Assembly: GCF_016862375.1 (NCBI RefSeq)
Contig: NZ_BOMV01000013.1
Coordinates: forward strand, 1-64,000
DNA from: Paractinoplanes rishiriensis
GTDB taxonomy: Bacteria > Actinomycetota > Actinomycetes > Mycobacteriales > Micromonosporaceae
Direction of reading: 5' to 3'
Length of the DNA stretch: 64,000 bases
Shown here piece after piece: positions 1 through 64,000 of this stretch. Under the pieces are notes generated by a model. It saw only the letters and a program-made list of their open reading frames with translations. It had not been told where the DNA came from and did no database searches. Numbering within the stretch: position 1 is the first letter of the stretch; each line of letters opens with the position of its first letter. The position numbers and the translations under genes are program-made.

Positions 1-90
1 GGCCCGGGTAGAAGGCGGGGCCCGGGTAGAAGGCGGGGCCCGGGTAGAAGGCGGGGCCCGGGTAGAAGGCGGGGCCCGGGTAGGAGGCGG
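1..90. repeat. Five tandem copies of an 18-bp GC-rich unit
   Basis: Five head-to-tail copies of an 18-bp unit (GGCCCGGGTAGAAGGCGG) fill positions 1-18, 19-36, 37-54, 55-72 and 73-90; only the last copy differs, by one base (GTAGGA for GTAGAA). The array lies directly after the 3' end of the fadA5 thiolase gene and may continue beyond the window edge. Each unit contains CCCGGG, so single-strand pairing is possible. No function is known to me; it looks like a slippage-prone minisatellite. Confidence 0.95.
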
Positions 91-99
91 GGCGCCCGT

Positions 100-2572
<2,473 letters not shown>

Positions 2573-2684
2573 CCTCGCTGAATAGAGATCCGTGCAGATC
2601 ATGCACTGAACGCGCCGCTCCCTTGTGGACCGCACCGGGCAGCGCGACATTGAGGGCCCGGAGTTCTCGTCGAGGAGGCGCCGC

Positions 2685-4184
2685 ATGGATCAGGAAACGG
2701 AGTCACGCACCTACCCCCTGGGTCGAAGCCGTCCGGACCTCGCGCTGGACGACCTGCCCGAGCCCGAGCAGGTCTTCAAGGTCAGCCGGATCGGCCCGCG
2801 CCAGATGGCGATGTACGTGGTCGGCCCGAGCCTCATCGCCCTGGGCATCTCGATCGGCAGCGGCGAGTGGCTGCTCGGCCCGCAGGCGGTGGGCCAGTTC
2901 GGCTTCGTCGGCGTCGGCTGGGTCATTCTCGTCTCGGCCGTGCTGCAGACGTTCTACAACGTGGAGTGTTCCCGGTACGTGATGGCGACCGGGGAGGCGC
3001 CGGTGGTCGGCTGGGGGCGGGTGCCGCCCGGCTGGCTGCTGTGGGTGCCGTTCTCGGTCTTCGTGGTCATCTTCGCGTTCATCGCCGGCGGGTGGGCAGC
3101 CTCGGCGGGGCAGGGGCTTTACGCTCTGGTGCACGGCGAGGTGGCCCCGGCCGGAGCCGAGGAACCGCGGATCTGGGCCATCGGGCTGCTGGTCCTGGTC
3201 TTCGTGCTGACCGCGTTCGCCAAGCGGATCAGCCGCTCGCTCGAACTGGCGAACTGGCTGATGGTCGGCGCGATCCTGGTCGGCCTGATCCTGATCGACC
3301 TGTTCGTGGTGCCGTGGGAGCTGTGGTGGGAGGGCATCCGCGGCTTCTTCACCCCGGCCGCGCCGCCGGAGGGCATCACGGCGACCCAGCTGGGCGGCCT
3401 GGCCGGCTTCACGGCGCTGGCGTCGGGTCTGAACTGGTACGTGATGGGGCACTACCGCGACAAGGGCTACGGCATGGGTTACCGCACCGGTTACATCTCG
3501 GGCATGCGCGGTGACCAGCAGCGGATGCTGGACGTGGGCGTGACGTTCCCCGACAACCCGGAGAACGCGAGCCGCTGGCGGCGCTGGTACCGGTTGCTCC
3601 TGGTGGACATGTGGGGCGTCTTCTTCATCGGCGCGATGCTGGGCATGCTGCTGCCGACGATCCTGATGGCCCACGCTGTGGACATTTCCGGCACCCGCCC
3701 GACGACGGCGCAGGTCCCGACGTTCGTGGCAACGGTCCTGGACGCCGAATACGGGCGCGGCATGTTCTATCTGGCGCTGGCCCTCGGTGTGCTGATTCTC
3801 TTCAGCACGCAACTGGGCATTTTCGAGGCGATGGTCCGTGTCACGACCGACGCGGCCCACGCGACGTCGCCCCGCCTGCGCCGGCTCATCGAGGGCGACC
3901 CGCGCCGTTTCTACTTCCCGTTCATGTTCGTCCTGATGGTCATCATCGCCATCGTCCTGCACCTGGCCCTGCCGGTGAACTTGGTCCAGTGGTCGGCGAA
4001 CATGTCCAACTTCGGGGCCCTGATCTACCCGTTCATGCTGATGTACCTGAACAGCAAGCTGCCCAAGCCGGCTCGTCCCCGTCCGTGGCACTACGTGTTG
4101 CTGGTCTGCAATTTCCTGTTCTTCGGATTCTTCTTCGTCAACTTCATCGCCGACTTCTTCGGAGATCCGCTGGTCACGTTCTGA
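2685..4184 (+). CDS. Nramp-superfamily-like membrane transporter with altered metal-site motif
   Basis: A 499-residue polytopic membrane protein with about eleven hydrophobic segments. The first helix (GPSLIALG...GSGEW) aligns with the first Nramp helix, but the DPGN metal-binding motif is replaced by GSGE, so divalent-metal transport cannot be assumed; a solute or another ion is possible. ATG at 2685 follows GAGGAGG (2672-2678) and is preferred to the upstream in-frame ATG at 2625. It lies 112 nt downstream of cyp125 on the same strand. I see no KstR site before it, and whether it shares the cyp125 transcript is unclear. Confidence 0.75.
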   Translation: MDQETESRTYPLGRSRPDLALDDLPEPEQVFKVSRIGPRQMAMYVVGPSLIALGISIGSGEWLLGPQAVGQFGFVGVGWVILVSAVLQTFYNVECSRYVMATGEAPVVGWGRVPPGWLLWVPFSVFVVIFAFIAGGWAASAGQGLYALVHGEVAPAGAEEPRIWAIGLLVLVFVLTAFAKRISRSLELANWLMVGAILVGLILIDLFVVPWELWWEGIRGFFTPAAPPEGITATQLGGLAGFTALASGLNWYVMGHYRDKGYGMGYRTGYISGMRGDQQRMLDVGVTFPDNPENASRWRRWYRLLLVDMWGVFFIGAMLGMLLPTILMAHAVDISGTRPTTAQVPTFVATVLDAEYGRGMFYLALALGVLILFSTQLGIFEAMVRVTTDAAHATSPRLRRLIEGDPRRFYFPFMFVLMVIIAIVLHLALPVNLVQWSANMSNFGALIYPFMLMYLNSKLPKPARPRPWHYVLLVCNFLFFGFFFVNFIADFFGDPLVTF

Positions 4185-4225
4185 GCCCCCTTTCCGCCCT
4201 GGAGTTTCCTGCCCACGGCTTGCAT

Positions 4226-4256
4226 GGTGATCACTCGCGCCAGGCGTTTGATCACC
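4226..4256. terminator. Hairpin after the transporter gene
   Basis: GGTGATCA (4226-4233) and TGATCACC (4249-4256) form a perfect 8-bp inverted repeat with a 15-nt loop, about 40 nt after the transporter stop. There is no T-tract. The rest of 4185-4562 holds nothing else I can name. Confidence 0.4.
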
Positions 4257-4562
4257 GGCTGGTCCGTGCCTGGTCACCCGAGGCGGTCACCTTGCGCTTG
4301 GTGATCTGGCTGCCGCGCTGTGGGGGCGCCAGGGAAGTCGGTCACGCAGGCCAAGGTGGGCGCGTGGTGTGCTGGGACGAACCGCGCCGGTTGCGGGCCG
4401 CTTCGCGGCGACTTTTCCTGCGCTTTACGTCGGCGCGTGGAAGTCTTTTCGGAACTCGTCCAGAAGGTAGTGATGTTGGTGGACACGGTGTGTTAAAACT
4501 TCAAAGACTCTTGGTGTCGTTCGTCGACATCGCACGCCGCCCGGTCGCGAAAACAGGCTCTC

Positions 4563-5012
4563 ATGTCATCACGACAACACTGGGAACCGCGCTGGCTCCG
4601 CTGCGCCGCGGTCACCCGCTTCAGTGCCGCGGAGCAGGCGAGGCTCGCGGCGCTGCCCTCGGACGACGGGCCCGTGCCGGAGCCGGTCGGCTGCGAACTG
4701 GCCGTCGGCCACGACGGCAGCCACGTGGCCTTCGTGGTCGCCGTGCACGGGGGCGAGCGCTGGTGGTGGCTGCGCTGGGCACCCGACGCGCGCACCCTGA
4801 CCGAGGCCGCGTCGTGCGACCACACGCGCGATCACGGCCAATACCGCGACGACTGCCTGCTGCCCCACAACCACACCGGCCCGCACAGCTACGACATCCG
4901 CGCCACCACCCGCCACCGCCCCCGCAAAGCCCCAGGCCACCCCAGCCCCGGCTCGTCCACCCCCTGCGCCGGCATCAGGTGGAGCAACCGAGGCTCCCCC
5001 GACCCGTCGTAA
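4563..5012 (+). CDS. Small hypothetical protein with twin Cys-His motifs
   Basis: A 149-residue protein I do not recognise. Two copies of a pattern of the form C-x5-H-x-G-x-H are visible: CELAVGHDGSH near residue 43 and CLLPHNHTGPH near residue 98. Between them is a tryptophan-rich WWWLRW segment. The spacing suggests a paired metal-binding or structural repeat; no enzyme motif is seen. The C-terminal third is Pro/Arg/Ser-rich and probably disordered. ATG at 4563 has no strong ribosome-binding site. The stop at 5010-5012 directly abuts the apparent left end of an IS3-type element, so the natural C-terminus may have been replaced. Confidence 0.55.
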   Translation: MSSRQHWEPRWLRCAAVTRFSAAEQARLAALPSDDGPVPEPVGCELAVGHDGSHVAFVVAVHGGERWWWLRWAPDARTLTEAASCDHTRDHGQYRDDCLLPHNHTGPHSYDIRATTRHRPRKAPGHPSPGSSTPCAGIRWSNRGSPDPS

Positions 5013-5714
5013 CTGAAGCGCCCTGGGTTTGGTGGAGGTACCCGCCCGAGTTCCGGCCCGCGGTGTGCTGCGCGCGACTGATGCCGGGTTCCTGTCGGTG
5101 TCCGGGCACTACGCAGCCAAGACCCGGCCTCCGTCGGCTCGCGCTGCGCCGACGCCGCGTTGTGCGACCCGATCAGCGCGGTACACGCGGCGAACTACAG
5201 CGTCTACGGCGTCCGGAAGTTGCCCGACGCCTTGCGCCGGGCCGGCATCGAGATCAGCCGGGACCGGCTGGCCAGGCTGATGCGTCGGCTCGGCTTGGCC
5301 GGGGTCCGCCGGCGCCGCCAACCACGGACCACGATCCCTGGTATTGCGGCCCGCCCGCAGGACCTTGGTCCGCAGGAAGTTCAGCGCGGCCCTGCCGAAC
5401 CGGTTGCGGGTGTGCGACATGACCTACATCCGCACCTGGGCCGGGTTCGCCTACCTGGCCCCGGTCATCGACGTGTACTCCCGCCACCTGGTCGGCTGGG
5501 TCCTGGCCACGCACCTACGCACCACTCTGCCCCTCGAGGCCCTGGAGATGGCGATCTGGGCGCGTAACGGATGCCTGGACGGGCTGATCCACCACTCCGA
5601 CGCCGGCACCCCATGCACCGCGATCCGCTACACCGACACCCCGACCGACGCCGGGGTCCTGCCCTCGAACGGCTCCCCGCCCAGGGCGTCCCAGCGCAAG
5701 AAACACCGAAGCAT
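5013..5714 (+). pseudogene. Decayed IS3-family transposase (OrfA/OrfB remnant)
   Basis: A broken insertion sequence. At about 5035 one frame encodes the start of an IS3 OrfA-like protein (RYPPEFRPA), which soon joins OrfB sequence in other frames: GHYAAKTRPPSARA (about 5104-5145), then ISAVHAANYSVYGVRKLPDALRR (about 5172) and RRKFSAALPNRLRVCDMTYI onward from about 5375, with the integrase-core pieces VIDVYSRHLVGW and GLIHHSDAG. At least two frameshifts and a large internal deletion are needed to explain this, and the C-terminal catalytic region is missing. The right boundary lies against the cholesterol oxidase stop codon. The bases from 5013 resemble an IS left end, but no matching right repeat was found. 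Confidence 0.82.
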
Positions 5715-7348
5715 CAAGCGTAGGAAGCGATGAACCGATCCATGCAGCGCTCGGCATTGGCGGTAATGGTGAGGGAGGGATTGGCCAGACAGGTAGTGCC
5801 GGGCAGGAGGGCCCCATCCACGCAGTACATGTTGGAATATCCCGAAACCTTCCCGGAGAAGTCCGTGGCCCTGCCCATGACGAGACCGCCCAGCGGGTGA
5901 TAGGTGTTGGCCGACCCCAGCCCCATTCCGGTGTTCCGGTCGTACGTCGGCAGCCCGTTCAGCAGGTAGCCGTGCTTGCCCTCGGTGGCCCACCACAGGC
6001 GGGTCACCAGGTCGCGCCCCGCCTTGTCGGACGCCGTGGCCATCTCCGCGTACGGCCAGTGCACCTTGCCCGCCCCGGACGCCGCGTCGTACCGGATCTC
6101 GCCGCGCTCGGGGGACTGGCTCGTCACCAGGTGTGCCGACGCGTTGCCCAGCCAGCTCGGCATCGGCGCCGACTCCCACGCCATCGCGGCTGGTGCGTAC
6201 GGGTTGGCGTCGTCGAAGAATTTCGCATTGCCGGGGCCGCCCTGGGCGCTGCCGACCGTCTTGCGCAGGTTGAGCCTCGCCACCAGGAAGTCGCCGTTGT
6301 TGGCCCAGCCCTTTCCTACCTCCGCGCTGGTCAGCTTGGGGAGTTTGCCCTTGGCGCGCGACGTGAGCAGCAACGATGTGCTGCCCAGCGAACCCGCCGC
6401 CAGGAACAGGAAGTCGCAGCCGAACACCTTGGTGGCCAGCGTCGCCCCGTACTCGTCAATCTGTTTGCCCGCCACCTCGAGCGTGACCTGGCCGGACACC
6501 TCGCGGATCTCGGTCACCTCGTGCAGCGGCAGGACGCGGACGTTGCCGGTTGCCTCGGCCCAGCGCAGGTAGTTGCGGTCGACGCTGTTCTTCGCCCCCG
6601 AGTTGCTGCCGAACGGGCCCTCGCCGACCGTGTGGCACGCCGGCGCCCGGCCCGCTATCTCGTCGCGGATGACGTTCCAGTCGACGTTGAACGGGATCTG
6701 CACGGCGGACTGGCCGAACTCCTGGACGTAGGACAACCACGCCCGGGCGCCCTGGAACCTCGCGCCGGCCTGGATGTCGGCGGGGATCGTGGTCGCGCCG
6801 AGCGCCTGGCGGGCCCGCGGCCAGTAGACCCGGTCCATCTCGTCGAACGGGATGTCGGCCGGGTAGACCTTGGTCCAGTCGGCGCGGCGGGGCTGCGGCA
6901 TGAACATGCCGATCACCAGGGAGCCGCCGCCCACACCCGTACCGCTCAGGACGTTGATGCCGTTGCCGGTGTGCTTGGCGATCAGGCCGGCCCGGCGCTC
7001 GATGGCCTTGCTGGTGTCCAGGCCCAGCGGCGGGCGGTCGCTGAACCACGCGCAGCGCCAGTCCGGGTTGGAGATCGTGCAGAAGGTGTTTCCGGAGCCG
7101 TCGACCGTCCAGCGGCGGCCGCGTTCCAGCACCGTCACCGACACGCCGGCCTGGGCCAGCCGGTAGGCCGCCACGGCGCCGCCGAAGCCGCTGCCGATCA
7201 CCACCGCGGTCTTGCCGGCCAGGGCGGGCACCGCGCCGTACGCGGCCAGTGCTCCCTCCCAGCCCAGGATGCCTGTCGTGACCGCGGCCCCGGCGCCCAG
7301 GGCGCCGATCCGCAATACGTTCCGTCGGGTCACCTGCGAAGAACTCAT
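5714..7348 (-). CDS. choA: Secreted cholesterol oxidase (GMC-type flavoprotein)
   Basis: FAD enzyme that oxidises the 3-beta-hydroxyl of sterols and isomerises the double bond to give 3-keto-4-ene steroids outside the cell. The 544-residue product starts with a twin-arginine leader (TRRNVLRIGALGAGAAV). GSGFGGAVAAYRLAQAG is the FAD-binding GxGxxG fold, GTGVGGGSLV is a second flavin motif, and YHPLGG and NPSLTITANAER near the C-terminus carry the His and Asn of the active site, as in Streptomyces ChoA. ATG at 7348 follows GGGAGG and overlaps the ltp3 stop as ATGA. Its place at the end of the DUF35-ltp4-ltp3 operon puts it under the same KstR-like control. Confidence 0.92.
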   Translation of the reverse strand: MSSSQVTRRNVLRIGALGAGAAVTTGILGWEGALAAYGAVPALAGKTAVVIGSGFGGAVAAYRLAQAGVSVTVLERGRRWTVDGSGNTFCTISNPDWRCAWFSDRPPLGLDTSKAIERRAGLIAKHTGNGINVLSGTGVGGGSLVIGMFMPQPRRADWTKVYPADIPFDEMDRVYWPRARQALGATTIPADIQAGARFQGARAWLSYVQEFGQSAVQIPFNVDWNVIRDEIAGRAPACHTVGEGPFGSNSGAKNSVDRNYLRWAEATGNVRVLPLHEVTEIREVSGQVTLEVAGKQIDEYGATLATKVFGCDFLFLAAGSLGSTSLLLTSRAKGKLPKLTSAEVGKGWANNGDFLVARLNLRKTVGSAQGGPGNAKFFDDANPYAPAAMAWESAPMPSWLGNASAHLVTSQSPERGEIRYDAASGAGKVHWPYAEMATASDKAGRDLVTRLWWATEGKHGYLLNGLPTYDRNTGMGLGSANTYHPLGGLVMGRATDFSGKVSGYSNMYCVDGALLPGTTCLANPSLTITANAERCMDRFIASYA

Positions 7349-8499
7349 GGCTGCCTCCCGACAACCCACATGTTGAAGAACTGGGATCCCCCGCCGTACG
7401 CGTGACCGAGCGCCGTGCGCGCCCCTGCCACCTGGTGCTCGCCGGCCCGGCCCATCACCTGCATGGCCGCCTCGGCGAAGCGCAGCAGCCCGGACGCGCC
7501 GATCGGGTTGGAGCAGAGCACGCCGCCGGACGGGTTCACCGGCAGGCGGCCGCCGATCCGGGTCTCGCCGGCCTCGACGAGCTTCCAGCCGTGCCCGGGT
7601 TCGGCGAAGCCGACGTTCTCCAGCCACATCGGCTCGAACCAGGAGAACGGCACGTACAGTTCGGCCACGTCGACCTCGTCGATCGGGTTCTTGATGCCGG
7701 CCGCCTCCCACAGCGCGCGGGCCGCCTCGGCGCCGGCCCGCGGGTTGACGTGGTCCTTTCCGGCGAACGAGGTGGGCTCGGTGCGCATCGCGGTGGCCCG
7801 GATCCACGCCACCTGGCGCTCGCTGGCCTCGGCCGCCTGCTGGTCGCCGAGCACGATCGCGCAGGCGCCGTCCGACGACGGGCAGGTCTCGTCGTAGCGC
7901 ACCGGGTCCCACAGCATCGGCGACTGCCGCACCGAGTCCAGCGTGATGTCCGGCTGACGGAGATGGGCGTACGGGTTCAGCGCGCCGTTCCGCCGGTCCT
8001 TCACCGCGACCAGTGCCCCGATGTGCCCGGGAACATCAAACCTTCGGATGTACGCGCGAAGGTGCGGGGCGAAGTAGCCGCCCGCGCCGGCCGTGATGGG
8101 CGCGCTGAACGGCGGTTGGATGGACAGCGCCCACATGGCGTTGGACTCCGACTGCTTCTCGAACGCCACCGCCAGCACCCGCCGGTGCACCCCGGCCCGG
8201 ATCAGGCTGGTGGCCACGTTCGCGGTGGCGCCGCCCACCGAGCCGGCCGTGTGCACCCGCAGCAGCGGCTTGCCGGCGGCGCCGATCGCGTCGGCCAGGA
8301 ACAGCTCGGGCATCATGACGCCCTCGAACAGGTCGGGCGCCTTGCCCAGCACCACCGCGTCGATCTGCGACCAGTCGGTGGCGGCGTCGGCCAGCGCCCG
8401 GTCGACGGCTTCCCGGCACAGCCCGGCCATCGACACGTCGGTGCGCCGGGTGCGGTGGTGGGTCTGCCCGGTGCCGAGCACGGCCGCTCGTCGCGTCAT
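7345..8499 (-). CDS. ltp3: Lipid-transfer-protein-type thiolase, Ltp3-like
   Basis: Thiolase-fold enzyme of 384 residues from the SCP-x/lipid-transfer group. In sterol-degrading actinobacteria such proteins act as aldol-lyases or thiolases on CoA-activated side chains, and Ltp3/Ltp4 are associated with C-24-branched (plant) sterols. Visible landmarks are VHTAGSVGGAT, CPSSDGACAIVLG, a VDVAELYVPFSW segment and the glycine-rich NPSGGVLCSNPIGASG. ATG at 8499 overlaps the stop of the upstream ltp4 (ATGA). The gene order DUF35-ltp4-ltp3 matches Rv3521-Rv3522-Rv3523. Confidence 0.82.
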   Translation of the reverse strand: MTRRAAVLGTGQTHHRTRRTDVSMAGLCREAVDRALADAATDWSQIDAVVLGKAPDLFEGVMMPELFLADAIGAAGKPLLRVHTAGSVGGATANVATSLIRAGVHRRVLAVAFEKQSESNAMWALSIQPPFSAPITAGAGGYFAPHLRAYIRRFDVPGHIGALVAVKDRRNGALNPYAHLRQPDITLDSVRQSPMLWDPVRYDETCPSSDGACAIVLGDQQAAEASERQVAWIRATAMRTEPTSFAGKDHVNPRAGAEAARALWEAAGIKNPIDEVDVAELYVPFSWFEPMWLENVGFAEPGHGWKLVEAGETRIGGRLPVNPSGGVLCSNPIGASGLLRFAEAAMQVMGRAGEHQVAGARTALGHAYGGGSQFFNMWVVGRQP

Positions 8500-9515
8500 C
8501 GGTCCGCCCCCAGTACGCACACGAGGTTCTGCTGCAGCGCCGGCCCGCTGGTGGCGTGCGCGGCGGCCCGGCCGGCCCGCCCGGTCATCACCTCGGTGGC
8601 GGCCACGCCGATCCGGGCCAGCCCGGCCGAGAACATCGGGTTGCCGGCCAGCGGCCCGCCGGACGGGTTGACCCGGGTGCCCGCCGGCAGGCCGAGTGCG
8701 CGCCGGAGCAGGAGCTCCTGATGGGTGAACGGCGCGTGCAGCTCGGCCACATCGACGTCGCCGCCCAGCCCCGCGTCGGCCGCCGCCGCGGTGGCCGACG
8801 GCACCGCGGTGAGGTCCCGTTCGCCGAGGCCCTGCGGGTCGATCCGGTGCGCGAAGCCGGTGATCCAGGCCGGCCGCTCCCGGTGCCGCTCGGCCCGTCC
8901 GGCCGCGGCCAGCACGACCGCGCAGGCGCCGTCCGACACCGGCGGGCAGTCGTGCGCCCGCAGCGGATCGGCCAGGTATGGCTGATCAAGTAGCTCGTCG
9001 ACGGGCAGGGCACGATGGCGCGCGGCCACCTCGGCCATCTCCCGTTCGGTGAACAGGCCGGCGTCCAGGCAGAGCCGCGCCTGCAACGCGGCGATGCTGA
9101 TCGCGTCCGGCCACAGCGGGGCCGTCACGTACGGATCGAGCTGGAGGGCCAGCACCCGCCGCAGCTGGCCGGCCGAGGACTTGCCGAAGCCGTAGACCAG
9201 CGCGGTCTCCGCCTCGCCGGCCAGGATCTTGACGTATGCCTCGTAGAGCGCCCACGCGGCGTCCATCTCCACGTGGGACTCGGCGATCGGGGGGACCGCC
9301 CCGATGGCGTCGACCGCGTTCACGAACGAGAAGGCGCGGCCGGCCAGGTAGTCCGAGGAGCCGGAGCACCAGAAGCCGACCTCCTCGCGGGACAGGCCGG
9401 CGTCGGCGAGCGCGTCCCGGAACACCGGCACCAGCGTCTCCACGCCGCTCGTCGTGCCGCTGCTCGGCAGCGACGGCGACTGTGCGAAGCCGATCACGGC
9501 CACGGCGCTGGTCAC
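8496..9515 (-). CDS. ltp4: Lipid-transfer-protein-type thiolase, Ltp4-like
   Basis: Second thiolase-fold protein of the pair, 339 residues. It keeps CPPVSDGACAVVL, the AELHAPFTHQE segment and the NPSGGPLAGNPMFSAGL glycine loop, so it belongs to the same SCP-x-like family as the downstream ltp3 while being shorter. The GTG start at 9515 overlaps the stop of the DUF35 gene (GTGA), indicating translational coupling. Such enzymes often depend on a DUF35 partner for structure or activity, and one is encoded immediately upstream. Exact substrate is inferred only from synteny with Rv3522. Confidence 0.8.
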   Translation of the reverse strand: MTSAVAVIGFAQSPSLPSSGTTSGVETLVPVFRDALADAGLSREEVGFWCSGSSDYLAGRAFSFVNAVDAIGAVPPIAESHVEMDAAWALYEAYVKILAGEAETALVYGFGKSSAGQLRRVLALQLDPYVTAPLWPDAISIAALQARLCLDAGLFTEREMAEVAARHRALPVDELLDQPYLADPLRAHDCPPVSDGACAVVLAAAGRAERHRERPAWITGFAHRIDPQGLGERDLTAVPSATAAAADAGLGGDVDVAELHAPFTHQELLLRRALGLPAGTRVNPSGGPLAGNPMFSAGLARIGVAATEVMTGRAGRAAAHATSGPALQQNLVCVLGADR

Positions 9516-10456
9516 AGGTGCTCCGCGTAGGACTCGTAGGCCGCGTCCGGCTCGCCGGTGGGCTCGAAGTGCGCGATGTTCTCCGGCGTGGTCGACCACT
9601 CGGCCCGGTCGCGCCACACGGCGGACACCCGCATGCCCATCCGTACCTCCTCCGCCGGAAGGCCCAGGATCAGGTGCGGTATCGGGATGTCGGCGCCGTC
9701 CAGCAGGACCTGGGCGACCACGTACGGCGGCTTCAGCCGCTGGCCGGCGAACGGCACGTTGACCACGCAGAACGTGGTGACCGTGCCGCGGTCGGCCAGG
9801 TCGACCACCTCCTCGGGCGGCACCCCGTCGGCGGGGCAGACCCGCGGCGGCACGTAGACCTTGCGGCACGCGGGGCAGCGCTGCCCGATGAGCCGGCCGT
9901 CGGCCAGCGCCCGCAGGTAGCGCGCCTCCTCGACCGACGTGGTGTGCCGGTAGTGCAGCCGGATCGGCGTGGTCATGATCTCGACGGGCGGAGACCAGGC
10001 CGGTGGAGACAACGGCGGCACGCCGGAAGCCGGCTCGAAGCACTCGATGTCGTTGATGTGCCCTACCGGAGATGCCGCCCAGCGGACCTGGACCCGCATG
10101 CCGGTGTGCATCGCGTCGCGCGAGCCGGCGTCCACCGCGTGCAGCAGCGGCGTGTCCGCGCCGTCGAGCCGGATCAGCGCCCAGCCGAACGGCCGGTCCA
10201 GCGGTTGCCCCTCGAGCGGCCGGTCGGTCCAGGTCCAGCTGACCACCGTCCCGATCGGGGCGACCTCCACGAAATCGGTCACCGGCTGGTGCGACGAGGG
10301 GTCGTACTCCAGGGGCGGCACGTGCACCCGGCCGTCCGCGGTCCGGCCGCCGAGCACCCGCCGGTCGCGCAGCCCGGCCATGAAGCGGCCGAGCACCGGC
10401 CCGAGCGACCGGGTGTAGTCGAAGGCGATCGTCAACGGGGCAGAAAGCGGGTCCAC
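9512..10456 (-). CDS. DUF35 OB-fold protein with zinc ribbon (Rv3521-like)
   Basis: A 314-residue protein with two OB-fold (DUF35) halves. Between them, near residue 190, lies a rubredoxin-like zinc ribbon (CPACRKVYVPPRVCPADG). DUF35 proteins usually partner SCP-x thiolases or MaoC-type hydratases in steroid side-chain catabolism, and here two such thiolases follow with overlapping codons. The start is GTG at 10456. A perfect KstR-motif site ends only 10 nt before it, leaving no room for a usual ribosome-binding site, so the mRNA may be leaderless. Confidence 0.82.
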   Translation of the reverse strand: MDPLSAPLTIAFDYTRSLGPVLGRFMAGLRDRRVLGGRTADGRVHVPPLEYDPSSHQPVTDFVEVAPIGTVVSWTWTDRPLEGQPLDRPFGWALIRLDGADTPLLHAVDAGSRDAMHTGMRVQVRWAASPVGHINDIECFEPASGVPPLSPPAWSPPVEIMTTPIRLHYRHTTSVEEARYLRALADGRLIGQRCPACRKVYVPPRVCPADGVPPEEVVDLADRGTVTTFCVVNVPFAGQRLKPPYVVAQVLLDGADIPIPHLILGLPAEEVRMGMRVSAVWRDRAEWSTTPENIAHFEPTGEPDAAYESYAEHL

Positions 10457-10465
10457 GCCAAAGAG

Positions 10466-10479
10466 TGAAACACGTTACA
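10466..10479. promoter_or_regulatory. KstR-like operator of the DUF35-ltp4-ltp3-choA operon
   Basis: TGAAACACGTTACA matches TnnAACnnGTTnnA at every fixed position. It lies 10-23 nt upstream of the DUF35 GTG start. Confidence 0.85.
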
Positions 10480-10522
10480 ACTCTGTGCGGCAAGGATGGT
10501 TCCCAACAAGCAAAACCAATAG

Positions 10523-10536
10523 TGGAACGAGTTACA
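10523..10536. promoter_or_regulatory. Second KstR-like operator upstream of the DUF35 operon
   Basis: TGGAACGAGTTACA also matches TnnAACnnGTTnnA fully. It overlaps the stop codon (10532-10534) of the upstream metalloprotease gene and lies 57 nt from the first site. Confidence 0.7.
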
Positions 10537-11569
10537 GCAGCGCGCGCAAGGAGTGGATGATCGCGTCTTCGGCGGAGGCCAGGACCGGTGTGGTGGCGTC
10601 GGCCAGCTGGAACACGTCCGGGCCCTCGATCTCGGTGAGGGTCCGGCGCAGGGTGGCCGCCCGTACCGCCGATGGTGGATGGTCTGCCACGATTGCCGCG
10701 CGGTCCAGCTCGGGCACCTCGTCGCGCACCCGGTTGAGCAGGTGGTCGATCGCGAAGAAGAGGAACGTGCCGGCCACCGTGATGTTCTTGTCGAAGCCGT
10801 CGTCGCCGGTCGCCGCGAGGGCCAGCAGCATGCCGATCTCGTCCGCCTCGAACTCCTGATCATGGCTCTTGCGCAGCCAGCCGTCGCCGGCCGGGCGGGC
10901 AAGCAGGTGACCGGCCAGGAAGTGGCCGTACTCGTGGGCCACCGCGAACGTCTCGGCGGCGGCCGCGTACCGGTAACTCAGGATGCCCCGCGCGGTCGCG
11001 TCGACCGGCTGCTTGCCGCCGCGCCGGGAATCGCTGTGCAGCACGTACGCCGCCAGCGAGCGGGCCATCGTCGCGTCGGCCTCCCGGCGGCGGCGCAGCA
11101 TCGCCTCGGTGGTCGGCTGGAGCGTGTAGCCGCCCTCGGCCGGGGTCGCCACCACGACCCGGGTGTTGAGCGCGAGCGCCACCTCGACCAGCAGGTAGTG
11201 GAGCCCGGTGTTGATCAGCAGCAGGGTGCCGTTGCGGGCGGCCAGGGCGCGGGCGTTGAACGAGTGGTGCGGGTATTCGCCCACGTATACCGGGCCGGGC
11301 AGCTCGTGGCCGAGTCCGGCCAGCGCTTGCTCGATCCGGCCGGACACCTCGGCGAGGCGGTCCACCGGCGCGTCCGCGATCTGCGCCGGCATCAGATTTT
11401 CCTCGCCGTAGTCGGCGGCCGAACGCCGGGCCTCCGCCACCATCCGGGCCATGAGCTGAGTCGTGATGTGGGCCTCCGGCTCGGCCGTGCCCTCCGGCCG
11501 CACCAGGTGTTCGATGCCGCGGGCCCGGAGCATCTCGTGGTACTCGGCGATCAGCGGCTCCCGGTTCAT
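10532..11569 (-). CDS. Zinc metalloprotease with HEYGH motif
   Basis: A 345-residue protein whose middle holds a zinc-protease signature: HEYGH at about residues 212-216, followed by EFEADE at 239-244, giving the third ligand as in gluzincin (M48-like) proteases. There is no signal peptide and no clear membrane segment, so it is probably cytoplasmic. ATG at 11569 overlaps the stop of the subtilase gene (ATGA), so the two are likely made together. I cannot assign a substrate. It is the last gene of a three-gene module (TPR/zinc-ribbon, subtilase, metalloprotease) embedded between steroid genes. Confidence 0.78.
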   Translation of the reverse strand: MNREPLIAEYHEMLRARGIEHLVRPEGTAEPEAHITTQLMARMVAEARRSAADYGEENLMPAQIADAPVDRLAEVSGRIEQALAGLGHELPGPVYVGEYPHHSFNARALAARNGTLLLINTGLHYLLVEVALALNTRVVVATPAEGGYTLQPTTEAMLRRRREADATMARSLAAYVLHSDSRRGGKQPVDATARGILSYRYAAAAETFAVAHEYGHFLAGHLLARPAGDGWLRKSHDQEFEADEIGMLLALAATGDDGFDKNITVAGTFLFFAIDHLLNRVRDEVPELDRAAIVADHPPSAVRAATLRRTLTEIEGPDVFQLADATTPVLASAEDAIIHSLRALL

Positions 11570-13722
11570 CGCCACCGGCCGCCGAACGCGTCGGAGTCCA
11601 GGCCGGCTGCCACCACCGCGAAGTCCTGCGGCCCGAACAGCATCTCGGACACCGCGGTCACCTCGATCGCGTAGTCGCCCGGCCCGGCCTCGTCGAGGCG
11701 TACCACCTGGACGTTGTTGGTGGTGTCGGCGGTCGCATAGGTGGCCCGCCGCTGCTCGTTGCCCAGCCAGCGCCGGTTGCTCTGCCGGTGCCAGACGACC
11801 AGCGCGAGCGCGTGCTGGATGCCTCGCCCCGGCGGGTCGGTCCAGGCCAGGCAGACCCGCAAGGACCCTTTCCCGGTACGCCGCAGCGGCAGCCGGACGG
11901 TCCGGCCCAGCCCGGCCAGCGTGGTCGTCCCGCCGCCGTCGGCGTACGCGTGCGGCAGCGTCCCGGCCAGATTCAGCGCGCCGAAACCCTGATGGCAGTT
12001 GGGCGGGTGCGGGTGCTGCGCGCCGGCATCGTGGCCGCCCAGCCAGCGGGCGCCGTTCACCAGGGTGGCCTTGAGCAGGGCCGCGCTCGGCTCGTGCCCG
12101 CGGCCGGTGAACCACTCGCGCAGCAGCGCGGCCGACCCGGCCACCAGCGGCGCCGCCATGCTGGTGCCGCCCAGCACCGCGTAGTGGTCGTCCCAGCCGT
12201 GCCAGAACGTCGCGTCCGGGGCCGGCGCCGACCGGGCCGACACGACGCAGGTGCCCGGCGCCACCAGATCGGGCTTGATCCGGTCGTGCTCCTGGCACGG
12301 GCCGCGGCTGCTGAACGCGGCCAGCGACTCCGGGTCGCCGCCCAGGTGCTCGGCGCCGATCGGGGTGTCCGGGAAGGCCCCCGGCGACCACTGCCGCCAG
12401 GTGCGGTGCGGCAGGCTGCGGGTGCTGCGGCTGGCGCCGACCGTGAGCGCGTTCTTGGCGGTGGCCGGGGCCGCGACCGAGAACAGGTCGACGTAGCCGC
12501 GCGGCACGTGCCGGGGCGCGCCGGACCGGCCCGCGTTGCCGGCCGCGATCACCACCAGCATGTCGGGGTGCCCGGCCACGAACTCGTCGATCTCCAGCGA
12601 GCTCATCCGGTAGACCGAGCCGGCGTCCGCGCCCCAGCTGTTGTTGTGGATCCGGCAGCCGGCGTCGTACGCCTCGGCCAGCAGGTCGTGGAGGTCGACC
12701 GGCAGCCCGGTGAGCCCGCCGGCCGCGTCCAGCACGGACTGGAAGAAGATCGCGGCACCGGGCGCCGCGCCGCGGAACGTGCCGCCGGACGCGGAGCCGT
12801 CGCCGGCCAGCGTGCCGGCCACGTGGGTGCCGTGGCCGTGCGGGTCGCTGCCGTCGCCGGGCCGGCCGAGCGCCACCACCCGGCGCAGCCGGTCCTTGAG
12901 GTCGGGGTGCCGCTCGTCGACCCCGGTGTCGGCCACCCCGACGATCTGGCCCCGGCCGGTCAGCCCGGCCAGCGCCGGGGCGCGCAGCCCGGCGATCCGC
13001 TGCGCGTGGTCGTTGAACAGGCCGGGCGCCAGGTAGAGGTCGACCGCGGCGACGTCCTGCCGGCGGGCCAGGTCGAGCAGCCGGGCATCGCCGAACGGGC
13101 AGCGGAAGCGCACCTTGCGCCGGCCCGCGCCGTCCTCGGGCCAGCCCTGCCCGGCCAGCCAGGCGCGGATCGCGGGCAGGTCGGCGGGGCGGTGGGCGAG
13201 CACCTCGTAGCGGACCGGCCGGGCACCCGGCGGCGGACCGCCCGGCGTCACCACGTTGCCGGCGTCTGCGGTGTCGCTGAGCAGGTAGGGCCGGACGTCG
13301 GTCACGAAGCGGAGCGCGGCCAGGCCGTCCCGGCCGCCGGTCAGCCGGGCCACGTAGCGGTGGTCGGCCACCCGCTCCAGCACCGCGACACCGGCCGCGG
13401 CCAGCCGGTCCCGCCAGTCCGGCGGCGGCACCGGCGCGGTGCGGAGCACGACCGTCTCGCCGTAGCCGGGCTGCGCCGGCGGGGGAGTGTCGTCCAGGGC
13501 CGGCAGGTCGAGCGAGCCCAGGCCGGCGTACCGGGCCGGCGGAGCCAGCGGCGGCAGGTCCGCGCGGGCGTGCAGCACCAGGCCGAGCTGCTGCAGGACC
13601 GGCAGGTTGGCCTCGTCGGTGTCGCCGGAGACCACGTCCTCGCGGACCGCCGCGCCGGTCAGCAGCGCGAGCACCGCGTCCCGGTCGCTGCCGCCGGCCA
13701 GGTGCCCCACCACCGCGACCAC
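11566..13722 (-). CDS. Intracellular subtilisin-like serine protease (S8)
   Basis: A 718-residue S8 protease with the catalytic triad visible: Asp265 in VADTGVD, His297 in HGHGTHVAG and Ser521 in GGTSMAAP, plus the oxyanion-hole segment HNNSWG near 359. About 240 residues precede the catalytic domain and about 170 follow it. No signal peptide is present, which is unusual for subtilases and suggests activity inside the cell. The GTG start at 13722 lies 2 nt after the stop of the TPR gene, and its own stop overlaps the metalloprotease start. The long N-terminal region could act as an inhibitory or sensing part; this is inference. Confidence 0.85.
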   Translation of the reverse strand: MVAVVGHLAGGSDRDAVLALLTGAAVREDVVSGDTDEANLPVLQQLGLVLHARADLPPLAPPARYAGLGSLDLPALDDTPPPAQPGYGETVVLRTAPVPPPDWRDRLAAAGVAVLERVADHRYVARLTGGRDGLAALRFVTDVRPYLLSDTADAGNVVTPGGPPPGARPVRYEVLAHRPADLPAIRAWLAGQGWPEDGAGRRKVRFRCPFGDARLLDLARRQDVAAVDLYLAPGLFNDHAQRIAGLRAPALAGLTGRGQIVGVADTGVDERHPDLKDRLRRVVALGRPGDGSDPHGHGTHVAGTLAGDGSASGGTFRGAAPGAAIFFQSVLDAAGGLTGLPVDLHDLLAEAYDAGCRIHNNSWGADAGSVYRMSSLEIDEFVAGHPDMLVVIAAGNAGRSGAPRHVPRGYVDLFSVAAPATAKNALTVGASRSTRSLPHRTWRQWSPGAFPDTPIGAEHLGGDPESLAAFSSRGPCQEHDRIKPDLVAPGTCVVSARSAPAPDATFWHGWDDHYAVLGGTSMAAPLVAGSAALLREWFTGRGHEPSAALLKATLVNGARWLGGHDAGAQHPHPPNCHQGFGALNLAGTLPHAYADGGGTTTLAGLGRTVRLPLRRTGKGSLRVCLAWTDPPGRGIQHALALVVWHRQSNRRWLGNEQRRATYATADTTNNVQVVRLDEAGPGDYAIEVTAVSEMLFGPQDFAVVAAGLDSDAFGGRWR

Positions 13723-13724
13723 GG

Positions 13725-14699
13725 TCAGCGGTCCCGGCCGAAGAACCGGCGCCGCGGCGGCGGCAGCACCCGGAGCCGGTCGGAGGCCCGGGCCACCACC
13801 TCGGGCACCGGCCCGCTGGCCGCCTCCCGGTAGTAGCGGTAGGCCTTGCCCGGGTCGCCGGCCTGCTCCCAGTGCCAGCCGAGGTTGTGCGCAGCGTAGG
13901 CCCGGTATTCCGGGGTGGCGGCCGTGCGGTGCACCCGTTCCCAGATCTTGTGGGCCCGGTCCTGGTTGCCGGCCTCGTCCTCGAGGGTGCCCAGGTTGAT
14001 CCCGGCCTTGTCGACGGTGGACGGTGCCCCGAGGTCGAGGGCCAGCTGGTAGGCGGCCCGCGCGGCCGGCAGGTCGCCGAGCGCCTTGCGGGTGGTGCCC
14101 AGCTGGTCGGCCGCGATCGCCCGGACCACCGGGTCGGCGTCGGTACGGGCGGCCGCGGTGTCGAACGCGGTGGCCGCGGCGCGCAGGTCGCCGAGCTCCG
14201 CCCGGGTCAGGCCCAGATAAAGATGGCAGGCGGCCACCTCGGTCGGATGCCGGACCGCGGCCGCGGCGACCGTCAGCCAGACCAGGGCCCGGCCGAAGTC
14301 GCGCCGCTCGTACGCCTCGTTGCCGATCGGGAAGCCGAGCAGCCCGGCGAACGCCGTGCTCAGCGCCTGGAACTCGGCCTTGCGGGCGGCGCCGGCCCGC
14401 GACGACATCTGCTGGCGCAGCGACTGGGCGAAGTCACCGCGGGCGAAGGCGTCGTGGGCCACGGTGTGCCCGACCGAACCGGCGGACCGGTCCCACGGCA
14501 GCATGCCCCGGCCGACCGCGTCGACCTGGTCGTCCGGGGCCACCATCTGCAGGTCGTCCTCGGCGCGTGGCCGGGTGCCGCAGACCGGGCACGGCTTGCC
14601 GACGCAGCCGCGTTTCGCGGTCTCGTACTGGGCGACGCCCGTCACCACCTGGCGGTGGACACAGTGGCCACACCGGTGCGACAGCACAAAGACGTTCAT
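13725..14699 (-). CDS. TPR protein with N-terminal zinc-ribbon-like cysteines
   Basis: A 324-residue protein. Residues up to about 45 carry CGHC and CPVCG pairs, a probable zinc ribbon. The rest is alpha-helical with tetratricopeptide-like repeats from about residue 100 (for example ALVWLTVAAAAV, LYLGLTRAELGDLRAA, LGTTRKALGDLPAAR and NLGWHWEQAGDPGKAY). I chose ATG at 14699, which has GGGGGAG a few bases upstream, over 14711. It heads the protease module and is probably the sensor or scaffold; that role is inferred from the domain type. It starts about 50 nt after the echA19 stop on the same strand, so readthrough from the KstR-controlled promoter is possible. Confidence 0.75.
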   Translation of the reverse strand: MNVFVLSHRCGHCVHRQVVTGVAQYETAKRGCVGKPCPVCGTRPRAEDDLQMVAPDDQVDAVGRGMLPWDRSAGSVGHTVAHDAFARGDFAQSLRQQMSSRAGAARKAEFQALSTAFAGLLGFPIGNEAYERRDFGRALVWLTVAAAAVRHPTEVAACHLYLGLTRAELGDLRAAATAFDTAAARTDADPVVRAIAADQLGTTRKALGDLPAARAAYQLALDLGAPSTVDKAGINLGTLEDEAGNQDRAHKIWERVHRTAATPEYRAYAAHNLGWHWEQAGDPGKAYRYYREAASGPVPEVVARASDRLRVLPPPRRRFFGRDR

Positions 14700-14747
14700 C
14701 GGCTCCCCCATGACGCGCGATGGAACGTCCTCACCCTACGGCGGCGG

Positions 14748-15542
14748 TCACCGTCCCAGGAAGGTCGGACGGCGCTTCTCCAGGAACGCGCGCGGCCCCT
14801 CCTTGGCGTCCTGGCTGGCGAACACCTGCATGCCGATCTCGGATTCGACGGCGAACGCGTCGTTCTCGGCCATGTCCTCGGTCTCCCGGATGGTGCGCAG
14901 GATGGCCTGCACGGCCAGCGGCCCGTTCGCGGCGATCAGCTCGGCCAGCTCGACGGCCTTGTCGAGCGCCTGGCCGTCCGGGACCACGTGGCCGATCAGG
15001 CCGGCCTCCTTGGCCTCGGCCGCGGTCAGGTGCCGGCCGGTGAGCAGGATGTCGGCGGCCACCGTGTACGGGATCTGCCGGGGCAGCCGGACCGCCGAGC
15101 CGCCCAGCGGGAACAGCCCCCAGCGGGCCTCGGAGACGCCGAACCGGGCGCTCACGCCGGCCACCCGGACATCGGTGGCCTGCAGGATCTCGGTGCCGCC
15201 GGCCACCGCGGGCCCCTCCACGGCGGCGACCAGCGGCTTACTGAGCCGGCGGCCCTTGAGCAGCGCGTCGATCCGGGACAGGTCGGCGCCCTGGAAGTTG
15301 TCGCCGGGGTGGGACTCGGTCATCGCCCGCAGGTCGGCACCCGCGCAGAACGCCCCGCCCGCGCCGGTCAGCACCGCGACCCGGATCTCCGGGTCCTGGT
15401 CGACCCGGTCCCAGGCCCCGCGCATGATGGCCATCATCTCGGCGGACAGCGCGTTGCGGACCCGCGGCCGGTTCATCGTCACGATCAGGACCGGCCCGCG
15501 CTGTTCGACCAGCGCGTGCGGTGCCACGGTTTCGGTGCTCAC
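14748..15542 (-). CDS. echA19: Enoyl-CoA hydratase EchA19-like
   Basis: Crotonase-family protein of 264 residues expected to hydrate the enoyl-CoA of the steroid side chain during beta-oxidation. The oxyanion-hole segments GAFCAGADL and the later [10 protein letters not shown] are visible, as is the [15 protein letters not shown] stretch. GTG at 15542 is preceded by AGGGGAG. It is divergent from fadD19, whose product activates the substrate, and the two share a short promoter region with a KstR-like site. Length and sequence are close to mycobacterial EchA19 (263 residues) from memory. Confidence 0.87.
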
Positions 15543-15587
15543 CCAGACTCCCCTCACCGGCCTCCCCTCACAGGCCTTGCCGTGGAC

Positions 15588-15601
15588 GATAACAGGTTCT
15601 A
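15588..15601. promoter_or_regulatory. KstR-like operator between echA19 and fadD19
   Basis: GATAACAGGTTCTA keeps AAC-2-GTT-2-A but lacks the first T of TnnAACnnGTTnnA. It sits between the divergent starts, 10 nt upstream of the fadD19 ATG. Confidence 0.6.
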
Positions 15602-15611
15602 CTTTCTGGGG

Positions 15612-17270
15612 ATGGCGGCCAATATTGCTGACCTCATCGAGCACGCGGTGGACGCATTTCCCGACCGCGTCGCGGTGGCCTGCGGCGAGCAAGCGATCAG
15701 CTATGCCGAACTGGAGGCGACAGCCAACCGTGTAGCCCACTTCCTGCGTGATCGCGGAGTGGGCCGGGGCGATCACATCGGACTGTACGCGGGCAACTCG
15801 ATCGAGGCCCTGGTGGCCATGATCGCCGTGTACAAGCTGCGTGCGGTGGTCGTCAACGTCAACTACCGGTACGTCGAGAACGAGTTGCAGTACCTTTTCG
15901 AGGATGCCGAACTGAAGGCGCTGGTGCACGACCAGTGCTTCGCGCCGCGGGTGGCCGCGGTGCTGCCGCAGTCGCCGGGCCTGCACACCGTGGTGTCGTT
16001 GCCGGACGACTCGGGCGCCGACATCACCGGGTACGGCGGGATCTCCTATCCGGACGCGGTCGCGGCGGGTGCCGGGGCGCGGGACTTCGACGAACGCTCC
16101 GGCGACGACATCTACCTGCTCTACACCGGCGGCACCACCGGCTATCCGAAGGGCGTCATCTGGCGGCACGAGGACGTCTGGCGGGTGCTGGGCGGCGGCA
16201 TCGACTTCATGTCCGGCATCCCGCTGGCCGACGAGTGGGAGCAGGTCAAACGCGGTCACGAGATGGGCCCGATGGTGCGGCTCTGCCTGGCCCCGCTGAT
16301 CCACGGCAACGCGCAGTGGGCGGCGCTGATGGCGCTGTTCGCCGGCGACACCGTGGTGGTGCTGCCGCATTTCGACCCGCGCGAGGTCTGGCGCACCATC
16401 CAGCGCCGGAAGGTCAACGTGGTGGTGCTGATCGGCGACGCGATGGCCCGGCCGATCATCGAGACCTACCTGGCCGGCGACTACGACGGCTCGTCGCTGG
16501 TGGCCATCTCGTCGAGCGCCGCGCTGTTCTCGCCGGTGGTCAAGCGGCAGTACCTGGACGCGCTGCCGGGTGTGATGGTGACCGACGCGATCGGCTCGTC
16601 GGAGACCGGCTTTGCCGGCATCGGCATCGTGGCCGACGTCGAGGGTGGCGCGGTGGACGGCCCCCGGGTGATGCCCGGCCCGAACACCGTCGTGCTGGAC
16701 GAGTACGACAAGCCGTGCCCGCCCGGCGTGATCGGCCGGCTGGCCCGGGGCGGGCACGTCCCGCTCGGCTACTACAAGGACCCGGAGAAGACCGCACGGC
16801 TGCTGACCGAGGTGGACGGGGTCCGCTACGCGATACCGGGCGACCTGGCCCGGATCGAGGAGGACGGCACGATCAGCCTGCTCGGCCGGGGCAACACCTG
16901 CGTGAACACCGGCGGCGAGAAGGTGTTCCCGGAGGAGGTCGAGGGGGCGCTCAAGGCCCATCCGGACGTCTTCGACGCGCTGGTGATCGGGCGGCCGGAC
17001 GAGCGGCTCGGCCAGCGGGTGGTGGCGCTGGTGCAGCCCCGCGACGGCGGCGACCTCGACGTGGCCGACCTGGACTCGCACGTGCGCACCCGGATCGCCG
17101 GCTACAAGGTTCCCCGGCAGGTCTGGCTGGTCGACTCGATCCACCGCACGATCAGCGGCAAGGCGGACTACCGCTGGGCACATGAGCACGCCGGGAGTAA
17201 CCCGGCCGAGGGAGAGACTCCCGGTTTTAATCTGGGGTTTTCCGCTGCGGGTGAGCCCAGTGCGGACTGA
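15612..17270 (+). CDS. fadD19: Steroid acyl-CoA ligase FadD19-like
   Basis: ATP-dependent CoA ligase of 552 residues that activates the oxidised C26/C27 side-chain carboxylate. The adenylate-forming signature [11 protein letters not shown] is near residue 170, [10 protein letters not shown] and GVRYAIPGD follow, and the C-terminal catalytic lysine lies in ISGKADYRW. The remembered Mtb FadD19 aligns along the whole length. FadD19 homologues are linked to C-24-branched sterol side chains. ATG at 15612 gives [12 protein letters not shown], matching the family start. The 3' end overlaps the start of the next gene. Confidence 0.93.
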
Positions 17271-18354
17271 TCTTTGCGACCGGCTCGGCATCGACTATCC
17301 GATCGTCGGGTTCAGCCCCAGCGAACACGTGGTCGCCGCGCTCAGCCGGGCCGGCGGCCTCGGCGTGCTGGGCTGCGTGCGCTACAACGACGCCGACGAA
17401 CTGGACGCCGTGCTGACCTGGCTGGACGAGCAGACCGGCGGCCGCCCGTACGGCGTCGATGTGGTGATGCCCAGCCACGTGCCCACCGAGGGCGCCCAGG
17501 CCGACCTGGACCAGCTCATCCCGCCCGGGCACCGGGACTTCGTCGAGCGGACCCTGCTGCGGCTCGGCGTGCCGCCGCTCGGCGTCGACGAGTCCCGGCG
17601 GGCCGGGGTGCTGGGCTGGCTGCACTCGGTGGCCCGCTCGCACGTGGAGGTGGCGCTCAACCACCCGGTGCGGCTGATCGCGAACGCGCTCGGCTCGCCG
17701 CCGCCGGACGTGATCGACCAGGCGCACGACCACGGCCTCGTGGTGGCCGCGCTGGCCGGCCGGGCCGATCACGCCCGCAGCCACGTGGCCAAGGGCGTCG
17801 ATGTCGTGGTGGCGCAGGGCTACGAGGCCGGCGGGCACACCGGCGAGATCGGCAGCATGGTGCTGATCCCGGAGATCGTGGACGCGGTCGGCGGCGAGGT
17901 GCCGGTGCTGGCGGCCGGCGGGATCGGCAGCGGCCGGCAGATCGCCGCGGCGCTGGCGCTGGGCGCGCGCGGAGTGTGGATGGGCTCGGTCTGGCTGGGC
18001 ACCCGGGAGTACCAGAGCCCGCCGGCGTTGCGCGAGGCGCTGCTGAAGGCCGGTTCGGCCGACACGGTGCGCAGCCGGATCTATTCCGGCAAGCCGGCCC
18101 GGCTGCTGCGCAACCGGTGGACCGACGCGTGGGCCGAGACCGAGGCGCCGCAACCGCTGCCGATGCCGCTGCAAAATCTGCTGGTGTCGGACGCGCACGC
18201 GCGGCTCATGGAGTCGGGCGACCCGACCGTGGTGCCGATGCCGGTGGGCCAGATCGTCGGCCGGATGAACGAGGTGCGCCCGGTCGCCGACGTGCTGGCC
18301 GACCTGGTGGCCGAGGGCGACGAGACGCTGACCAGGATGGGTAAACTCAGCTGA
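17251..18354 (+). CDS. Nitronate monooxygenase / 2-nitropropane dioxygenase-like flavoprotein
   Basis: FMN-dependent TIM-barrel oxidoreductase of about 367 residues. [10 protein letters not shown] (substrate/flavin pocket) and [21 protein letters not shown] (phosphate-binding loop) are clear family signatures. GTG at 17251 or 17260 may be the start; both lie inside the fadD19 3' end, so the genes are probably co-transcribed. Family members in steroid clusters act as oxidases or enoyl reductases, but the substrate is not readable from the sequence. A second, distinct member (ipdC) lies at 29490-30539. Confidence 0.8.
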
Positions 18355-19387
18355 GCAGCACGACGGCCCGGCCGGTGAGCGTGCCCGACGCGAGCCGGCC
18401 GTAGGCCTCGCCGATGTCCTCGAAGCCGAACTCGGCGACCTGGTTGCGCACCAGGCCGGCCCGGGCCAGCGCAAGCACCTCCTGCGCGTCGGCCAGCGAG
18501 GAGCCCTGGAAGGTGAAGACCTCGCCGTCCCGGGGTAGGGCGCCGTACCAGGGCTTCTGCAGGCGGCCGCCGGCCGATCCGATCAAGCCGTACGCGCCGC
18601 CCGGCCGGACCGCGGCGACGCCCGCCGCGATCGTCTCGTCGGTGCCCACGAAGTCGAGCACGGCGTCCGCGCCGAAGCCCTGGGTGAGCCGTCGCAACTG
18701 CTTGCCGGTCGCGTCGTCCACACCGGACAGCTGCTCGTGCGCGCCCACCTCGGCGGCGTAGGCGAGGCGGTCCGGGCTCGGGTCGACGGCGATCACCCGG
18801 GCGGCGGTCAGCACCCGGAGGAACTGCACGGCGAACGCGCCCAGGCCGCCGGCGCCGAACACGACGGCCGTCCCGCCCGGCACGATCCGGGGCAGCGCCC
18901 GGCGCACGGCGTGGTAGGCCGTCGCGCCGGCGTCGGTGAGCGGGCCGGCGTGCCGCGGATCGAGCCCGCCCAGCGGCAGCACCCCGCGCCGGCCGGTGAC
19001 CACGACGAAGTCGGCCAGCCCGCCGTCCCGGCCGTAGCCGCGACCGGTCAGCGCGTGCGGGCAGCCGTTGTCCAGGCCGCGCACGCAGTGCCAGCAGGTG
19101 CCGCAGGAGGCCGACGCGGCCAGCGCCACCGGGGCGCCCTCGGCAAGCCCGGTCACGCCCGCGCCCAGCGCGGCCACCCGGCCGGCGGTCTCGTGGCCCA
19201 GCGTGAACGGCATCCGCCAGCCGAGCCGCTCGCCGGCCGCCTGCGGCATCCGCTGCATGGTCAGGTCGGACCGGCACAGCCCGCAGCCGGCCACCCGGAC
19301 CAGGATCTCGCCGGGGCCGGGCTCGGGATCGGGCACGGTGGTGGCTCGCGGGGCCTCGCCCCAGCCGGTCATCCGATAGGCGCGCAC
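18347..19387 (-). CDS. Zinc-dependent alcohol dehydrogenase
   Basis: MDR-family NAD(P)-dependent alcohol dehydrogenase of 346 residues. Catalytic-zinc ligands appear in GCGLCRSDL and GHETAG, the structural-zinc cysteines in CGTCWHCVRGLDNGC, and the Rossmann motif in GAGGLGAFAVQ. It may oxidise a sterol side-chain alcohol, in keeping with the KstR-like operator 12 nt before its GTG start; that substrate is inferred. The 3' end overlaps the convergent flavoprotein gene by 8 nt. Another in-frame ATG exists five codons later. Confidence 0.82.
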   Translation of the reverse strand: MRAYRMTGWGEAPRATTVPDPEPGPGEILVRVAGCGLCRSDLTMQRMPQAAGERLGWRMPFTLGHETAGRVAALGAGVTGLAEGAPVALAASASCGTCWHCVRGLDNGCPHALTGRGYGRDGGLADFVVVTGRRGVLPLGGLDPRHAGPLTDAGATAYHAVRRALPRIVPGGTAVVFGAGGLGAFAVQFLRVLTAARVIAVDPSPDRLAYAAEVGAHEQLSGVDDATGKQLRRLTQGFGADAVLDFVGTDETIAAGVAAVRPGGAYGLIGSAGGRLQKPWYGALPRDGEVFTFQGSSLADAQEVLALARAGLVRNQVAEFGFEDIGEAYGRLASGTLTGRAVVLLS

Positions 19388-19398
19388 GAGGTCAAGAG

Positions 19399-19412
19399 TG
19401 AAACACGTTCTC
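19399..19412. promoter_or_regulatory. KstR-like operator for the alcohol dehydrogenase
   Basis: TGAAACACGTTCTC matches TnnAACnnGTTnnA except for the final A. It is 12-25 nt upstream of the GTG at 19387. Confidence 0.7.
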
Positions 19413-19453
19413 TCGGATAGTCAACGACCAGGAGCCGGAAGTTGACCGTGTAG

Positions 19454-19467
19454 TAGAACGCGTTCTA
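19454..19467. promoter_or_regulatory. KstR-like operator for the Rv3531c-Rv3529c-like operon
   Basis: TAGAACGCGTTCTA is a perfect palindrome and a full match to TnnAACnnGTTnnA. It ends 10 nt before the GTG at 19478. Confidence 0.88.
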
Positions 19468-19477
19468 GGGTCGAACC

Positions 19478-20635
19478 GTGCTCACTCAGCCGTTCGCGGA
19501 GGCGATCCGCGCAGCCGAACAGGTCATCACCTCGGCGCCGCACTGCCGCGGCGACCAGGATCTGATCGAGGGCTACGACTACCTGGCGGGCAGCATCCGG
19601 GCCTCGGTGCAGATGGCGTGGGCGTACGAACGCGATTTTCCGTACTTCGTGCGCTCCACCGGCCCGTACACGAAAATGGGTCTGGACAATCCGGACACCC
19701 TGTATTTCCACGCCTGGCTCCGGGACGACGCCGAATACGTGGTGACCGGCCGCCGCGGCAGCACGGCCGACCTGAGCTTCCAGGTCCTGGACGGCGACTA
19801 CTCACCGGTCAACGTGCCGGGCAGCCTCACCGCGTTCGACGACCGCGAGATCGAGATCGATGCGGACGGCACGTTCCGGCTCACTTTCGGGCCACGGGCG
19901 AGCGGCCGCAACGCGTTCCGGCTGGCGCCCGGCTCGGCCATGCTGGTGGTGCGCGAGGTGTTCAGCGACTGGGCCACCGAGCGGCCGGGCATGCTGCGCA
20001 TCCACCGGTCCGACCGGCTGGGTGCGGCACCCGCGCCGGTCACGCTCGACACCATGACCAAGCGGTACGGGGTGGCCGGCAAGATCCTGGTGAGCCGGCT
20101 GCGCACGTTCCTGGCCTTCGCCGAGCGCTTCTACCTGGGCCTGCCGGTGAACACGCTGACACCGCCGCGGCCCACCCCCGGCGGCCTGTCCACCCAGTAC
20201 TCGTCGGTGGGCCACTACGACCTCGAGGACGACCAGGCCATGGTGGTCACGGTGCCCGCCTCCGACGCGCCCTACCAGGGCATTCAGCTGGGCAGCATGT
20301 GGTACGTCTCGCTGGACTACATCAACCACCAGACCAGCCTCACCGCGCACCAGGCACGCATCGACCCGGACGGCATGATCCGGTACGTGATCAGCGAGCG
20401 CGACCCCGGCGTGGCGAACTGGCTGGAGCGCACCGGTCATCGCCGCGGCTACGTGCAACTGCGCTGGCAGCGGCTGTCCCGGGCGCTGACCCCGGCGGAC
20501 GGTCCCAAGGTCGACGTGGTCGCGGTCGACGACCTGCCCAAGCAACTGCCCTACCACGAGCCGCTCGCCGCGGACGCCTGGCGGGATCGCATCGCCGCGC
20601 GGCAGACCGCGACCGCCGACCGGATGCTGGGGTAG
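19478..20635 (+). CDS. DUF1214-like conserved protein (Rv3531c-like)
   Basis: A 385-residue protein of unknown activity. It resembles the DUF1214-type proteins found in actinobacterial sterol clusters, and its position before an SDR and a sulfotransferase-like gene matches Rv3531c-Rv3530c-Rv3529c. No catalytic motif is evident; the sequence is mixed alpha/beta with many aromatic residues (DLIEGYDYLAG, GLDNPDTLYFHAWL, GSMWYVSLDYINHQ). It has no leader peptide. The GTG start is 10 nt from a perfect KstR-type palindrome, which suggests a leaderless or very short-leader mRNA. Confidence 0.75.
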   Translation: MLTQPFAEAIRAAEQVITSAPHCRGDQDLIEGYDYLAGSIRASVQMAWAYERDFPYFVRSTGPYTKMGLDNPDTLYFHAWLRDDAEYVVTGRRGSTADLSFQVLDGDYSPVNVPGSLTAFDDREIEIDADGTFRLTFGPRASGRNAFRLAPGSAMLVVREVFSDWATERPGMLRIHRSDRLGAAPAPVTLDTMTKRYGVAGKILVSRLRTFLAFAERFYLGLPVNTLTPPRPTPGGLSTQYSSVGHYDLEDDQAMVVTVPASDAPYQGIQLGSMWYVSLDYINHQTSLTAHQARIDPDGMIRYVISERDPGVANWLERTGHRRGYVQLRWQRLSRALTPADGPKVDVVAVDDLPKQLPYHEPLAADAWRDRIAARQTATADRMLG

Positions 20636-20638
20636 GCC

Positions 20639-21415
20639 ATGCTGCTCGCGGACCGGGTGGTGCTGGTCGCCGGGGTCGGGCCCGGACTGGGGCAGGCGGT
20701 CGCGGTGCGGGCCGCGCAGCAGGGTGCCGACGTGGTGCTGGCGGCCCGGTCCGAGTGGCTGCTGACCGAGGTGGCCGGCAAGGTGACGGCGGCCGGCCGG
20801 CGGGCGCTCGCGGTGCCCACCGACCTGACTGGCGACGCGGCCGTGCAGCATCTCGTGGACGCGGCGCTCGGCGAGTTCGGGCGGGTGGACGCGCTGGTGC
20901 ACAACGCGTTCGCGATGCCGGCCATGCGCAGTCTCGGCAAGGTCGACCTGGCCGACATGCGCACCAGCCACGAGGTCAACGTGCTGGCGGCGCTGCGCAC
21001 GGTCCGGGCGCTCACCCCGGCCCTGATCGAGTCGGGGGGCTCGGTGGTGATGGTGAACTCGGCGGTGCTCCGGCATTCGCGGCGGCCGTTCGGCCCGTAC
21101 AAGGTCGCCAAGGCGGCGCTGCTCGCGGTGGCGCAGAATCTCGCGTCCGAACTGGGTCCGCGCGGGGTCCGGGTCAATTCGGTGGCGCCCGGCTGGATCT
21201 GGGCCGACGTGCTGCGCGCCTGGTTCGACTTCCAGGCGTCCGAACGAGGAGTGCCGGCCCAGCAGATCTACGATGAGGTGGCGGCGTCCACCGACCTGCG
21301 CCGGCTGCCACTGCCGGACGAGGTGGCCGACGCCGTCCTGTTCCTGGTGTCGGATCTGGCGCGGGCGATCACCGGCCAGTGCCTGGACGTCAACTGCGGG
21401 GAGTACCACCACTGA
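20639..21415 (+). CDS. Short-chain dehydrogenase/reductase (Rv3530c-like)
   Basis: Classical SDR of 258 residues. The N-terminal cofactor loop is GVGPGLGQAV, a variant of TGxxxGxG with Val in place of Thr. The HNAF segment replaces the usual NNAG. The catalytic Tyr of YxxxK appears in PYKVAK, with the preceding Ser in VNSAVL. ATG at 20639 lies 3 nt after the upstream stop and its own stop overlaps the next start (TGATG). Probably an NAD-dependent hydroxysteroid or side-chain hydroxyacyl-CoA dehydrogenase; the substrate is inferred from context. Confidence 0.82.
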   Translation: MLLADRVVLVAGVGPGLGQAVAVRAAQQGADVVLAARSEWLLTEVAGKVTAAGRRALAVPTDLTGDAAVQHLVDAALGEFGRVDALVHNAFAMPAMRSLGKVDLADMRTSHEVNVLAALRTVRALTPALIESGGSVVMVNSAVLRHSRRPFGPYKVAKAALLAVAQNLASELGPRGVRVNSVAPGWIWADVLRAWFDFQASERGVPAQQIYDEVAASTDLRRLPLPDEVADAVLFLVSDLARAITGQCLDVNCGEYHH

Positions 21416-22524
21416 TGCAGACCCAGCGCACCGACGTCGGCACGGTCGAGGACCTGCACGCGTCGGCCACCCGGCTCACCGGCCTCGACGACTTCGGGGA
21501 CCGCGACTATCTCGACGGCTTGTCGGTGCTGCTTTCCGCGTACCGCCAAGAAGCCTGCCTCACGCCCACCGGAAGCAAAATCACCCGGCAGATGGTGCGC
21601 TCAGCGCTGGTCTCCCGTTTGTTGAGCGAGGCCGCGTGGCGGCAGTATCCGGCGGACACCCCGATTTCGCGGCCGATCTTCGTGACCGGGCTGCCCCGGA
21701 CCGGCACCACGGCACTGCACCGCCTGCTCGCGGCCGACCCCGGTCACCAGGGCCTGGAACTGTGGCTCACCGAGGTGCCACAACCGCGGCCACCGCGCGA
21801 GACCTGGGACGACCACCCGGTGTACGCGATGCTGCGCGACGCCTACCGCCAGCACGACGAGTTCACCGGCGTGCACCACATGGGCCCCGACCAGGTGGAG
21901 GAATGCTGGCGGCTGCTGTGCCAGTCGATGACGTCGGTGTCGTTCGAGTGCACGGCGTACATTCCGACCTATTCGGGGTGGCTGGCGGGGCAGGACTGGA
22001 CGGCGGCCTATCGCCGGCATCGGCGGAACCTTCAGCTCATCGGCCTGAACTCGCCCGGGCAGCGCTGGGTGCTCAAGAACCCGAGTCATCTGTTCGCGCT
22101 GGACGCGCTGCTAGCGGTGTATCCGGACGCTGTGGTGATCCAGACGCACCGGTCGCCGCGGGCGTCGATCGCGTCGGTGTGCAGCCTGAACGCGCGGGCG
22201 GCGGCGGGGTGGTCGACGGTGTTCGCGGGGGCGGTGGTGGGGCGGGCGCAGCTGGAGTTGTGGTCGCGCGGGGTGCGCGCCTTTGACGCGGCCCGGGCCC
22301 GGCATCCGGCCGATCGTTTCATCGATGTCGCGTACGAGGATTTTGTGGCAGATCCCTTGCGGACGGTCGCGGGCATCTACGAAAGGCTGGGCACGCCGCT
22401 GACCGCCGAGGCGCGGGCGGCGATGACGGCGGTGCACGCGGCGGGCGGGTCGCCGACGCATCGGTACAGCCTGGCCGACTTCGGGTTGACGCCGGCTGAG
22501 GTGGACCGCGCTTTTCCCGGCTGA
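21415..22524 (+). CDS. Sulfotransferase-family protein (Rv3529c-like)
   Basis: A 369-residue protein with the PAPS-binding loop of sulfotransferases near residue 87 (VTGLPRTGTTALHRLL) and a downstream VIQTHRSPRASIASVCS segment resembling the 3'-phosphate site. Third gene of a tight operon (ATG overlaps the SDR stop). It could modify a sterol alcohol, though family members in sterol clusters have no proven role that I can recall. The last bases of the gene recur 1.37 kb downstream (see 23862-23895). Confidence 0.78.
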   Translation: MQTQRTDVGTVEDLHASATRLTGLDDFGDRDYLDGLSVLLSAYRQEACLTPTGSKITRQMVRSALVSRLLSEAAWRQYPADTPISRPIFVTGLPRTGTTALHRLLAADPGHQGLELWLTEVPQPRPPRETWDDHPVYAMLRDAYRQHDEFTGVHHMGPDQVEECWRLLCQSMTSVSFECTAYIPTYSGWLAGQDWTAAYRRHRRNLQLIGLNSPGQRWVLKNPSHLFALDALLAVYPDAVVIQTHRSPRASIASVCSLNARAAAGWSTVFAGAVVGRAQLELWSRGVRAFDAARARHPADRFIDVAYEDFVADPLRTVAGIYERLGTPLTAEARAAMTAVHAAGGSPTHRYSLADFGLTPAEVDRAFPG

Positions 22525-22546
22525 CCGGCCTCCGGAGTCGCCAGGA

Positions 22547-23776
22547 TCAACGGAAACTAGGGCTGTCGACCGTCGCGAGGACCGCGTCGTCGCGGGTCAG
22601 CCACGCCCGGATGAAATAGGAGTCCTTGACCGCCGGCAGCGGGATCCAGAAGTCCCCGCCGGTGGTGTCGTGTTCGGTCTCGGCGGTGAGCTCGTACGCC
22701 AAGTGATGATTGAGCCAGTCCCCGAACAGGCGCTTTCCGGTTCCGTCCTGCCACATCGACCAGGACAGCAGGACCGGTTTGCCGCGCAGGCCGCCGAGGT
22801 CGACGTTGACGGCGATCACCACCCCGAGCGGTTCCCGCGTCGTCCTGCCCTTGCCCTTGACCTTGACCGTCCGCAAGTTGCGGAGTTCCGACTTGCGTGC
22901 GGCGGCTGCGTCCCGGGAGGTGCCCCCGCCCGTCGTCCCGGTCCCCGTGGTCGTGCCGTCCGCGGCCCCGGGCCCCACCCACTGGCTGTTCGTCACGGCG
23001 AGGAAGTTGCACACAGCTTTGCCGTATTCACCCGGACAGGCGCCGGGATACTTGGTCGTCTGGATCGCGGGCGTGCTGCCCGGCGGCGGGAGCGGTGAGA
23101 ACCCGAACAACGGTGGTGCGATGGCGCCCGTCATGCGGTTGAACAGCGGCGGCAACTGAGTCTTGCGCATCGCCCGTACCGGCGCCGGCCGGTCCGTGGG
23201 TTCCGCCGCCGGCGGTGACCCCTCCGTCTCGCCTGGCGCGGTCCCATCGCCGGCCGGACTCGTACCGTCGGACAGATCCTCGGTCGGGTGGGTGGCGTCC
23301 GGGCTGAGAGTGTTCGTGCCGGGGGCGGACGGGTCGTCGTGGCCGGACGCCGTTCTCGTCGCTGTTCCGGTCCGGCCGGCGCCGGTGACGCGTTCGACCG
23401 CAGCGGTGGGGCGCGGCACGGCCGGTGGCGTCACTGCGACCAGGCGAAGCGGCCGCAGGCTTTGCGTCGCCGGGTGCGGCAAGGTCCACCGCTGCCGGTA
23501 CTCGCTGAACGGGATCCCGGGGGTGACCGTGACGGTCGTGAACTCGGCGGTCTCCTGGGCGTCACGCGTGTTCCACAACGTGAGCACGGCAGTGATCGCG
23601 GTCGCCAGCGCTCCGGCGGCGAGAACTCCCTGGTTCGTCCGGGCCCGCCATCGCCGCCACCACGGTGGCCGGGGCTGTGGCACTGGCTGTGGCACCCGCT
23701 GTGGTGCCGGCTGTGGCACCGTTGCCCGGCCCTGAGCAGGATGTCCGCCGGCGCGGTAGTTCGATTGGTAGGTCAT
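22547..23776 (-). CDS. Single-pass membrane-anchored hypothetical protein
   Basis: A 409-residue protein I do not recognise. Layout: a cytoplasmic Pro/Gln-rich tail (residues 1-40, with repeated PQPxPQ), a WWRRWRAR stop-transfer-like patch, one membrane helix at about 49-68, then a long Thr/Pro/Gly-rich outside linker to about residue 210, and a compact C-terminal domain containing GKAVCNFLAVTNSQWVG and FGDWLNHHLAYELTAETEHDT. ATG at 23776 is preferred over the upstream start at 23905 because the added residues are low-complexity and overlap a sulfotransferase-end remnant. It is convergent to the sulfotransferase gene, with 22 nt between stops. Confidence 0.65.
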   Translation of the reverse strand: MTYQSNYRAGGHPAQGRATVPQPAPQRVPQPVPQPRPPWWRRWRARTNQGVLAAGALATAITAVLTLWNTRDAQETAEFTTVTVTPGIPFSEYRQRWTLPHPATQSLRPLRLVAVTPPAVPRPTAAVERVTGAGRTGTATRTASGHDDPSAPGTNTLSPDATHPTEDLSDGTSPAGDGTAPGETEGSPPAAEPTDRPAPVRAMRKTQLPPLFNRMTGAIAPPLFGFSPLPPPGSTPAIQTTKYPGACPGEYGKAVCNFLAVTNSQWVGPGAADGTTTGTGTTGGGTSRDAAAARKSELRNLRTVKVKGKGRTTREPLGVVIAVNVDLGGLRGKPVLLSWSMWQDGTGKRLFGDWLNHHLAYELTAETEHDTTGGDFWIPLPAVKDSYFIRAWLTRDDAVLATVDSPSFR

Positions 23777-23861
23777 GGCCGCCGCCCTTGACGAAGACAC
23801 CCCGCACGCTACGACCGGTTGCCCGGGTCCGAAACGCCATCGCCCACGATCCGACAACCGC

Positions 23862-23895
23862 GCCGGCTGAGGTGGACCGGGCCTTCGCCGACTGA
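23862..23895 (+). pseudogene. Remnant of a sulfotransferase gene 3' end
   Basis: Positions 23862-23879 repeat exactly the 18 bases at 22491-22508 near the end of the sulfotransferase gene. The frame reads PAEVDRAFAD-stop here and PAEVDRAFPG-stop there, with the same 31-nt distance from repeat to stop. No other part of the gene survives. Confidence 0.7.
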
Positions 23896-23974
23896 TGCGG
23901 GCCACCTGGAGTAAGGTTCCCTCCGCACCAGTTCGTGCGGATCTTCAAACGGGATCATTACGGGGCCGCTGCGC

Positions 23975-24394
23975 ATGACGCGAAAGGTGACGCCGGCCGG
24001 CGTCATATACATCAAGTGGTTCGTCTTCGTGGGCCTGATGGCGTTCGTCTCGGTGCTCATCGGTGGCATTCCGGTGATGTTCGACGGCGAGCTCTCATTC
24101 GTCTCGCTCCTCGGCAAGCGCGACATCCTGCTCGTCAGCGTCGGCATGATGATCTCGGCTGCCGCCGAGCTCTACTTCATTCGGCCCGGGCAGGATCACA
24201 GCGCCATGGAGTCGGTCGTGCTGTGGGGTGGCCTAGTTATTCCGGCGTTCTTCTTCGTCGCGGCATACGGGTTCGCGATGCCCAAGGACGAGCCCTCCAT
24301 CCGTATCTTCGTGCTGAGTTCCATCGCGCTCACTGTGGCTTTTGTGGTCGGCACTGTGGCCATCCACCTGTCGGCGAAGGGGACGGTCAAGTGA
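23975..24394 (+). CDS. Small four-helix membrane protein, unknown
   Basis: A 139-residue protein made almost wholly of four hydrophobic helices (about residues 10-33, 48-67, 80-99 and 110-131) joined by short charged loops, ending in SAKGTVK. I recognise no family. ATG at 23975 has only a weak purine-rich stretch upstream. Its stop overlaps the GTG of a 36-residue membrane peptide, so the pair is probably translated together. Codon use is less GC3-extreme than in the steroid genes, which may indicate later acquisition. Confidence 0.6.
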   Translation: MTRKVTPAGVIYIKWFVFVGLMAFVSVLIGGIPVMFDGELSFVSLLGKRDILLVSVGMMISAAAELYFIRPGQDHSAMESVVLWGGLVIPAFFFVAAYGFAMPKDEPSIRIFVLSSIALTVAFVVGTVAIHLSAKGTVK

Positions 24395-24501
24395 CGTTGG
24401 AAAATGCCGACCTCATCGCATCGATACTCGGCGGGATAGTCGCGGGGGGAAGCCTCATCGCCACGGTGGTGATCTATTTGCGGGATTCCCACAGGAGGTA
24501 G
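24391..24501 (+). CDS. 36-residue single-helix membrane peptide
   Basis: A GTG at 24391 overlaps the stop of the upstream membrane protein (GTGA) and opens a 36-codon frame ending in a TAG. It has an acidic start (TLENADL), one hydrophobic helix of about 20 residues with a GGIVAGG glycine motif, and a basic tail (RDSHRR). The overlap, the clean helix and the charged ends argue for a real small protein, perhaps a subunit or regulator of its neighbour. Confidence 0.55.
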   Translation: MTLENADLIASILGGIVAGGSLIATVVIYLRDSHRR

Positions 24502-24568
24502 CCCAGCGATGGCATCGGTTCAGGGCGCCGAACGGTGGAAGCCCCGGAGTGAGCGGGAGTGTCGCACG

Positions 24569-25699
24569 CTACTGGCGTTCGAGGATCGTGACGTTGGCCT
24601 GGCCGCCGCCCTCGCACATGGTCAGCAAGCCGTAGCGGCCGCCGCACCGTTCCAGGTCGTGCAGCAATGACGTCAGCAGGCGGGCGCCGGTGGCGCCCAG
24701 CGGGTGGCCCAGGGCAATCGCGCCGCCGTTCACGTTGACGCGCACCGGGTCGGCTCCGGTTTCGCGCAACCAGGCCAGGACCACGCTGGCGAAGGCCTCG
24801 TTCACCTCGAACCGGTCGATGTCCGTGACCGCCAGGCCGGCCCGGGTCAGGGCGTGTGCGGTGGCGGCGATCGGTGCGGTCAGCATCAGTACCGGGTCGT
24901 CGCCGCGTGCCGACAGGTGGTGGACGCGGGCCCGGGGGCGCAAGCCGTGGTCGCGCACCGCCCGGGACGACGCCACCAGCAGCGCCGCGGCCCCGTCCGC
25001 GATCTGGCTGGACGTCGCGGCGGTGGTGACCCCGCCCGGGCGCAGCGGCAGCAGGGCGGCCATCCGGGTGGCCGACGTGTCGCGGCGCGGGCAGGAGTCG
25101 GTGTCGCAGCCGTCCCACGGCACGATCTCGGCGCGGAACGAGCCGGTGTTGATGGCCCGGACCGCACGCCGATGGCTGTCCAGCGCGAACGCGTCCAGGT
25201 CGGCCCGGGTCAGCGCCCACTTCGCCGCGATCTCGTCGGCGCTGCGGAACTGGTTGATCTCCTGGTCGCCGTAGCGGGTCTGCCAGCCCGTCGAGCCCGC
25301 GTACGGCCCGTGCGGGGCCATCGCGCTGCCGATCGGCACCTGGCTCATGCTCTGCACGCCCCCGGCCACCACCAGGTCGGCCGTCCCGCTCAGCACGGCC
25401 TGCGCCGCGAAGTGGACCGCCTGCTGGCCGGAACCGCACTGCCGGTCGACCGTCACGCCGGGCACGTGTTCCGGCAGGCCCGCCGCCAGCCACGCCGTAC
25501 GGGCAATGTCTCCTGATTGTGGCCCGAGCGTGTCCACGCAGCCGAGGATCACGTCGTCAACTGCGCCCGGGTCGACGCCGGCCCGGTCGAGCACCGCCGC
25601 GATCACGTGCCCGGCCAGGTCAGCGGGATGCGCGGCGGCCAGCGCACCGCCGCGGCGGGCGACCGGCGTGCGGACCGCGTCCACCAGAAACGCCTCCAC
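24569..25699 (-). CDS. fadA6: Acyl-CoA thiolase FadA6-like
   Basis: Thiolase of 376 residues. Mycobacterial FadA6 acts late in degradation of the C and D rings. Nucleophilic Cys is in TVDRQCGSGQQ (about residue 88), followed by [25 protein letters not shown] and TMCEGGGQANVTI. The CEGGG end and the RIHHLSAR-like segment (RVHHLSARGDDP) distinguish it from FadA5 and match remembered FadA6. The start is GTG at 25699. It is divergent from fadE26 across a perfect KstR-type palindrome, whereas other ring-degrading genes here carry KstR2-type sites, so its regulation appears switched to the side-chain regulon. Confidence 0.88.
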   Translation of the reverse strand: MEAFLVDAVRTPVARRGGALAAAHPADLAGHVIAAVLDRAGVDPGAVDDVILGCVDTLGPQSGDIARTAWLAAGLPEHVPGVTVDRQCGSGQQAVHFAAQAVLSGTADLVVAGGVQSMSQVPIGSAMAPHGPYAGSTGWQTRYGDQEINQFRSADEIAAKWALTRADLDAFALDSHRRAVRAINTGSFRAEIVPWDGCDTDSCPRRDTSATRMAALLPLRPGGVTTAATSSQIADGAAALLVASSRAVRDHGLRPRARVHHLSARGDDPVLMLTAPIAATAHALTRAGLAVTDIDRFEVNEAFASVVLAWLRETGADPVRVNVNGGAIALGHPLGATGARLLTSLLHDLERCGGRYGLLTMCEGGGQANVTILERQ

Positions 25700-25724
25700 G
25701 GTTGACGCCCTCTCGCTCGGCTAG

Positions 25725-25738
25725 TAGAACGTGTTCTA
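25725..25738. promoter_or_regulatory. KstR-like operator between fadA6 and fadE26
   Basis: TAGAACGTGTTCTA, a perfect palindrome and full match to TnnAACnnGTTnnA, in the 63-nt divergent gap. Confidence 0.9.
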
Positions 25739-25762
25739 AACCTATCTCACTCGGGGCGTCGC

Positions 25763-26923
25763 ATGCACGTGGGATACACGCCGGAGCAGGAGCACCTGCG
25801 CAAGGAGTTGCGGGCGTACTTCGCCGGGCTCATGACGCCGTCGCTGCGCGAGGCGCTCGCCGGCACGGCGGGCGAGTACGGCGACGGCGGCGCCTACCGG
25901 GAGGTGGTGCGCCGCCTGGGCAGCGACGGCTGGCTCGCGCTGGGCTGGCCGGTCGAGCACGGTGGCGGCGGCCGGTCCCGGATGGATCAGCTGATCTTCG
26001 CGGACGAGGCGGCGCTGGCCGGAGTGCCGGTGCCGTTCCTGACGATCTACACGGTGGGGCCGACGATCATGCGGCACGGCACGCCGGAGCAGCGCGCCGA
26101 TCTGCTGCCCCGGATCGCGGCCGGCGAGGTGCATTTCGCGATCGGGTATTCGGAACCCGAGGCGGGCACGGACCTGGCCGCCCTGCGCACCAGGGCGGAA
26201 CGCGACGGGGATTCGTACGTGATCAACGGTCAGAAGATGTGGACGAGCCTGATCCAGTACGCCGACTACATCTGGCTCGCCTGCCGCACCGACCCGGACG
26301 CGCCCCGCCACCAGGGCCTGTCCATCCTCATCGTGCCGACCGACGCGCCGGGCTTCTCCTGGACGCCGGTCCACACGGTGGCGGGCCCGAGCACCAGCGC
26401 GACTTACTTTTCGGATGTACGGGTGCCGGCCGGTGCCCTGGTCGGCGCGGAAAACCAGGGCTGGCGCCTGATCACCGACCAGCTCAACCACGAGCGGGTG
26501 GCGCTCACCCCGGCGGCGCCACTGCAGCGGGCGCTGCGCGAGGTCGTCGAGTGGGCGGCCGCCACCGGACGGCTCGAGCTCGAGTGGGTACGCCTGCACC
26601 TGGCCCGCGTCCATGCCAGAACCGAGGCGCTCAAGCTGTTCAACTGGCGGGTCGCGGCGGCGGCGGCGAGTTCACCCGCGGCGGCACAGGCCTCGGCCGG
26701 CAAGGTGTACGGCACCGAGTTCGCGATCGAGGCGTACCGGCTGCTCATGGAGGTCCTCGGCCCGGCCGCGACGGTCCGCACCGGTTCGCCGGGCGCGCTG
26801 CTGGCCGGCCGGATCGAGCGTATGCACCGGGCGTCGCTGATCCTCACCTTCGGCGGCGGCACCAACGAGGTGCAGCGCGACATCATCGCGGCCGGCGCGC
26901 TCGGCCTGCCCGTCCGGCGTTGA
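25763..26923 (+). CDS. fadE26: Acyl-CoA dehydrogenase FadE26/ChsE4-like subunit
   Basis: FAD-dependent acyl-CoA dehydrogenase alpha subunit of 386 residues that introduces the alpha-beta double bond into the sterol side-chain CoA ester. IGYSEPEAGTDLAALRT, GQKMWTSLIQYADY and FGGGTNEVQRDII are nearly identical to remembered Mtb FadE26. In mycobacteria ChsE4 forms an alpha2-beta2 tetramer with ChsE5, and the partner follows 13 nt downstream. ATG at 25763 is 24 nt from the KstR-type palindrome. The product is cytosolic. Confidence 0.93.
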   Translation: MHVGYTPEQEHLRKELRAYFAGLMTPSLREALAGTAGEYGDGGAYREVVRRLGSDGWLALGWPVEHGGGGRSRMDQLIFADEAALAGVPVPFLTIYTVGPTIMRHGTPEQRADLLPRIAAGEVHFAIGYSEPEAGTDLAALRTRAERDGDSYVINGQKMWTSLIQYADYIWLACRTDPDAPRHQGLSILIVPTDAPGFSWTPVHTVAGPSTSATYFSDVRVPAGALVGAENQGWRLITDQLNHERVALTPAAPLQRALREVVEWAAATGRLELEWVRLHLARVHARTEALKLFNWRVAAAAASSPAAAQASAGKVYGTEFAIEAYRLLMEVLGPAATVRTGSPGALLAGRIERMHRASLILTFGGGTNEVQRDIIAAGALGLPVRR

Positions 26924-26936
26924 GGGGGTGCCGAGA

Positions 26937-27956
26937 GTGGACTTCGAGCTGAGCGGCGAGGCACGCGACCTGGCCACGATGACCCGCGATCTGGCCGCCT
27001 CGGGGCGTCCCCTCTGGCCGGCACTGGCCGACGCCGGCGTGCTGGCCGCCGCACTCCCCAAGCGGGCCGGCGGTGAGGGGTACGGCCTGCTCGAGCAGTG
27101 CGCCGTGCTGACCGAACTGGGCCGGCACGCGGCCACCGTCCCGTACCTGCCCTCGATCGTGGTGGCCGCGGCCGGCCTGGCCCGGTTCGGCACCGACGAG
27201 CAGGTGGCCCGCTGGGCCGAGCCGGCCGGCCGGGGCGAGGTGGTGCTCACGCACGCCGCGACCGGCGCCGAGGCGATGCGGGAACGCGAGGGCTGGGCGC
27301 TGGACGGCGTCGTGCCGGCCGTCCCGGCAGCCGCCGAGGCCGCGCTGGTCCTGGTGCCGACCGCCGAGGGCGTGTTCCTGGTGCAGCGCGGCGACCCGTG
27401 CGTCACGGTCGAGCCGCAGTCGGTCGCCGGCGGGCCGGGCGCCGGCCGGGTCCGGCTGGACGGCGCGTGGCCGGCGCAGGACCGCCGGATCGCCGATCCG
27501 GCCTTCGGTCCGTGGCTGGCCGCCGCCGCCACGATCGGCGCCTGCGCGGCCCAGCTCGGCGTGGTCGAGCGGGCCGTGGAGATGACCGCCGAGTACGCCC
27601 GCACCCGGGTGCAGTTCGGCCGTCCGATCGGCGCGTTCCAGGCGGTGTCCCAGCGGCTCGCCGACGCGCACACCGACGTCGAGGCGCTGCGGCTGGCCAT
27701 GTGGCAGGCCGCCTGCCGGCCCACCGCGGCGAACGTGGCGACGGCCGGCTTCTGGGCCGCCGAGGCGGGGCACCGGGTGCTGCACACGGCCGTCCACGTG
27801 CACGGCGGCGTGGGCATCGACCTGGAGTACCCGCTGCACCGCTACTTCCTGGCCGCGAAATACCACGAGTTCCTGCTCGGCGGCGCCACCGCGCAGCTGC
27901 TGGCGCTCGGCGACGTGTTCAAATCAGAAGTAGAACGCGTTACAGTTCTGGGATGA
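26937..27956 (+). CDS. fadE27: Acyl-CoA dehydrogenase FadE27/ChsE5-like subunit
   Basis: Partner subunit of 339 residues for FadE26. It has TAEYARTRVQFGRPIGAFQAV, ATAGFWAAEAGHRVLHTAVHVHGGVG and the YPLHRYFLAAK end, all typical of the ChsE5 type. GTG at 26937 has GAGGGGG just upstream and gives VDFELSG, like the remembered MDFTTTE start; a GTG at 26928 is the alternative. Its last codons contain a KstR-type site (27931-27944) and its stop overlaps the ATG of the next gene (ATGA), so the 3' end doubles as the promoter of that gene. Confidence 0.9.
   Translation: MDFELSGEARDLATMTRDLAASGRPLWPALADAGVLAAALPKRAGGEGYGLLEQCAVLTELGRHAATVPYLPSIVVAAAGLARFGTDEQVARWAEPAGRGEVVLTHAATGAEAMREREGWALDGVVPAVPAAAEAALVLVPTAEGVFLVQRGDPCVTVEPQSVAGGPGAGRVRLDGAWPAQDRRIADPAFGPWLAAAATIGACAAQLGVVERAVEMTAEYARTRVQFGRPIGAFQAVSQRLADAHTDVEALRLAMWQAACRPTAANVATAGFWAAEAGHRVLHTAVHVHGGVGIDLEYPLHRYFLAAKYHEFLLGGATAQLLALGDVFKSEVERVTVLG
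27931..27944. promoter_or_regulatory. Intragenic KstR-like operator at the fadE27 3' end
   Basis: TAGAACGCGTTACA, a full match to TnnAACnnGTTnnA, lies inside the fadE27 coding end, 8 nt before the next ATG (27953). Confidence 0.8.
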
Positions 27957-28825
27957 AGTTCACCCTCGGCATCGCCCTGAGCCCCTTGGACCAGCTGACC
28001 GAGTTGGCGCGCACCGCCGAGGAGTGCGGCTTCGCGTCCATCGCCCTGCCCGACTCCATCTTCTTCATGGAACAGGCCGCCGCGAAATACCCGTACACCC
28101 CTGATGGAAGTAGGTTCTGGACGGCCGAGACCCCGTGGCCGGACCCGATGGTGGCGGCCGGCGCGATGGGCGCGGTCACCAGCCGGATCCACTTCTACAC
28201 CCAGGTGCTCAAGCTGGGCCCGCGCAGTCCGGTGCTGCTGGCCCGCCAGGTCGGCACGGTCGCGGTGCTGACCGGCAACCGGTTCGGGCTGGGCGTGGGG
28301 CTGGGCTGGTCGCCGGAGGAGTCGCAGTGGTGCGGCGCCCCGTTCACCGACCGCGGCGCCCGGGCCGACGAGGCGATCGAGATCCTGCGCCTGATCCTGG
28401 GCGGCGGCATGGTGGAATTCCATGGCAAGCACTACGCGTTCGACCGCCTCCAGATGAGCCCCGCACCCACCGCGCCGGTGCCGATCTACATCGGCGGCCA
28501 CACCGAGGCGGCCCTGCGCCGCGCCGCCCGCGTCGGCGACGGCTGGTCCTCGGCCATGATGCGCTTCGACCGCCTGCGCGAGGTGATCGACCGCCTGACC
28601 GGGCTGCGCACGGAGTACGGCCGCGCCGACCGCCCGTTCGAGATCCAGGCGGTGTGCGTGGACCGCTTCGGCCTCGACGGCTACCGCCAGCAGGCCGAGG
28701 CCGGGGTGACCGACGCGATCGTGGTCCCGTGGATGTCCTACGGCGCCGGCTTCGACGCCGAACTGCGGACCAAGCAGGACGCGCTGCGTCGCTTCGCCGA
28801 CGAGGTGATCGTCCGGCTGGCCTGA
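27953..28825 (+). CDS. LLM-class F420-dependent oxidoreductase
   Basis: Luciferase-like monooxygenase-fold enzyme of 290 residues, probably using coenzyme F420. The barrel start MKFTLGIALSPLDQL, the core FGLGVGLGWSPEE, and PVPIYIGGHTEAALRRAARVGDGW near residue 190 are class signatures. Its ATG overlaps the fadE27 stop and it also has its own KstR-like site, so it may be expressed both by readthrough and independently. The steroid substrate is unknown; a ketosteroid reduction or a side-chain step is possible. A second LLM gene lies at 37540-38598. Confidence 0.82.
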   Translation: MKFTLGIALSPLDQLTELARTAEECGFASIALPDSIFFMEQAAAKYPYTPDGSRFWTAETPWPDPMVAAGAMGAVTSRIHFYTQVLKLGPRSPVLLARQVGTVAVLTGNRFGLGVGLGWSPEESQWCGAPFTDRGARADEAIEILRLILGGGMVEFHGKHYAFDRLQMSPAPTAPVPIYIGGHTEAALRRAARVGDGWSSAMMRFDRLREVIDRLTGLRTEYGRADRPFEIQAVCVDRFGLDGYRQQAEAGVTDAIVVPWMSYGAGFDAELRTKQDALRRFADEVIVRLA

Positions 28826-29489
28826 GACCAGCGACCGCAGCAGCAGCCGGCGCAGTTCCTCGGGACGTTCCCGAGGGCTGATGACCGGCGCCAGGGAGTT
28901 CCGCTCACGGGACCGCAACGACCGTTGCCCGGATGCGGCGCGGTCGACTGCACGGGATGGCGGGCCCGGGCTCCAGCGGCCACGCGAACTGCAAGGTGGC
29001 GGAGCTTGGTGACGCGAAACCGAGCGGCCGTCCGGCGATGGTGGCTCCGAGTTTCGCCGTTGTCCCTTTTGCATGGCTTATGTGTGGCAATCTCCGCAGG
29101 CTCGCTCCACAGCGGCGCTCCTCTTCTCCCGCCACCAGGCACCGCCACCGCATGCCGGGATCGGCTGGCCACATCGTGGCCCTGTGCTGGAATGTGGACG
29201 ATCATTCCATCTGCCGGGACACCTTCCGGAGCAAAAGCCGCGTATAACTTATAACGTCGCGCCACGATAGATCTTGGCGAGTTCCCGCTCGACCGGACAG
29301 TTCGACCGGAACACCAACTCCTCAAGATCGCGACCCGGAGCCGCCACCGCCAGACGGCGGCGGGTATCGGCTCGCTGTGGCACTCACCGGCCGGCTGGGA
29401 TGGCGGTCGGCGATTGCGGCAAAATGCCTAGGGAGCGCCGTCTGCCGGACACCCGGGCCGGCTCCGGGTGCGGGACGGCTTCCGGCGGG
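28826..29489. other. Gene-poor gap of about 660 bp
   Basis: No convincing gene. Reading frames here are short, lack ribosome-binding sites and use low-GC3 codons unlike neighbouring genes. A minus-strand piece at about 28830-28900 reads PRERPEELRRLLLRSLVS and could be the relic of a gene end, but nothing extends it. No operator or strong hairpin was noticed. Confidence 0.5.
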
Positions 29490-30539
29490 TCAGTGGAGTT
29501 TGGACAGGCGGGTCAGGGTGTCCTCGGCCTCGGCCATGATGCGGGTGATCAGGGTGGCGCAGGAGGGCAGGTCGGTGATCAGGCCGGTTACCTGGCCGGC
29601 GGCCATGACGCCGTAGTCGGGGCGGCCGTCGGCCATGGCGGTTTTGAGGAGGACCGGGGTGCCGGCGGCCATGATGGTCTGCTGCCAGGTCAGGTTGCGG
29701 CCGTGGCGGGCCGCGCGGCCGGCCTGGAGCAGCGCGGGCCAGGACAGGCCGGACAGGTGGCGGAAGGTGGCGGCGTGCCGTAGTGCCCGGGTCAGGGCGG
29801 ATACCCGGCCGGAGCGTTCCAGGGCCGCCACGAACGGGGTGCGGAGGACCCGGTGGGGCACGCCGTCGACTCTGGTGGTGACCACCGTGTCGGTTACCGA
29901 GGCGTCCAGGTAGAGACGCTTCACCTCGGCACCCACGGGGCTGTCCGAGGTGAGCAGGAACCGGGTGCCCATCGCTATGCCGGCGGCGCCGTAGGACAGG
30001 GCGGCCACCAGACCACGGCCGTCGAAGAAGCCGCCGGCGGCGACCACCGGGAGGTCCACGGCGTCCACCACCTGGGGGAGCAGCAGCGTGGTGGGGACCG
30101 TGCCGGTGTGGCCGCCACCCTCGCCGCCCTGGACCAGGACGGCGTCGGCGCCCCAGGCGGCCACCTTTTCGGCGTGGCGGCGGGCGCCGATGGACGGCAT
30201 GGTCAGGACGCCGCCGTCGGCGCAACGGCGGATCAGGTCGCGGTCGGGGGCCAGCGCGAACGAGGCCAGGCGGACGTTCTCGCGGATCAGCAGGTCGATC
30301 CGGGCCCGGGCGTCGGGCAGGTCGGCGCGGAGGTTGACGCCGAACGGGGCGTCGGTGGCGCGCTTCACGTCGGCGATGGCGGTGCGCAGCTCGTCGAGGC
30401 TCATGGTGGCGGCGGCGAGAATGCCGAAACCGCCGGCCGATGAGGTGGCCGCCACGAGCGCGGCGGTGGACACGTACCCCATCCCGGTCTGGACGATGGG
30501 ATGGCGGCAACCCAGCAGGTCGGTGAGCGCTGTCCTCAC
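29490..30539 (-). CDS. ipdC: IpdC-like flavin oxidoreductase (nitronate monooxygenase family)
   Basis: FMN TIM-barrel protein of 349 residues. Its length and context match Rv3553/IpdC, which acts on CoA-linked HIP (methylhexahydroindanedione propanoate) intermediates during C/D-ring breakdown. PIVQTGMGYVSTAALVAATS, VQGGEGGGHTG and VVAAGGFFDGRGLVAAL are the substrate and FMN loops. GTG at 30539 overlaps the ipdB stop (GTGA). It is the last gene of an echA20-ipdA-ipdB-ipdC operon, with a KstR2-type site ahead of echA20. Confidence 0.87.
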   Translation of the reverse strand: MRTALTDLLGCRHPIVQTGMGYVSTAALVAATSSAGGFGILAAATMSLDELRTAIADVKRATDAPFGVNLRADLPDARARIDLLIRENVRLASFALAPDRDLIRRCADGGVLTMPSIGARRHAEKVAAWGADAVLVQGGEGGGHTGTVPTTLLLPQVVDAVDLPVVAAGGFFDGRGLVAALSYGAAGIAMGTRFLLTSDSPVGAEVKRLYLDASVTDTVVTTRVDGVPHRVLRTPFVAALERSGRVSALTRALRHAATFRHLSGLSWPALLQAGRAARHGRNLTWQQTIMAAGTPVLLKTAMADGRPDYGVMAAGQVTGLITDLPSCATLITRIMAEAEDTLTRLSKLH

Positions 30540-31261
30540 CGGACCTCCTTCTCCCGCAGGCCCTCGGGATCCAGGTGCTCGCGCAGCAGGCGCAGCTCCT
30601 CGCCGGTGGGCTCGCGGGTGGTGGGCACGTCGTCGGGGACGGCCAGCGGGAAGCCGGTCGCCGCCACCACCTCGGCGAGCGGGACGCCGGGGTGCACCGA
30701 GCGCAGGCGCATCGTGTGGTCGGGGGTGGCGAAGTCGAGCACGGCCAGGTTGGTGACCACCACGCGGATCTCGTGGAAGCGGGCGCCGGCCGTGGCGGCG
30801 CGGTCGTAGCCGACGCCGGACACCATGTCGACCCGCGGGACCAGGCTGCGCGGGGAGTGGCGGGGGATCCAGTAGCTGGTCGGGTGGTTGACCGTGTTGC
30901 CGGGGGCGCCGCGCACGCAGAGCAGCTGGGCGGTGGGCCGCTTCCAGTCGCCGATGCAGGAGATGTTCTGGTTGCCGTGGCGGTCGATCTGGCTGGCGCC
31001 CATCATCACGTGCCGGGCGCCGGCGGCCACCAGGCCGAAGACGGCGCGGTACGGCAGCCAGCCCTCGGGGTGCTCGTCCTCGTCGAGCAGGGTGGCCTCG
31101 CCGTCGGTGAGCAGCAGGTCGGGGGCGAACGTGCGGCGGGCCAGCAGGGCGCCCAGGCGCGGGATCAGGCCGGTGGGGCTGGCCAGGATCGCGCCGTCGC
31201 CCCGCCATGCGTCGGCGCACGCGGCCACGCAGATGTCCGGCCGGGAGGAAAGCGCGGTCAC
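30536..31261 (-). CDS. ipdB: IpdB, beta subunit of steroid ring-opening CoA-transferase-fold hydrolase
   Basis: Beta subunit of 241 residues of IpdAB, a CoA-transferase-fold hydrolase that opens the last carbocyclic ring in steroid catabolism. VMMGASQIDRHGNQNISCIGDW and HPTSYWIPRHSPRSLVPRVDMVSGVG resemble the family core. GTG at 31261 overlaps the ipdA stop (GTGA), in line with equal production of the two subunits; the open frame extends to 31327 but would overlap ipdA further. Mtb IpdB is about 250 residues. Confidence 0.88.
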   Translation of the reverse strand: MTALSSRPDICVAACADAWRGDGAILASPTGLIPRLGALLARRTFAPDLLLTDGEATLLDEDEHPEGWLPYRAVFGLVAAGARHVMMGASQIDRHGNQNISCIGDWKRPTAQLLCVRGAPGNTVNHPTSYWIPRHSPRSLVPRVDMVSGVGYDRAATAGARFHEIRVVVTNLAVLDFATPDHTMRLRSVHPGVPLAEVVAATGFPLAVPDDVPTTREPTGEELRLLREHLDPEGLREKEVR

Positions 31262-32085
31262 GCGGCCACCGCCCGCTGGTAGTCGGCCTCGTCGCCGTCC
31301 AGATACCTGGCGCGGAAATCCGTCCACTCGCTGGTCGCGTACACCCGTTGGAATTGCTCGTCCCGGCCGTAGTCGGGAACGCAGCTGGTGAAGTGGGCGC
31401 CGTGCGGGGTTTCCACGACGCCGTCGACCATCGCGCGGTTGGTGAGCAGGGTCTGCGGCGGGCCGGCGGCGACCAACTCGCCGGTGCCGACCAGGCGCTC
31501 GCAGGACAGGAAGCGGCGCCGGGCGGCGAGGCAGAACAGGTCGTCGAAATACGGGTCGGGGCCCAGGTAGCGCCCGTTGCCGCGCCGATCGGCGCGATTG
31601 AGGTGAATGATGGCGGCATCCAGCGGCAGCGCCGGCATGGCGACCAGTTTCTCCCGGTCCGGGTACGGGGAGACGACCGTGCGGAGCTCCGGGTTGACCC
31701 GCATGACGTCGGAGCCGAGTCCGGCCCGGATCGGCAGGAACGGCAACCGGTTCGCCGCGGCCAGCAGTCCCCAGTAGAGCATTCCCTCGTCGTACTCGGT
31801 CAACTCGACGGTGCCCTCGCTGCGCGCCCGCCGGAAATGCGGCTCCAGCGGAATGCTGTCCAGCGACACGAAACCGGTCACCACCCGCCGCACGCAGCCG
31901 GCCGCGATCAGCAGACCGACGTCCGGCCCGCCGTAGCTGACCACGGTGAGGTCGCGCAGCCGGGCCCGGCAGATCGCGCGCACCAGCGCCATCGGCTTGC
32001 GCCGCGAACCCCAGCCGCCGATGCCGACGGTCATCCCGTCACGCAACTCGCCGGCCACCTCGTCGATCGTCATCACCCGGTCCAT
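31258..32085 (-). CDS. ipdA: IpdA, alpha subunit of steroid ring-opening CoA-transferase-fold hydrolase
   Basis: Alpha subunit of 275 residues, paired with IpdB. The N-terminal GMTVGIGGWGSRRKPMALVRA is the CoA-transferase family I glycine loop, and VVSYGGPDVGLLIAAG follows near residue 50. HLNRADRRGN and NRAMVDGVVETPHGAHFTSC are typical of the IpdA group. ATG at 32085 lies 3 nt after the echA20 stop. Confidence 0.9.
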   Translation of the reverse strand: MDRVMTIDEVAGELRDGMTVGIGGWGSRRKPMALVRAICRARLRDLTVVSYGGPDVGLLIAAGCVRRVVTGFVSLDSIPLEPHFRRARSEGTVELTEYDEGMLYWGLLAAANRLPFLPIRAGLGSDVMRVNPELRTVVSPYPDREKLVAMPALPLDAAIIHLNRADRRGNGRYLGPDPYFDDLFCLAARRRFLSCERLVGTGELVAAGPPQTLLTNRAMVDGVVETPHGAHFTSCVPDYGRDEQFQRVYATSEWTDFRARYLDGDEADYQRAVAA

Positions 32086-32088
32086 GTG

Positions 32089-32826
32089 TCAGCCGCCGTC
32101 CACGAAGCGCTGCCGGGCCCGGTCGCCGGCGCCGTTGAGGTTGAGCTCGAACGTGAAGCCCTGCTCGAACCGGTACGACCGCTTGACGTCGACCGGGTCG
32201 ATGCCGTTGAGCGACTCCTTGGCCCGCCGGATCACTACCGGGTCCTTGGCGGCGATCTCGGCGGCCACCCGGCGGGCGGCCTCGCGCAGTCCGGCCGGCG
32301 GCACCACCTCGAGCACGGTGCCGAACCGGTGCAGTTCCGCGGCGGTCACCGGACGGCAGGTGTAGACCATGGTGCGCATCAGTTGATGGGGTACGAGGCG
32401 AGCCAGGTGCGTGGCGGCGCCGAGCGCACCGCGATCCACCTCGGGCAGCCCGAAGGTGGCGTCGTCGGCCGCGATGACCAGGTCGGCGTTGCCGGCCAGC
32501 CCGACGCCGCCGCCGAGGCAGAAGCCGTTGACCGCGGCGATCACCGGGACTGGGCAGTCGTAGACGGCGGCGAAGGCGGCGGCGCAACCCCGGTTGGCGG
32601 CCAGCAGCGCCTCGTGGCCGGGGGAGCGCTGCATCTCCTTGATGTCGACGCCGGCGCAGAAGCCGCGGCCCTCGGCGGACAGCACCACCACCCGGGTGCC
32701 GGGATCGTCGCCGGCCGCGCGGAGGCAGCCGGCCAGGTCGTGCCAGCCGGCCGCGGGCACGGCGTTGACCGGCGGGAAGTCGATGGTCACCTCGGCGATG
32801 GCGCCTCTGTGCAGCTGCACGCCCAT
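32089..32826 (-). CDS. echA20: EchA20-like crotonase, ring-cleaving hydrolase
   Basis: Crotonase-fold protein of 245 residues. In mycobacteria EchA20 hydrolyses a ring of the HIP-derived CoA ester before IpdAB acts. GRGFCAGVDIKEMQR and AAVNGFCLGGGVGLAGNADLV build the oxyanion hole, and LPEVDRGALGAATHLARLVP is close to remembered EchA20. First gene of the echA20-ipdA-ipdB-ipdC operon. ATG at 32826 lies 13 nt from a KstR2-type operator shared with the divergent SDR. Confidence 0.88.
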   Translation of the reverse strand: MGVQLHRGAIAEVTIDFPPVNAVPAAGWHDLAGCLRAAGDDPGTRVVVLSAEGRGFCAGVDIKEMQRSPGHEALLAANRGCAAAFAAVYDCPVPVIAAVNGFCLGGGVGLAGNADLVIAADDATFGLPEVDRGALGAATHLARLVPHQLMRTMVYTCRPVTAAELHRFGTVLEVVPPAGLREAARRVAAEIAAKDPVVIRRAKESLNGIDPVDVKRSYRFEQGFTFELNLNGAGDRARQRFVDGG

Positions 32827-32838
32827 CGCATCAGGCTA

Positions 32839-32852
32839 ACCTAGCGCTTGCT
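32839..32852. promoter_or_regulatory. KstR2-like operator between echA20 and an SDR gene
   Basis: ACCTAGCGCTTGCT matches the KstR2 motif AnCAAGnnCTTGnT except for one base. It is centred in the divergent gap between 32826 and 32875. Confidence 0.75.
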
Positions 32853-32874
32853 TGGTCGGCTAGGCTCGGCCGTT

Positions 32875-33588
32875 ATGGAGGGTGGGGACTTCGCCGGGCG
32901 CGTGGTGGTGGTGACCGGGGGGACGCGCGGCATCGGCGCGGCCATCGCGCGGGCGTTTGCGGGTGCGGGGGCGCAGGTTGTGGTGTGCGGCCGGCAGCCA
33001 CCGGCGGATGAGGGCGGCGTTGCCTTCTTTCGAGCGGATGTGCGGGACCCGGCGCAGGCGGCTGCGCTCGTCGATGCTGCGGTGGAGCGGTTCGGGCGGG
33101 TGGATGTGCTGGTCAACAACGCCGGGGGGTCGCCCGAGGTGGCGGCCTGTGACGCGTCGCCGCGGCTGCACGCCAAGGTCGTCGAGCTCAACCTCATCGC
33201 GCCGCTGCACGTCTCGCAGGCGGCCAACGCTGTCATGCAACGGCAGCCCGAGGGCGGCGTCATCCTGATGATCGGCAGCGTCAGCGGGACGCGGCCGTCG
33301 CCGGGGACGGCCGCCTACGGTGCGGCCAAGGCGGGACTTCACCACCTCGCCACCACGCTGGCCGTCGAGTGGGCGCCCAAGGTCCGGGTCAACAGCGTGG
33401 TGCCGGGGCCGGTGGGGGCGGCGATCGACCCGGGGCTGATCGCGCGCACCGTGCCGCTCGCGCGTGCCGCCACCCCGGCGGACGTGGCCGCTGCCTGTCT
33501 CTTCCTGGCCTCGGACGGTGCCGGTTACATCAGCGGTGCCGCCCTGCACGTGCACGGCGGCGGGGAACGGCCGCCCTACCTCAGCTGA
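32875..33588 (+). CDS. Short-chain dehydrogenase (Rv3549c-like)
   Basis: SDR of 237 residues with TGGTRGIG near residue 14, NNAGG, a Ser in MIGSVSG and the catalytic YGAAK. The C-terminus carries the usual ASDGAGYISGAALHVHGGGE. ATG at 32875 is chosen over the start at 32848, which would place the operator inside the coding region. Divergent from echA20 under a KstR2-type site, as Rv3549c is next to Rv3550 in Mtb. Its 3' end overlaps the convergent PPOX gene by 8 nt. Substrate unknown within HIP degradation. Confidence 0.84.
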   Translation: MEGGDFAGRVVVVTGGTRGIGAAIARAFAGAGAQVVVCGRQPPADEGGVAFFRADVRDPAQAAALVDAAVERFGRVDVLVNNAGGSPEVAACDASPRLHAKVVELNLIAPLHVSQAANAVMQRQPEGGVILMIGSVSGTRPSPGTAAYGAAKAGLHHLATTLAVEWAPKVRVNSVVPGPVGAAIDPGLIARTVPLARAATPADVAAACLFLASDGAGYISGAALHVHGGGERPPYLS

Positions 33589-34033
33589 GCAGCTTGCGGT
33601 GGTCCCAGCTGGCCACCTTCGCGGGCGTGACCAGGTATCCCGTGCGCTTCGTCGCGGCGTGCGCCACGTACGCGTCCAGCGCCTCGGCCGGCACGTCGCG
33701 CATGCCGGCCGCGATGAGCTTGCCCACCTCGGTGACGCCGGCGAGGTCGAAGATCGGGGTCACCGTGCCGGCGATCTGGACGCCGCGCAGGTCGAAGTAT
33801 TCCTCGCCGGCCTCGACCAGGCAGGTCACCCGGGGATCGCGGGCCAGGTTGCGGGCTTTCTGCGAGGTGCGGTAGGTCCAGAACGCGATCCGGCCCGCGG
33901 ACAGGCCGTAGAACATCGTCACCAGGTGCGGGGCGCCGTCGGGGTTGATGGTGGCCAGCTGCACCTTGCGGGCGTCGGCCAGGAACGCCGCCACCTCGTC
34001 GCCGCTCATGGTGATCTGGTCGCGCTGCTTCAC
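33581..34033 (-). CDS. PPOX-class F420/FMN-binding split-barrel protein
   Basis: A 150-residue pyridoxamine-5-phosphate-oxidase-like split barrel. VQLATINPDGAPHLVTMFYG and RTSQKARNLARDPRVTCLVEAGEEYFDLRG are typical of the Rv1155-like group that binds F420 or FMN. GTG at 34033 has GAGGAGG 7-8 nt upstream. It is the last gene of an SDR-SDR-PPOX set starting near the KstR2-type site at 35743. A redox role in late steroid breakdown is inferred from position only. Confidence 0.82.
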   Translation of the reverse strand: MKQRDQITMSGDEVAAFLADARKVQLATINPDGAPHLVTMFYGLSAGRIAFWTYRTSQKARNLARDPRVTCLVEAGEEYFDLRGVQIAGTVTPIFDLAGVTEVGKLIAAGMRDVPAEALDAYVAHAATKRTGYLVTPAKVASWDHRKLLS

Positions 34034-34046
34034 CGGGCCTCCTCGC

Positions 34047-34961
34047 TCACTGGCGCTCCTCGCCGAACGTGGACCCGGCCAGCGGCAGGGTCTCCTCGCA
34101 GACGAAGCCGGGCAGTGGTGGATCTTGAGTGAACACGGTGCCCAGGGTGGCATCCAGCTCGTCCGCCGTCCACTGGTCGCCGCGGGCGTGGAAGGCGTGC
34201 CGGACGGTGGGCGGGCCGAGCACCGCCACCACGTCGCCGTGCACCACGAAGACCTCGCCGGTGATGCACGCCGCGGACGGGCCGGCCAGCCAGGCGACCA
34301 GCGGGCCGACGCGTTCCGGCGCCATCGGGTCCGGCCCGGCGGGCGCGGGACCCATCAGGCCACCCGTCATGGCGGTCCGGGCCCGCGGGCAGATCGCGTT
34401 GGCCCGTACGCCGTACCGCTCGCAGCCGCGCGCGGTGGCCAGGGTGAGCGCCACGATGCCGCCCTTCGCCGCCGCGTAGTTGGGCTGACCGGCCGAGCCG
34501 AGCAGGAAAGCCTCCGAACTGGTGTTCACGATCCGGGCGTACACCGGCCTGTTTTTGATCTTGCTCTGCTCGCGCCAGAAGGCGGTGGCGAAACGCGTCG
34601 TGACGAAGTGGCCGCGCAGGTGCACGCGGATCACGGTGTCCCACTCGTGCTCGGACATCGAGAAGATCATCCGGTCCCGGAGCACACCGGCGTTGTTGAC
34701 GACAACATCAAGATTCCCGTACGCGTCCACCGCCCGCCGGACCAGCGCCTCCCCGGTCGACCACTCGGCCACGTCGCCGGCACACGTCACCGCCTCGCCG
34801 CCGGCCGCGCGGATCCGTTCGGCCACCTCGTCAAGCGCCGGACCGGGCAGGTCGTTGAGCACCAGCCGCGCGCCGGACCCGGCCAGCGCCAGCGCCTCGG
34901 CGGCACCCAGGCCCTGCCCGGCGCCGGTCACCACGGCCACCCTGCCGTCGAGGCCGGCCAT
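34047..34961 (-). CDS. Short-chain dehydrogenase (Rv3548c-like)
   Basis: SDR of 304 residues, the same length as remembered Rv3548c and longer than classical SDRs because of a C-terminal extension (about residues 235-304). TGAGQGLGAAEALALA binds the cofactor, NNAGVLRDRMI is the NNAG segment, and a Ser (NTSSEAF) and YAAAK supply the active site. ATG at 34961 lies 1 nt from the stop of the upstream SDR. Probably an NAD-dependent hydroxyacyl-CoA or hydroxysteroid dehydrogenase in HIP degradation. Confidence 0.84.
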   Translation of the reverse strand: MAGLDGRVAVVTGAGQGLGAAEALALAGSGARLVLNDLPGPALDEVAERIRAAGGEAVTCAGDVAEWSTGEALVRRAVDAYGNLDVVVNNAGVLRDRMIFSMSEHEWDTVIRVHLRGHFVTTRFATAFWREQSKIKNRPVYARIVNTSSEAFLLGSAGQPNYAAAKGGIVALTLATARGCERYGVRANAICPRARTAMTGGLMGPAPAGPDPMAPERVGPLVAWLAGPSAACITGEVFVVHGDVVAVLGPPTVRHAFHARGDQWTADELDATLGTVFTQDPPLPGFVCEETLPLAGSTFGEERQ

Positions 34962-34962
34962 C

Positions 34963-35724
34963 TCAGTAACCCGGCCCGCTGAGCAGCCCGCCGTCGGCCA
35001 CGAACTCGGCGCCGGTCGTGTACGACGACTCGTCCGAGGCCAGGAACGCGACCAGCCGGGAGATCTCGACCGGCTCGGCGAACCGGGCGATCGGCATGGC
35101 CTTGAGAAACGCGGCCGGGTCGACCCCGGTCATCGTCTCCGCGGCGGACAGCGCCATCGAGGTCAGCACGCCGCCCGGGTGCACCGAGTTGACCCGGATG
35201 CCGACCGGCCCGAGCTCCTGCGCGGCCGACCTGGTGAGCCCGCGGACGCCGAACTTGCTGGCGCTGTAGGCGGACAGCCCGGCCGCACCGGCGAACCCCT
35301 CGATCGACGAGATGTTCACGATCGAGCCGCCGCCGGCTGCGGTCATCGGCGGTACCACCTGCCGGATGCCGAGCCAGGTGCCGATCAGGTTGACGTCGAT
35401 CACCCGCCGGAACTCGTCCGGTTCCATCTCGGCGATCCGTGCGTGCCGCAGGATCCCGGCGTTGTTGATCAGAACATCAAGGCGGCCGTACGTGTCCAGC
35501 GTCGTCGCCACCGCGGCGGCCCAGTCGTCCGCGCTGGTCACGTCGTGGTGCACGAAGCGGCAGTGCTCGGCGCCGAGGCCGTCCGCGACCGCCCGGCCCT
35601 TGTCGTCGAGCACGTCGCCGACGACCACGCGGGCGCCCTCCGCGACGAAGTGCCGGGCGTGCGACTTGCCCATGCCGCGCGCCCCACCGGTGATGAGTGC
35701 CACCTTGCCGTCGAGCCGCCCCAT
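34963..35724 (-). CDS. Short-chain dehydrogenase (hydroxysteroid dehydrogenase-like)
   Basis: Classical SDR of 253 residues: TGGARGMGKSHARHF near residue 13, NNAGILR, ISSIEG with the catalytic Ser, and YSASKFG. The sequence resembles 3-alpha/20-beta-hydroxysteroid dehydrogenases and FabG-like proteins of actinobacteria. ATG at 35724 is preceded by GGGAGG. It is first in the operon downstream of the KstR2-type palindrome at 35744-35759. Confidence 0.84.
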   Translation of the reverse strand: MGRLDGKVALITGGARGMGKSHARHFVAEGARVVVGDVLDDKGRAVADGLGAEHCRFVHHDVTSADDWAAAVATTLDTYGRLDVLINNAGILRHARIAEMEPDEFRRVIDVNLIGTWLGIRQVVPPMTAAGGGSIVNISSIEGFAGAAGLSAYSASKFGVRGLTRSAAQELGPVGIRVNSVHPGGVLTSMALSAAETMTGVDPAAFLKAMPIARFAEPVEISRLVAFLASDESSYTTGAEFVADGGLLSGPGY

Positions 35725-35742
35725 CGCAGACCTCCCGCTCCA

Positions 35743-35756
35743 ACCAAGCGTTTGCT
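35743..35756. promoter_or_regulatory. KstR2-like operator for the SDR-SDR-PPOX operon
   Basis: ACCAAGCGTTTGCT matches AnCAAGnnCTTGnT with one mismatch and is part of a 16-bp palindrome, CCAAGC-GTTT-GCTTGG (35744-35759). It lies between the kstR2 stop and the SDR start. Confidence 0.82.
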
Positions 35757-35763
35757 TGGGAGA

Positions 35764-36366
35764 CTAGCGGGTGATGCCGTCGAACAGTAGGGACAGCAGT
35801 CCTTTGACGATCTGATCGGTGGACCAGCTGGCGCCCCGGCTGCGCGGCCAGGCCGTGGGCATCCAGAGGATGTCGCGCAGCAGGCGGTAGACCAGTTTGG
35901 CGTCCAGGTCGGCGCGGAACTCGCCGGACTGCTTGCCGCGTTCGAGCTGGGCCACCCAGATCTGCTCGATCTCCTTGGTGGCCTTGCGCAGATAGGCGAA
36001 CCTCGGCTGGGCGCTGAAGTACGGCCAGTCGTTCTGCAGCATGGTGAGCGCGGCGCGGTGCCGGCTCAGCGTCGCGGTGCTGGAGTGGACGATCTGCTCG
36101 ATGGCGGTGCGGGCGGTGTCCGTGTCCTGCACCGCTTCGCGGTAGCCGGCCAGCACGTCGTCGAGGAACGCGCTGAGGATCTCGTCGCCGATCGACTCCT
36201 TCGAGTCGAAGTGGTGGTACAGGCTGCCGGACAGGATGCCGGCGGCGTCCGCGATCTCGCGTACGGTCGTGGCCCGGAAGCCCTTCTCGGCGAACAGGTC
36301 GCCGGCCAGCTGTACCAGGTGTGCGCGCCGCTCGGACGGGAGCGCGGCCTTCTTCGAGGTCGTCAC
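35764..36366 (-). CDS. kstR2: TetR-family regulator KstR2
   Basis: TetR repressor of 200 residues expected to control the HIP (C/D-ring) genes and to respond to HIP-CoA. The helix-turn-helix spans about residues 28-58 (TTVREIADAAGILSGSLYHHFDSKE), near-identical to remembered Mtb KstR2, and the ligand-binding half keeps SAQPRFAYL and DLDAKLVYRLLRDILW. The start is GTG at 36366. A KstR2-type site 21 nt upstream suggests autoregulation, and two further sites control the neighbouring operons. Confidence 0.92.
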   Translation of the reverse strand: MTTSKKAALPSERRAHLVQLAGDLFAEKGFRATTVREIADAAGILSGSLYHHFDSKESIGDEILSAFLDDVLAGYREAVQDTDTARTAIEQIVHSSTATLSRHRAALTMLQNDWPYFSAQPRFAYLRKATKEIEQIWVAQLERGKQSGEFRADLDAKLVYRLLRDILWMPTAWPRSRGASWSTDQIVKGLLSLLFDGITR

Positions 36367-36386
36367 CTGGCCAATTATGTCAGTTG

Positions 36387-36400
36387 GCCAATCGCTTGCT
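36387..36400. promoter_or_regulatory. KstR2-like operator upstream of kstR2
   Basis: GCCAATCGCTTGCT matches AnCAAGnnCTTGnT with two mismatches; the flanking arms CCAATC and GCTCGG keep the dyad. Confidence 0.6.
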
Positions 36401-36423
36401 CGGTTGCGCGCCGCCCACTAGCG

Positions 36424-36437
36424 TAGAACGCGTTCTA
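36424..36437. promoter_or_regulatory. KstR-like operator upstream of the adh-LLM pair
   Basis: TAGAACGCGTTCTA, a perfect palindrome, 20 nt before the ATG at 36458 and 23 nt from the KstR2-like site. Confidence 0.88.
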
Positions 36438-36457
36438 ATTTTCCAGGGGGTGCCGGG

Positions 36458-37543
36458 ATGCGCGCTGCGGTTCTGCACACGATCGGTGACGACAAGTTCG
36501 ACCTCCGCGACGACGTGACCGTGCTCGGTCCGGGGCCCGGCGAGGTCCACATCCGGGTGCGGGCCGCGGGCGTCTGCCACTCCGACCTGTCGGCCCGCGA
36601 GGGCGGGCTGCCGCAGCCGGTGCCGGCCGTGCTCGGGCACGAGGCGGCCGGCGACGTGCTGGCCGTCGGCGACGGGGTGACCGACCTCGCGCCCGGCGAC
36701 CGGGTCGCGGTCAACTGGCTGCCGTCCTGCGGTTCGTGCGCGTCCTGCCTGCACGACGAGCCGTACCTGTGCATGACACACGTGATGACCGGCTACGTGA
36801 TGCCGCGGTTCATGGCCGGCGAGACTCCCGTGTTCGGGATGGCCGGCTGCGGCGCGTTCGCCGAGGAGATGGTGCTGCCCCGGCCCGGCGTCGTGCAGAT
36901 CGACCCCGATGTGCCGTACGAGGTGGCCGCGCTGGTCGGCTGCGGCGTGATGACCGGCGTCGGCGCGGTGATCAACACGGCCGCGGTGCGACCGGGGGAG
37001 ACCGTGGTGGTGCTCGGCTGCGGCGGCGTGGGCATCGCCGCGATCCAGGGCGCCCGGCTGTCCGGCGCGTCGCTGATCGTCGCGGTGGACACCGTACCGG
37101 CAAAACACGACATCGCCCGCCGCTTCGGTGCCACCCACGCCGTCACGCCCGAGCAGCTCAGCGACCTGTCCGTGGAGCTGACCGGCGGTGAGGGCTTCGA
37201 CTACGCGTTCGACGTGGTAGCCGTGCCGCAGACGCTGCGCACCGCCTGGACCGCCGCCCGTCGCGGCGGCACCGTGGTGGTGGTCGGCGCCGGCCGGGCC
37301 GAGCACCAGGTCGAGTTCAGCCCGTTCGAGCTGCTGTTCGAGGGCAAACGGATCATCCCGTCGCTGTACGGCTCGGCCAATCCGCCGCGCGACTTCCCGC
37401 GCCTGCTGGCCCTGTGGCGGGCCGGCCGCCTCGACATCGAGGGCATGGTGAGCCGCCGCCTGCGCCTCGACGAGGTCGGCGACGCGCTGGCCGCGCTCGG
37501 CTCCGGCGACGTGATCCGCCAGGTCATCGTGCACGGCTCGTGA
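36458..37543 (+). CDS. Zinc-dependent alcohol dehydrogenase (AdhD-like)
   Basis: MDR alcohol dehydrogenase of 361 residues. Catalytic-zinc residues lie in GVCHSDLS and GHEAAG and the structural-zinc cysteines in CGSCASCLHDEPYLC; GCGGVGIAAIQGA is the NAD loop. It is likely to oxidise the CYP125-made side-chain alcohol, or another steroid alcohol, to the aldehyde; the KstR-type palindrome ahead of it supports a side-chain role. ATG at 36458 follows GGGGG. The stop overlaps the GTG of the LLM gene (GTGA). Confidence 0.85.
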   Translation: MRAAVLHTIGDDKFDLRDDVTVLGPGPGEVHIRVRAAGVCHSDLSAREGGLPQPVPAVLGHEAAGDVLAVGDGVTDLAPGDRVAVNWLPSCGSCASCLHDEPYLCMTHVMTGYVMPRFMAGETPVFGMAGCGAFAEEMVLPRPGVVQIDPDVPYEVAALVGCGVMTGVGAVINTAAVRPGETVVVLGCGGVGIAAIQGARLSGASLIVAVDTVPAKHDIARRFGATHAVTPEQLSDLSVELTGGEGFDYAFDVVAVPQTLRTAWTAARRGGTVVVVGAGRAEHQVEFSPFELLFEGKRIIPSLYGSANPPRDFPRLLALWRAGRLDIEGMVSRRLRLDEVGDALAALGSGDVIRQVIVHGS

Positions 37544-38598
37544 CCGCCGTGCGTCTCGGCATCCAGCTGGGCTACAGCGGCGAGGGCTTCGCGGCCGCGG
37601 TCGACGAGGTGGCCGAGTTCGAGTCGGCCGGCGCGCAACTCGTGGTGGTGCCGGAGGCGTACAGCTTCGACGCGGTCAGCCAGATCGGCTACCTGGCGGC
37701 CCGCTGCGGCCTGGAACTCGCATCCGGCGTCATGCAGCTCTACACCCGCACGCCGACCCTGACCGCGATGACGGCGGCCGGCCTCGACTACGTCTCGGGC
37801 GGCCGTTTCTCGCTGGGGCTGGGTGCTTCCGGCCCGCAGGTGATCGAGGGCTTTCACGGCATCCCGTACGACGCGCCGCTCGCGCGTACCCGCGAAGTGG
37901 TTTTGATCTGCCGCCGGGTCTGGCAGCGCGAGACGCTGGTGCACGAGGGACCGAAGTATCGGATCCCGCTGCCGCCGGGCGAGGGCACCGGACTCGGCAA
38001 GCCGCTCAAACTGATCAACCGGCCGGTGCGGCCGCGCATCCCGATCCTGCTGGCCGCGATGGGTCCGCGCAACGTGGCGCTGGCGGCGGAGATCGCCGAG
38101 GGGTGGCAGGCGTTGTTCCTGGATCCGCGCGCCTTCCCCCGCGTGTTCGGCGACGCGCTCGCGGATGGTCTGGCGCGGCGTGACCCTGGGCTGGGGCCAC
38201 TGGACATCAGTGTGCCGGTGCCGTTCGCGGTGGCCGCGCCTACGCCGGCGTTGCTGGATCGGCATCGGGGGCAGTTGGCGCTCTATCTGGGTGGGATGGG
38301 AGCTCGGGGGCGCAATTTCTCCAATGATCTGGTGCGGCGGTACGGGTATCCGGAGGCGGCGGCGCGCATTCAGGAGTTGTTTTTGAGCGGGCGGCGGGCG
38401 GAGGCTGCGGCGGCGGTGCCGGATGAACTGGTGGCGGCTACGTCGCTGGTGGGGGAGGCGGATGAGATCCGGCGGCGGCTGGATGAAATGGCGGGGGTGG
38501 GGGTTACTACATTGTTGGTGTCGCCGCTGGCGGGGACGCGGGGGGAGCGGGTCAAGGACGTGGGGGAGTTGCGGCGGCTGCTGGATGAGCGGCGTTGA
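37540..38598 (+). CDS. LLM-class F420-dependent oxidoreductase (Rv3520c-like)
   Basis: Luciferase-like barrel protein of 352 residues. VRLGIQLGY, YVSGGRFSLGLGASGPQVIEGF and RPRIPILLAAMGPRNVALAAEIAEGW match remembered Rv3520c, which is also about 350 residues and KstR-regulated. It probably uses F420 for a redox step on a sterol intermediate. GTG at 37540 overlaps the adh stop; GTG at 37549 is an alternative. Codon use shifts toward lower GC3 with many GGG/GTG codons in the last 400 bp. Confidence 0.82.
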   Translation: MTAVRLGIQLGYSGEGFAAAVDEVAEFESAGAQLVVVPEAYSFDAVSQIGYLAARCGLELASGVMQLYTRTPTLTAMTAAGLDYVSGGRFSLGLGASGPQVIEGFHGIPYDAPLARTREVVLICRRVWQRETLVHEGPKYRIPLPPGEGTGLGKPLKLINRPVRPRIPILLAAMGPRNVALAAEIAEGWQALFLDPRAFPRVFGDALADGLARRDPGLGPLDISVPVPFAVAAPTPALLDRHRGQLALYLGGMGARGRNFSNDLVRRYGYPEAAARIQELFLSGRRAEAAAAVPDELVAATSLVGEADEIRRRLDEMAGVGVTTLLVSPLAGTRGERVKDVGELRRLLDERR

Positions 38599-38692
38599 CT
38601 CCTAGGAATTGCGATCTGGTCTCGGATGGATTCCGCAGCGGCTAGTAGGTCCGCGAAGGCATCCGGATTTCTCTCAGTCGCCCTTGAAGAAT

Positions 38693-39643
38693 CTAAACCT
38701 GATCCCCGCCAGGCTTTGCGGGTCCGGTTCGGCGCTCCGGGTCCCGCCGGCCTTTCCGGGTCTCCTGGGCGCGCCAGTAGTCGAGGTCCTTCGCCGGTCC
38801 GGACGGTGTTGGCGCCGCCGGCTCGTCCGCGCGATGACCGCCTCCGAGAATCGACCCCAGGCCTCGCCGGAACCGGCCTTTCTCGGGCTCGGTGTGCGTC
38901 TCCGGGCCCGGTGCGGGGTCGGGAGGCGGGCTGGCCTCCTCGGCCGGCGCGGCGGCGGGAACCGGATCGGCCGGTGGCTCCGCGACGTCCGGCACGTCCG
39001 CAGACGAGCCCACGTGGGTCAGCGGTCCGGCGAACTCCAGCGGGATCTGGTCGAAGGCCGTCGCGTACGCAAAATCACCGGTAAAACGGGACAGCTCGTA
39101 CCAGCACCGCTCCCGATCGGACGGCGGCACCACCCACATGCCCCGGACCTGCCGGGGCCGGCCCGCGGGCCCGGCAGGCGGCTCGGCGGCCGCCGCCGCG
39201 GACCAGGGCGCGGCGACGAACGGCGACTCGTGCGGCACGCCCAGGTCGGACGGATGCCGCTTCCAGTCCAGCGGCATCCACGACCCGTAGATCTCGGCGG
39301 CCCAGGACACCCAGTGCCGCTCCAGGTCGGCGAGCGCGGGCAGAACCGGATCGGACGTCCGGGTCAGCCAGCCGGCGAAGCAGAACAGCGGCCGGCTGCC
39401 GTCGGAGTTCATCGTGTCGCTGAGCAGCGAAGCCCGGCCCGCGCCGCCGACCAGGACCGCGTCACCGCGCCGGGCCAGCAGCATGCGCGGTCCGGCGGCC
39501 AGCCCGTCACCGCCGTCGGCGCAGGCCAGCGCGGCGGCGGTGAGCCAATCCGGGTCCATGTCGCCGGGCCGTAGCCGCCACCAGCGGTCGGCCCGGTACG
39601 TCCGGCCGTAGAGGACCGGCTGCCAGACCTGTGCGGCGCTCAC
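38693..39643 (-). CDS. GTPase-associated hypothetical protein with proline-rich tail
   Basis: A 316-residue protein of unknown family. The N-terminal 200 residues form a globular, tryptophan-rich domain (QVWQPVLYGRTYRADRWWRL, DWLTAAALACADGG, RHWVSWAAEIYG). From about residue 205 it becomes Pro/Ala/Glu-rich and ends in a basic stretch. Its ATG overlaps the stop of the upstream GTPase gene (ATGA), so it is made with the GTPases and may act as their regulator or target; this is inference from coupling. Confidence 0.65.
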   Translation of the reverse strand: MSAAQVWQPVLYGRTYRADRWWRLRPGDMDPDWLTAAALACADGGDGLAAGPRMLLARRGDAVLVGGAGRASLLSDTMNSDGSRPLFCFAGWLTRTSDPVLPALADLERHWVSWAAEIYGSWMPLDWKRHPSDLGVPHESPFVAAPWSAAAAAEPPAGPAGRPRQVRGMWVVPPSDRERCWYELSRFTGDFAYATAFDQIPLEFAGPLTHVGSSADVPDVAEPPADPVPAAAPAEEASPPPDPAPGPETHTEPEKGRFRRGLGSILGGGHRADEPAAPTPSGPAKDLDYWRAQETRKGRRDPERRTGPAKPGGDQV

Positions 39644-40665
39644 AGCTGCACCTCGTTGCCGTCCCGGAATAGCGACAAGCCGCTGAGCTCGCCGAACAGC
39701 TGCTTGGCGCGGTGCGCGGCGACCTCCTGCACCGCCATGAAAGTCTCCAGTTCGTCGGCGGCCTGATCCGCCTCGCGGCTCGCCTTCGACGCCTGGCCAC
39801 GGCGGAAGACCGATCCGACACCCCGGGTCAGTCCCTTGCGCATCGACGCCAGCTGACCGGCCCGTTCCCGTTGCAGGCCGGCCGCCACGCCGGCGGCGAT
39901 CGAGAGCTGGTCCATGTACATGGCCAGCGAGTAGACGAGCGGCAAGTGCAGATTGTGCGGCTCGATGTCCTCGGCTTCGACCGTCGGACCCGGATCCGCG
40001 CCGAAGTCGCCGAGCATCACCGGACAGATCAGGGTGGTGAATCCGCCGGTGAACGCGACGCTGATGATCTGCTGGAGATCGTTGATGAGTCCGTCCATCG
40101 GCTCCCGGCGCTCCCGCGGGATCAGGTCGGCCTTGGTGATCAGGATGACCAGGGACGGCGGAGCGAGGTCCCTCCCGCGCCGGCGGATCGTGTCCTGCAG
40201 CAGATTCGTCATCCGGCGCAGGCCGGCCGCGCGGATCACGCCCATCCGGTTGCGGGCCGTGATCGGCTCGGCCAGGTACCGGCCGTCGATGACCAGATAG
40301 ATGGAGTCCGAGGCGACGAGCCGGTCCAGCACGCCGCCGACGTCGGCCTCTCCGCCTTCGCGTTCCTCGTTGATCGCGCCGCCGCGGTAGTCGAGCCAGT
40401 CGACGTCGAGCAACGGCAGCAGCCCGTCCAGGAACTGGAAGGTGTAGTTGATCTCGCTGTTCGGGTTGGGCGGTGGCAGGACACCGTCGTCCAGCAGCTT
40501 CTCCCAGCGGGAGGCCAGCCGCAGATCGATGTCCGTATTGGTGGCGCTCAGGAAGTAGCCTTCCTTGCCGGCCGACAACTCCGCGTACATGCCAAGCAGG
40601 AACGTCGTCTTGCCGGACCGCTTGTGCCCCATGGCGGTGACCGTCAACCTGGGCGGCTCGGCCAT
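39640..40665 (-). CDS. Divergent P-loop GTPase, first of a tandem pair
   Basis: A 341-residue TRAFAC-like GTPase. Walker A GHKRSGKT is at residues 13-20, a DYRGG switch-II-like segment at 92-96 (in place of DxxG), and TKAD at 177-180 as the base-specificity loop. It resembles the double-GTPase (DO-GTPase) families described in bacterial conflict systems; I rely on memory for that name. It is a clear paralogue of the next gene (shared DYRGGA). ATG at 40665 follows GAGGAG in a duplicated 25-bp segment. A C-terminal 80-residue helical tail with RRGQASKASREADQAADELE may be a coiled coil. Confidence 0.78.
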   Translation of the reverse strand: MAEPPRLTVTAMGHKRSGKTTFLLGMYAELSAGKEGYFLSATNTDIDLRLASRWEKLLDDGVLPPPNPNSEINYTFQFLDGLLPLLDVDWLDYRGGAINEEREGGEADVGGVLDRLVASDSIYLVIDGRYLAEPITARNRMGVIRAAGLRRMTNLLQDTIRRRGRDLAPPSLVILITKADLIPRERREPMDGLINDLQQIISVAFTGGFTTLICPVMLGDFGADPGPTVEAEDIEPHNLHLPLVYSLAMYMDQLSIAAGVAAGLQRERAGQLASMRKGLTRGVGSVFRRGQASKASREADQAADELETFMAVQEVAAHRAKQLFGELSGLSLFRDGNEVQL

Positions 40666-40715
40666 ATCGATCTCCTCAGAAAGTGACGGCATCGATCTCC
40701 TCAGAAAGTCACGGC
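40666..40715. repeat. Tandem 25-bp duplication at the GTPase gene junction
   Basis: Positions 40666-40690 and 40691-40715 are the same 25 bases with one mismatch. On the coding strand each copy contains the last codons and stop of the upstream GTPase gene plus the GAGGAG ribosome-binding site of the next gene. The duplication adds a second stop and ribosome-binding site. Confidence 0.95.
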
Positions 40716-41588
40716 GTCCTCGAACGCCGGTGCCAGCTGCTGGCTGGCGGTGATCAACGGCCGCAGGGAGGCCAGCTCGAGATCGGCCGCGACCTGGAGC
40801 TGTGCGGCGACGACGGTCCAGGTCGGCTCGCCGCGATACCAGCTGCGCACCCGGTCGACGACGCCGCCACGCTGCCGGGCAACGGCCTGCAGATGCTGGT
40901 AGTAGGCGACGTTCCGCTGTATCGCCCGCCCGCGGATCGCGATGCCCACGTGCAGGCACCACAGCACCGGGAAGATCACGTTGACCGCCTGCGGGCCGCA
41001 GGCCACCGGGATGATCAGGCCGTACACGTCGTCGGTGGCGCCGACGGCGGCGATCAGGTCACCGAGAAGGTCCCGGGCCCGCCGGGCGGCGGCGTCCTGG
41101 TCGGCCACCAGGTCCCACTTGGTCAAGGCGATCACCAGCGCGGTCGTCTCCTGGCGCTCGCGCAGCAACTTCACCGTGGTGGCGATCAGGGGCCGGACGT
41201 GGGCCTGCGCCCGGGGGCCGCTCGTCAAGCGGGTGCTGTCGATGGTCAGCACGAGCCCACCGGCCGCGGCCGCGTCGGCCCGCAGCTGGCTCGCCTGGGC
41301 CGAATCCGACGTCTCGGTCAGTGCACCGCCCCGGTAGTCACGCCAGACGAAGTCGAAGATCGGCTGCCCGGCGTGGTGGAGCCGCAGCAGGTAGTTGCTG
41401 CGCCGGGCGTTCGGCGGCGGATAGGTGCCGGACCGGATATGGCGGGCCAGCGACATCAACCGCTGGTGGTCCGCCGGGCGCTGGGCGCGGACGGTGAAGC
41501 CCTCACTGCCCCCGTTCATCTCCTCGTACATGGCCGACAGGTAGGACGTCTTCCCTGCCGCCTCATGGCCGAGCATCACCACGTCCAC
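40701..41588 (-). CDS. Divergent P-loop GTPase, second of a tandem pair
   Basis: A 295-residue GTPase paralogous to the neighbour at 39640. Walker A GHEAAGKTS begins at residue 7, DYRGG is at 84-88 and TKWD at 156-159, so all nucleotide-binding motifs are present. It lacks the long C-terminal tail of its neighbour and carries a hydrophobic stretch near 195-215 (YGLIIPVACGP, VIFPVLWCLHVGIAI). The GTG at 41588 lies 3 nt after the stop of the coiled-coil gene. Two side-by-side GTPases suggest a heterodimeric switch acting on, or gated by, the STAND protein. Confidence 0.78.
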   Translation of the reverse strand: MDVVMLGHEAAGKTSYLSAMYEEMNGGSEGFTVRAQRPADHQRLMSLARHIRSGTYPPPNARRSNYLLRLHHAGQPIFDFVWRDYRGGALTETSDSAQASQLRADAAAAGGLVLTIDSTRLTSGPRAQAHVRPLIATTVKLLRERQETTALVIALTKWDLVADQDAAARRARDLLGDLIAAVGATDDVYGLIIPVACGPQAVNVIFPVLWCLHVGIAIRGRAIQRNVAYYQHLQAVARQRGGVVDRVRSWYRGEPTWTVVAAQLQVAADLELASLRPLITASQQLAPAFEDAVTF

Positions 41589-41591
41589 GGC

Positions 41592-42896
41592 TCACCACTC
41601 CCCGAACGGTGCGTTAGGGTCGCCGCCCCGGGTCAGCACGATGCGCGGTTCGGAGCTCTCCCCGGTCTTGTCCCGGGTGCGCCGGACCAGTTCCCGGCTC
41701 GGCGCCGCCGGAGCCGCGACGGGCAGCGGTTCACGCAACGCCGCGCGTGCCTTCGCGTCGAGCAGATCCGGGCTCTCCCGGTCCAGGCGTTCGAGCATCG
41801 TTACGTGCCACTCCGCCAGCTGCTTGTCGGCCCGCGCCGCCAGAATCGCGTCGCGCAGGGTCGCCGACGGCCGGCCGTTGAGCGCCTCCAGCGCCTCCAC
41901 CACATCGGCCCGGGCCGCCGCCCGGTCACCCAGGGCGATCTGCCGCCGGCTCCGATGCAGCAGGTGGTACGCCGGATCGGCCAGCGCTTCGCGATCCACC
42001 GGGAACACGAGCTGTGCCGCCGCCTCCGGACCCAACTCCCGGATCGCCGTGTCGATCTGCTCGTCGTACCCGCGCCGGCGCAACAGGTGGTAGGCGTCCA
42101 CCGCGGCGGTTGCGGCGACGGCGGCCAGCCGCGTCGCCCACTCCGTCTGAACCGTCGACAGCGACCGCTCGTCGGCCACCGACGGCGGGCTGACGAAGCC
42201 GTGGCTCGACGCCTCCTCCAACGCGTCCAGTCGCTCCCTCGTCCAGGCGTCCCGGTCGGGCAGCGGCATCCAGGCGATCTGGCTCATCGGGCGAACCGTC
42301 TGACCGCCCAGATGAGAACCGCCCAGCCAGACCAGCAGCCATCCGCTGACAACCTCGACCCGCAGCACGACGGTCGGCACACCGGCCAGGTCATGGCGCA
42401 GCAGCGCCGCGTGCGGCCAGGTGAAGTCGCGGTCGGCAGCCTGCACGAACGCGAGGTGGGCGTGCTGCAGGGGCATCAGGAACGCCTCGACGCGCCGGCT
42501 CAGGCTGTGCCACATCGGGTCGGCGCCGTCCCGCGTCGGGACGATGAGGATCAACGGAGGCATCGTCTGCAGGTCGGCATACACCGTGCGGATGTTCTCG
42601 CGCAGTGATCCGGCCCCGGCGGTGAACGGGTAGTGCCGCAGCGCTTCGGTCTCGCGCGCGAGCGCCGCCGCCCGGTCGTCGTCCTCCCGCTTGTCGCGGC
42701 GGCCACGGATGTACTCCTCGCGCGCCTGCTGCTGGTCCTCGGCGCGGCGGCGCGACTCCGCCTGGTCCTGGCGTGCGGCCTGCTCCTGCTCACGGGCGAC
42801 AACCCGGCGATCGAGGTAGATTTCCAGGCCGGCCGTGGTGAGCCGTAGCGCACCCTCGATCAGTCCCGCTGTCGCACTGTACGGATCCGCCGCCAT
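41592..42896 (-). CDS. Coiled-coil protein of unknown function in the GTPase/STAND cluster
   Basis: A 434-residue protein. Residues 30-85 form a highly charged Arg/Glu/Gln coiled coil (REQEQAARQDQAESRRRAED and onward). The middle, about 110-210, is an alpha/beta domain with LILIVPTRDGADPMW and GWLLVWLGGSHLGGQ. The C-terminal half is helical, perhaps repeat-like. No catalytic motif is recognised. It sits 3 nt upstream of the second GTPase gene. ATG at 42896 gives MAADPYSATAGLIEGALRL. Probably an adaptor or sensor between STAND and GTPase parts; this is inference. Confidence 0.68.
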   Translation of the reverse strand: MAADPYSATAGLIEGALRLTTAGLEIYLDRRVVAREQEQAARQDQAESRRRAEDQQQAREEYIRGRRDKREDDDRAAALARETEALRHYPFTAGAGSLRENIRTVYADLQTMPPLILIVPTRDGADPMWHSLSRRVEAFLMPLQHAHLAFVQAADRDFTWPHAALLRHDLAGVPTVVLRVEVVSGWLLVWLGGSHLGGQTVRPMSQIAWMPLPDRDAWTRERLDALEEASSHGFVSPPSVADERSLSTVQTEWATRLAAVAATAAVDAYHLLRRRGYDEQIDTAIRELGPEAAAQLVFPVDREALADPAYHLLHRSRRQIALGDRAAARADVVEALEALNGRPSATLRDAILAARADKQLAEWHVTMLERLDRESPDLLDAKARAALREPLPVAAPAAPSRELVRRTRDKTGESSEPRIVLTRGGDPNAPFGEW

Positions 42897-43016
42897 CGGT
42901 CACCTCCCGGGCTTTCCAGGTGGTGACTGTAAGCAGCCGCGCGGACACCAGCTGTCGGATGAAGGACGCAGGTCCGGAACACTGGCCGATCATCGATGCC
43001 GGTGCGACCGTACGGG

Positions 43017-45323
43017 TCAAGGATGTGAGCGAGTTGTGCCGGCTCCTGGTCGGGCGCCGGTCAGGCGCAGGATGATCTGGTCCACCTCGGCCAGGGTGAT
43101 CTTCCAGCCGCCGGGTGTCAGGTCGCTGAGCGTCACCCGATCCTCCCGGCCGGTCCGGCCCAGATGCAGCGCCGTGGCGAACGCCTGCCGGACGGCCGCC
43201 TCTCGACCGTCCGGTGCCATCCCGAGGAGCTCGCGCAGACGGGATTTCAGTTGGGGGTCGTCGAGGGCGAGCACGGACTGCATGTCGGCGATCATCCGCT
43301 CGCGGAGCCGGATCAGTTCGCCGGAGTCCCGGTTGTCGGCGATCGTCGCGATGGTGGCCAGGGCGGCCGGCGCGGTGCGGTAGGAGGGGTGTTCGTACAG
43401 CTCGGCGAGGAGGATGGGCAGCGTCCGCCGATTCCGGGTGGCCACGAAGACGTAGTGGGTGGCGGTGGTGATGCTCACCGAGTTGTGGGTGCGGTAGGCC
43501 CGGCCGATCTGGTCGATCAGCGCGTCGTCCATGGCCGGATCGACGGGCGGTCGCAGCTGGATGATGGTGCGGGCCGCGATCACCGAGGCCTCGTACGACG
43601 TGTCGTCGCCGAGCATCTCGAACAGCCGGACGGAGGACTCGCGCGGTAGCAGCTCGCCGATGAAGGTGCGCATCTCCTCGGTGACCCGCTGGTTGGCGAA
43701 GGAGGGCAGGGCGCGGAACGGGCGGCCGACCCCGGCGACGAAGGCGCGAGCGGCGAAGTACTCCTCGAACGACTTGTGCATGAAGGTGTAGTTGCCGTTC
43801 GGGTCGCGGTTGAGGAACAGGCTGGTCCGGACGATGCCGTCCCACGCCTGGAGGTCCACGGCCGAGAGGATCCGGGCCTCGAAGTGCCGGCGCACACTGT
43901 CGGTGAGGTGCCGGTGGTGGATCGAGTCCCGTCCCCGCATCAGCGACGTGAAGGCGAGCTCCTCCACGAAATGCAGGACCTCCGCCGGTTCCAGGCCCCG
44001 CCACCGCTCGCGCTCCAGCCACTTCTCCGCGGCGATCTCGTACAGCCGGGCCTGCCCGATGCCGCCGCCCTCGGCGCGCAGTTCCGGCAGCAGGTGGGTG
44101 ATCAGGTTGAGTAGAATCGGACGGTTCGCCAGGTCCTTCAGGTCGTAGATGCGCTCGATGGTCCGCTCGGCCCGCTGCCAGCCGTCTCCCTGCGTACGGC
44201 GGAGATATTCCTGCCGCTGGCCGACGCTGAGCGGCGCCAGGTACAGGGTCGGCGTCCGACGGCCCTCGGCCAGGAGGCCGGTGGCGAGCGGGTCGGGCGC
44301 GGTCAGCAGGCGGCTCTCGGCGATCTCGTCGCGGAAGAAGTGCGTCCGGCAGGTGAGCATGATCTTGCTGGCGGCCGGCAACCTGCCGCTGACCTGGAAC
44401 AGCAGCCGGCTGGTCTCCTGGTCGCTGAACCGCTCGGCCTGTTCGTCCAGGCCGTCGAGGACGATGAGCAGCCGGGTCACCTCGCCGAGCCGGGTGGTGT
44501 CGCCGCCCAGCCGCCGCAACTCGGCGCCGAGCATGTCGGACAGCGTCGCGGTCGAGCGGTAGGCGCGCAGCGGGATCAGCACCGGGAGGACTCCCGCGCC
44601 GGGTTTCCAGGCGGTGGCCAGGTCCCGGCACACGTGCCGGGCGAACGTCGTCTTGCCGCTGCCGAAGTCGCCGAGCACCGCCAGCAGCGGTTCGGCGGGA
44701 TCGTCGAGCCACCTGCGGAAGCGCCGCTCCAGGTCGGACCGGCGGCCGCTCACCTCGGCGTCGAGCGGGACGTAGTGGGCCGTGCTTTCGGTGTCCCGGC
44801 CGAGTTCGGCGGCGAGCCGCAGGCAGTATTCGCCCCAGGCCCGTTCCGGTGCCGGGGCGGCGGGGCCGCCGCCCAGCCGGGACACCTCGCGGGCCAGGTC
44901 GGTGGCGACCTGGCCGGCCAGGTTTTCCGGGGTGGTGAACGTGCTGCGGACGAGCCGGCCGACCCGCTCCTTGAAGGCGGCGAGGCGGTCGGCGGGGCCG
45001 GCCTGGTCGATCATCGGGGGTGGCCACGGGTGATCGTCGTCGATCACGTAGCAGAGGCGGATCTTCCCGGCGGCGCGGTCGAACTCGAGTTCGGTGATCG
45101 AGGGGCCGTCCGGAGCCGGTTGCCAGCCGTAACGCCAGGCGTAGACGCCGACGAAGATGTCGCACTCGTCGATCTCCTGCTCGCAGACCGGCAGGGCCTC
45201 GTCGCCGCGGCTGCCGAAGTGCTCCATCGCGGAGAACTGGAGCTTCATCCGGGCCAGGACCTGGGTGATCAGCTCACGGTGTGCCGCGAGGTCCCGGTAT
45301 GTGGAGCTGACGAAAATCCGCAT
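43017..45323 (-). CDS. DUF4062-NACHT STAND NTPase
   Basis: A 768-residue STAND-type signalling ATPase. Residues 1-90 are a DUF4062 domain (MRIFVSSTYRDLAAHRELI, DIFVGVYAWRYG), commonly found fused to NACHT modules. The NACHT core has Walker A GDFGSGKT at about 218-225 and Walker B LIVLDGLDE at about 286-294. A HEAT-like helical region runs from about 500 to the end. Such proteins act as ligand-triggered switches in immunity and signalling. ATG at 45323 starts the DUF4062 domain exactly, though no strong ribosome-binding site is visible. A gap of 120 nt separates it from the coiled-coil gene on the same strand. Confidence 0.85.
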   Translation of the reverse strand: MRIFVSSTYRDLAAHRELITQVLARMKLQFSAMEHFGSRGDEALPVCEQEIDECDIFVGVYAWRYGWQPAPDGPSITELEFDRAAGKIRLCYVIDDDHPWPPPMIDQAGPADRLAAFKERVGRLVRSTFTTPENLAGQVATDLAREVSRLGGGPAAPAPERAWGEYCLRLAAELGRDTESTAHYVPLDAEVSGRRSDLERRFRRWLDDPAEPLLAVLGDFGSGKTTFARHVCRDLATAWKPGAGVLPVLIPLRAYRSTATLSDMLGAELRRLGGDTTRLGEVTRLLIVLDGLDEQAERFSDQETSRLLFQVSGRLPAASKIMLTCRTHFFRDEIAESRLLTAPDPLATGLLAEGRRTPTLYLAPLSVGQRQEYLRRTQGDGWQRAERTIERIYDLKDLANRPILLNLITHLLPELRAEGGGIGQARLYEIAAEKWLERERWRGLEPAEVLHFVEELAFTSLMRGRDSIHHRHLTDSVRRHFEARILSAVDLQAWDGIVRTSLFLNRDPNGNYTFMHKSFEEYFAARAFVAGVGRPFRALPSFANQRVTEEMRTFIGELLPRESSVRLFEMLGDDTSYEASVIAARTIIQLRPPVDPAMDDALIDQIGRAYRTHNSVSITTATHYVFVATRNRRTLPILLAELYEHPSYRTAPAALATIATIADNRDSGELIRLRERMIADMQSVLALDDPQLKSRLRELLGMAPDGREAAVRQAFATALHLGRTGREDRVTLSDLTPGGWKITLAEVDQIILRLTGARPGAGTTRSHP

Positions 45324-45379
45324 CAGGAGACATCGTGCACCACCGCGATCGGTCAGGGTGGGGTGCGGTGCCGGCTGGG

Positions 45380-46795
45380 TCACCGCCGGCTTCCGACCTC
45401 CACGAAGTCCATCACCGCCGTCGGGTCCGTATCCCGGCGCCGGCGCGGGGTCGCCGCTGCCGCCCGCTGTTGCAGCGCCCGCCGGAGAGTGTCCGGCGCG
45501 ATCACCCCGGTCGCCCGAGCCCGGCGAGGCTCGTGCACCGACCGGGTCAACACCGGCAGCGGAAGCGCCACGCCCTTCACCTCCCGGGTCGCCCACGTGA
45601 TCCGGCGGAGCTGAAACAGCGACGCGTACCGCGGCAACGTCACCGCGAACACCCCGAACACGTACAGGGTTGACCCCGCGGCCAGCAGCGACAGCAGCTT
45701 CTCGCGTACCGGCATACCGGGCCGGCGAAGCAGGTACAAGCCGCACCCGCCCAGCTTCGCGATCACCGCGAGCGTGCCGAAGGCGGCAACGTCCGCCCAG
45801 GACAGGCCGGCCAGGTCACGGCCGTGGACGCCGTTGTACACCGCAGCGACCGCCGCGGCGGTCAAGCAGAGCGGAGCCGTCACCAGACACGCGAAGTTGA
45901 TCAGCAGCGGGATCAGCTGAACCCACCCGTACCGGGCGATCGAGAAACCGGCCATCAGATACGTCGACCGGCACCATCGTGCCCGCTGCTGATAGGTGCG
46001 GCGAACCTCGGTGGGCATATCCGTGTCGACCACGGCCTCGTTCACCCCGACCGCCTTGCCGCGCAGCAGCGCGCGGGCCGTCAGCCAGTGGTCGTCGCCC
46101 GCGCCCTCGTTGTCGCGCAGATACTCCTCCGCCTCGTCCCACAGCAGATCCGCGCGGTACAGGGCGAGCGCACCCGACATGGTTTCCACCGCGCCGAGCT
46201 GGGTCCGCGACGCCCGGTTCATGACCAGCGCCGAGCCGATGTCCAGGTCGGCGCAGCGGGTAACCCAGTTGTCGGCATAGTTACGGGTCCGGACCCATCC
46301 GGTCGCCGCCCACACGTCCGGGTCGCTCATCGCCCGTAGCAGATGCTCGAGCGCATCCGGGTGGGGTTCGCTGTCCGAGTCGACGGTGAACACGAAGTCG
46401 TAGTCGCCGCGGTCGGTGCCGTACAGGGCGGTCACCTGCGCTGCCCGTTTGCCCGCGTTGGCCTGCCGGGCCCACCTGACCCGTGGGTGCGGGAACGCCT
46501 GCACCGGTGTGACCGAGCCGTCGTCGACAACGACGATGTCGCACGCGATGGTCTGCCGGAGGATGGCGTGGACGGTGGCGTGCACCGCGGTGGTGGTCTC
46601 GTTGTAGGCCGGAATGACCGCCAGGACCCGGCCGGGCGCGACCGGCAGGTGCCGGTAGCGGCCGCGGGTGCTGACGTGTGCGAGGACACCCCACAGGAGC
46701 ACAGTTGCGGTGAACGCCCAGAAAGCGAGAACTGCCGGGTCGCCGCCGCTTTCCCGGTAGACGATCAGAGTGGTGCCGGCCGCTGCGGCCACCAC
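45380..46795 (-). CDS. Family 2 glycosyltransferase, processive membrane type
   Basis: GT2 enzyme of the chitin/hyaluronan/PNAG synthase type. Motifs are VIPAYNE, VVDDGS, TVDSDSEPH (the DxD metal site), GDDHWLTARALL (base region) and the product-channel QQRARWCRS (QxxRW). Hydrophobic helices precede the catalytic domain and several follow it. I place the start at GTG 46795; the frame stays open to 47125 and beyond, but that extra part is Pro/Ser-rich and overlaps a likely small gene in another frame, so the start is uncertain. It may make an extracellular polysaccharide. Confidence 0.78.
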   Translation of the reverse strand: MVAAAAGTTLIVYRESGGDPAVLAFWAFTATVLLWGVLAHVSTRGRYRHLPVAPGRVLAVIPAYNETTTAVHATVHAILRQTIACDIVVVDDGSVTPVQAFPHPRVRWARQANAGKRAAQVTALYGTDRGDYDFVFTVDSDSEPHPDALEHLLRAMSDPDVWAATGWVRTRNYADNWVTRCADLDIGSALVMNRASRTQLGAVETMSGALALYRADLLWDEAEEYLRDNEGAGDDHWLTARALLRGKAVGVNEAVVDTDMPTEVRRTYQQRARWCRSTYLMAGFSIARYGWVQLIPLLINFACLVTAPLCLTAAAVAAVYNGVHGRDLAGLSWADVAAFGTLAVIAKLGGCGLYLLRRPGMPVREKLLSLLAAGSTLYVFGVFAVTLPRYASLFQLRRITWATREVKGVALPLPVLTRSVHEPRRARATGVIAPDTLRRALQQRAAAATPRRRRDTDPTAVMDFVEVGSRR

Positions 46796-46826
46796 GGCCG
46801 CGGCGATCGCGGCTTCGGCGGGACGC

Positions 46827-46982
46827 CTACCGGCGGGCGCGGCGGGTGTAACGGACAGCGGCGAATCCGAGGACGACGAACAGGATTCCGGCTGCGGCGA
46901 CCCACTGGATGCCGAAGCTGGCGCCGCCGACGGCGATTGCGGCTCCGGTGAGGGGCAGGGTTGTGCTGGTGCCGGTGGACAT
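46827..46982 (-). CDS. 51-residue LPLTG mini-protein (sorting-signal-like)
   Basis: ATG at 46982 with AAGGAG just upstream opens a 51-codon frame ending in TAG (46827-46829). The product has a Thr/Ser-rich start (MSTGTSTT), then LPLTG, a hydrophobic helix of about 28 residues and a basic end (RYTRRARR). This is the layout of an LPxTG cell-wall sorting signal with almost no preceding protein. It lies 32 nt ahead of the chosen glycosyltransferase start. The good ribosome-binding site and clean architecture make it a probable gene, although it is antisense-free only if the longer glycosyltransferase start is wrong. Confidence 0.6.
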   Translation of the reverse strand: MSTGTSTTLPLTGAAIAVGGASFGIQWVAAAGILFVVLGFAAVRYTRRARR

Positions 46983-47259
46983 TGGTCTCCTTGCGGGCTG
47001 CGTGGTTTGCTGACGGGGGTTGCGGCCGGCGGGCGCCCGGGTAGCGGTACGCGCCAGGCCGCGGGGGCCTGGTTGTGCCGCCTCGGGGCGATGACCTTGC
47101 GGGCTTCTCCGACGGGTGTGGTCACGGGAACAGAAGCTACCGGCTGTTGACTCTTACCGCAGTCACGCAAAGGGGTTCATCTATTTGGCCGATAAGGACG
47201 GACGATCCGGTACGGACGGTGGGTGTCCCGTGACGCAGAGATGATCGGCCCGGATGAGA

Positions 47260-47653
47260 TTACTCATCGGTGAGCGCGGACACCGCATCGAGGAAATGGG
47301 CGATGCGGCCCGTACCAGGTCGTCGCCTGGTGTGGCGGCGAGGAGATCGCGCAGACTGTCGAGGAGCGGTGCCTGGCCGGCGGTGGATTCCGGGCCACGG
47401 CCATGCTGATCCAGCGATGCGAAGAGCGTGCGATGACCGGCTTCGCCGCGCCCGGACAACAGCAGGGCGTCCCGCGGTGCGGCCAGGGTGGCCGGCCACA
47501 GGTACCAGTCGACCCACAGTGGTAGCGGACCGACGTCGTACATCGCTCCGACGTACCGGCCGTCGGGTGCAGGCCTGCCACCGTCTGGGCAAGCCAGGCC
47601 GAACGGGCGTGCGGCATGGTCGCAACCAGATCTTGAGCCGCCTGCCGCTGCAT
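47260..47653 (-). pseudogene. Twice-frameshifted hypothetical gene
   Basis: A coherent protein can be read only by changing frame twice. ATG at 47653 starts MQRQAAQDLVATMPHARSAW and runs to GLHP; about 47553 the frame must shift to read DGRYVGAMYDVGPLPLW and on to PGDDLVR; about 47308 it must shift again to read GRIAHFLDAVSALTDE and the TAA at 47260-47262. The joined product would be about 130 residues and has no family I recognise. A decayed gene is the simplest reading; two base-calling errors are the alternative. Confidence 0.65.
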
Positions 47654-47769
47654 CCGCCGAGCCTAGGGCGCGAAGCCCGATCGTGTCCGGTCAATTCCGC
47701 CAGGACCCGGCGGTGCACCTCAAAAAGGATTTCCCCCCGGGCCGGCGCCGGTGGACGATCATCGGCGTG

Positions 47770-48678
47770 GTGAGATTCGGGCCGGACGGTCGGGCCGGTA
47801 TTGACGCGGCTTTGGTGGAGCGGCTGATCGCGGCACAGTTTCCGCGGTGGGCCGGTTTGCCGGTGACGCCCGTTGAGGTCGACGGCTGGGACAATCGCAC
47901 CTATCGGCTGGGTACGACCATGACGGTGCGGTTGCCCACCGCGGCCGGGTACGTTCCCGCGGTAGCCAAGGAGAACGAATGGCTTCCGCGGCTGGCTCCG
48001 GCGTTGCCGGTCGCCGTGCCGCGCATCCTCGGCTTGGGTAAGCCCGGCGAAGGGTATCCGTACCCGTGGTCGATCCGCGGTTGGTTGCCCGGTGAGACGG
48101 CGAATCGGGCGCGCATCGCCGACCTGTCGCACTTCGCGGCTTCGGTGGCCGGGTTCCTCCGGGCTCTCCAACGGTGTGACGTCGACGGCGCGCCTGTCGC
48201 GGGGGAACACAGCTGGTACCGGGGCGCGTCACCGGAGCATTACGACGACGAGACACGCCGGTGTCTCGCAACCTTGACCGGTGTCGTCGACACCGAGCGC
48301 GCCACCCGGGTGTGGGAGACGGCCCTGGCCTGCCAGTGGCGCGGCTCGCCGGTGTGGTTCCACGGTGACGTCGCCGCCGGCAATCTTCTCGTCTCCGGCG
48401 GTGACCTGGCAGCCGTTATCGACTTCGGCACCTCCGGGGTCGGCGACCCGGCCTGCGATCTGGTGATCGCTTGGACGGACTTCACCGGTGAGAGCCGCCG
48501 CGTGTTCCATGCCGCGATGGAACAGGACGAGGGAACCTGGGCACGAGCTCGCGGCTGGCTGCTGTGGAAGTCGCTGCTCGTACTGTCGCAGGTTTCTGGC
48601 ACCGCCCCGGAGCAGGCGGCCGTCCACCACCAGCTGATCAACGAGGTCCTGACCGACCACGACCACGTCGTCCGCTGA
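47770..48678 (+). CDS. Aminoglycoside phosphotransferase (APH)-like kinase
   Basis: A 302-residue protein-kinase-fold phosphotransferase. WFHGDVAAGNLLV is the catalytic loop (Brenner-type HGDxxxxN) and VIDFGTSGVGDPACDL the metal-binding DFG-like motif; VDGWDNRTYRLG and TVRLPTAAGY mark the N-terminal lobe. Homologues in soil actinobacteria are often of unknown substrate, so resistance should not be assumed. Adjacent GTG codons at 47767 and 47770 are the likely start; no strong ribosome-binding site is seen. It is divergent from the pseudogene at 47260-47653. Confidence 0.83.
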   Translation: MRFGPDGRAGIDAALVERLIAAQFPRWAGLPVTPVEVDGWDNRTYRLGTTMTVRLPTAAGYVPAVAKENEWLPRLAPALPVAVPRILGLGKPGEGYPYPWSIRGWLPGETANRARIADLSHFAASVAGFLRALQRCDVDGAPVAGEHSWYRGASPEHYDDETRRCLATLTGVVDTERATRVWETALACQWRGSPVWFHGDVAAGNLLVSGGDLAAVIDFGTSGVGDPACDLVIAWTDFTGESRRVFHAAMEQDEGTWARARGWLLWKSLLVLSQVSGTAPEQAAVHHQLINEVLTDHDHVVR

Positions 48679-48707
48679 ACGGGACTGCCAGCCGGAACGC
48701 GGTGCCG

Positions 48708-49304
48708 TCAGGACGGGTTGCGCAGCTGTGCGAGGAACTCCTCATCTCGGTCCGCTGCGGACTCGCGGACCGGCGGGGCGTGCTTGACCACGATCGGGTT
48801 CAATTTCGCCTCGCTCGCGTATTTGTCAAGGTCGACAATGAAGCGGATCAGCAACGCCCAGCCGTGTGGCTGCGTGATCAGGAGATGGCGCGCCTTCTTC
48901 GTGCGTAGTAGTCGGCGTAGGCGCGAGGAGTAGAACTGGTAGACGCGTTCGTAGGAGAGGAGTTTCTCGGCCACTGCCATCGCCACTCGCTCGAATACGG
49001 CGAGATAGGGCACGATGTCCCACAATGTGTCCTGGTTTTGCACGGGCTTCTTGTGCTGTTTGTTGACCCAGTCCCGGTGATGCGCGAGGTCAGCGAAAGC
49101 GGCGTCGAGTTGGAGCAGCATCCCGACGAAAGTGGCCCGCTGGTCCAGGCGCAACTGTTCCTGCGCCTGCCGGATCTGGCGCAGCACCAGAATGACCCCG
49201 CCGACGGCCACCCCGAGGCTGAGCAGCGACAGGGCGACCGCGGCCAGGTCGGCTGCCAGGCCGAGCAGGTCGAGCAGGTCGATCGTGGACGACGCCCTCG
49301 TCAT
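48708..49304 (-). CDS. Single-pass membrane protein of unknown function
   Basis: A 198-residue protein. One long hydrophobic helix occupies about residues 9-42 (LLDLLGLAADLAAVALSLL and onward), followed by a basic/Gln amphipathic helix (RQIRQAQEQLRLDQRATFVG) and a soluble helical domain with LAVFERVAMAVAEKLLSYERVYQFYSSRLRRLL. This resembles the DUF4760-type small membrane proteins, but I am not sure. ATG at 49304 is preferred to 49370. It is convergent to the kinase gene with 29 nt between stops. Confidence 0.65.
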   Translation of the reverse strand: MTRASSTIDLLDLLGLAADLAAVALSLLSLGVAVGGVILVLRQIRQAQEQLRLDQRATFVGMLLQLDAAFADLAHHRDWVNKQHKKPVQNQDTLWDIVPYLAVFERVAMAVAEKLLSYERVYQFYSSRLRRLLRTKKARHLLITQPHGWALLIRFIVDLDKYASEAKLNPIVVKHAPPVRESAADRDEEFLAQLRNPS

Positions 49305-49420
49305 CGTGGTCTCGCATCCGCTGGTACGAGGCGGCCGGAAGGGCACCCCGCCTGTCCAGCTTCGGTGCACCGAGGCAGCTGAACTAGCAACTGCCCGACA
49401 GCCGGTGCCTGGACCGGAAC

Positions 49421-50443
49421 TCAGGAGGCGTGGTGCCTCGCGGTCGAGGCGCGGTCGGTCAGGGCGGGCGGCAGCAGCGTGGTCGACGGTACGTCGGTGC
49501 CGCTCAGGCGGGACAGCAGGAGTTCCACGGCCAGCTTGCCGACCGCGTTGGCGGGGATCTCGACGTTGGACAGGCGTGGGGTGGCGGACAGGGCCACGTC
49601 GTCGGGGCAGATTGCCACCACCGAGACGTCCTCGGGGACTCGGCGGCCCACGGCGCGCAGGGCGGTCAGTACGTGGTCAACGGCGCCCTCGTTGTGCACG
49701 ATCAGCGCGGTGGCGTGGTTACTCGCCTCCACCGCGGCCAGCGCGGCGGGGTAGACCGGCTCGACTGGGCGGATCGCCGCGTCCACGCCGCAGGCGGATG
49801 CGGCGCCGCGGACGCCGTCGACCGTTCGGCGGGCGAAGCCGGTGTCCCGGTCGTAGACCACCGGTGGGGCGCCCAGCAGGGATATCCGGCGGTGGCCCAG
49901 GGTGGCCAGGTGTTCGACGCAGACGGCGCCGGCTCGTTCGAAGTCCAGGTCCACGCAGGTCAGGCCGGTGGTTTCGGCCGGTAGGCCGATCAGCACGCTG
50001 GGGCGGGTCAGGTCGCGCAGGGTGGGCACCCGCTGGTCGTTGGTCTCCACGTCCATCAGGATCAGGCCGTCCACCATGGCGCTGCCGGCCACCCGGCGCA
50101 GGCCGCCGGCGCCCTCGTCGGCGGTCACCAGCAGCACGTCGTTGCCGGCGGCCCGGGCGGCGGCCAGTACCGCGGCGGCGAACTGCATGATCACCGGGAG
50201 GTGCATGCCCTGGCGCAGCGGCAGGGCCAGGGCGATCACGTTGGCCCGGTTGCTGGCCAGCGCGCGGGCGCCGGCGTGTGGGTGGAAGCCCAGCGCTCGT
50301 ACGCTGGCCAGGACCCGTTCCCGGGTGCCGGCCGAGATGGCCCGCTTGCCACTGAGCACGTAGGAGACCGTGCTCGCCGATACGCCCGCGTGCCGGGCGA
50401 CGTCCGCAATGGTGACGAGCCTGGTCCGCGGCTCCCCGGTCAC
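49421..50443 (-). CDS. LacI-family transcriptional regulator
   Basis: A 340-residue sugar-responsive repressor. The N-terminal helix-turn-helix is TIADVARHAGVSASTVSYVL with the hinge ALASNRANVIALALP, followed by a periplasmic-binding-protein-like effector domain. GTG at 50443 overlaps the GH3 stop (GTGA), so regulator and glycosidase are co-expressed. Two TCGAAGCGCTTC palindromes upstream of the GH3 gene have the LacI-family shape and are its likely operators. The inducer is probably an oligosaccharide released from xyloglucan; this is inference. Confidence 0.87.
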   Translation of the reverse strand: MTGEPRTRLVTIADVARHAGVSASTVSYVLSGKRAISAGTRERVLASVRALGFHPHAGARALASNRANVIALALPLRQGMHLPVIMQFAAAVLAAARAAGNDVLLVTADEGAGGLRRVAGSAMVDGLILMDVETNDQRVPTLRDLTRPSVLIGLPAETTGLTCVDLDFERAGAVCVEHLATLGHRRISLLGAPPVVYDRDTGFARRTVDGVRGAASACGVDAAIRPVEPVYPAALAAVEASNHATALIVHNEGAVDHVLTALRAVGRRVPEDVSVVAICPDDVALSATPRLSNVEIPANAVGKLAVELLLSRLSGTDVPSTTLLPPALTDRASTARHHAS

Positions 50444-53208
50444 GACCGGAAGGTGATCTCGGAGACCCGGCTCCCGGCGTCCAGGACCAGGTACAGGTCG
50501 TGCACGCCGTCGGTCTCGGTGGCCGCCGCGGAGCCGCCGGGCGTCACGGTGGCCAACTCGTCGCCCGCGTACGGGTCGTCGAGCCGCAGGATCACCGCCG
50601 GGCCGTCGCCGCCGACCGCCACCTCGCGGGCGCCGGTGAGGTCGATGCCGGCCAGGCAGCACCAGGCGCCGTCCTCGGTGGCCCGGACCGCCTCGCCGCG
50701 CACCGGGTCGCCGTTGGCCACCAGCGTGATGCCGCTGTACTCGTCGTGGTCGACGGCCGGGATGGGACGTTCCAGGGCGGGCCGCGGGCCGATCCGGGTG
50801 CCGCGCACCGAAAGCGTCTCGGTGAGCCGGATGTCGCTGGCCGAGCGGCCCACCATGATCTTGTGGCGGGCGGTCTCGACCACGAACCGGTCCGAGGTGA
50901 TGTCCCAGAACTTCAGGTCGTCGACCGCGAGCTCGAAGGTCACCAGCTTGGACTCGCCGGGTGCCAGCATCACCTTGTCGAACCCGCGCAGCTGGCGCAG
51001 CGGTTGCTTGACCCGGGACAGCTGCTGGTGGGTGTAGAGCTGGACCACCTCGCTGCCGGGCTTGCGGCCGGTGTTGGTGACCCACACCGTGACGGTCACG
51101 GTGTCGCCGGGCGCGGCCGACGACTGGGACACGTCGAGGTTGGAGTAGTCGAAGGTGGTGTGCGACAGGCCGTGCCCGAACGGATAGAGCGGGGTGCCGC
51201 GGTAGTACTGGTAGGTCGCGTCGTTCGTGATGATGTCGTAGTCGAGGATGTCCGGTAGCTCGCAGGCGCTGCGGTACCAGGTCTGGGTGAGCCGCCCGCC
51301 GGGGTCGGCCCGGCCGGTGAGCACGTCGGCGAGCGCGTGACCGAGTTCCTGGCCGGCGTGCGACATCCAGAGCACGGCCGGCAGGTGCACGTCGGCCCAT
51401 TCGACCGCGTACGGGTAACTCGAGACCAGCACCAGCGCGGTGTTGTGGTTGGCGTTGAACACCTCGCGCAGCAGGCGGTCCTGGGCCGGTGGCAGCTTGA
51501 GGTCGACGCGGTCCTCGGTCTCCCGGCCGTTGACCAGCGGGTGGTTGCCGAGCAGCACCACCACGGCGTCGGCCGAGGCGGCCACGTCGGCGGCGTCGGC
51601 GGCCCCGTCTACCAGCGTCTCCAGGGTGAACCGCGCGGCTCGCGGGCCGAGGTCGAGCTGGGCGGTGACCGAGCCGAGTTCCGGGTTGCCGGGGGAGGAG
51701 TGCGAGCGCAGCGCCACGGTGCCGTCCGGGCGCGCGTCGAGGCGGAACATCTCGTGCACGACCCAGTCGGCCGGGCCCTTGGAGTCGGCCACCAGTCGCG
51801 TGCCGTCGGTGCGCAGGAACTGCTGGCTGGCGGTGGACCGCAGGGTGACCACGCCGTTGCCCCAGTCGAAGACGTCGAAGCTGGCCACCTCGTCGACCAG
51901 GCGCACGCCCTCGGCGTCGGCGGCCAGATAGCGGTCGCCGAGCCGCAGCGCGATCCGGTCGGCGCCCTCGGCGTACAGCACCCGGTCGGCGCCGAAGACC
52001 TCGGCGAGCCCGTCACGGGCGGTGACCGAGTACGGCAGCGAGCCCGAGTACCAGTCGGTGTAGTTCACCCCGGCGTGCGGCCCGATCACCGCGACCGTGC
52101 GGTGCTTGGCCGGGTCGAGCGGCAGCAGGCAGCACTCCGCCTTGAGCAGCGTGATCGACTCGCGGGCGGCCTCGCGGGACAGTTCCTGGTGTGCCGGCGA
52201 GTTGATCACGTCGGAGGTGACCTCGGCGTACGGGTTGGTGTCGTGCGGGTCGAACTCGCCGAGCCGGATCCGGAGGGTCAGCGCCCGCCGGATCGCCCGG
52301 TCGACGTCCTCCTCCTTGATCAGGTCGCGGCGCATCGCCTCGGTGACCCGCTCGACGGTCACGTACGAGCGGTCGTCGGAGTCGGTGAAGCTGTCGATGC
52401 CGGCCTGCAGCGCCGCCGCGTGGCTCTCCGCGTGGTCCGGGTAGTAGGCCTGCTCCATCGGGTCGGCCAGGTTGCTGGGCGCGAAAGCGTCGGAGACCAC
52501 GAAGACCTCGCCGTCGGTCCACGTCCGCAGGTCGTCGTTCAGGTACGGGGTGACGTGCGCGGGCCGGCCGTTGACCAGGTTGTACGAGGCCATCACGGCG
52601 ACCGCCGAGCCGCTCGCGATGGGCCGCTGGAAGGCCGGCAGTTCGTATTCGCGCAGCACCCGCGGGCTCAGGTTGCTCGACGTGGTGCAGCGGTCGGTCT
52701 CGTTGTTGTAGCCGAGGAAGTGCTTGAGGGTGGGCGCGGTCCGCAGCACCCGCGGGTGGTCGCCGGCCAGGCCACGGGCGTACGCGTCGCCGACCAGCCC
52801 GGCGAGCAGGGGGTCCTCGGCGTACCCCTCCTCGTTGCGGCCCCAGCGGGGGTCGCGCAGCGGGTTGACCACGGGTGCCCAGACGTTGAGCCCGCACCGC
52901 GACGGGTCCTTGTGGTGCAGCCCGCGCACCTCGTCGCCGGCTGCCTCGCCGACCCGGCGTACCAGATCCAGGTTCCAGGTCGTTGCCAGGCCGATGGCCT
53001 GCGGGAAGACGGTCGCCTCGCCCTTCCAGGCGAGCCCGTGCAGTGCCTCGGTGCCGGTGGTGAAGCCGGCGATGCCGAGCCGGTCGATCGCCGGCTGGTG
53101 CTGGTGCAGCATCGCGATTTTCTCGGGCAGCGTGAGGCGGCTCAGCAGGTCCTCGACGCGCTCGGTGAGGGGAGCGTCGGTCTGGCGGAAGCGCGGGGTC
53201 TCGGTCAT
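50440..53208 (-). CDS. GH3-family glycosidase (beta-glucosidase/beta-xylosidase)
   Basis: Intracellular family 3 glycoside hydrolase of 922 residues without a signal peptide. KHFLGYNNE and the VVSDAF segment, holding the probable nucleophile Asp, lie in the N-terminal barrel. SREAARESITLLK starts the second domain, which is split by a PA14- or lectin-like insert of about 140 residues (around 390-530). A fibronectin-III-like domain (TVTVTVWVTNTGRKPGSEVVQLY) and a short beta-rich tail complete it. It should remove terminal glucose or xylose from imported oligosaccharides. ATG at 53208 is preferred to GTG at 53214. Confidence 0.88.
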   Translation of the reverse strand: MTETPRFRQTDAPLTERVEDLLSRLTLPEKIAMLHQHQPAIDRLGIAGFTTGTEALHGLAWKGEATVFPQAIGLATTWNLDLVRRVGEAAGDEVRGLHHKDPSRCGLNVWAPVVNPLRDPRWGRNEEGYAEDPLLAGLVGDAYARGLAGDHPRVLRTAPTLKHFLGYNNETDRCTTSSNLSPRVLREYELPAFQRPIASGSAVAVMASYNLVNGRPAHVTPYLNDDLRTWTDGEVFVVSDAFAPSNLADPMEQAYYPDHAESHAAALQAGIDSFTDSDDRSYVTVERVTEAMRRDLIKEEDVDRAIRRALTLRIRLGEFDPHDTNPYAEVTSDVINSPAHQELSREAARESITLLKAECCLLPLDPAKHRTVAVIGPHAGVNYTDWYSGSLPYSVTARDGLAEVFGADRVLYAEGADRIALRLGDRYLAADAEGVRLVDEVASFDVFDWGNGVVTLRSTASQQFLRTDGTRLVADSKGPADWVVHEMFRLDARPDGTVALRSHSSPGNPELGSVTAQLDLGPRAARFTLETLVDGAADAADVAASADAVVVLLGNHPLVNGRETEDRVDLKLPPAQDRLLREVFNANHNTALVLVSSYPYAVEWADVHLPAVLWMSHAGQELGHALADVLTGRADPGGRLTQTWYRSACELPDILDYDIITNDATYQYYRGTPLYPFGHGLSHTTFDYSNLDVSQSSAAPGDTVTVTVWVTNTGRKPGSEVVQLYTHQQLSRVKQPLRQLRGFDKVMLAPGESKLVTFELAVDDLKFWDITSDRFVVETARHKIMVGRSASDIRLTETLSVRGTRIGPRPALERPIPAVDHDEYSGITLVANGDPVRGEAVRATEDGAWCCLAGIDLTGAREVAVGGDGPAVILRLDDPYAGDELATVTPGGSAAATETDGVHDLYLVLDAGSRVSEITFRS

Positions 53209-53231
53209 GGTCACATCCGTGGCAGCGGTTG

Positions 53232-53245
53232 TCGAAGCGCTTCAC
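53232..53245. promoter_or_regulatory. LacI-type operator proximal to GH3
   Basis: TCGAAGCGCTTCAC has the inner palindrome GAAGCGCTTC with a central CG, typical of LacI-family sites, 24 nt upstream of the GH3 ATG. Confidence 0.75.
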
Positions 53246-53295
53246 CAAACAGCCTGCCAGGCGGTGGAACCTTTGCGGTTGTTCGATGAGGACGG

Positions 53296-53309
53296 TCGAA
53301 GCGCTTCGA
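53296..53309. promoter_or_regulatory. LacI-type operator distal to GH3
   Basis: TCGAAGCGCTTCGA is a perfect 14-bp palindrome, 64 nt (about six helical turns) from the proximal copy, which suits looped or cooperative binding. Confidence 0.8.
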
Positions 53310-53379
53310 CACTGGGAATTGACGTGATGTCTACCGGAGCCCGGAGCCTCAGTCAAGCGATCCGGGTCGATCGCAATCA

Positions 53380-53788
53380 GGGCGTTGGGAGCGCTCCCGC
53401 GCGGGTGGCGGTCAGGGCAGCGGGGCGCTTTGGGGGTGGGGGTGAAGGGGTGGGGGCCGGTCGGTGGGTGGGGAGCGCTCCGGCGTCGGCGGTGTTCAGG
53501 GGAGTGGGGCGGGTTTGGGTGGGAGTGGCGGCGGTCGGAGGGTGGGGAGCGGTCCCGCGTCGGCGCTGGTTAGGGAGCGGGGCGACGCCGCGAAGGGGGG
53601 GTGGCGGTGGTTAGGGGAGCAGGGCGGCGCCGCGAAGGGAGGGTGGCGGTGGTTAGGGAGCAGGGCGGCGCCGCGAAGGGGGTGGTCAGGGGGAGCGGGG
53701 GCGGCGCCGTGAGGGGGGTGGCGGTGGTTAATAAAGGAAGCGGGGCGGCGCCGCGAGGGGGGAGGCCGCGGAAAAGCTGTTGGCGGCA
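53380..53788. repeat. Degenerate repeat array between GH3 and the ROK gene
   Basis: About 400 bp of purine-rich imperfect repeats. Two kinds are visible. One contains GGGAGCGCTCC-like words at 53387, 53470 and 53546; on the minus strand these read (A)DAG[AP]LPT, the same as the C-terminal residues of the ROK gene (53789-53815). The other is a unit of about 40 bp with GGCGCCGCGAAGGG and GGTGGCGGTGGTTAGGG, repeated four to five times from 53578 to 53770. No gene is supported here. Confidence 0.8.
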
Positions 53789-55015
53789 TCAGGGGGTGGG
53801 GAGTGCTCCCGCGTCGATGGCGTCGAGTACTGCGGCGGCGCCGCCGGCTGCGGCCGCGCTGGAGTCCAGGGCCGATGCGATGATCCGGGTGCCGCCGCCG
53901 TGGCCGGCCACCGAGCGGGCCACCAGTTCGCGTTCGGCGTCCGGGATCAGCCATGGTGCCAGGACGGTGAAGTAGCCGCCGAGGGCTACGCACTCCGGGT
54001 TGATCAGGTTGGCCACGATGGAGATGCCGTGGCCCAGGTGCCGGCCGGTGGTGGCCAGCGCGGCGAGGACCTGGGCGTCACCGGCCCGGGCCAGCCGGTG
54101 GATCTCGTCGACGTGCGGGCCGAACTCGGACGGGGACGCCGTGGTCTCGGTGCCCGCGTCGGGCAGCGCGCGGCGGATCAGGCCGCCCAGGCCGGCCAGC
54201 GACTCCAGGCAGCCGCGCCGGCCGCAGGCGCACGGCGGGCCGGACGGGTCGATCGGCAGGTGGCCGAACTCGCCGGCGAAGCCGCGCCCGCCGCGCAGCA
54301 GCCGGCCGTCGCAGATGATGCCGGCCCCGATGCCCGCGCCGCCGGCCAGGTAGACCAGGTTGCCGGTGCTGCCCTGGCCGCCGAAGCGCTGCTCGGCCAG
54401 CACCGCGAGGTTGGCGTCGTTCTCCACCAGCAGCGGGTAGGCCGGCTCGTTGAGTGCGCTCAGCAGGGACTTGCGCAGGTCGACCTCGTGCCAGCCGAGG
54501 GCCGGCGCGAGTTCGACGACGCCGTCCGCGTCGACCAGGCCGGGCAGGCCGACGGTCAGGCCGAGGACCCGGCGCTCCTCGTGCGCCATTTTGGCCACGG
54601 CGCGTTTGGCGAGCGCGGCCAGCGAGGCGATCGCCTGCCCGGGGCTCGCGGACGCGCCGGTGAACGAGCGGCGCCAGGACAGCAGGCGCTCGCCGGCCAG
54701 GTCGAGGGCGACCGCGGTGAGGTAGTCGACGTTCACCTCGAGGCCGATGGCCGCGTACGGGGAGCCGTCCAGCACCAGCATCATGGCGGGCCGCCCGATG
54801 CGGTTCGTGGTCATTCCGACCTCGCGCACCAGCCGGCGTTCGATCAGGTCGGTCACCAGGCTTGAGACGGTCGCCTTGTTGAGGCCGGTGGCGGCGGCGA
54901 TGTCAGCGCGCGAACAGGGCGCGTTGATCCGGAGATGCCGCAGGACGACGGCGAGGTTGGTGGCCCGTACGTCGGCGAAATCCGCGGGTTGTGGCCCGCT
55001 GTCCCTCGTGATCAC
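53789..55015 (-). CDS. ROK-family transcriptional repressor
   Basis: A 408-residue ROK repressor. The winged helix-turn-helix near residues 30-75 reads SRADIAAATGLNKATVSSLVTDLI; the sugar-kinase-like domain contains a GLEVNVDYLTAVALDLAG phosphate loop and the zinc site CACGRRGCLE, with GGAGIGAGIICDG. GTG at 55015 has GGAGG six bases upstream and is favoured over the TTG just before it. It is divergent from the GH42-GH74-GH95 operon and is the probable repressor of that operon. Confidence 0.87.
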   Translation of the reverse strand: MITRDSGPQPADFADVRATNLAVVLRHLRINAPCSRADIAAATGLNKATVSSLVTDLIERRLVREVGMTTNRIGRPAMMLVLDGSPYAAIGLEVNVDYLTAVALDLAGERLLSWRRSFTGASASPGQAIASLAALAKRAVAKMAHEERRVLGLTVGLPGLVDADGVVELAPALGWHEVDLRKSLLSALNEPAYPLLVENDANLAVLAEQRFGGQGSTGNLVYLAGGAGIGAGIICDGRLLRGGRGFAGEFGHLPIDPSGPPCACGRRGCLESLAGLGGLIRRALPDAGTETTASPSEFGPHVDEIHRLARAGDAQVLAALATTGRHLGHGISIVANLINPECVALGGYFTVLAPWLIPDAERELVARSVAGHGGGTRIIASALDSSAAAAGGAAAVLDAIDAGALPTP

Positions 55016-55082
55016 CAATGACCTCCGCGGGCCCCGTAACGCAGGCGGAACGGGGCTTGTGGGGGCGGGAGGCCCCGACTAC

Positions 55083-55108
55083 GTTTGTTTCAACATTTGT
55101 TTGTTTAG
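55083..55108. promoter_or_regulatory. AT-rich promoter/operator of the GH42 operon
   Basis: A rare AT-rich patch with repeated TTTGTTT words (55084-55090 and 55096-55106) lies between the divergent ROK and GH42 genes. Such runs are common in ROK binding sites. Confidence 0.55.
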
Positions 55109-55144
55109 AAGCCCAACTAAAGGTAACACAAGCGAGGACCCCAG

Positions 55145-56848
55145 ATGATCCACTTCGGTGGTGACTACAACCCGGAACAGTGGCCCGAGAAGGTCTGGGC
55201 CGACGACGTCGAGCTCATGCTCCGGGCCGGGGTCAACCTGGTGACCGTCGGGGTGTTCTCCTGGTCACGGCTGCAGCCGGGTCCCGGCGAGTTCGACTTC
55301 GGCTGGCTCGACCGGGTGCTCGGGCTGCTCGGCGACGCGGGGATCGGCGTCTGCCTGGCCACCCCGACCGCGTCGCCGCCGCCGTGGTTCACCCGCGCGC
55401 ACCCGGACTCGATGCCGGTCACGGCGGAAGGCGTACGACTCACCCACGGCTCGCGGGACACCTACTGCGTCAATGCGCCGGCCTACCGGGAGGCGAGCTT
55501 GCGGATCGCGCGCGAGCTGGGCGGGCGCTATGCAAACCATGGAGCCGTACGCCTCTGGCACGTGCACAACGAATACGGCACCACCTGCTTCTGCGACCGG
55601 TGCGCCGCCGCGTTCCGGCTCTGGCTGGCCGACCGGTACGGCGACGTGGCCGCGCTCAACGACGCGTGGAGCACCGACTTCTGGTCGCAGCGGTACGGCA
55701 GCCTGGACGAGGTGCAGCCGCCGCGCGCCACGCAGTACCTGCACAACCCGGCGCAGCTGCTCGACTACCGCCGCTTCGTCTCGGACGCGCTGCTGAGCCA
55801 CTACCTGGATCAGCGTGCTGTCCTGCAGGAAAGCGCTATCCCGGTGACCACCAACTTCGTGCTCGGCGGCTGGGTGCCGGTCGACCACGCCCGGTGGGCC
55901 CGCGAGGTCGACCTGGTGGCGATCGACGACTACCCGCCCACGGTCGAGGACCACGTCGCGCACCGGGCGTTCTCGGCCGACATGGCCCGCGGCTGGGCCC
56001 GCGCGGCCGGCCACGAGGACGGGCGTTGGGTGCTGATGGAGCACGCGCCGGGCGCCGTGCACGACCGGGCCGGTGGCGCGGTGCGACCCCTGCCGCCGGG
56101 CGGGATCCGGGACGCCGCCGAGGCCTACCTGGAGCGGGGCGCCACCGGAGTCATGTACTTCCAGTGGCGGGCCAGCCGGGGCGGCGCCGAGCAGTGGCAC
56201 CCCGGGATGGTCCCGCACCAGGGCCCGGACACGCCGGTATACGCCGAGATCAGCGCGCTCGGCACGTCGCTCGCCGGTCGCACGCCCGAGGTCGTCACCC
56301 CGGCGACCGCCCTGATCTTCGACGAGCAGACCATGTGGGCGTGGCAGGCGCCGCACCTGCCCACCCACAACGTCGACTACGAGGCCGTCTGCCGCCGCTG
56401 GCACCGCGCGCTCGGCGGCCCGGTCGACGTGCTGCCGCTGTCCGCGCCGCTGGCCGGCTACGACCTCGTGGTGGCACCGCTGCTCTACCTGCTGCCGCCG
56501 GCCGGGCACGCGGCCCTGCGCGACTACGTGCGCGGCGGCGGCACGCTCGTCCTCACCTTCGCCAGCGGGCTGGCCGACGAGAGTTGCCGGGTCACACCCG
56601 GCGCGCTCGACGACCTGATCGGCGCCCGCATCATCCGGCACACACCCCTGGTGCCGGCCGAAACCGTGGCCCTCGCCGGTGACAACGCCGGGCGGCTCTG
56701 GTTCGACGACCTGGAGCCGGCCGGCGCGTCGGTGCTGCTGCGGACGGCCGACGGCCGGCCAGCGGTCATCGAGCATCGGTACGGCGCCGGCCTGGTCCGC
56801 TATCACGCCACCGATCTCGAAGATCTCTCCTTCCTAACGGAGGAATAG
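55145..56848 (+). CDS. GH42-family beta-galactosidase
   Basis: Cytosolic family 42 beta-galactosidase of 567 residues. HFGGDYNPEQWPEKVW opens the barrel, the acid/base Glu lies in HVHNEYG, a cysteine cluster (CFCDRC) forms the usual zinc site, and the nucleophile Glu is in VLMEHAPGAV. The trimerisation domain follows, but the protein ends near residue 567 and lacks most of the C-terminal beta domain of typical members of about 650-690 residues. ATG at 55145 follows GAGG at a spacing of 7 nt. First gene of the GH42-GH74-GH95 operon. It would remove galactose from xyloglucan side chains. Confidence 0.88.
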   Translation: MIHFGGDYNPEQWPEKVWADDVELMLRAGVNLVTVGVFSWSRLQPGPGEFDFGWLDRVLGLLGDAGIGVCLATPTASPPPWFTRAHPDSMPVTAEGVRLTHGSRDTYCVNAPAYREASLRIARELGGRYANHGAVRLWHVHNEYGTTCFCDRCAAAFRLWLADRYGDVAALNDAWSTDFWSQRYGSLDEVQPPRATQYLHNPAQLLDYRRFVSDALLSHYLDQRAVLQESAIPVTTNFVLGGWVPVDHARWAREVDLVAIDDYPPTVEDHVAHRAFSADMARGWARAAGHEDGRWVLMEHAPGAVHDRAGGAVRPLPPGGIRDAAEAYLERGATGVMYFQWRASRGGAEQWHPGMVPHQGPDTPVYAEISALGTSLAGRTPEVVTPATALIFDEQTMWAWQAPHLPTHNVDYEAVCRRWHRALGGPVDVLPLSAPLAGYDLVVAPLLYLLPPAGHAALRDYVRGGGTLVLTFASGLADESCRVTPGALDDLIGARIIRHTPLVPAETVALAGDNAGRLWFDDLEPAGASVLLRTADGRPAVIEHRYGAGLVRYHATDLEDLSFLTEE

Positions 56849-56850
56849 AA

Positions 56851-59145
56851 GTGCCAACCCCAGGAGTGTCCCGCCGCGGCCTGCTCGGCCTCGGCGCGGC
56901 CGCCTCGGTCGCGGCTGCGCTGCCCGCGACCCCAGCCTTTGCCGCCGCCCCCCGCTACCGCTGGAATAACGCCGTCATCGTCGGCGGCGGCTTCGTCCCC
57001 GGCATCGTCTTCAACCAGCGCGAACGCGGCCTCGTGTACGCGCGCACCGACATCGGCGGCCTGTACCGCCGCAACCCCCGCACCCGCGAGTGGATCCCGC
57101 TGCTGGACTGGGTGGGCTGGGACCGCTGGGGCCACACCGGCGTGATCAGCGTGGCCACCGACGAGGTCGACCCGGACCGGGTGTACGCGGCGGTCGGCAC
57201 GTACACGGTCGAGTCCTGGGACCCGACCAACGGCGCCGTGCTCTGCTCGCGCGACCGCGGGCGCACCTGGACCACCAGCCCGCTGCCGTTCCGGCTGGGC
57301 GGCAACATGCCCGGTCGCGGCATCGGCGAGCGCATGGTCGTCGACCCGAGCCGCAACAGCATCCTGTACCTGGGCGTGCGCGGCGGCTTCGGGCTGTGGC
57401 GCAGCACCGACTCCGGCCGGAACTGGGCGCAGGTCACCTCGTTCCCGAATGTGGGCAACGTGATCCCGGACCCGAACGACGTGGGCGGCTACAACGGCGA
57501 CAACGCCGGCGTGCTGCAGACGATCTTCGACAAGCGCGGCACCCGCCGGGGCCAGGCCACCAGGACGATCTATGTGACGGTGGCCGACCGGGAGAACAAC
57601 CTCTACCGTTCCACCGACGCCGGCCGGACCTGGGCCCGGGTGCCCGGACAGCCCACCGGGTACATCCCGCACAAGGCCGTCTTCGACGCCACCAAGGGCT
57701 ACCTCTACCTGGCCACCAGCGACACCGTTGGCCCGTACGACGGGGCCAAGGGCGACGTGTGGCGGCTGGACACCGCGACCGGCACCTGGACCTGCATCAG
57801 CCCGGTGCCCTCCACGTCGGACGCCAACACGTTCGGTTACTCGGGGCTGACCATCGACCGGCAGAACCCGGACACCCTGGTGGTGGCCGCGCAGATCATG
57901 TGGTGGCCGGACGTCCAGATGTGGCGCTCGACGGACGGCGGCGCGTCCTGGACCGCGGCCTGGGACTGGGGCGCCTACCCGGAACGTACCCGCAGGTACT
58001 CCCTCGACATTTCCGATTCGCCGTGGCTAACCTGGAACGCCACCCCGGCACTGCCGGAAATCGCGCCGAAGCTGGGCTGGATGACCGAGGCCGTCGAGAT
58101 CGACCCCTTCGACTCCGACCGGTTCCTGTACGGCACCGGCGCGACGATTTACGGCTCGGACAACCTCACGGCCTGGGACACCGGTGGCACGGTCGACATC
58201 ACGGTGCGCGCACACGGCCTCGAGGAGGTCTCGGTGAACTGCCTGATCAGTCCTTCGGTGGGCGCGCATGTCTACTCCGGGGTCAAGGACGTCGGCGGGT
58301 TCGCGCACCACGACTTCGACCGGGCGTCGCAGATGTTCGCCGACCCGACGCTGAGCAACACGGCCGGCCTCGACTTCGCCGAACTGGCACCGGCCACCCT
58401 GGTGCGCGCCGGCGCCGGCAACCCGGCCGGGCTGGCCGTCTCCACCGACAGTGGCGCCACCTGGACCGCGGCCACCGTGCCCGAGGGCGTGACCGGACCC
58501 GGACCGGAGGACCAGGCGGTCTGCATCGCCGCCGACGCCTCCCGGATCGTCTGGTCGCCGGCCGGTGCGCCGGTGGTGGTGACGGCGGACGGCGGGCAGA
58601 CCTGGCAGCCGGTCAGCGGTCTCGAGTCCGGAACGCCGGTCCGAGCCGACCGAGTGAACCCGCGACTCTTCTACGCGTACTCCCAAGGTGTTTTCTCTGT
58701 GAGCCACGACGGAGCCGCCACCTTCGCGCCGAGCCCGGCCACCGGCCTGCCCGCCGAGGGCAACGTGCGGTTCAAGGCGGTGCCCGGCCACGAGGGAGAC
58801 ATCTGGCTGGCCGGCGGGAAGACCGATGGGGTGTACGGGATCTGGCGCTCCACCGACGGCGGCGCCACCTTCACCCGGCTCCCGCGGGTGGACGAGGGCG
58901 ACGTGGTCGGCTTCGGCAAGGCCGCCCGCGGCCGCACCTACCCCGCCGTCTACACCAGCGCGAAGATCGGCGGCGTCCGGGGCATCTTCCGCTCCGACGA
59001 CGCCGGCCGCAGCTGGATTCGACTCAACGACGACCGGCACCAGTACGGCTGGACCGGTAACACCATCACCGGTGACCCACGGATCTTCGGCCGCGTCTAC
59101 GTCGGCACCAACGGCCGTGGCGTCATCTACGGTGACCTGAGCTGA
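56851..59145 (+). CDS. Secreted GH74-type xyloglucanase
   Basis: A 764-residue exported endo-xyloglucanase with a Tat-type leader (SRRGLLGLGAAASVAAAL, cleavage after TPAFAA). The mature part is a twin seven-bladed beta-propeller with repeated Asp-box-like SxDxGxTW motifs (WRSTDSGRNW, YRSTDAGRTW, WRSTDGGASW). YARTDIGGLYR and GWDRWGHTG match GH74 catalytic regions. GTG at 56851 lies 2 nt after the GH42 stop, with GGAGG inside the GH42 end. No carbohydrate-binding module is attached. It is the only enzyme of the locus with an export signal. Confidence 0.88.
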   Translation: MPTPGVSRRGLLGLGAAASVAAALPATPAFAAAPRYRWNNAVIVGGGFVPGIVFNQRERGLVYARTDIGGLYRRNPRTREWIPLLDWVGWDRWGHTGVISVATDEVDPDRVYAAVGTYTVESWDPTNGAVLCSRDRGRTWTTSPLPFRLGGNMPGRGIGERMVVDPSRNSILYLGVRGGFGLWRSTDSGRNWAQVTSFPNVGNVIPDPNDVGGYNGDNAGVLQTIFDKRGTRRGQATRTIYVTVADRENNLYRSTDAGRTWARVPGQPTGYIPHKAVFDATKGYLYLATSDTVGPYDGAKGDVWRLDTATGTWTCISPVPSTSDANTFGYSGLTIDRQNPDTLVVAAQIMWWPDVQMWRSTDGGASWTAAWDWGAYPERTRRYSLDISDSPWLTWNATPALPEIAPKLGWMTEAVEIDPFDSDRFLYGTGATIYGSDNLTAWDTGGTVDITVRAHGLEEVSVNCLISPSVGAHVYSGVKDVGGFAHHDFDRASQMFADPTLSNTAGLDFAELAPATLVRAGAGNPAGLAVSTDSGATWTAATVPEGVTGPGPEDQAVCIAADASRIVWSPAGAPVVVTADGGQTWQPVSGLESGTPVRADRVNPRLFYAYSQGVFSVSHDGAATFAPSPATGLPAEGNVRFKAVPGHEGDIWLAGGKTDGVYGIWRSTDGGATFTRLPRVDEGDVVGFGKAARGRTYPAVYTSAKIGGVRGIFRSDDAGRSWIRLNDDRHQYGWTGNTITGDPRIFGRVYVGTNGRGVIYGDLS

Positions 59146-59156
59146 ACGGGTAACCC

Positions 59157-61592
59157 ATGATCGCCGACGCCCTGACCACCCTCCGCTATCGCGCACCGGC
59201 CGAAGCCTGGACCGATGCGTTACCGCTCGGCAACGGGCGGCTCGGCGCCATGGCGTTCGGCGGCGTCGAGCAGGACCGCTTCCAACTGAACGAGGGAACC
59301 TGCTGGAGCGGCTCACCGGTCACCGCCCGCGGCACCCGGTCCGTCCACGACGGGCCGGGACTGCTGCGGTCCGCCCGCACGGCGCTCGCCGCGGGCGACG
59401 TGCGGGTGGCCGAGGCCCTGCTGCAACGGTTCCAGGGCGGCAACTGCCAGGCCTACCAGCCGCTCGGCGACCTGTGGATCGGCCAGCGCCGGCCCCGCGC
59501 CGACGACGAGCCGGACGCCTACCAGCGCCACCTCGACCTGCGCTCGGCGGTGGCGTCGCACACCTATCACAGCGCGTCCGGCCGGGTCAGCCAGGAGGCG
59601 TGGATCAGCCACGGCGCGCAGGCCCTGGTGATCCGGCGCCGGGTGCAGCAGACCCACAACACCCCGATCCTGCTGCGCCTCACCTCGCCGCACCCGACGG
59701 CGGTGACCAGCACGGTCGTCGGCGGGCTCGACATGGTGGTCCGGATGCCGTCGTCGGTGCCGTCGCATCCCGAGCCGGTGGCGTACGATCCGGCGCCGCA
59801 CGCGGCGGTCACCGCGCTGACCGGCCTGCGGGTGCTCAGCTCCGGGGTCATGACGGCGGCCGGCGAGCAGGTCAAGCTCGACGACGCGGACGAGCTGATC
59901 CTGGTGCTGACCGCGGTCACCGACTACGTCGACCCGCTGACCGCGCCGCACGGCGACGTCGACGCGCTGACCCGCACCCTGCACGACCGGCTGGACGCGC
60001 TGGCCGCGTCGCTGGCGCACCCGGGCGGGTACAACGCGATGCGGGCGGCCCACGAACGCAGTCACGCCCAGCTGTTCTCCCGGGTCGGGCTGCACCTCGG
60101 GGCGCCCCAGGCGGCACCGCGGCTGGACACGGCCGACCGGATCCAGGCGCACGCGGACGGCGAGACCGACCCGGCGCTGGCCGCGCTCCAGTTCCAGTAC
60201 GGGCGCTACCTGATGATCACCGGCTCCCGGCCGGGCGGCCTGCCGGCCAACCTCCAGGGGCTCTGGAACGACCATCTTCGCCCTCCGTGGAACGGCAACT
60301 ACACGACCAACATCAACCTTGAGATGAACTACTGGCCGGCCGAGGTGGCGAACCTGCCCGAGTGCCACCTGCCGCTGCTCGACTGGCTCGGGTTCGCGGC
60401 GCGGAGCGGCAAAGACGTCGCCCGTACGCTGTACGGCCTGGACGGCTGGACCATGCACCACAACTCGGACGCCTGGTGCTTCGGGTTGCCGTCCGGCGTC
60501 GGACACGACGAGGTGAAGTGGTCGTTCTGGCCGCTGGCCGGGGCCTGGCTGAGCCGCCACGTGGCCGACCACTACGACTTCACCCGGGACGTGGACTTCC
60601 TGGCGACCCGGGGCTGGCCGATCCTGCGCGACGCGGCGGCGTTCTGCCTGGACTGGCTGGTGCCGGCCGAGGACGGCTCGCTGGGCACGGCGCCGTCCAC
60701 CTCGCCGGAAAACCAGTACGTGGCGGCGGACGGCCGGCCGGCGGCGGTCACCGCGTCGACCACGGCGGACCTGGTGCTCATCCGCGACCTGCTGACCAAC
60801 GTGGTGCGCCTGTCGGCGGTGCTCACGTCCGCGTTGTCCTCCTCGGATGCCGACCTGTCGGCGGTGCTGCGGTCGGCGTTGTCCTCGTCGGATGCCGACC
60901 TGGTGGCGCGGGCGCAGGCGGCGCTGGCGCGAATCCCGGCCGAGCGCATCGGCGCCGACGGCCGGTTGGCGGAATGGCCGTCGGACGTGGCCGACGCGGA
61001 GCCGTCGCACCGGCACACGTCGCACCTGATCGGCGTCTACCCCGGGCAGAGCGTCACGCCGGACACCACCCCCGCGCTGGCCGAGGCGGCGCGGCTCAGC
61101 CTGGACGCGCGCGGCCCGGAGTCGACCGGGTGGTCCCTGGCGTGGCGGATCGCGCTGCGGGCCCGGCTGCGCGACACGGAAGGTGCGGCCGAGGCGGTGC
61201 GGTACTTCCTGCGGCCGGCGGGGGAGAAGGCCGGCATCTATCTGAACCTGTTCTGCGCGCACCCGCCGTTCCAGATCGACGGGAACTACGGCTTCACGGC
61301 CGGGGTGGCCGAGATGCTGCTGCAGTCGCACGCGACCACCGAGGACGTGACCCACCTGCACCTGCTGCCGGCGTTGCCCGCGGCCTGGTCGGAGGGGGCG
61401 TTCGCGGGCCTGTGCGCACGCGGCGGCGTGACGGTGGACGCGACCTGGAAGGACGGTGTGCTCGAGGAGGTGCGCCTGCTGAGCGCCACGGCGCGGCGGG
61501 TGGTGCTGCGGGCGGGCACGTGGCGGGCCGAGGTGACGACGGAGCCCAAGGTGCCGTACCAGCTGACCATGGCCGCGAGCACCAGCTGTTGA
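59157..61592 (+). CDS. GH95-family alpha-L-fucosidase
   Basis: Family 95 fucosidase of 811 residues without a signal peptide. LPLGNGRLGAMAFGGV and the N-terminal beta domain precede an (alpha/alpha)6 barrel with NINLEMNYWPAE (the catalytic Asn pair), STSPENQY (the Glu) and PPFQIDGNYGFTAG (the Asp). It would remove fucose from xyloglucan oligosaccharides. A 15-residue segment (LSAVLxSALSSSDAD) is tandemly repeated near residues 552-581 between the Glu and Asp motifs, probably lengthening a loop. Third gene of the operon; the stop overlaps the next TTG start. Confidence 0.9.
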   Translation: MIADALTTLRYRAPAEAWTDALPLGNGRLGAMAFGGVEQDRFQLNEGTCWSGSPVTARGTRSVHDGPGLLRSARTALAAGDVRVAEALLQRFQGGNCQAYQPLGDLWIGQRRPRADDEPDAYQRHLDLRSAVASHTYHSASGRVSQEAWISHGAQALVIRRRVQQTHNTPILLRLTSPHPTAVTSTVVGGLDMVVRMPSSVPSHPEPVAYDPAPHAAVTALTGLRVLSSGVMTAAGEQVKLDDADELILVLTAVTDYVDPLTAPHGDVDALTRTLHDRLDALAASLAHPGGYNAMRAAHERSHAQLFSRVGLHLGAPQAAPRLDTADRIQAHADGETDPALAALQFQYGRYLMITGSRPGGLPANLQGLWNDHLRPPWNGNYTTNINLEMNYWPAEVANLPECHLPLLDWLGFAARSGKDVARTLYGLDGWTMHHNSDAWCFGLPSGVGHDEVKWSFWPLAGAWLSRHVADHYDFTRDVDFLATRGWPILRDAAAFCLDWLVPAEDGSLGTAPSTSPENQYVAADGRPAAVTASTTADLVLIRDLLTNVVRLSAVLTSALSSSDADLSAVLRSALSSSDADLVARAQAALARIPAERIGADGRLAEWPSDVADAEPSHRHTSHLIGVYPGQSVTPDTTPALAEAARLSLDARGPESTGWSLAWRIALRARLRDTEGAAEAVRYFLRPAGEKAGIYLNLFCAHPPFQIDGNYGFTAGVAEMLLQSHATTEDVTHLHLLPALPAAWSEGAFAGLCARGGVTVDATWKDGVLEEVRLLSATARRVVLRAGTWRAEVTTEPKVPYQLTMAASTSC
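60810..60899 (+). repeat. Tandem 45-bp in-frame duplication within GH95
   Basis: Positions 60810-60854 and 60855-60899 are near-identical 45-bp units that add 15 codons in frame. They differ at only a few bases, so the duplication is recent. Confidence 0.92.
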
Positions 61593-62230
61593 CCGCCTTC
61601 GACTCGTTGCACCTCGACGCCGTGCCCGACGACGAGGCGCTGCGCCGCGTCTACGAACTCCCCAGCGAGGGGGCCGTGCGCAAGCAGATGACCGAGCTGA
61701 CCGAGCAGACCCGGCAGTTGATCGCCTGCTCGTCGCTGGTCTTCGTGGCGAGTGTGGACGCTTCGGGCAACTGCGACGTCTCGCCGCGGGGCGGCCCCGC
61801 CGGCTTCGTCAGCGTCCTGGACTCGAGAACCGTGGCAATTCCGGACGCGACCGGCAACAAGCGCCTGGACACCCTGCAGAACGTGATCGCGACCGGGCGG
61901 GCCGGACTGCTGTTCGTCATCCCGGGCCGCCCCTCGACGCTCCGGCTGAACGGCCGGGCCTGCGTCTCCACCCGCCCCGACCTGTTGTCCCAGCTGACCG
62001 CCGTGGGCAAGCCGCCGGCCAGTGCGCTGGTGCTGGGGATCGAGGAGGTCTACCCGCACTGCCCGAAGTCGCTGATGCGCGGCGCGGCCTGGAAGCCGGA
62101 CCAGTGGCTGCCGGCCGATGCCCAGCCGACGTCGGCCGAGGTGACCCTGGCCCAGTTGCGGATGCCGGACCTGACGATCGCCGACATCGAGCAGGCCGAG
62201 GCGGACATGCTGAAGTACCGCTACGAGTAG
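61589..62230 (+). CDS. PPOX-class flavin-nucleotide-binding protein (MSMEG_1061-like)
   Basis: A 213-residue pyridoxamine-5-phosphate-oxidase-fold protein of the subgroup with a conserved VFVASVDASGNCDVSPRGG core, IPDATGNKRLDTLQN and EEVYPHCPKSLMRGAAWKPDQW. It probably binds FMN. The TTG at 61589 overlaps the GH95 stop (TTGA), and no other suitable start is in frame, so co-translation with GH95 is likely by position. A link to sugar metabolism is not obvious. Confidence 0.78.
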   Translation: MTAFDSLHLDAVPDDEALRRVYELPSEGAVRKQMTELTEQTRQLIACSSLVFVASVDASGNCDVSPRGGPAGFVSVLDSRTVAIPDATGNKRLDTLQNVIATGRAGLLFVIPGRPSTLRLNGRACVSTRPDLLSQLTAVGKPPASALVLGIEEVYPHCPKSLMRGAAWKPDQWLPADAQPTSAEVTLAQLRMPDLTIADIEQAEADMLKYRYE

Positions 62231-62543
62231 CGGGTCGCGGGCGACCGGCGGCGCGGCGCCCGCCTCGGTAGCTCTGCCGCCACGTCGCCCAGGCCGTCTC
62301 CCGAGGCGGATGTTGTCGAGTTGCTGTTCGGGATAGTTCGTGGACGGCAGCAGACCACCAAGATCTGGCCATGGGGTGGGCGACGGACTTGCGGTGGGGC
62401 CTGACGCTGCCCGGGGGCGGGCCGCGGCTGGGGACGGCAGCACCGCCCGCAGCGGGCGGCACCGGCCGCACCACCCACCCAGGTCGCCGTGTGCCACGGG
62501 ACCGAGCATTACCCGTACCTCTAAGAATGTTGTAGTGGGTTGC
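62231..62543. other. Intergenic gap before the PadR gene
   Basis: About 310 bp with no supported gene. Short frames on both strands are GC-driven. No repeat or strong hairpin was seen before the operator region that starts at 62544. Confidence 0.5.
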
Positions 62544-62566
62544 AATGGTGTGTGAGACACACTATT
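62544..62566. promoter_or_regulatory. Palindromic operator at the PadR promoter
   Basis: GTGTGT-GAG-ACACAC (62548-62562), with flanking AAT/ATT, forms a near-perfect inverted repeat just upstream of the PadR start. PadR regulators often bind such GTGT/ACAC dyads in their own promoters. Confidence 0.72.
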
Positions 62567-62575
62567 GTGATGGGC

Positions 62576-62932
62576 ATGACAATGGATGCGACGCTAGCCG
62601 GGCATCTGCAGGAGTTGCGCCGCGGCACGGTGGTCGTGGCCAGCCTCACCGTGCTGCGGACCCCCGGTTACGGCTATTCGCTGCTCGAGACGCTGAGCGC
62701 GGCGGGCTTTGAGGTTGAGGCCAACACGCTTTATCCGCTGCTGCGCCGGCTCGAGGCGCAGGGGCTGCTGACCAGCGAGTGGAACACCGACGAGCCCCGG
62801 CCGCGGAAGTTCTACCGGACCACTTCGCAGGGTGACGCGGTGGCGGGCGCCCTGCGCACCGAGTGGGCGCGGCTCGACCACGCCGTCAACGACCTCGACG
62901 AAACTGCTATCACCCCTGGGAGCGACAAATGA
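62576..62932 (+). CDS. PadR-family transcriptional regulator
   Basis: A 118-residue PadR regulator. The winged helix shows LRRGTVVVASLTVLRTPGYGYSLLETL and the typical EANTLYPLLRRLEAQGLL, followed by the KFYRTTSQG wing. Three in-frame ATGs (62570, 62576, 62582) are possible; I use 62576, which leaves the palindrome immediately upstream. The stop overlaps the ATG of the membrane protein gene (ATGA). PadR regulators of this type commonly control a co-encoded permease-prefix membrane protein. Confidence 0.85.
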   Translation: MTMDATLAGHLQELRRGTVVVASLTVLRTPGYGYSLLETLSAAGFEVEANTLYPLLRRLEAQGLLTSEWNTDEPRPRKFYRTTSQGDAVAGALRTEWARLDHAVNDLDETAITPGSDK

Positions 62933-63894
62933 CCAGCCTGGTCGACCGCTACGTCTACACCGCGCTGCGCCGGGTGCCGGAAGGGCAGCGCGCCGACATC
63001 GACCGCGAGCTTCGCGCCTCCATCGACGACGCCGTCGATGCGCGGGTCGAAGCCGGTGACACGCACGACGCCGCGGTGCAGGCCGCGCTGCGCGACCTCG
63101 GCGACCCGGACCGGCTGGCCGACAGCTACGCCGGGCGGGCGGGCTACCTGATCGGGCCGGAGCTCTACCCGGTGTGGCGGCGGCTGCTGCGGCTGCTGCT
63201 CACGATTGTGCTGCCGATCGTCGTCGGGGTGACCGTTTTCGTCCAGCTGTTGAACGACCCGGAGATCGGCGCGGTGATCGGCAGCGTGATCAGCGTGATC
63301 CTCAACGTGGGCGTGCACATGGCGTTCTGGACCACCCTGGTCTTCGTCGTCATCGAGCGCACCGGACACGGCCGCACCGAGTTGCGCACCACCTGGACCC
63401 CGGACGACCTGCCCCAGTACGAACCACGCCACATGTCCGTCACCGACCTGGCCGCCAACCTGGTCTGGCCTGTCCTGCTGATCGCGGCCCTGGTGCTCCA
63501 GCAGTTCACGTTCACCGCCGAGCCGGTGCTCAACCCGGCGAACTGGACCTTCTGGTGGCCGTTCCTGATCGTCATGGTCGCGCTCCGGGGTGCGTACTCC
63601 GTCTGGATCTACCGGTCCGGCCGGTCGCGCCTGACCGCCGTGGTCAACGCCGCGCTGGTGCTGCTCACCTCGGGTCCGATGGTGTGGCTGCTGGCGACCG
63701 ACCGGTTCTTCAACCCGGAGTACACCGGCTTCGCCGAGATCGGCACCGGCGACGCCAAGAACTGGATCACCGTCACCGTGATCACGGTCATCGTCCTCAC
63801 TTCACTGTGGGACATCGCTGACGGTGTGATCCGCGCCCGCCGCGGTCTGCCGGCACCGGTCCCCGGCACCGGAAACACCTACAACTTCGGCTGA
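62929..63894 (+). CDS. Permease-prefix-domain membrane protein
   Basis: A 321-residue membrane protein. The first 70 residues form a soluble helical prefix domain (RVPEGQRADIDRELRASIDDAVDAR, AALRDLGDPDRLADSYAGR) of the kind coupled to PadR regulators. About six hydrophobic helices follow (from about 88). No transporter motif is visible. ATG at 62929 overlaps the PadR stop and has GGGAG upstream. It probably senses or buffers an envelope state together with PadR; the exact role is unknown. Confidence 0.8.
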   Translation: MTSLVDRYVYTALRRVPEGQRADIDRELRASIDDAVDARVEAGDTHDAAVQAALRDLGDPDRLADSYAGRAGYLIGPELYPVWRRLLRLLLTIVLPIVVGVTVFVQLLNDPEIGAVIGSVISVILNVGVHMAFWTTLVFVVIERTGHGRTELRTTWTPDDLPQYEPRHMSVTDLAANLVWPVLLIAALVLQQFTFTAEPVLNPANWTFWWPFLIVMVALRGAYSVWIYRSGRSRLTAVVNAALVLLTSGPMVWLLATDRFFNPEYTGFAEIGTGDAKNWITVTVITVIVLTSLWDIADGVIRARRGLPAPVPGTGNTYNFG

Positions 63895-63900
63895 CCGACC

Positions 63901-63959
63901 CGGCGCCTCGGCACGGGAAAGGGCTTGCTCCAGCGAGAACTTTCCAAGCCGAGGCGCCG
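63901..63959. terminator. Long hairpin after the PadR operon
   Basis: CGGCGCCTCGGC (63901-63912) pairs perfectly with GCCGAGGCGCCG (63948-63959). Inside, GGAAAG (63916-63921) pairs with CTTTCC (63940-63945). It begins 6 nt after the stop and is followed by TTCGTTTG. A transcription terminator is the likely role. The last 40 bp of the window show nothing further. Confidence 0.8.
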
Positions 63960-64000
63960 TTCGTTTGATCCATGCGCGTCGCTGGTCCGTGTCCTACCCC

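Follow-up and report, generated by a model that had tools for sequence, protein, structure and literature searches.

In the 64-kb stretch of DNA considered here (the window), four adjacent genes, termed CC, G1, G2 and P, comprise the best-supported unit of a five-gene cluster, as the same four genes are found together in three other genomes, in none of which does a homologue of the fifth gene, STAND, lie alongside. Of the five-gene system originally predicted, CC-G1-G2-P thus recurs as a whole, whereas STAND does not recur with it. The best reading of the four-gene unit is as a variant of the DO-GTPase systems in which no GAP1 is recognised, namely a switch like those of Rag or Rab GTPases with longin proteins, or of MglA with MglB, that is served by exchangeable input and output modules.

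Five open reading frames, all on the minus strand, were confirmed between positions 38693 and 45323. STAND (43017-45323; 768 aa) encodes a DUF4062-NACHT protein and is a neighbour that probably belongs to a separate system. It is followed by CC (41592-42896; 434 aa), whose product comprises an N-terminal helix and coiled coil preceding a conserved region that has no assigned fold, by G1 (40701-41588; 295 aa), encoding a DO-GTPase1/2-like GTPase, by G2 (39640-40692 or, given its ambiguous start codon, 39640-40665; 350 or 341 aa), encoding a DO-GTPase2-like GTPase, and by P (38693-39643; 316 aa), encoding a protein with a predicted N-terminal longin-like domain and a proline-rich C-terminal part. 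Although four tight or overlapping junctions had been described, only three are tight, with CC and G1 being separated by 3 nt, G1 and G2 by 8 or 35 nt, depending on the G2 start, and G2 and P overlapping by 4 nt. By contrast, a gap of 120 nt separates STAND and CC. Rfam and tRNA scans of the 64-kb window yielded no match, and no PADLOC-DB 2.0.0 profile matched CC, G1, G2 or P at E 0.1. The association with a defence island that had been envisaged was not borne out, since PADLOC analysis of 10 other window genes returned only a marginal match (2.1e-4), involving an alcohol dehydrogenase.

Gene neighbourhoods were considered in 59 loci (the window and 58 others) searched with family HMMs, such that genes lacking an HMM may be missed. 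Strong G2 matches, i.e., those with E below 1e-50, define 43 distinct loci (42 and L130, a second contig of the genome containing L017 that was counted), with three repeats (L115, L128 and L129, corresponding to L013, L003 and L004, respectively) being uncounted. P adjoins G2 in every one of the 43, lying directly downstream in 41 according to the distance rule of the script, downstream and slightly overlapping in L140 and upstream in L143; P was found in the locus of none of the 12 weak G2 hits. Because the G2-P pair recurs in every distinct strong locus examined, the cluster reflects more than chance, with the pairing of G2 and a downstream partner being conserved across two phyla. The number of independent lineages is smaller than that of loci, as many are close relatives (e.g., L007/L008/L112, L010-L012, L132/L133 and L005/L018). 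No locus read proved to be a secretion or motility operon, the housekeeping setting deemed incompatible with the original prediction.

The companions of the G2-P pair vary. An Hsp70-type gene is found in 13 of the 43 loci (11 actinobacterial and two cyanobacterial), all 13 of which also include dynamin-like genes in the counted span. This identity is based on matches to Pfam HSP70 in the three cases tested (L007, L009 and L013) and on annotation as Hsp70 in L005. Ser/Thr kinase genes are found in nine loci, with Pfam Pkinase being matched in both of those tested (L132 and L140), and CC is found in four (the window, L006, L106 and L117); no dynamin gene appears in any of the nine or the four. 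Six loci contain a second P and G1 upstream of G2, with dynamin in one (L016), and three contain G1 only (L142, L144 and L130, the contig of which starts within G1). The remaining eight are without an assigned companion (L020, L021, L107, L114, L118, L119, L139 and L143); here, L139 lies at a contig end, L118 includes a doubtful Hsp70 match, and weak Dynamin_N matches are found near L107, L118 and L020. The possibility that CC-type genomes require dynamin was considered and rejected, with dynamin-like matches being found elsewhere in G000 and G642 and none in G695 or G1101.

When compared with Pfam, CC was assigned to no family, its only two hits (E 0.07 and 0.13) being sub-threshold. Its homologues lie directly upstream of G1 in L006, L106 and L117. 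Reading of the sequences upstream of CC points to a cyclase-like gene for L106 and a dioxygenase-like frame for L117, and an Ig-like protein is encoded a little farther upstream in L006. In a G2 tree, the inner support of which is weak in places, the CC loci form two separate pairs, one comprising the window and L006 and the other L106 and L117. As CC occupies the slot taken by an Hsp70-type ATPase or kinase in relatives, and as P models as a longin-like GTPase partner (see below), the earlier suggestion that one or the other serves as effector is not favoured.

The gene cluster is rare among bacteria. G1 relatives are present in Actinomycetota and Cyanobacteriota, and an alignment-based scan of genome contigs yielded 16 loci from these phyla. 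As a single query, G1 detected only its own genome among 249 genomes of an order sample and 396 of a phylum sample. These counts understate the spread, since a G2 alignment found matches in five of 67 genomes from the genus, a figure that counts the window genome itself and two weak hits. The same alignment matched six of 249 genomes in the family of the L007 genome, one of 38 (L006 itself) in that of the L006 genome, 14 of 200 (eight weakly) in the order to which L009 belongs and, at E 1e-30, 24 of 243 in that to which L016 belongs. From these last 24 genomes, all cyanobacterial, 18 loci were examined (L016 and 17 others) and six were left out. A tblastn search of plasmids with G1 identified three cyanobacterial records, one copy having toxin genes and a dCTP deaminase annotated as anti-phage in its vicinity.

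It is possible, if on the unlikely side, that these genes form a module by which multicellular bacteria remodel their membranes, whether for housekeeping or in development (septation or envelope repair), and that they play no part in conflict. Dynamin-like and Hsp70-type partners would suit such a module, as would the finding of four kinase-type loci on contigs of 4.5-6.4 Mb, which given their size are probably chromosomes. The very patchy distribution, be it the one genome among the 396 of the phylum sample when G1 was the query, the six of 249 in one family or the five of 67 in the genus (two of them weak), argues against this, as do the three plasmid-borne copies, including that near the anti-phage deaminase and toxin genes.

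Turning to the GTPases, G1 and G2 share approximately 30% identity over some 216 aa and a common DYRGG motif, confirming that they are paralogous, and Pfam searches bore out their relation to double-GTPase families linked to predicted conflict systems. With cut-offs of 27 bits, G1 matches the DO-GTPase families (PF19975/PF19993), scoring 39.7 bits (4.5e-10) against DO-GTPase1 and 37.2 bits (3.3e-9) against DO-GTPase2, and G2 falls slightly below the cut-off for DO-GTPase2 (26.1 bits; 8e-6). Across 17 aligned G2 rows, including that from the window, the G and K of the P-loop, D-x-R-G and T-K-x-D are invariant. Kaur et al. (2020; PMC7159879, cited here in part) describe the Walker B motif of the DO-GTPase family as having a conserved glutamate; the G3 motif of G2 is DYRG, and no invariant Glu is listed for the 17 rows, taken on their own rather than against the published alignment. 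Neither GTPase matched a Pfam zinc-ribbon family, and the hydropathy peaks of G1 (1.82) and G2 (1.89) both lie inside the G domains. A PDB sequence search with the G2 profile returned nothing useful.

P matched no Pfam family at E 1, and its profile likewise found nothing useful among PDB sequences, the best match being to a potassium-channel subunit (E 0.29). The AlphaFold2 model of the 316-aa window protein contains one confident domain, the elements of which appear in the order b-b-a-b-b-b-a (E7-13, E21-25, H31-45, E53-59, E62-70, E87-94 and H104-127). This order is that of the longin topology. The N-terminal domain (approximately residues 1-215; 38999-39643, minus strand) models as a longin-like GTPase partner. 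Residues invariant across 21 P sequences include Y12, R14, T15, D19, P26, R84, G91, Y119, W127 and W181. Outside the longin group, TagF was the best fold match of the model. P is homologous to cyanobacterial proteins encoded both before and after the GTPases, and several cyanobacterial loci carry two P paralogues.

That P is instead a divergent GAP1-N, and the cluster a true GAP1-type DO-GTPase conflict system, is considered unlikely. In the paper defining the family, DO-GTPases work with GAP1, which is typically encoded downstream of the DO-GTPase gene, and partners of the Hsp70 and kinase kinds are among the themes described for GAP1-N2 systems (PMC7159879, in part); G1, moreover, scores above both DO-GTPase cut-offs. 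However, at E 1 none of the five proteins matches a Pfam family named for GAP1, GASH or FNIII (the presence of such models in Pfam being assumed), the GTPases are without a zinc-ribbon family match, and P, with a single confident model domain, differs from GAP1, with its three globular domains (N, M and C; PMC7159879, in part).

C-terminal aromatic tails were counted once per distinct sequence among matches at E 1e-40 or better, with background genes being called by a custom script; the associated Fisher values do not account for relatedness, and the motif was selected from the same data. In cyanobacteria, F or W is found in the last three residues of P (25/27), G1 (9/13), the kinase (8/8), the Hsp70-type protein (1/1), the product of a zinc-ribbon-like gene (3/4), dynamin (1/4) and G2 (1/16), relative to 28 of 189 other genes. 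It was only once eight genes of an earlier background set were found to end in WF that the kinases were recognised. In actinobacteria, F or W is the last residue of G1 in 9/17 cases, of the Hsp70-type protein in 3/12 (5/12 when the last three residues are considered) and of CC in 1/4, and is never so for P (0/19), dynamin (0/16) or G2 (0/20); the corresponding value for neighbouring genes is 12/362, or 29/362 within the last three residues. In the window, G1 ends in EDAVTF-COOH (40704-40721, minus strand), a tail assigned from the frequency of F/W ends in actinobacterial G1, and CC ends in APFGEW-COOH (41595-41612, minus strand), which for CC alone (1/4) is not significant. The idea that every component is tailed was rejected, as G2, dynamins and actinobacterial P are without a tail at the end.

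Pfam searches confirmed STAND as combining DUF4062 (5.1e-23) and NACHT (6.4e-13). The NACHT NTPase domain (residues 214-376; 44196-44684, minus strand) presents both Walker A (GDFGSGKT) and Walker B (LLIVLDGLDE) motifs, and the DUF4062 (TIR-like NADase) domain (residues 2-84; 45072-45320, minus strand) includes E78 at the presumed catalytic position. Among PDB sequences, STAND matched only KpSwz (10wc_A; phmmer E 4.5e-10). SITELEF in STAND is aligned with SFTEKAF in KpSwz, such that the Glu we place at the active site is kept, and E78 corresponds in the alignment to the Glu at position 82 of the 10wc chain, taken to be E97 on the assumption that the chain begins at residue 16. A preprint describes DUF4062 as a TIR-like NADase in which E97 is required for defence, with DUF4062 NADases defending against phage (PMC13174449, cited here in part). 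Since its DUF4062 aligns with that of the NADase KpSwz and keeps this Glu, STAND is a candidate DUF4062 NADase, and the original statement that the cluster encodes no obvious toxin is probably wrong for this protein. The alignment stops at residue 147, the NACHT domain follows, and no portal-binding auxiliary domain was recognised. Only weak PADLOC-DB 2.0.0 matches were obtained (mad8 at 2.5e-4, TRIP13 and RtcR).

Searching the 58 other loci with the STAND HMM gave no match, nor does STAND lie upstream in the three other CC-G1-G2-P loci. Within the genus, a search revealed no second full-length STAND, other matches being partial, and STAND relatives and G2 matches fall in two different sets of four other genomes. 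On the neighbourhoods searched, STAND was rejected as a conserved cluster member, and its proposed role as sensor of the GTPase system is not supported. With no STAND in other loci, and with an NTPase of its own and a DUF4062 matching KpSwz, STAND looks from its sequence like a self-contained candidate NADase immune gene, separate from CC-G1-G2-P. A five-gene conflict system, in which STAND would sense phage, the GTPase pair would gate the response and DUF4062-mediated NAD+ depletion would be the output, is accordingly improbable, for although STAND lies on the same strand as CC across the 120-nt gap, DUF4062 NADases are antiphage (PMC13174449, in part) and STAND NTPases are acquired modules in ternary systems (PMC7159879, in part), STAND is absent from the three other CC loci and the 58 other loci searched, at the limits applied no genome of the genus but its own matched STAND as well as G2, and the protein has its own NTPase and candidate effector.

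Taken jointly, it is reasonably probable that CC-G1-G2-P comprises a P-controlled GTPase switch with an exchangeable, tail-docked input and a membrane output, and that STAND is separate. In this P-controlled switch, G1 and G2 would pair up. Longin and roadblock proteins control the GTP state of Rag, Rab and MglA; the longin-like domain of P may bind G1/G2 and control their GTP state as a GAP, GEF or platform. The exchangeable input module, be it an Hsp70-type ATPase, a Ser/Thr kinase or, in the window, CC, would use its short aromatic tail at the C-terminus for docking, with G2, which is universal and almost never tailed, as the likeliest site, and would set the switch upon envelope stress or infection. 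Output would occur at the membrane, in Hsp70-type relatives via linked dynamin-like GTPases and in the window genome, since no dynamin gene is linked there, via P itself or a dynamin encoded elsewhere.

A role in conflict or in the response to envelope stress is plausible for CC-G1-G2-P. Counted in favour of a conflict role were the patchy spread, the plasmid copies, the one copy near an annotated anti-phage gene and the analogy to Bacillus, where a bacterial dynamin delays phage lysis (PMC8844932, cited here in part); counted against it was that no defence island is recognised at the window. Only tentatively can the system be put forward as the bacterial equivalent of the GTPase control seen in eukaryotic membrane traffic, with a GTPase pair, longin-fold gating and Hsp70, kinase, coiled-coil and dynamin modules joined via a DWF/DPF-like tail. 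FLCN-FNIP and NPRL2-NPRL3 are paired longin-fold partners, to which the P paralogues, often two per locus, may be likened.

Among known systems, Swarozyc has in common with STAND only, and not with the GTPase genes, a DUF4062 with a presumed catalytic Glu; unlike Swarozyc, STAND has NACHT and a C-terminal region in place of the portal-binding auxiliary domain of KpSwz, with DUF4062 adjoining NACHT as in human TEP1 and NWD1 (PMC13174449, in part). DynA-based phage tolerance (PMC8844932, in part) finds a parallel in the dynamin-like GTPases linked to relatives of the module, none being linked in the window. As in Rag-FLCN/NPRL, Rab-TRAPP/DENN and MglA-MglB, a GTPase, here a pair, is combined with a longin/roadblock-fold partner; unlike in those systems, the GTPases match DO-GTPase, and the likeness is one of the fold of a single P model, with regulation being predicted only. 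The nearest described systems are the DO-GTPase (GAP1-N1/GAP1-N2) systems, with which paralogous tandem TRAFAC-type GTPases, a partner gene directly downstream, some Hsp70 and kinase components and occurrence in actinobacteria are shared (Kaur et al., 2020; PMC7159879, in part). Unlike these, the window cluster is without recognised GAP1, GASH or FNIII, P appears to be of a different family, longin-like by model, and relatives present dynamin-like partners, a word absent from the main text of that paper, and common C-terminal aromatic tails. The Hsp70/kinase/dynamin-G2-P arrangement was not found described in the open-access literature searched. The system offers testable parts, namely the two-gene G2-P core, several interchangeable kinds of companion and a short tail that may predict which proteins dock. 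Should P prove to be a true longin-type regulator, bacterial paired-GTPase/longin switches linked to dynamins would bear on the origin of membrane-traffic control, given that a DO-GTPase-type switch is here paired not with GAP1 but with P, which resembles the regulators of Rag and Rab.

Examination of the junction between the window's paralogous DO-GTPase-like genes, G1 and G2, revealed a 25-bp tandem duplication with one mismatch (40666-40715), which copies the region around the stop codon of G1 together with a GGAG motif resembling a ribosome-binding site. As a result of this duplication, G2 presents two possible starts.

When weaker G2-like matches in actinobacteria were considered, P, the partner of G2 with a predicted longin-like domain, was absent in each case (12 of 12; L108-L111 and L120-L127); these twelve matches may represent other DO-GTPase families. 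One genome of the genus to which the window belongs carries, immediately upstream of its G2-P pair, a gene (L107:7088-9421) for a 777-aa GTPase that weakly resembles dynamins. A second DUF4062-like stretch was noted in the window's own genome (G000:C114:26034-26564), inside a 2161-aa open frame, sharing 40% identity with residues 2-176 of the STAND protein.

Beside several cyanobacterial loci, a gene set recurs (L003 5809-10678; L014 15741-20606; L131 3143-7835; and L143) that encodes a double-AAA ATPase (~848 aa), a coiled-coil protein and a third protein, read as zinc-ribbon-like, on which a C-terminal aromatic tail (F/W) is frequent. At some loci, Hsp70 and a radical-SAM activator-like gene are extra members.

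Elsewhere, a patatin-like phospholipase gene (L015:14566-15609; Pfam 3.6e-38) is found two genes downstream of P. On a Geminocystis plasmid (L004:1784-5306) the module lies close to an annotated anti-phage dCTP deaminase, with dGTP triphosphohydrolase and toxin genes also nearby.
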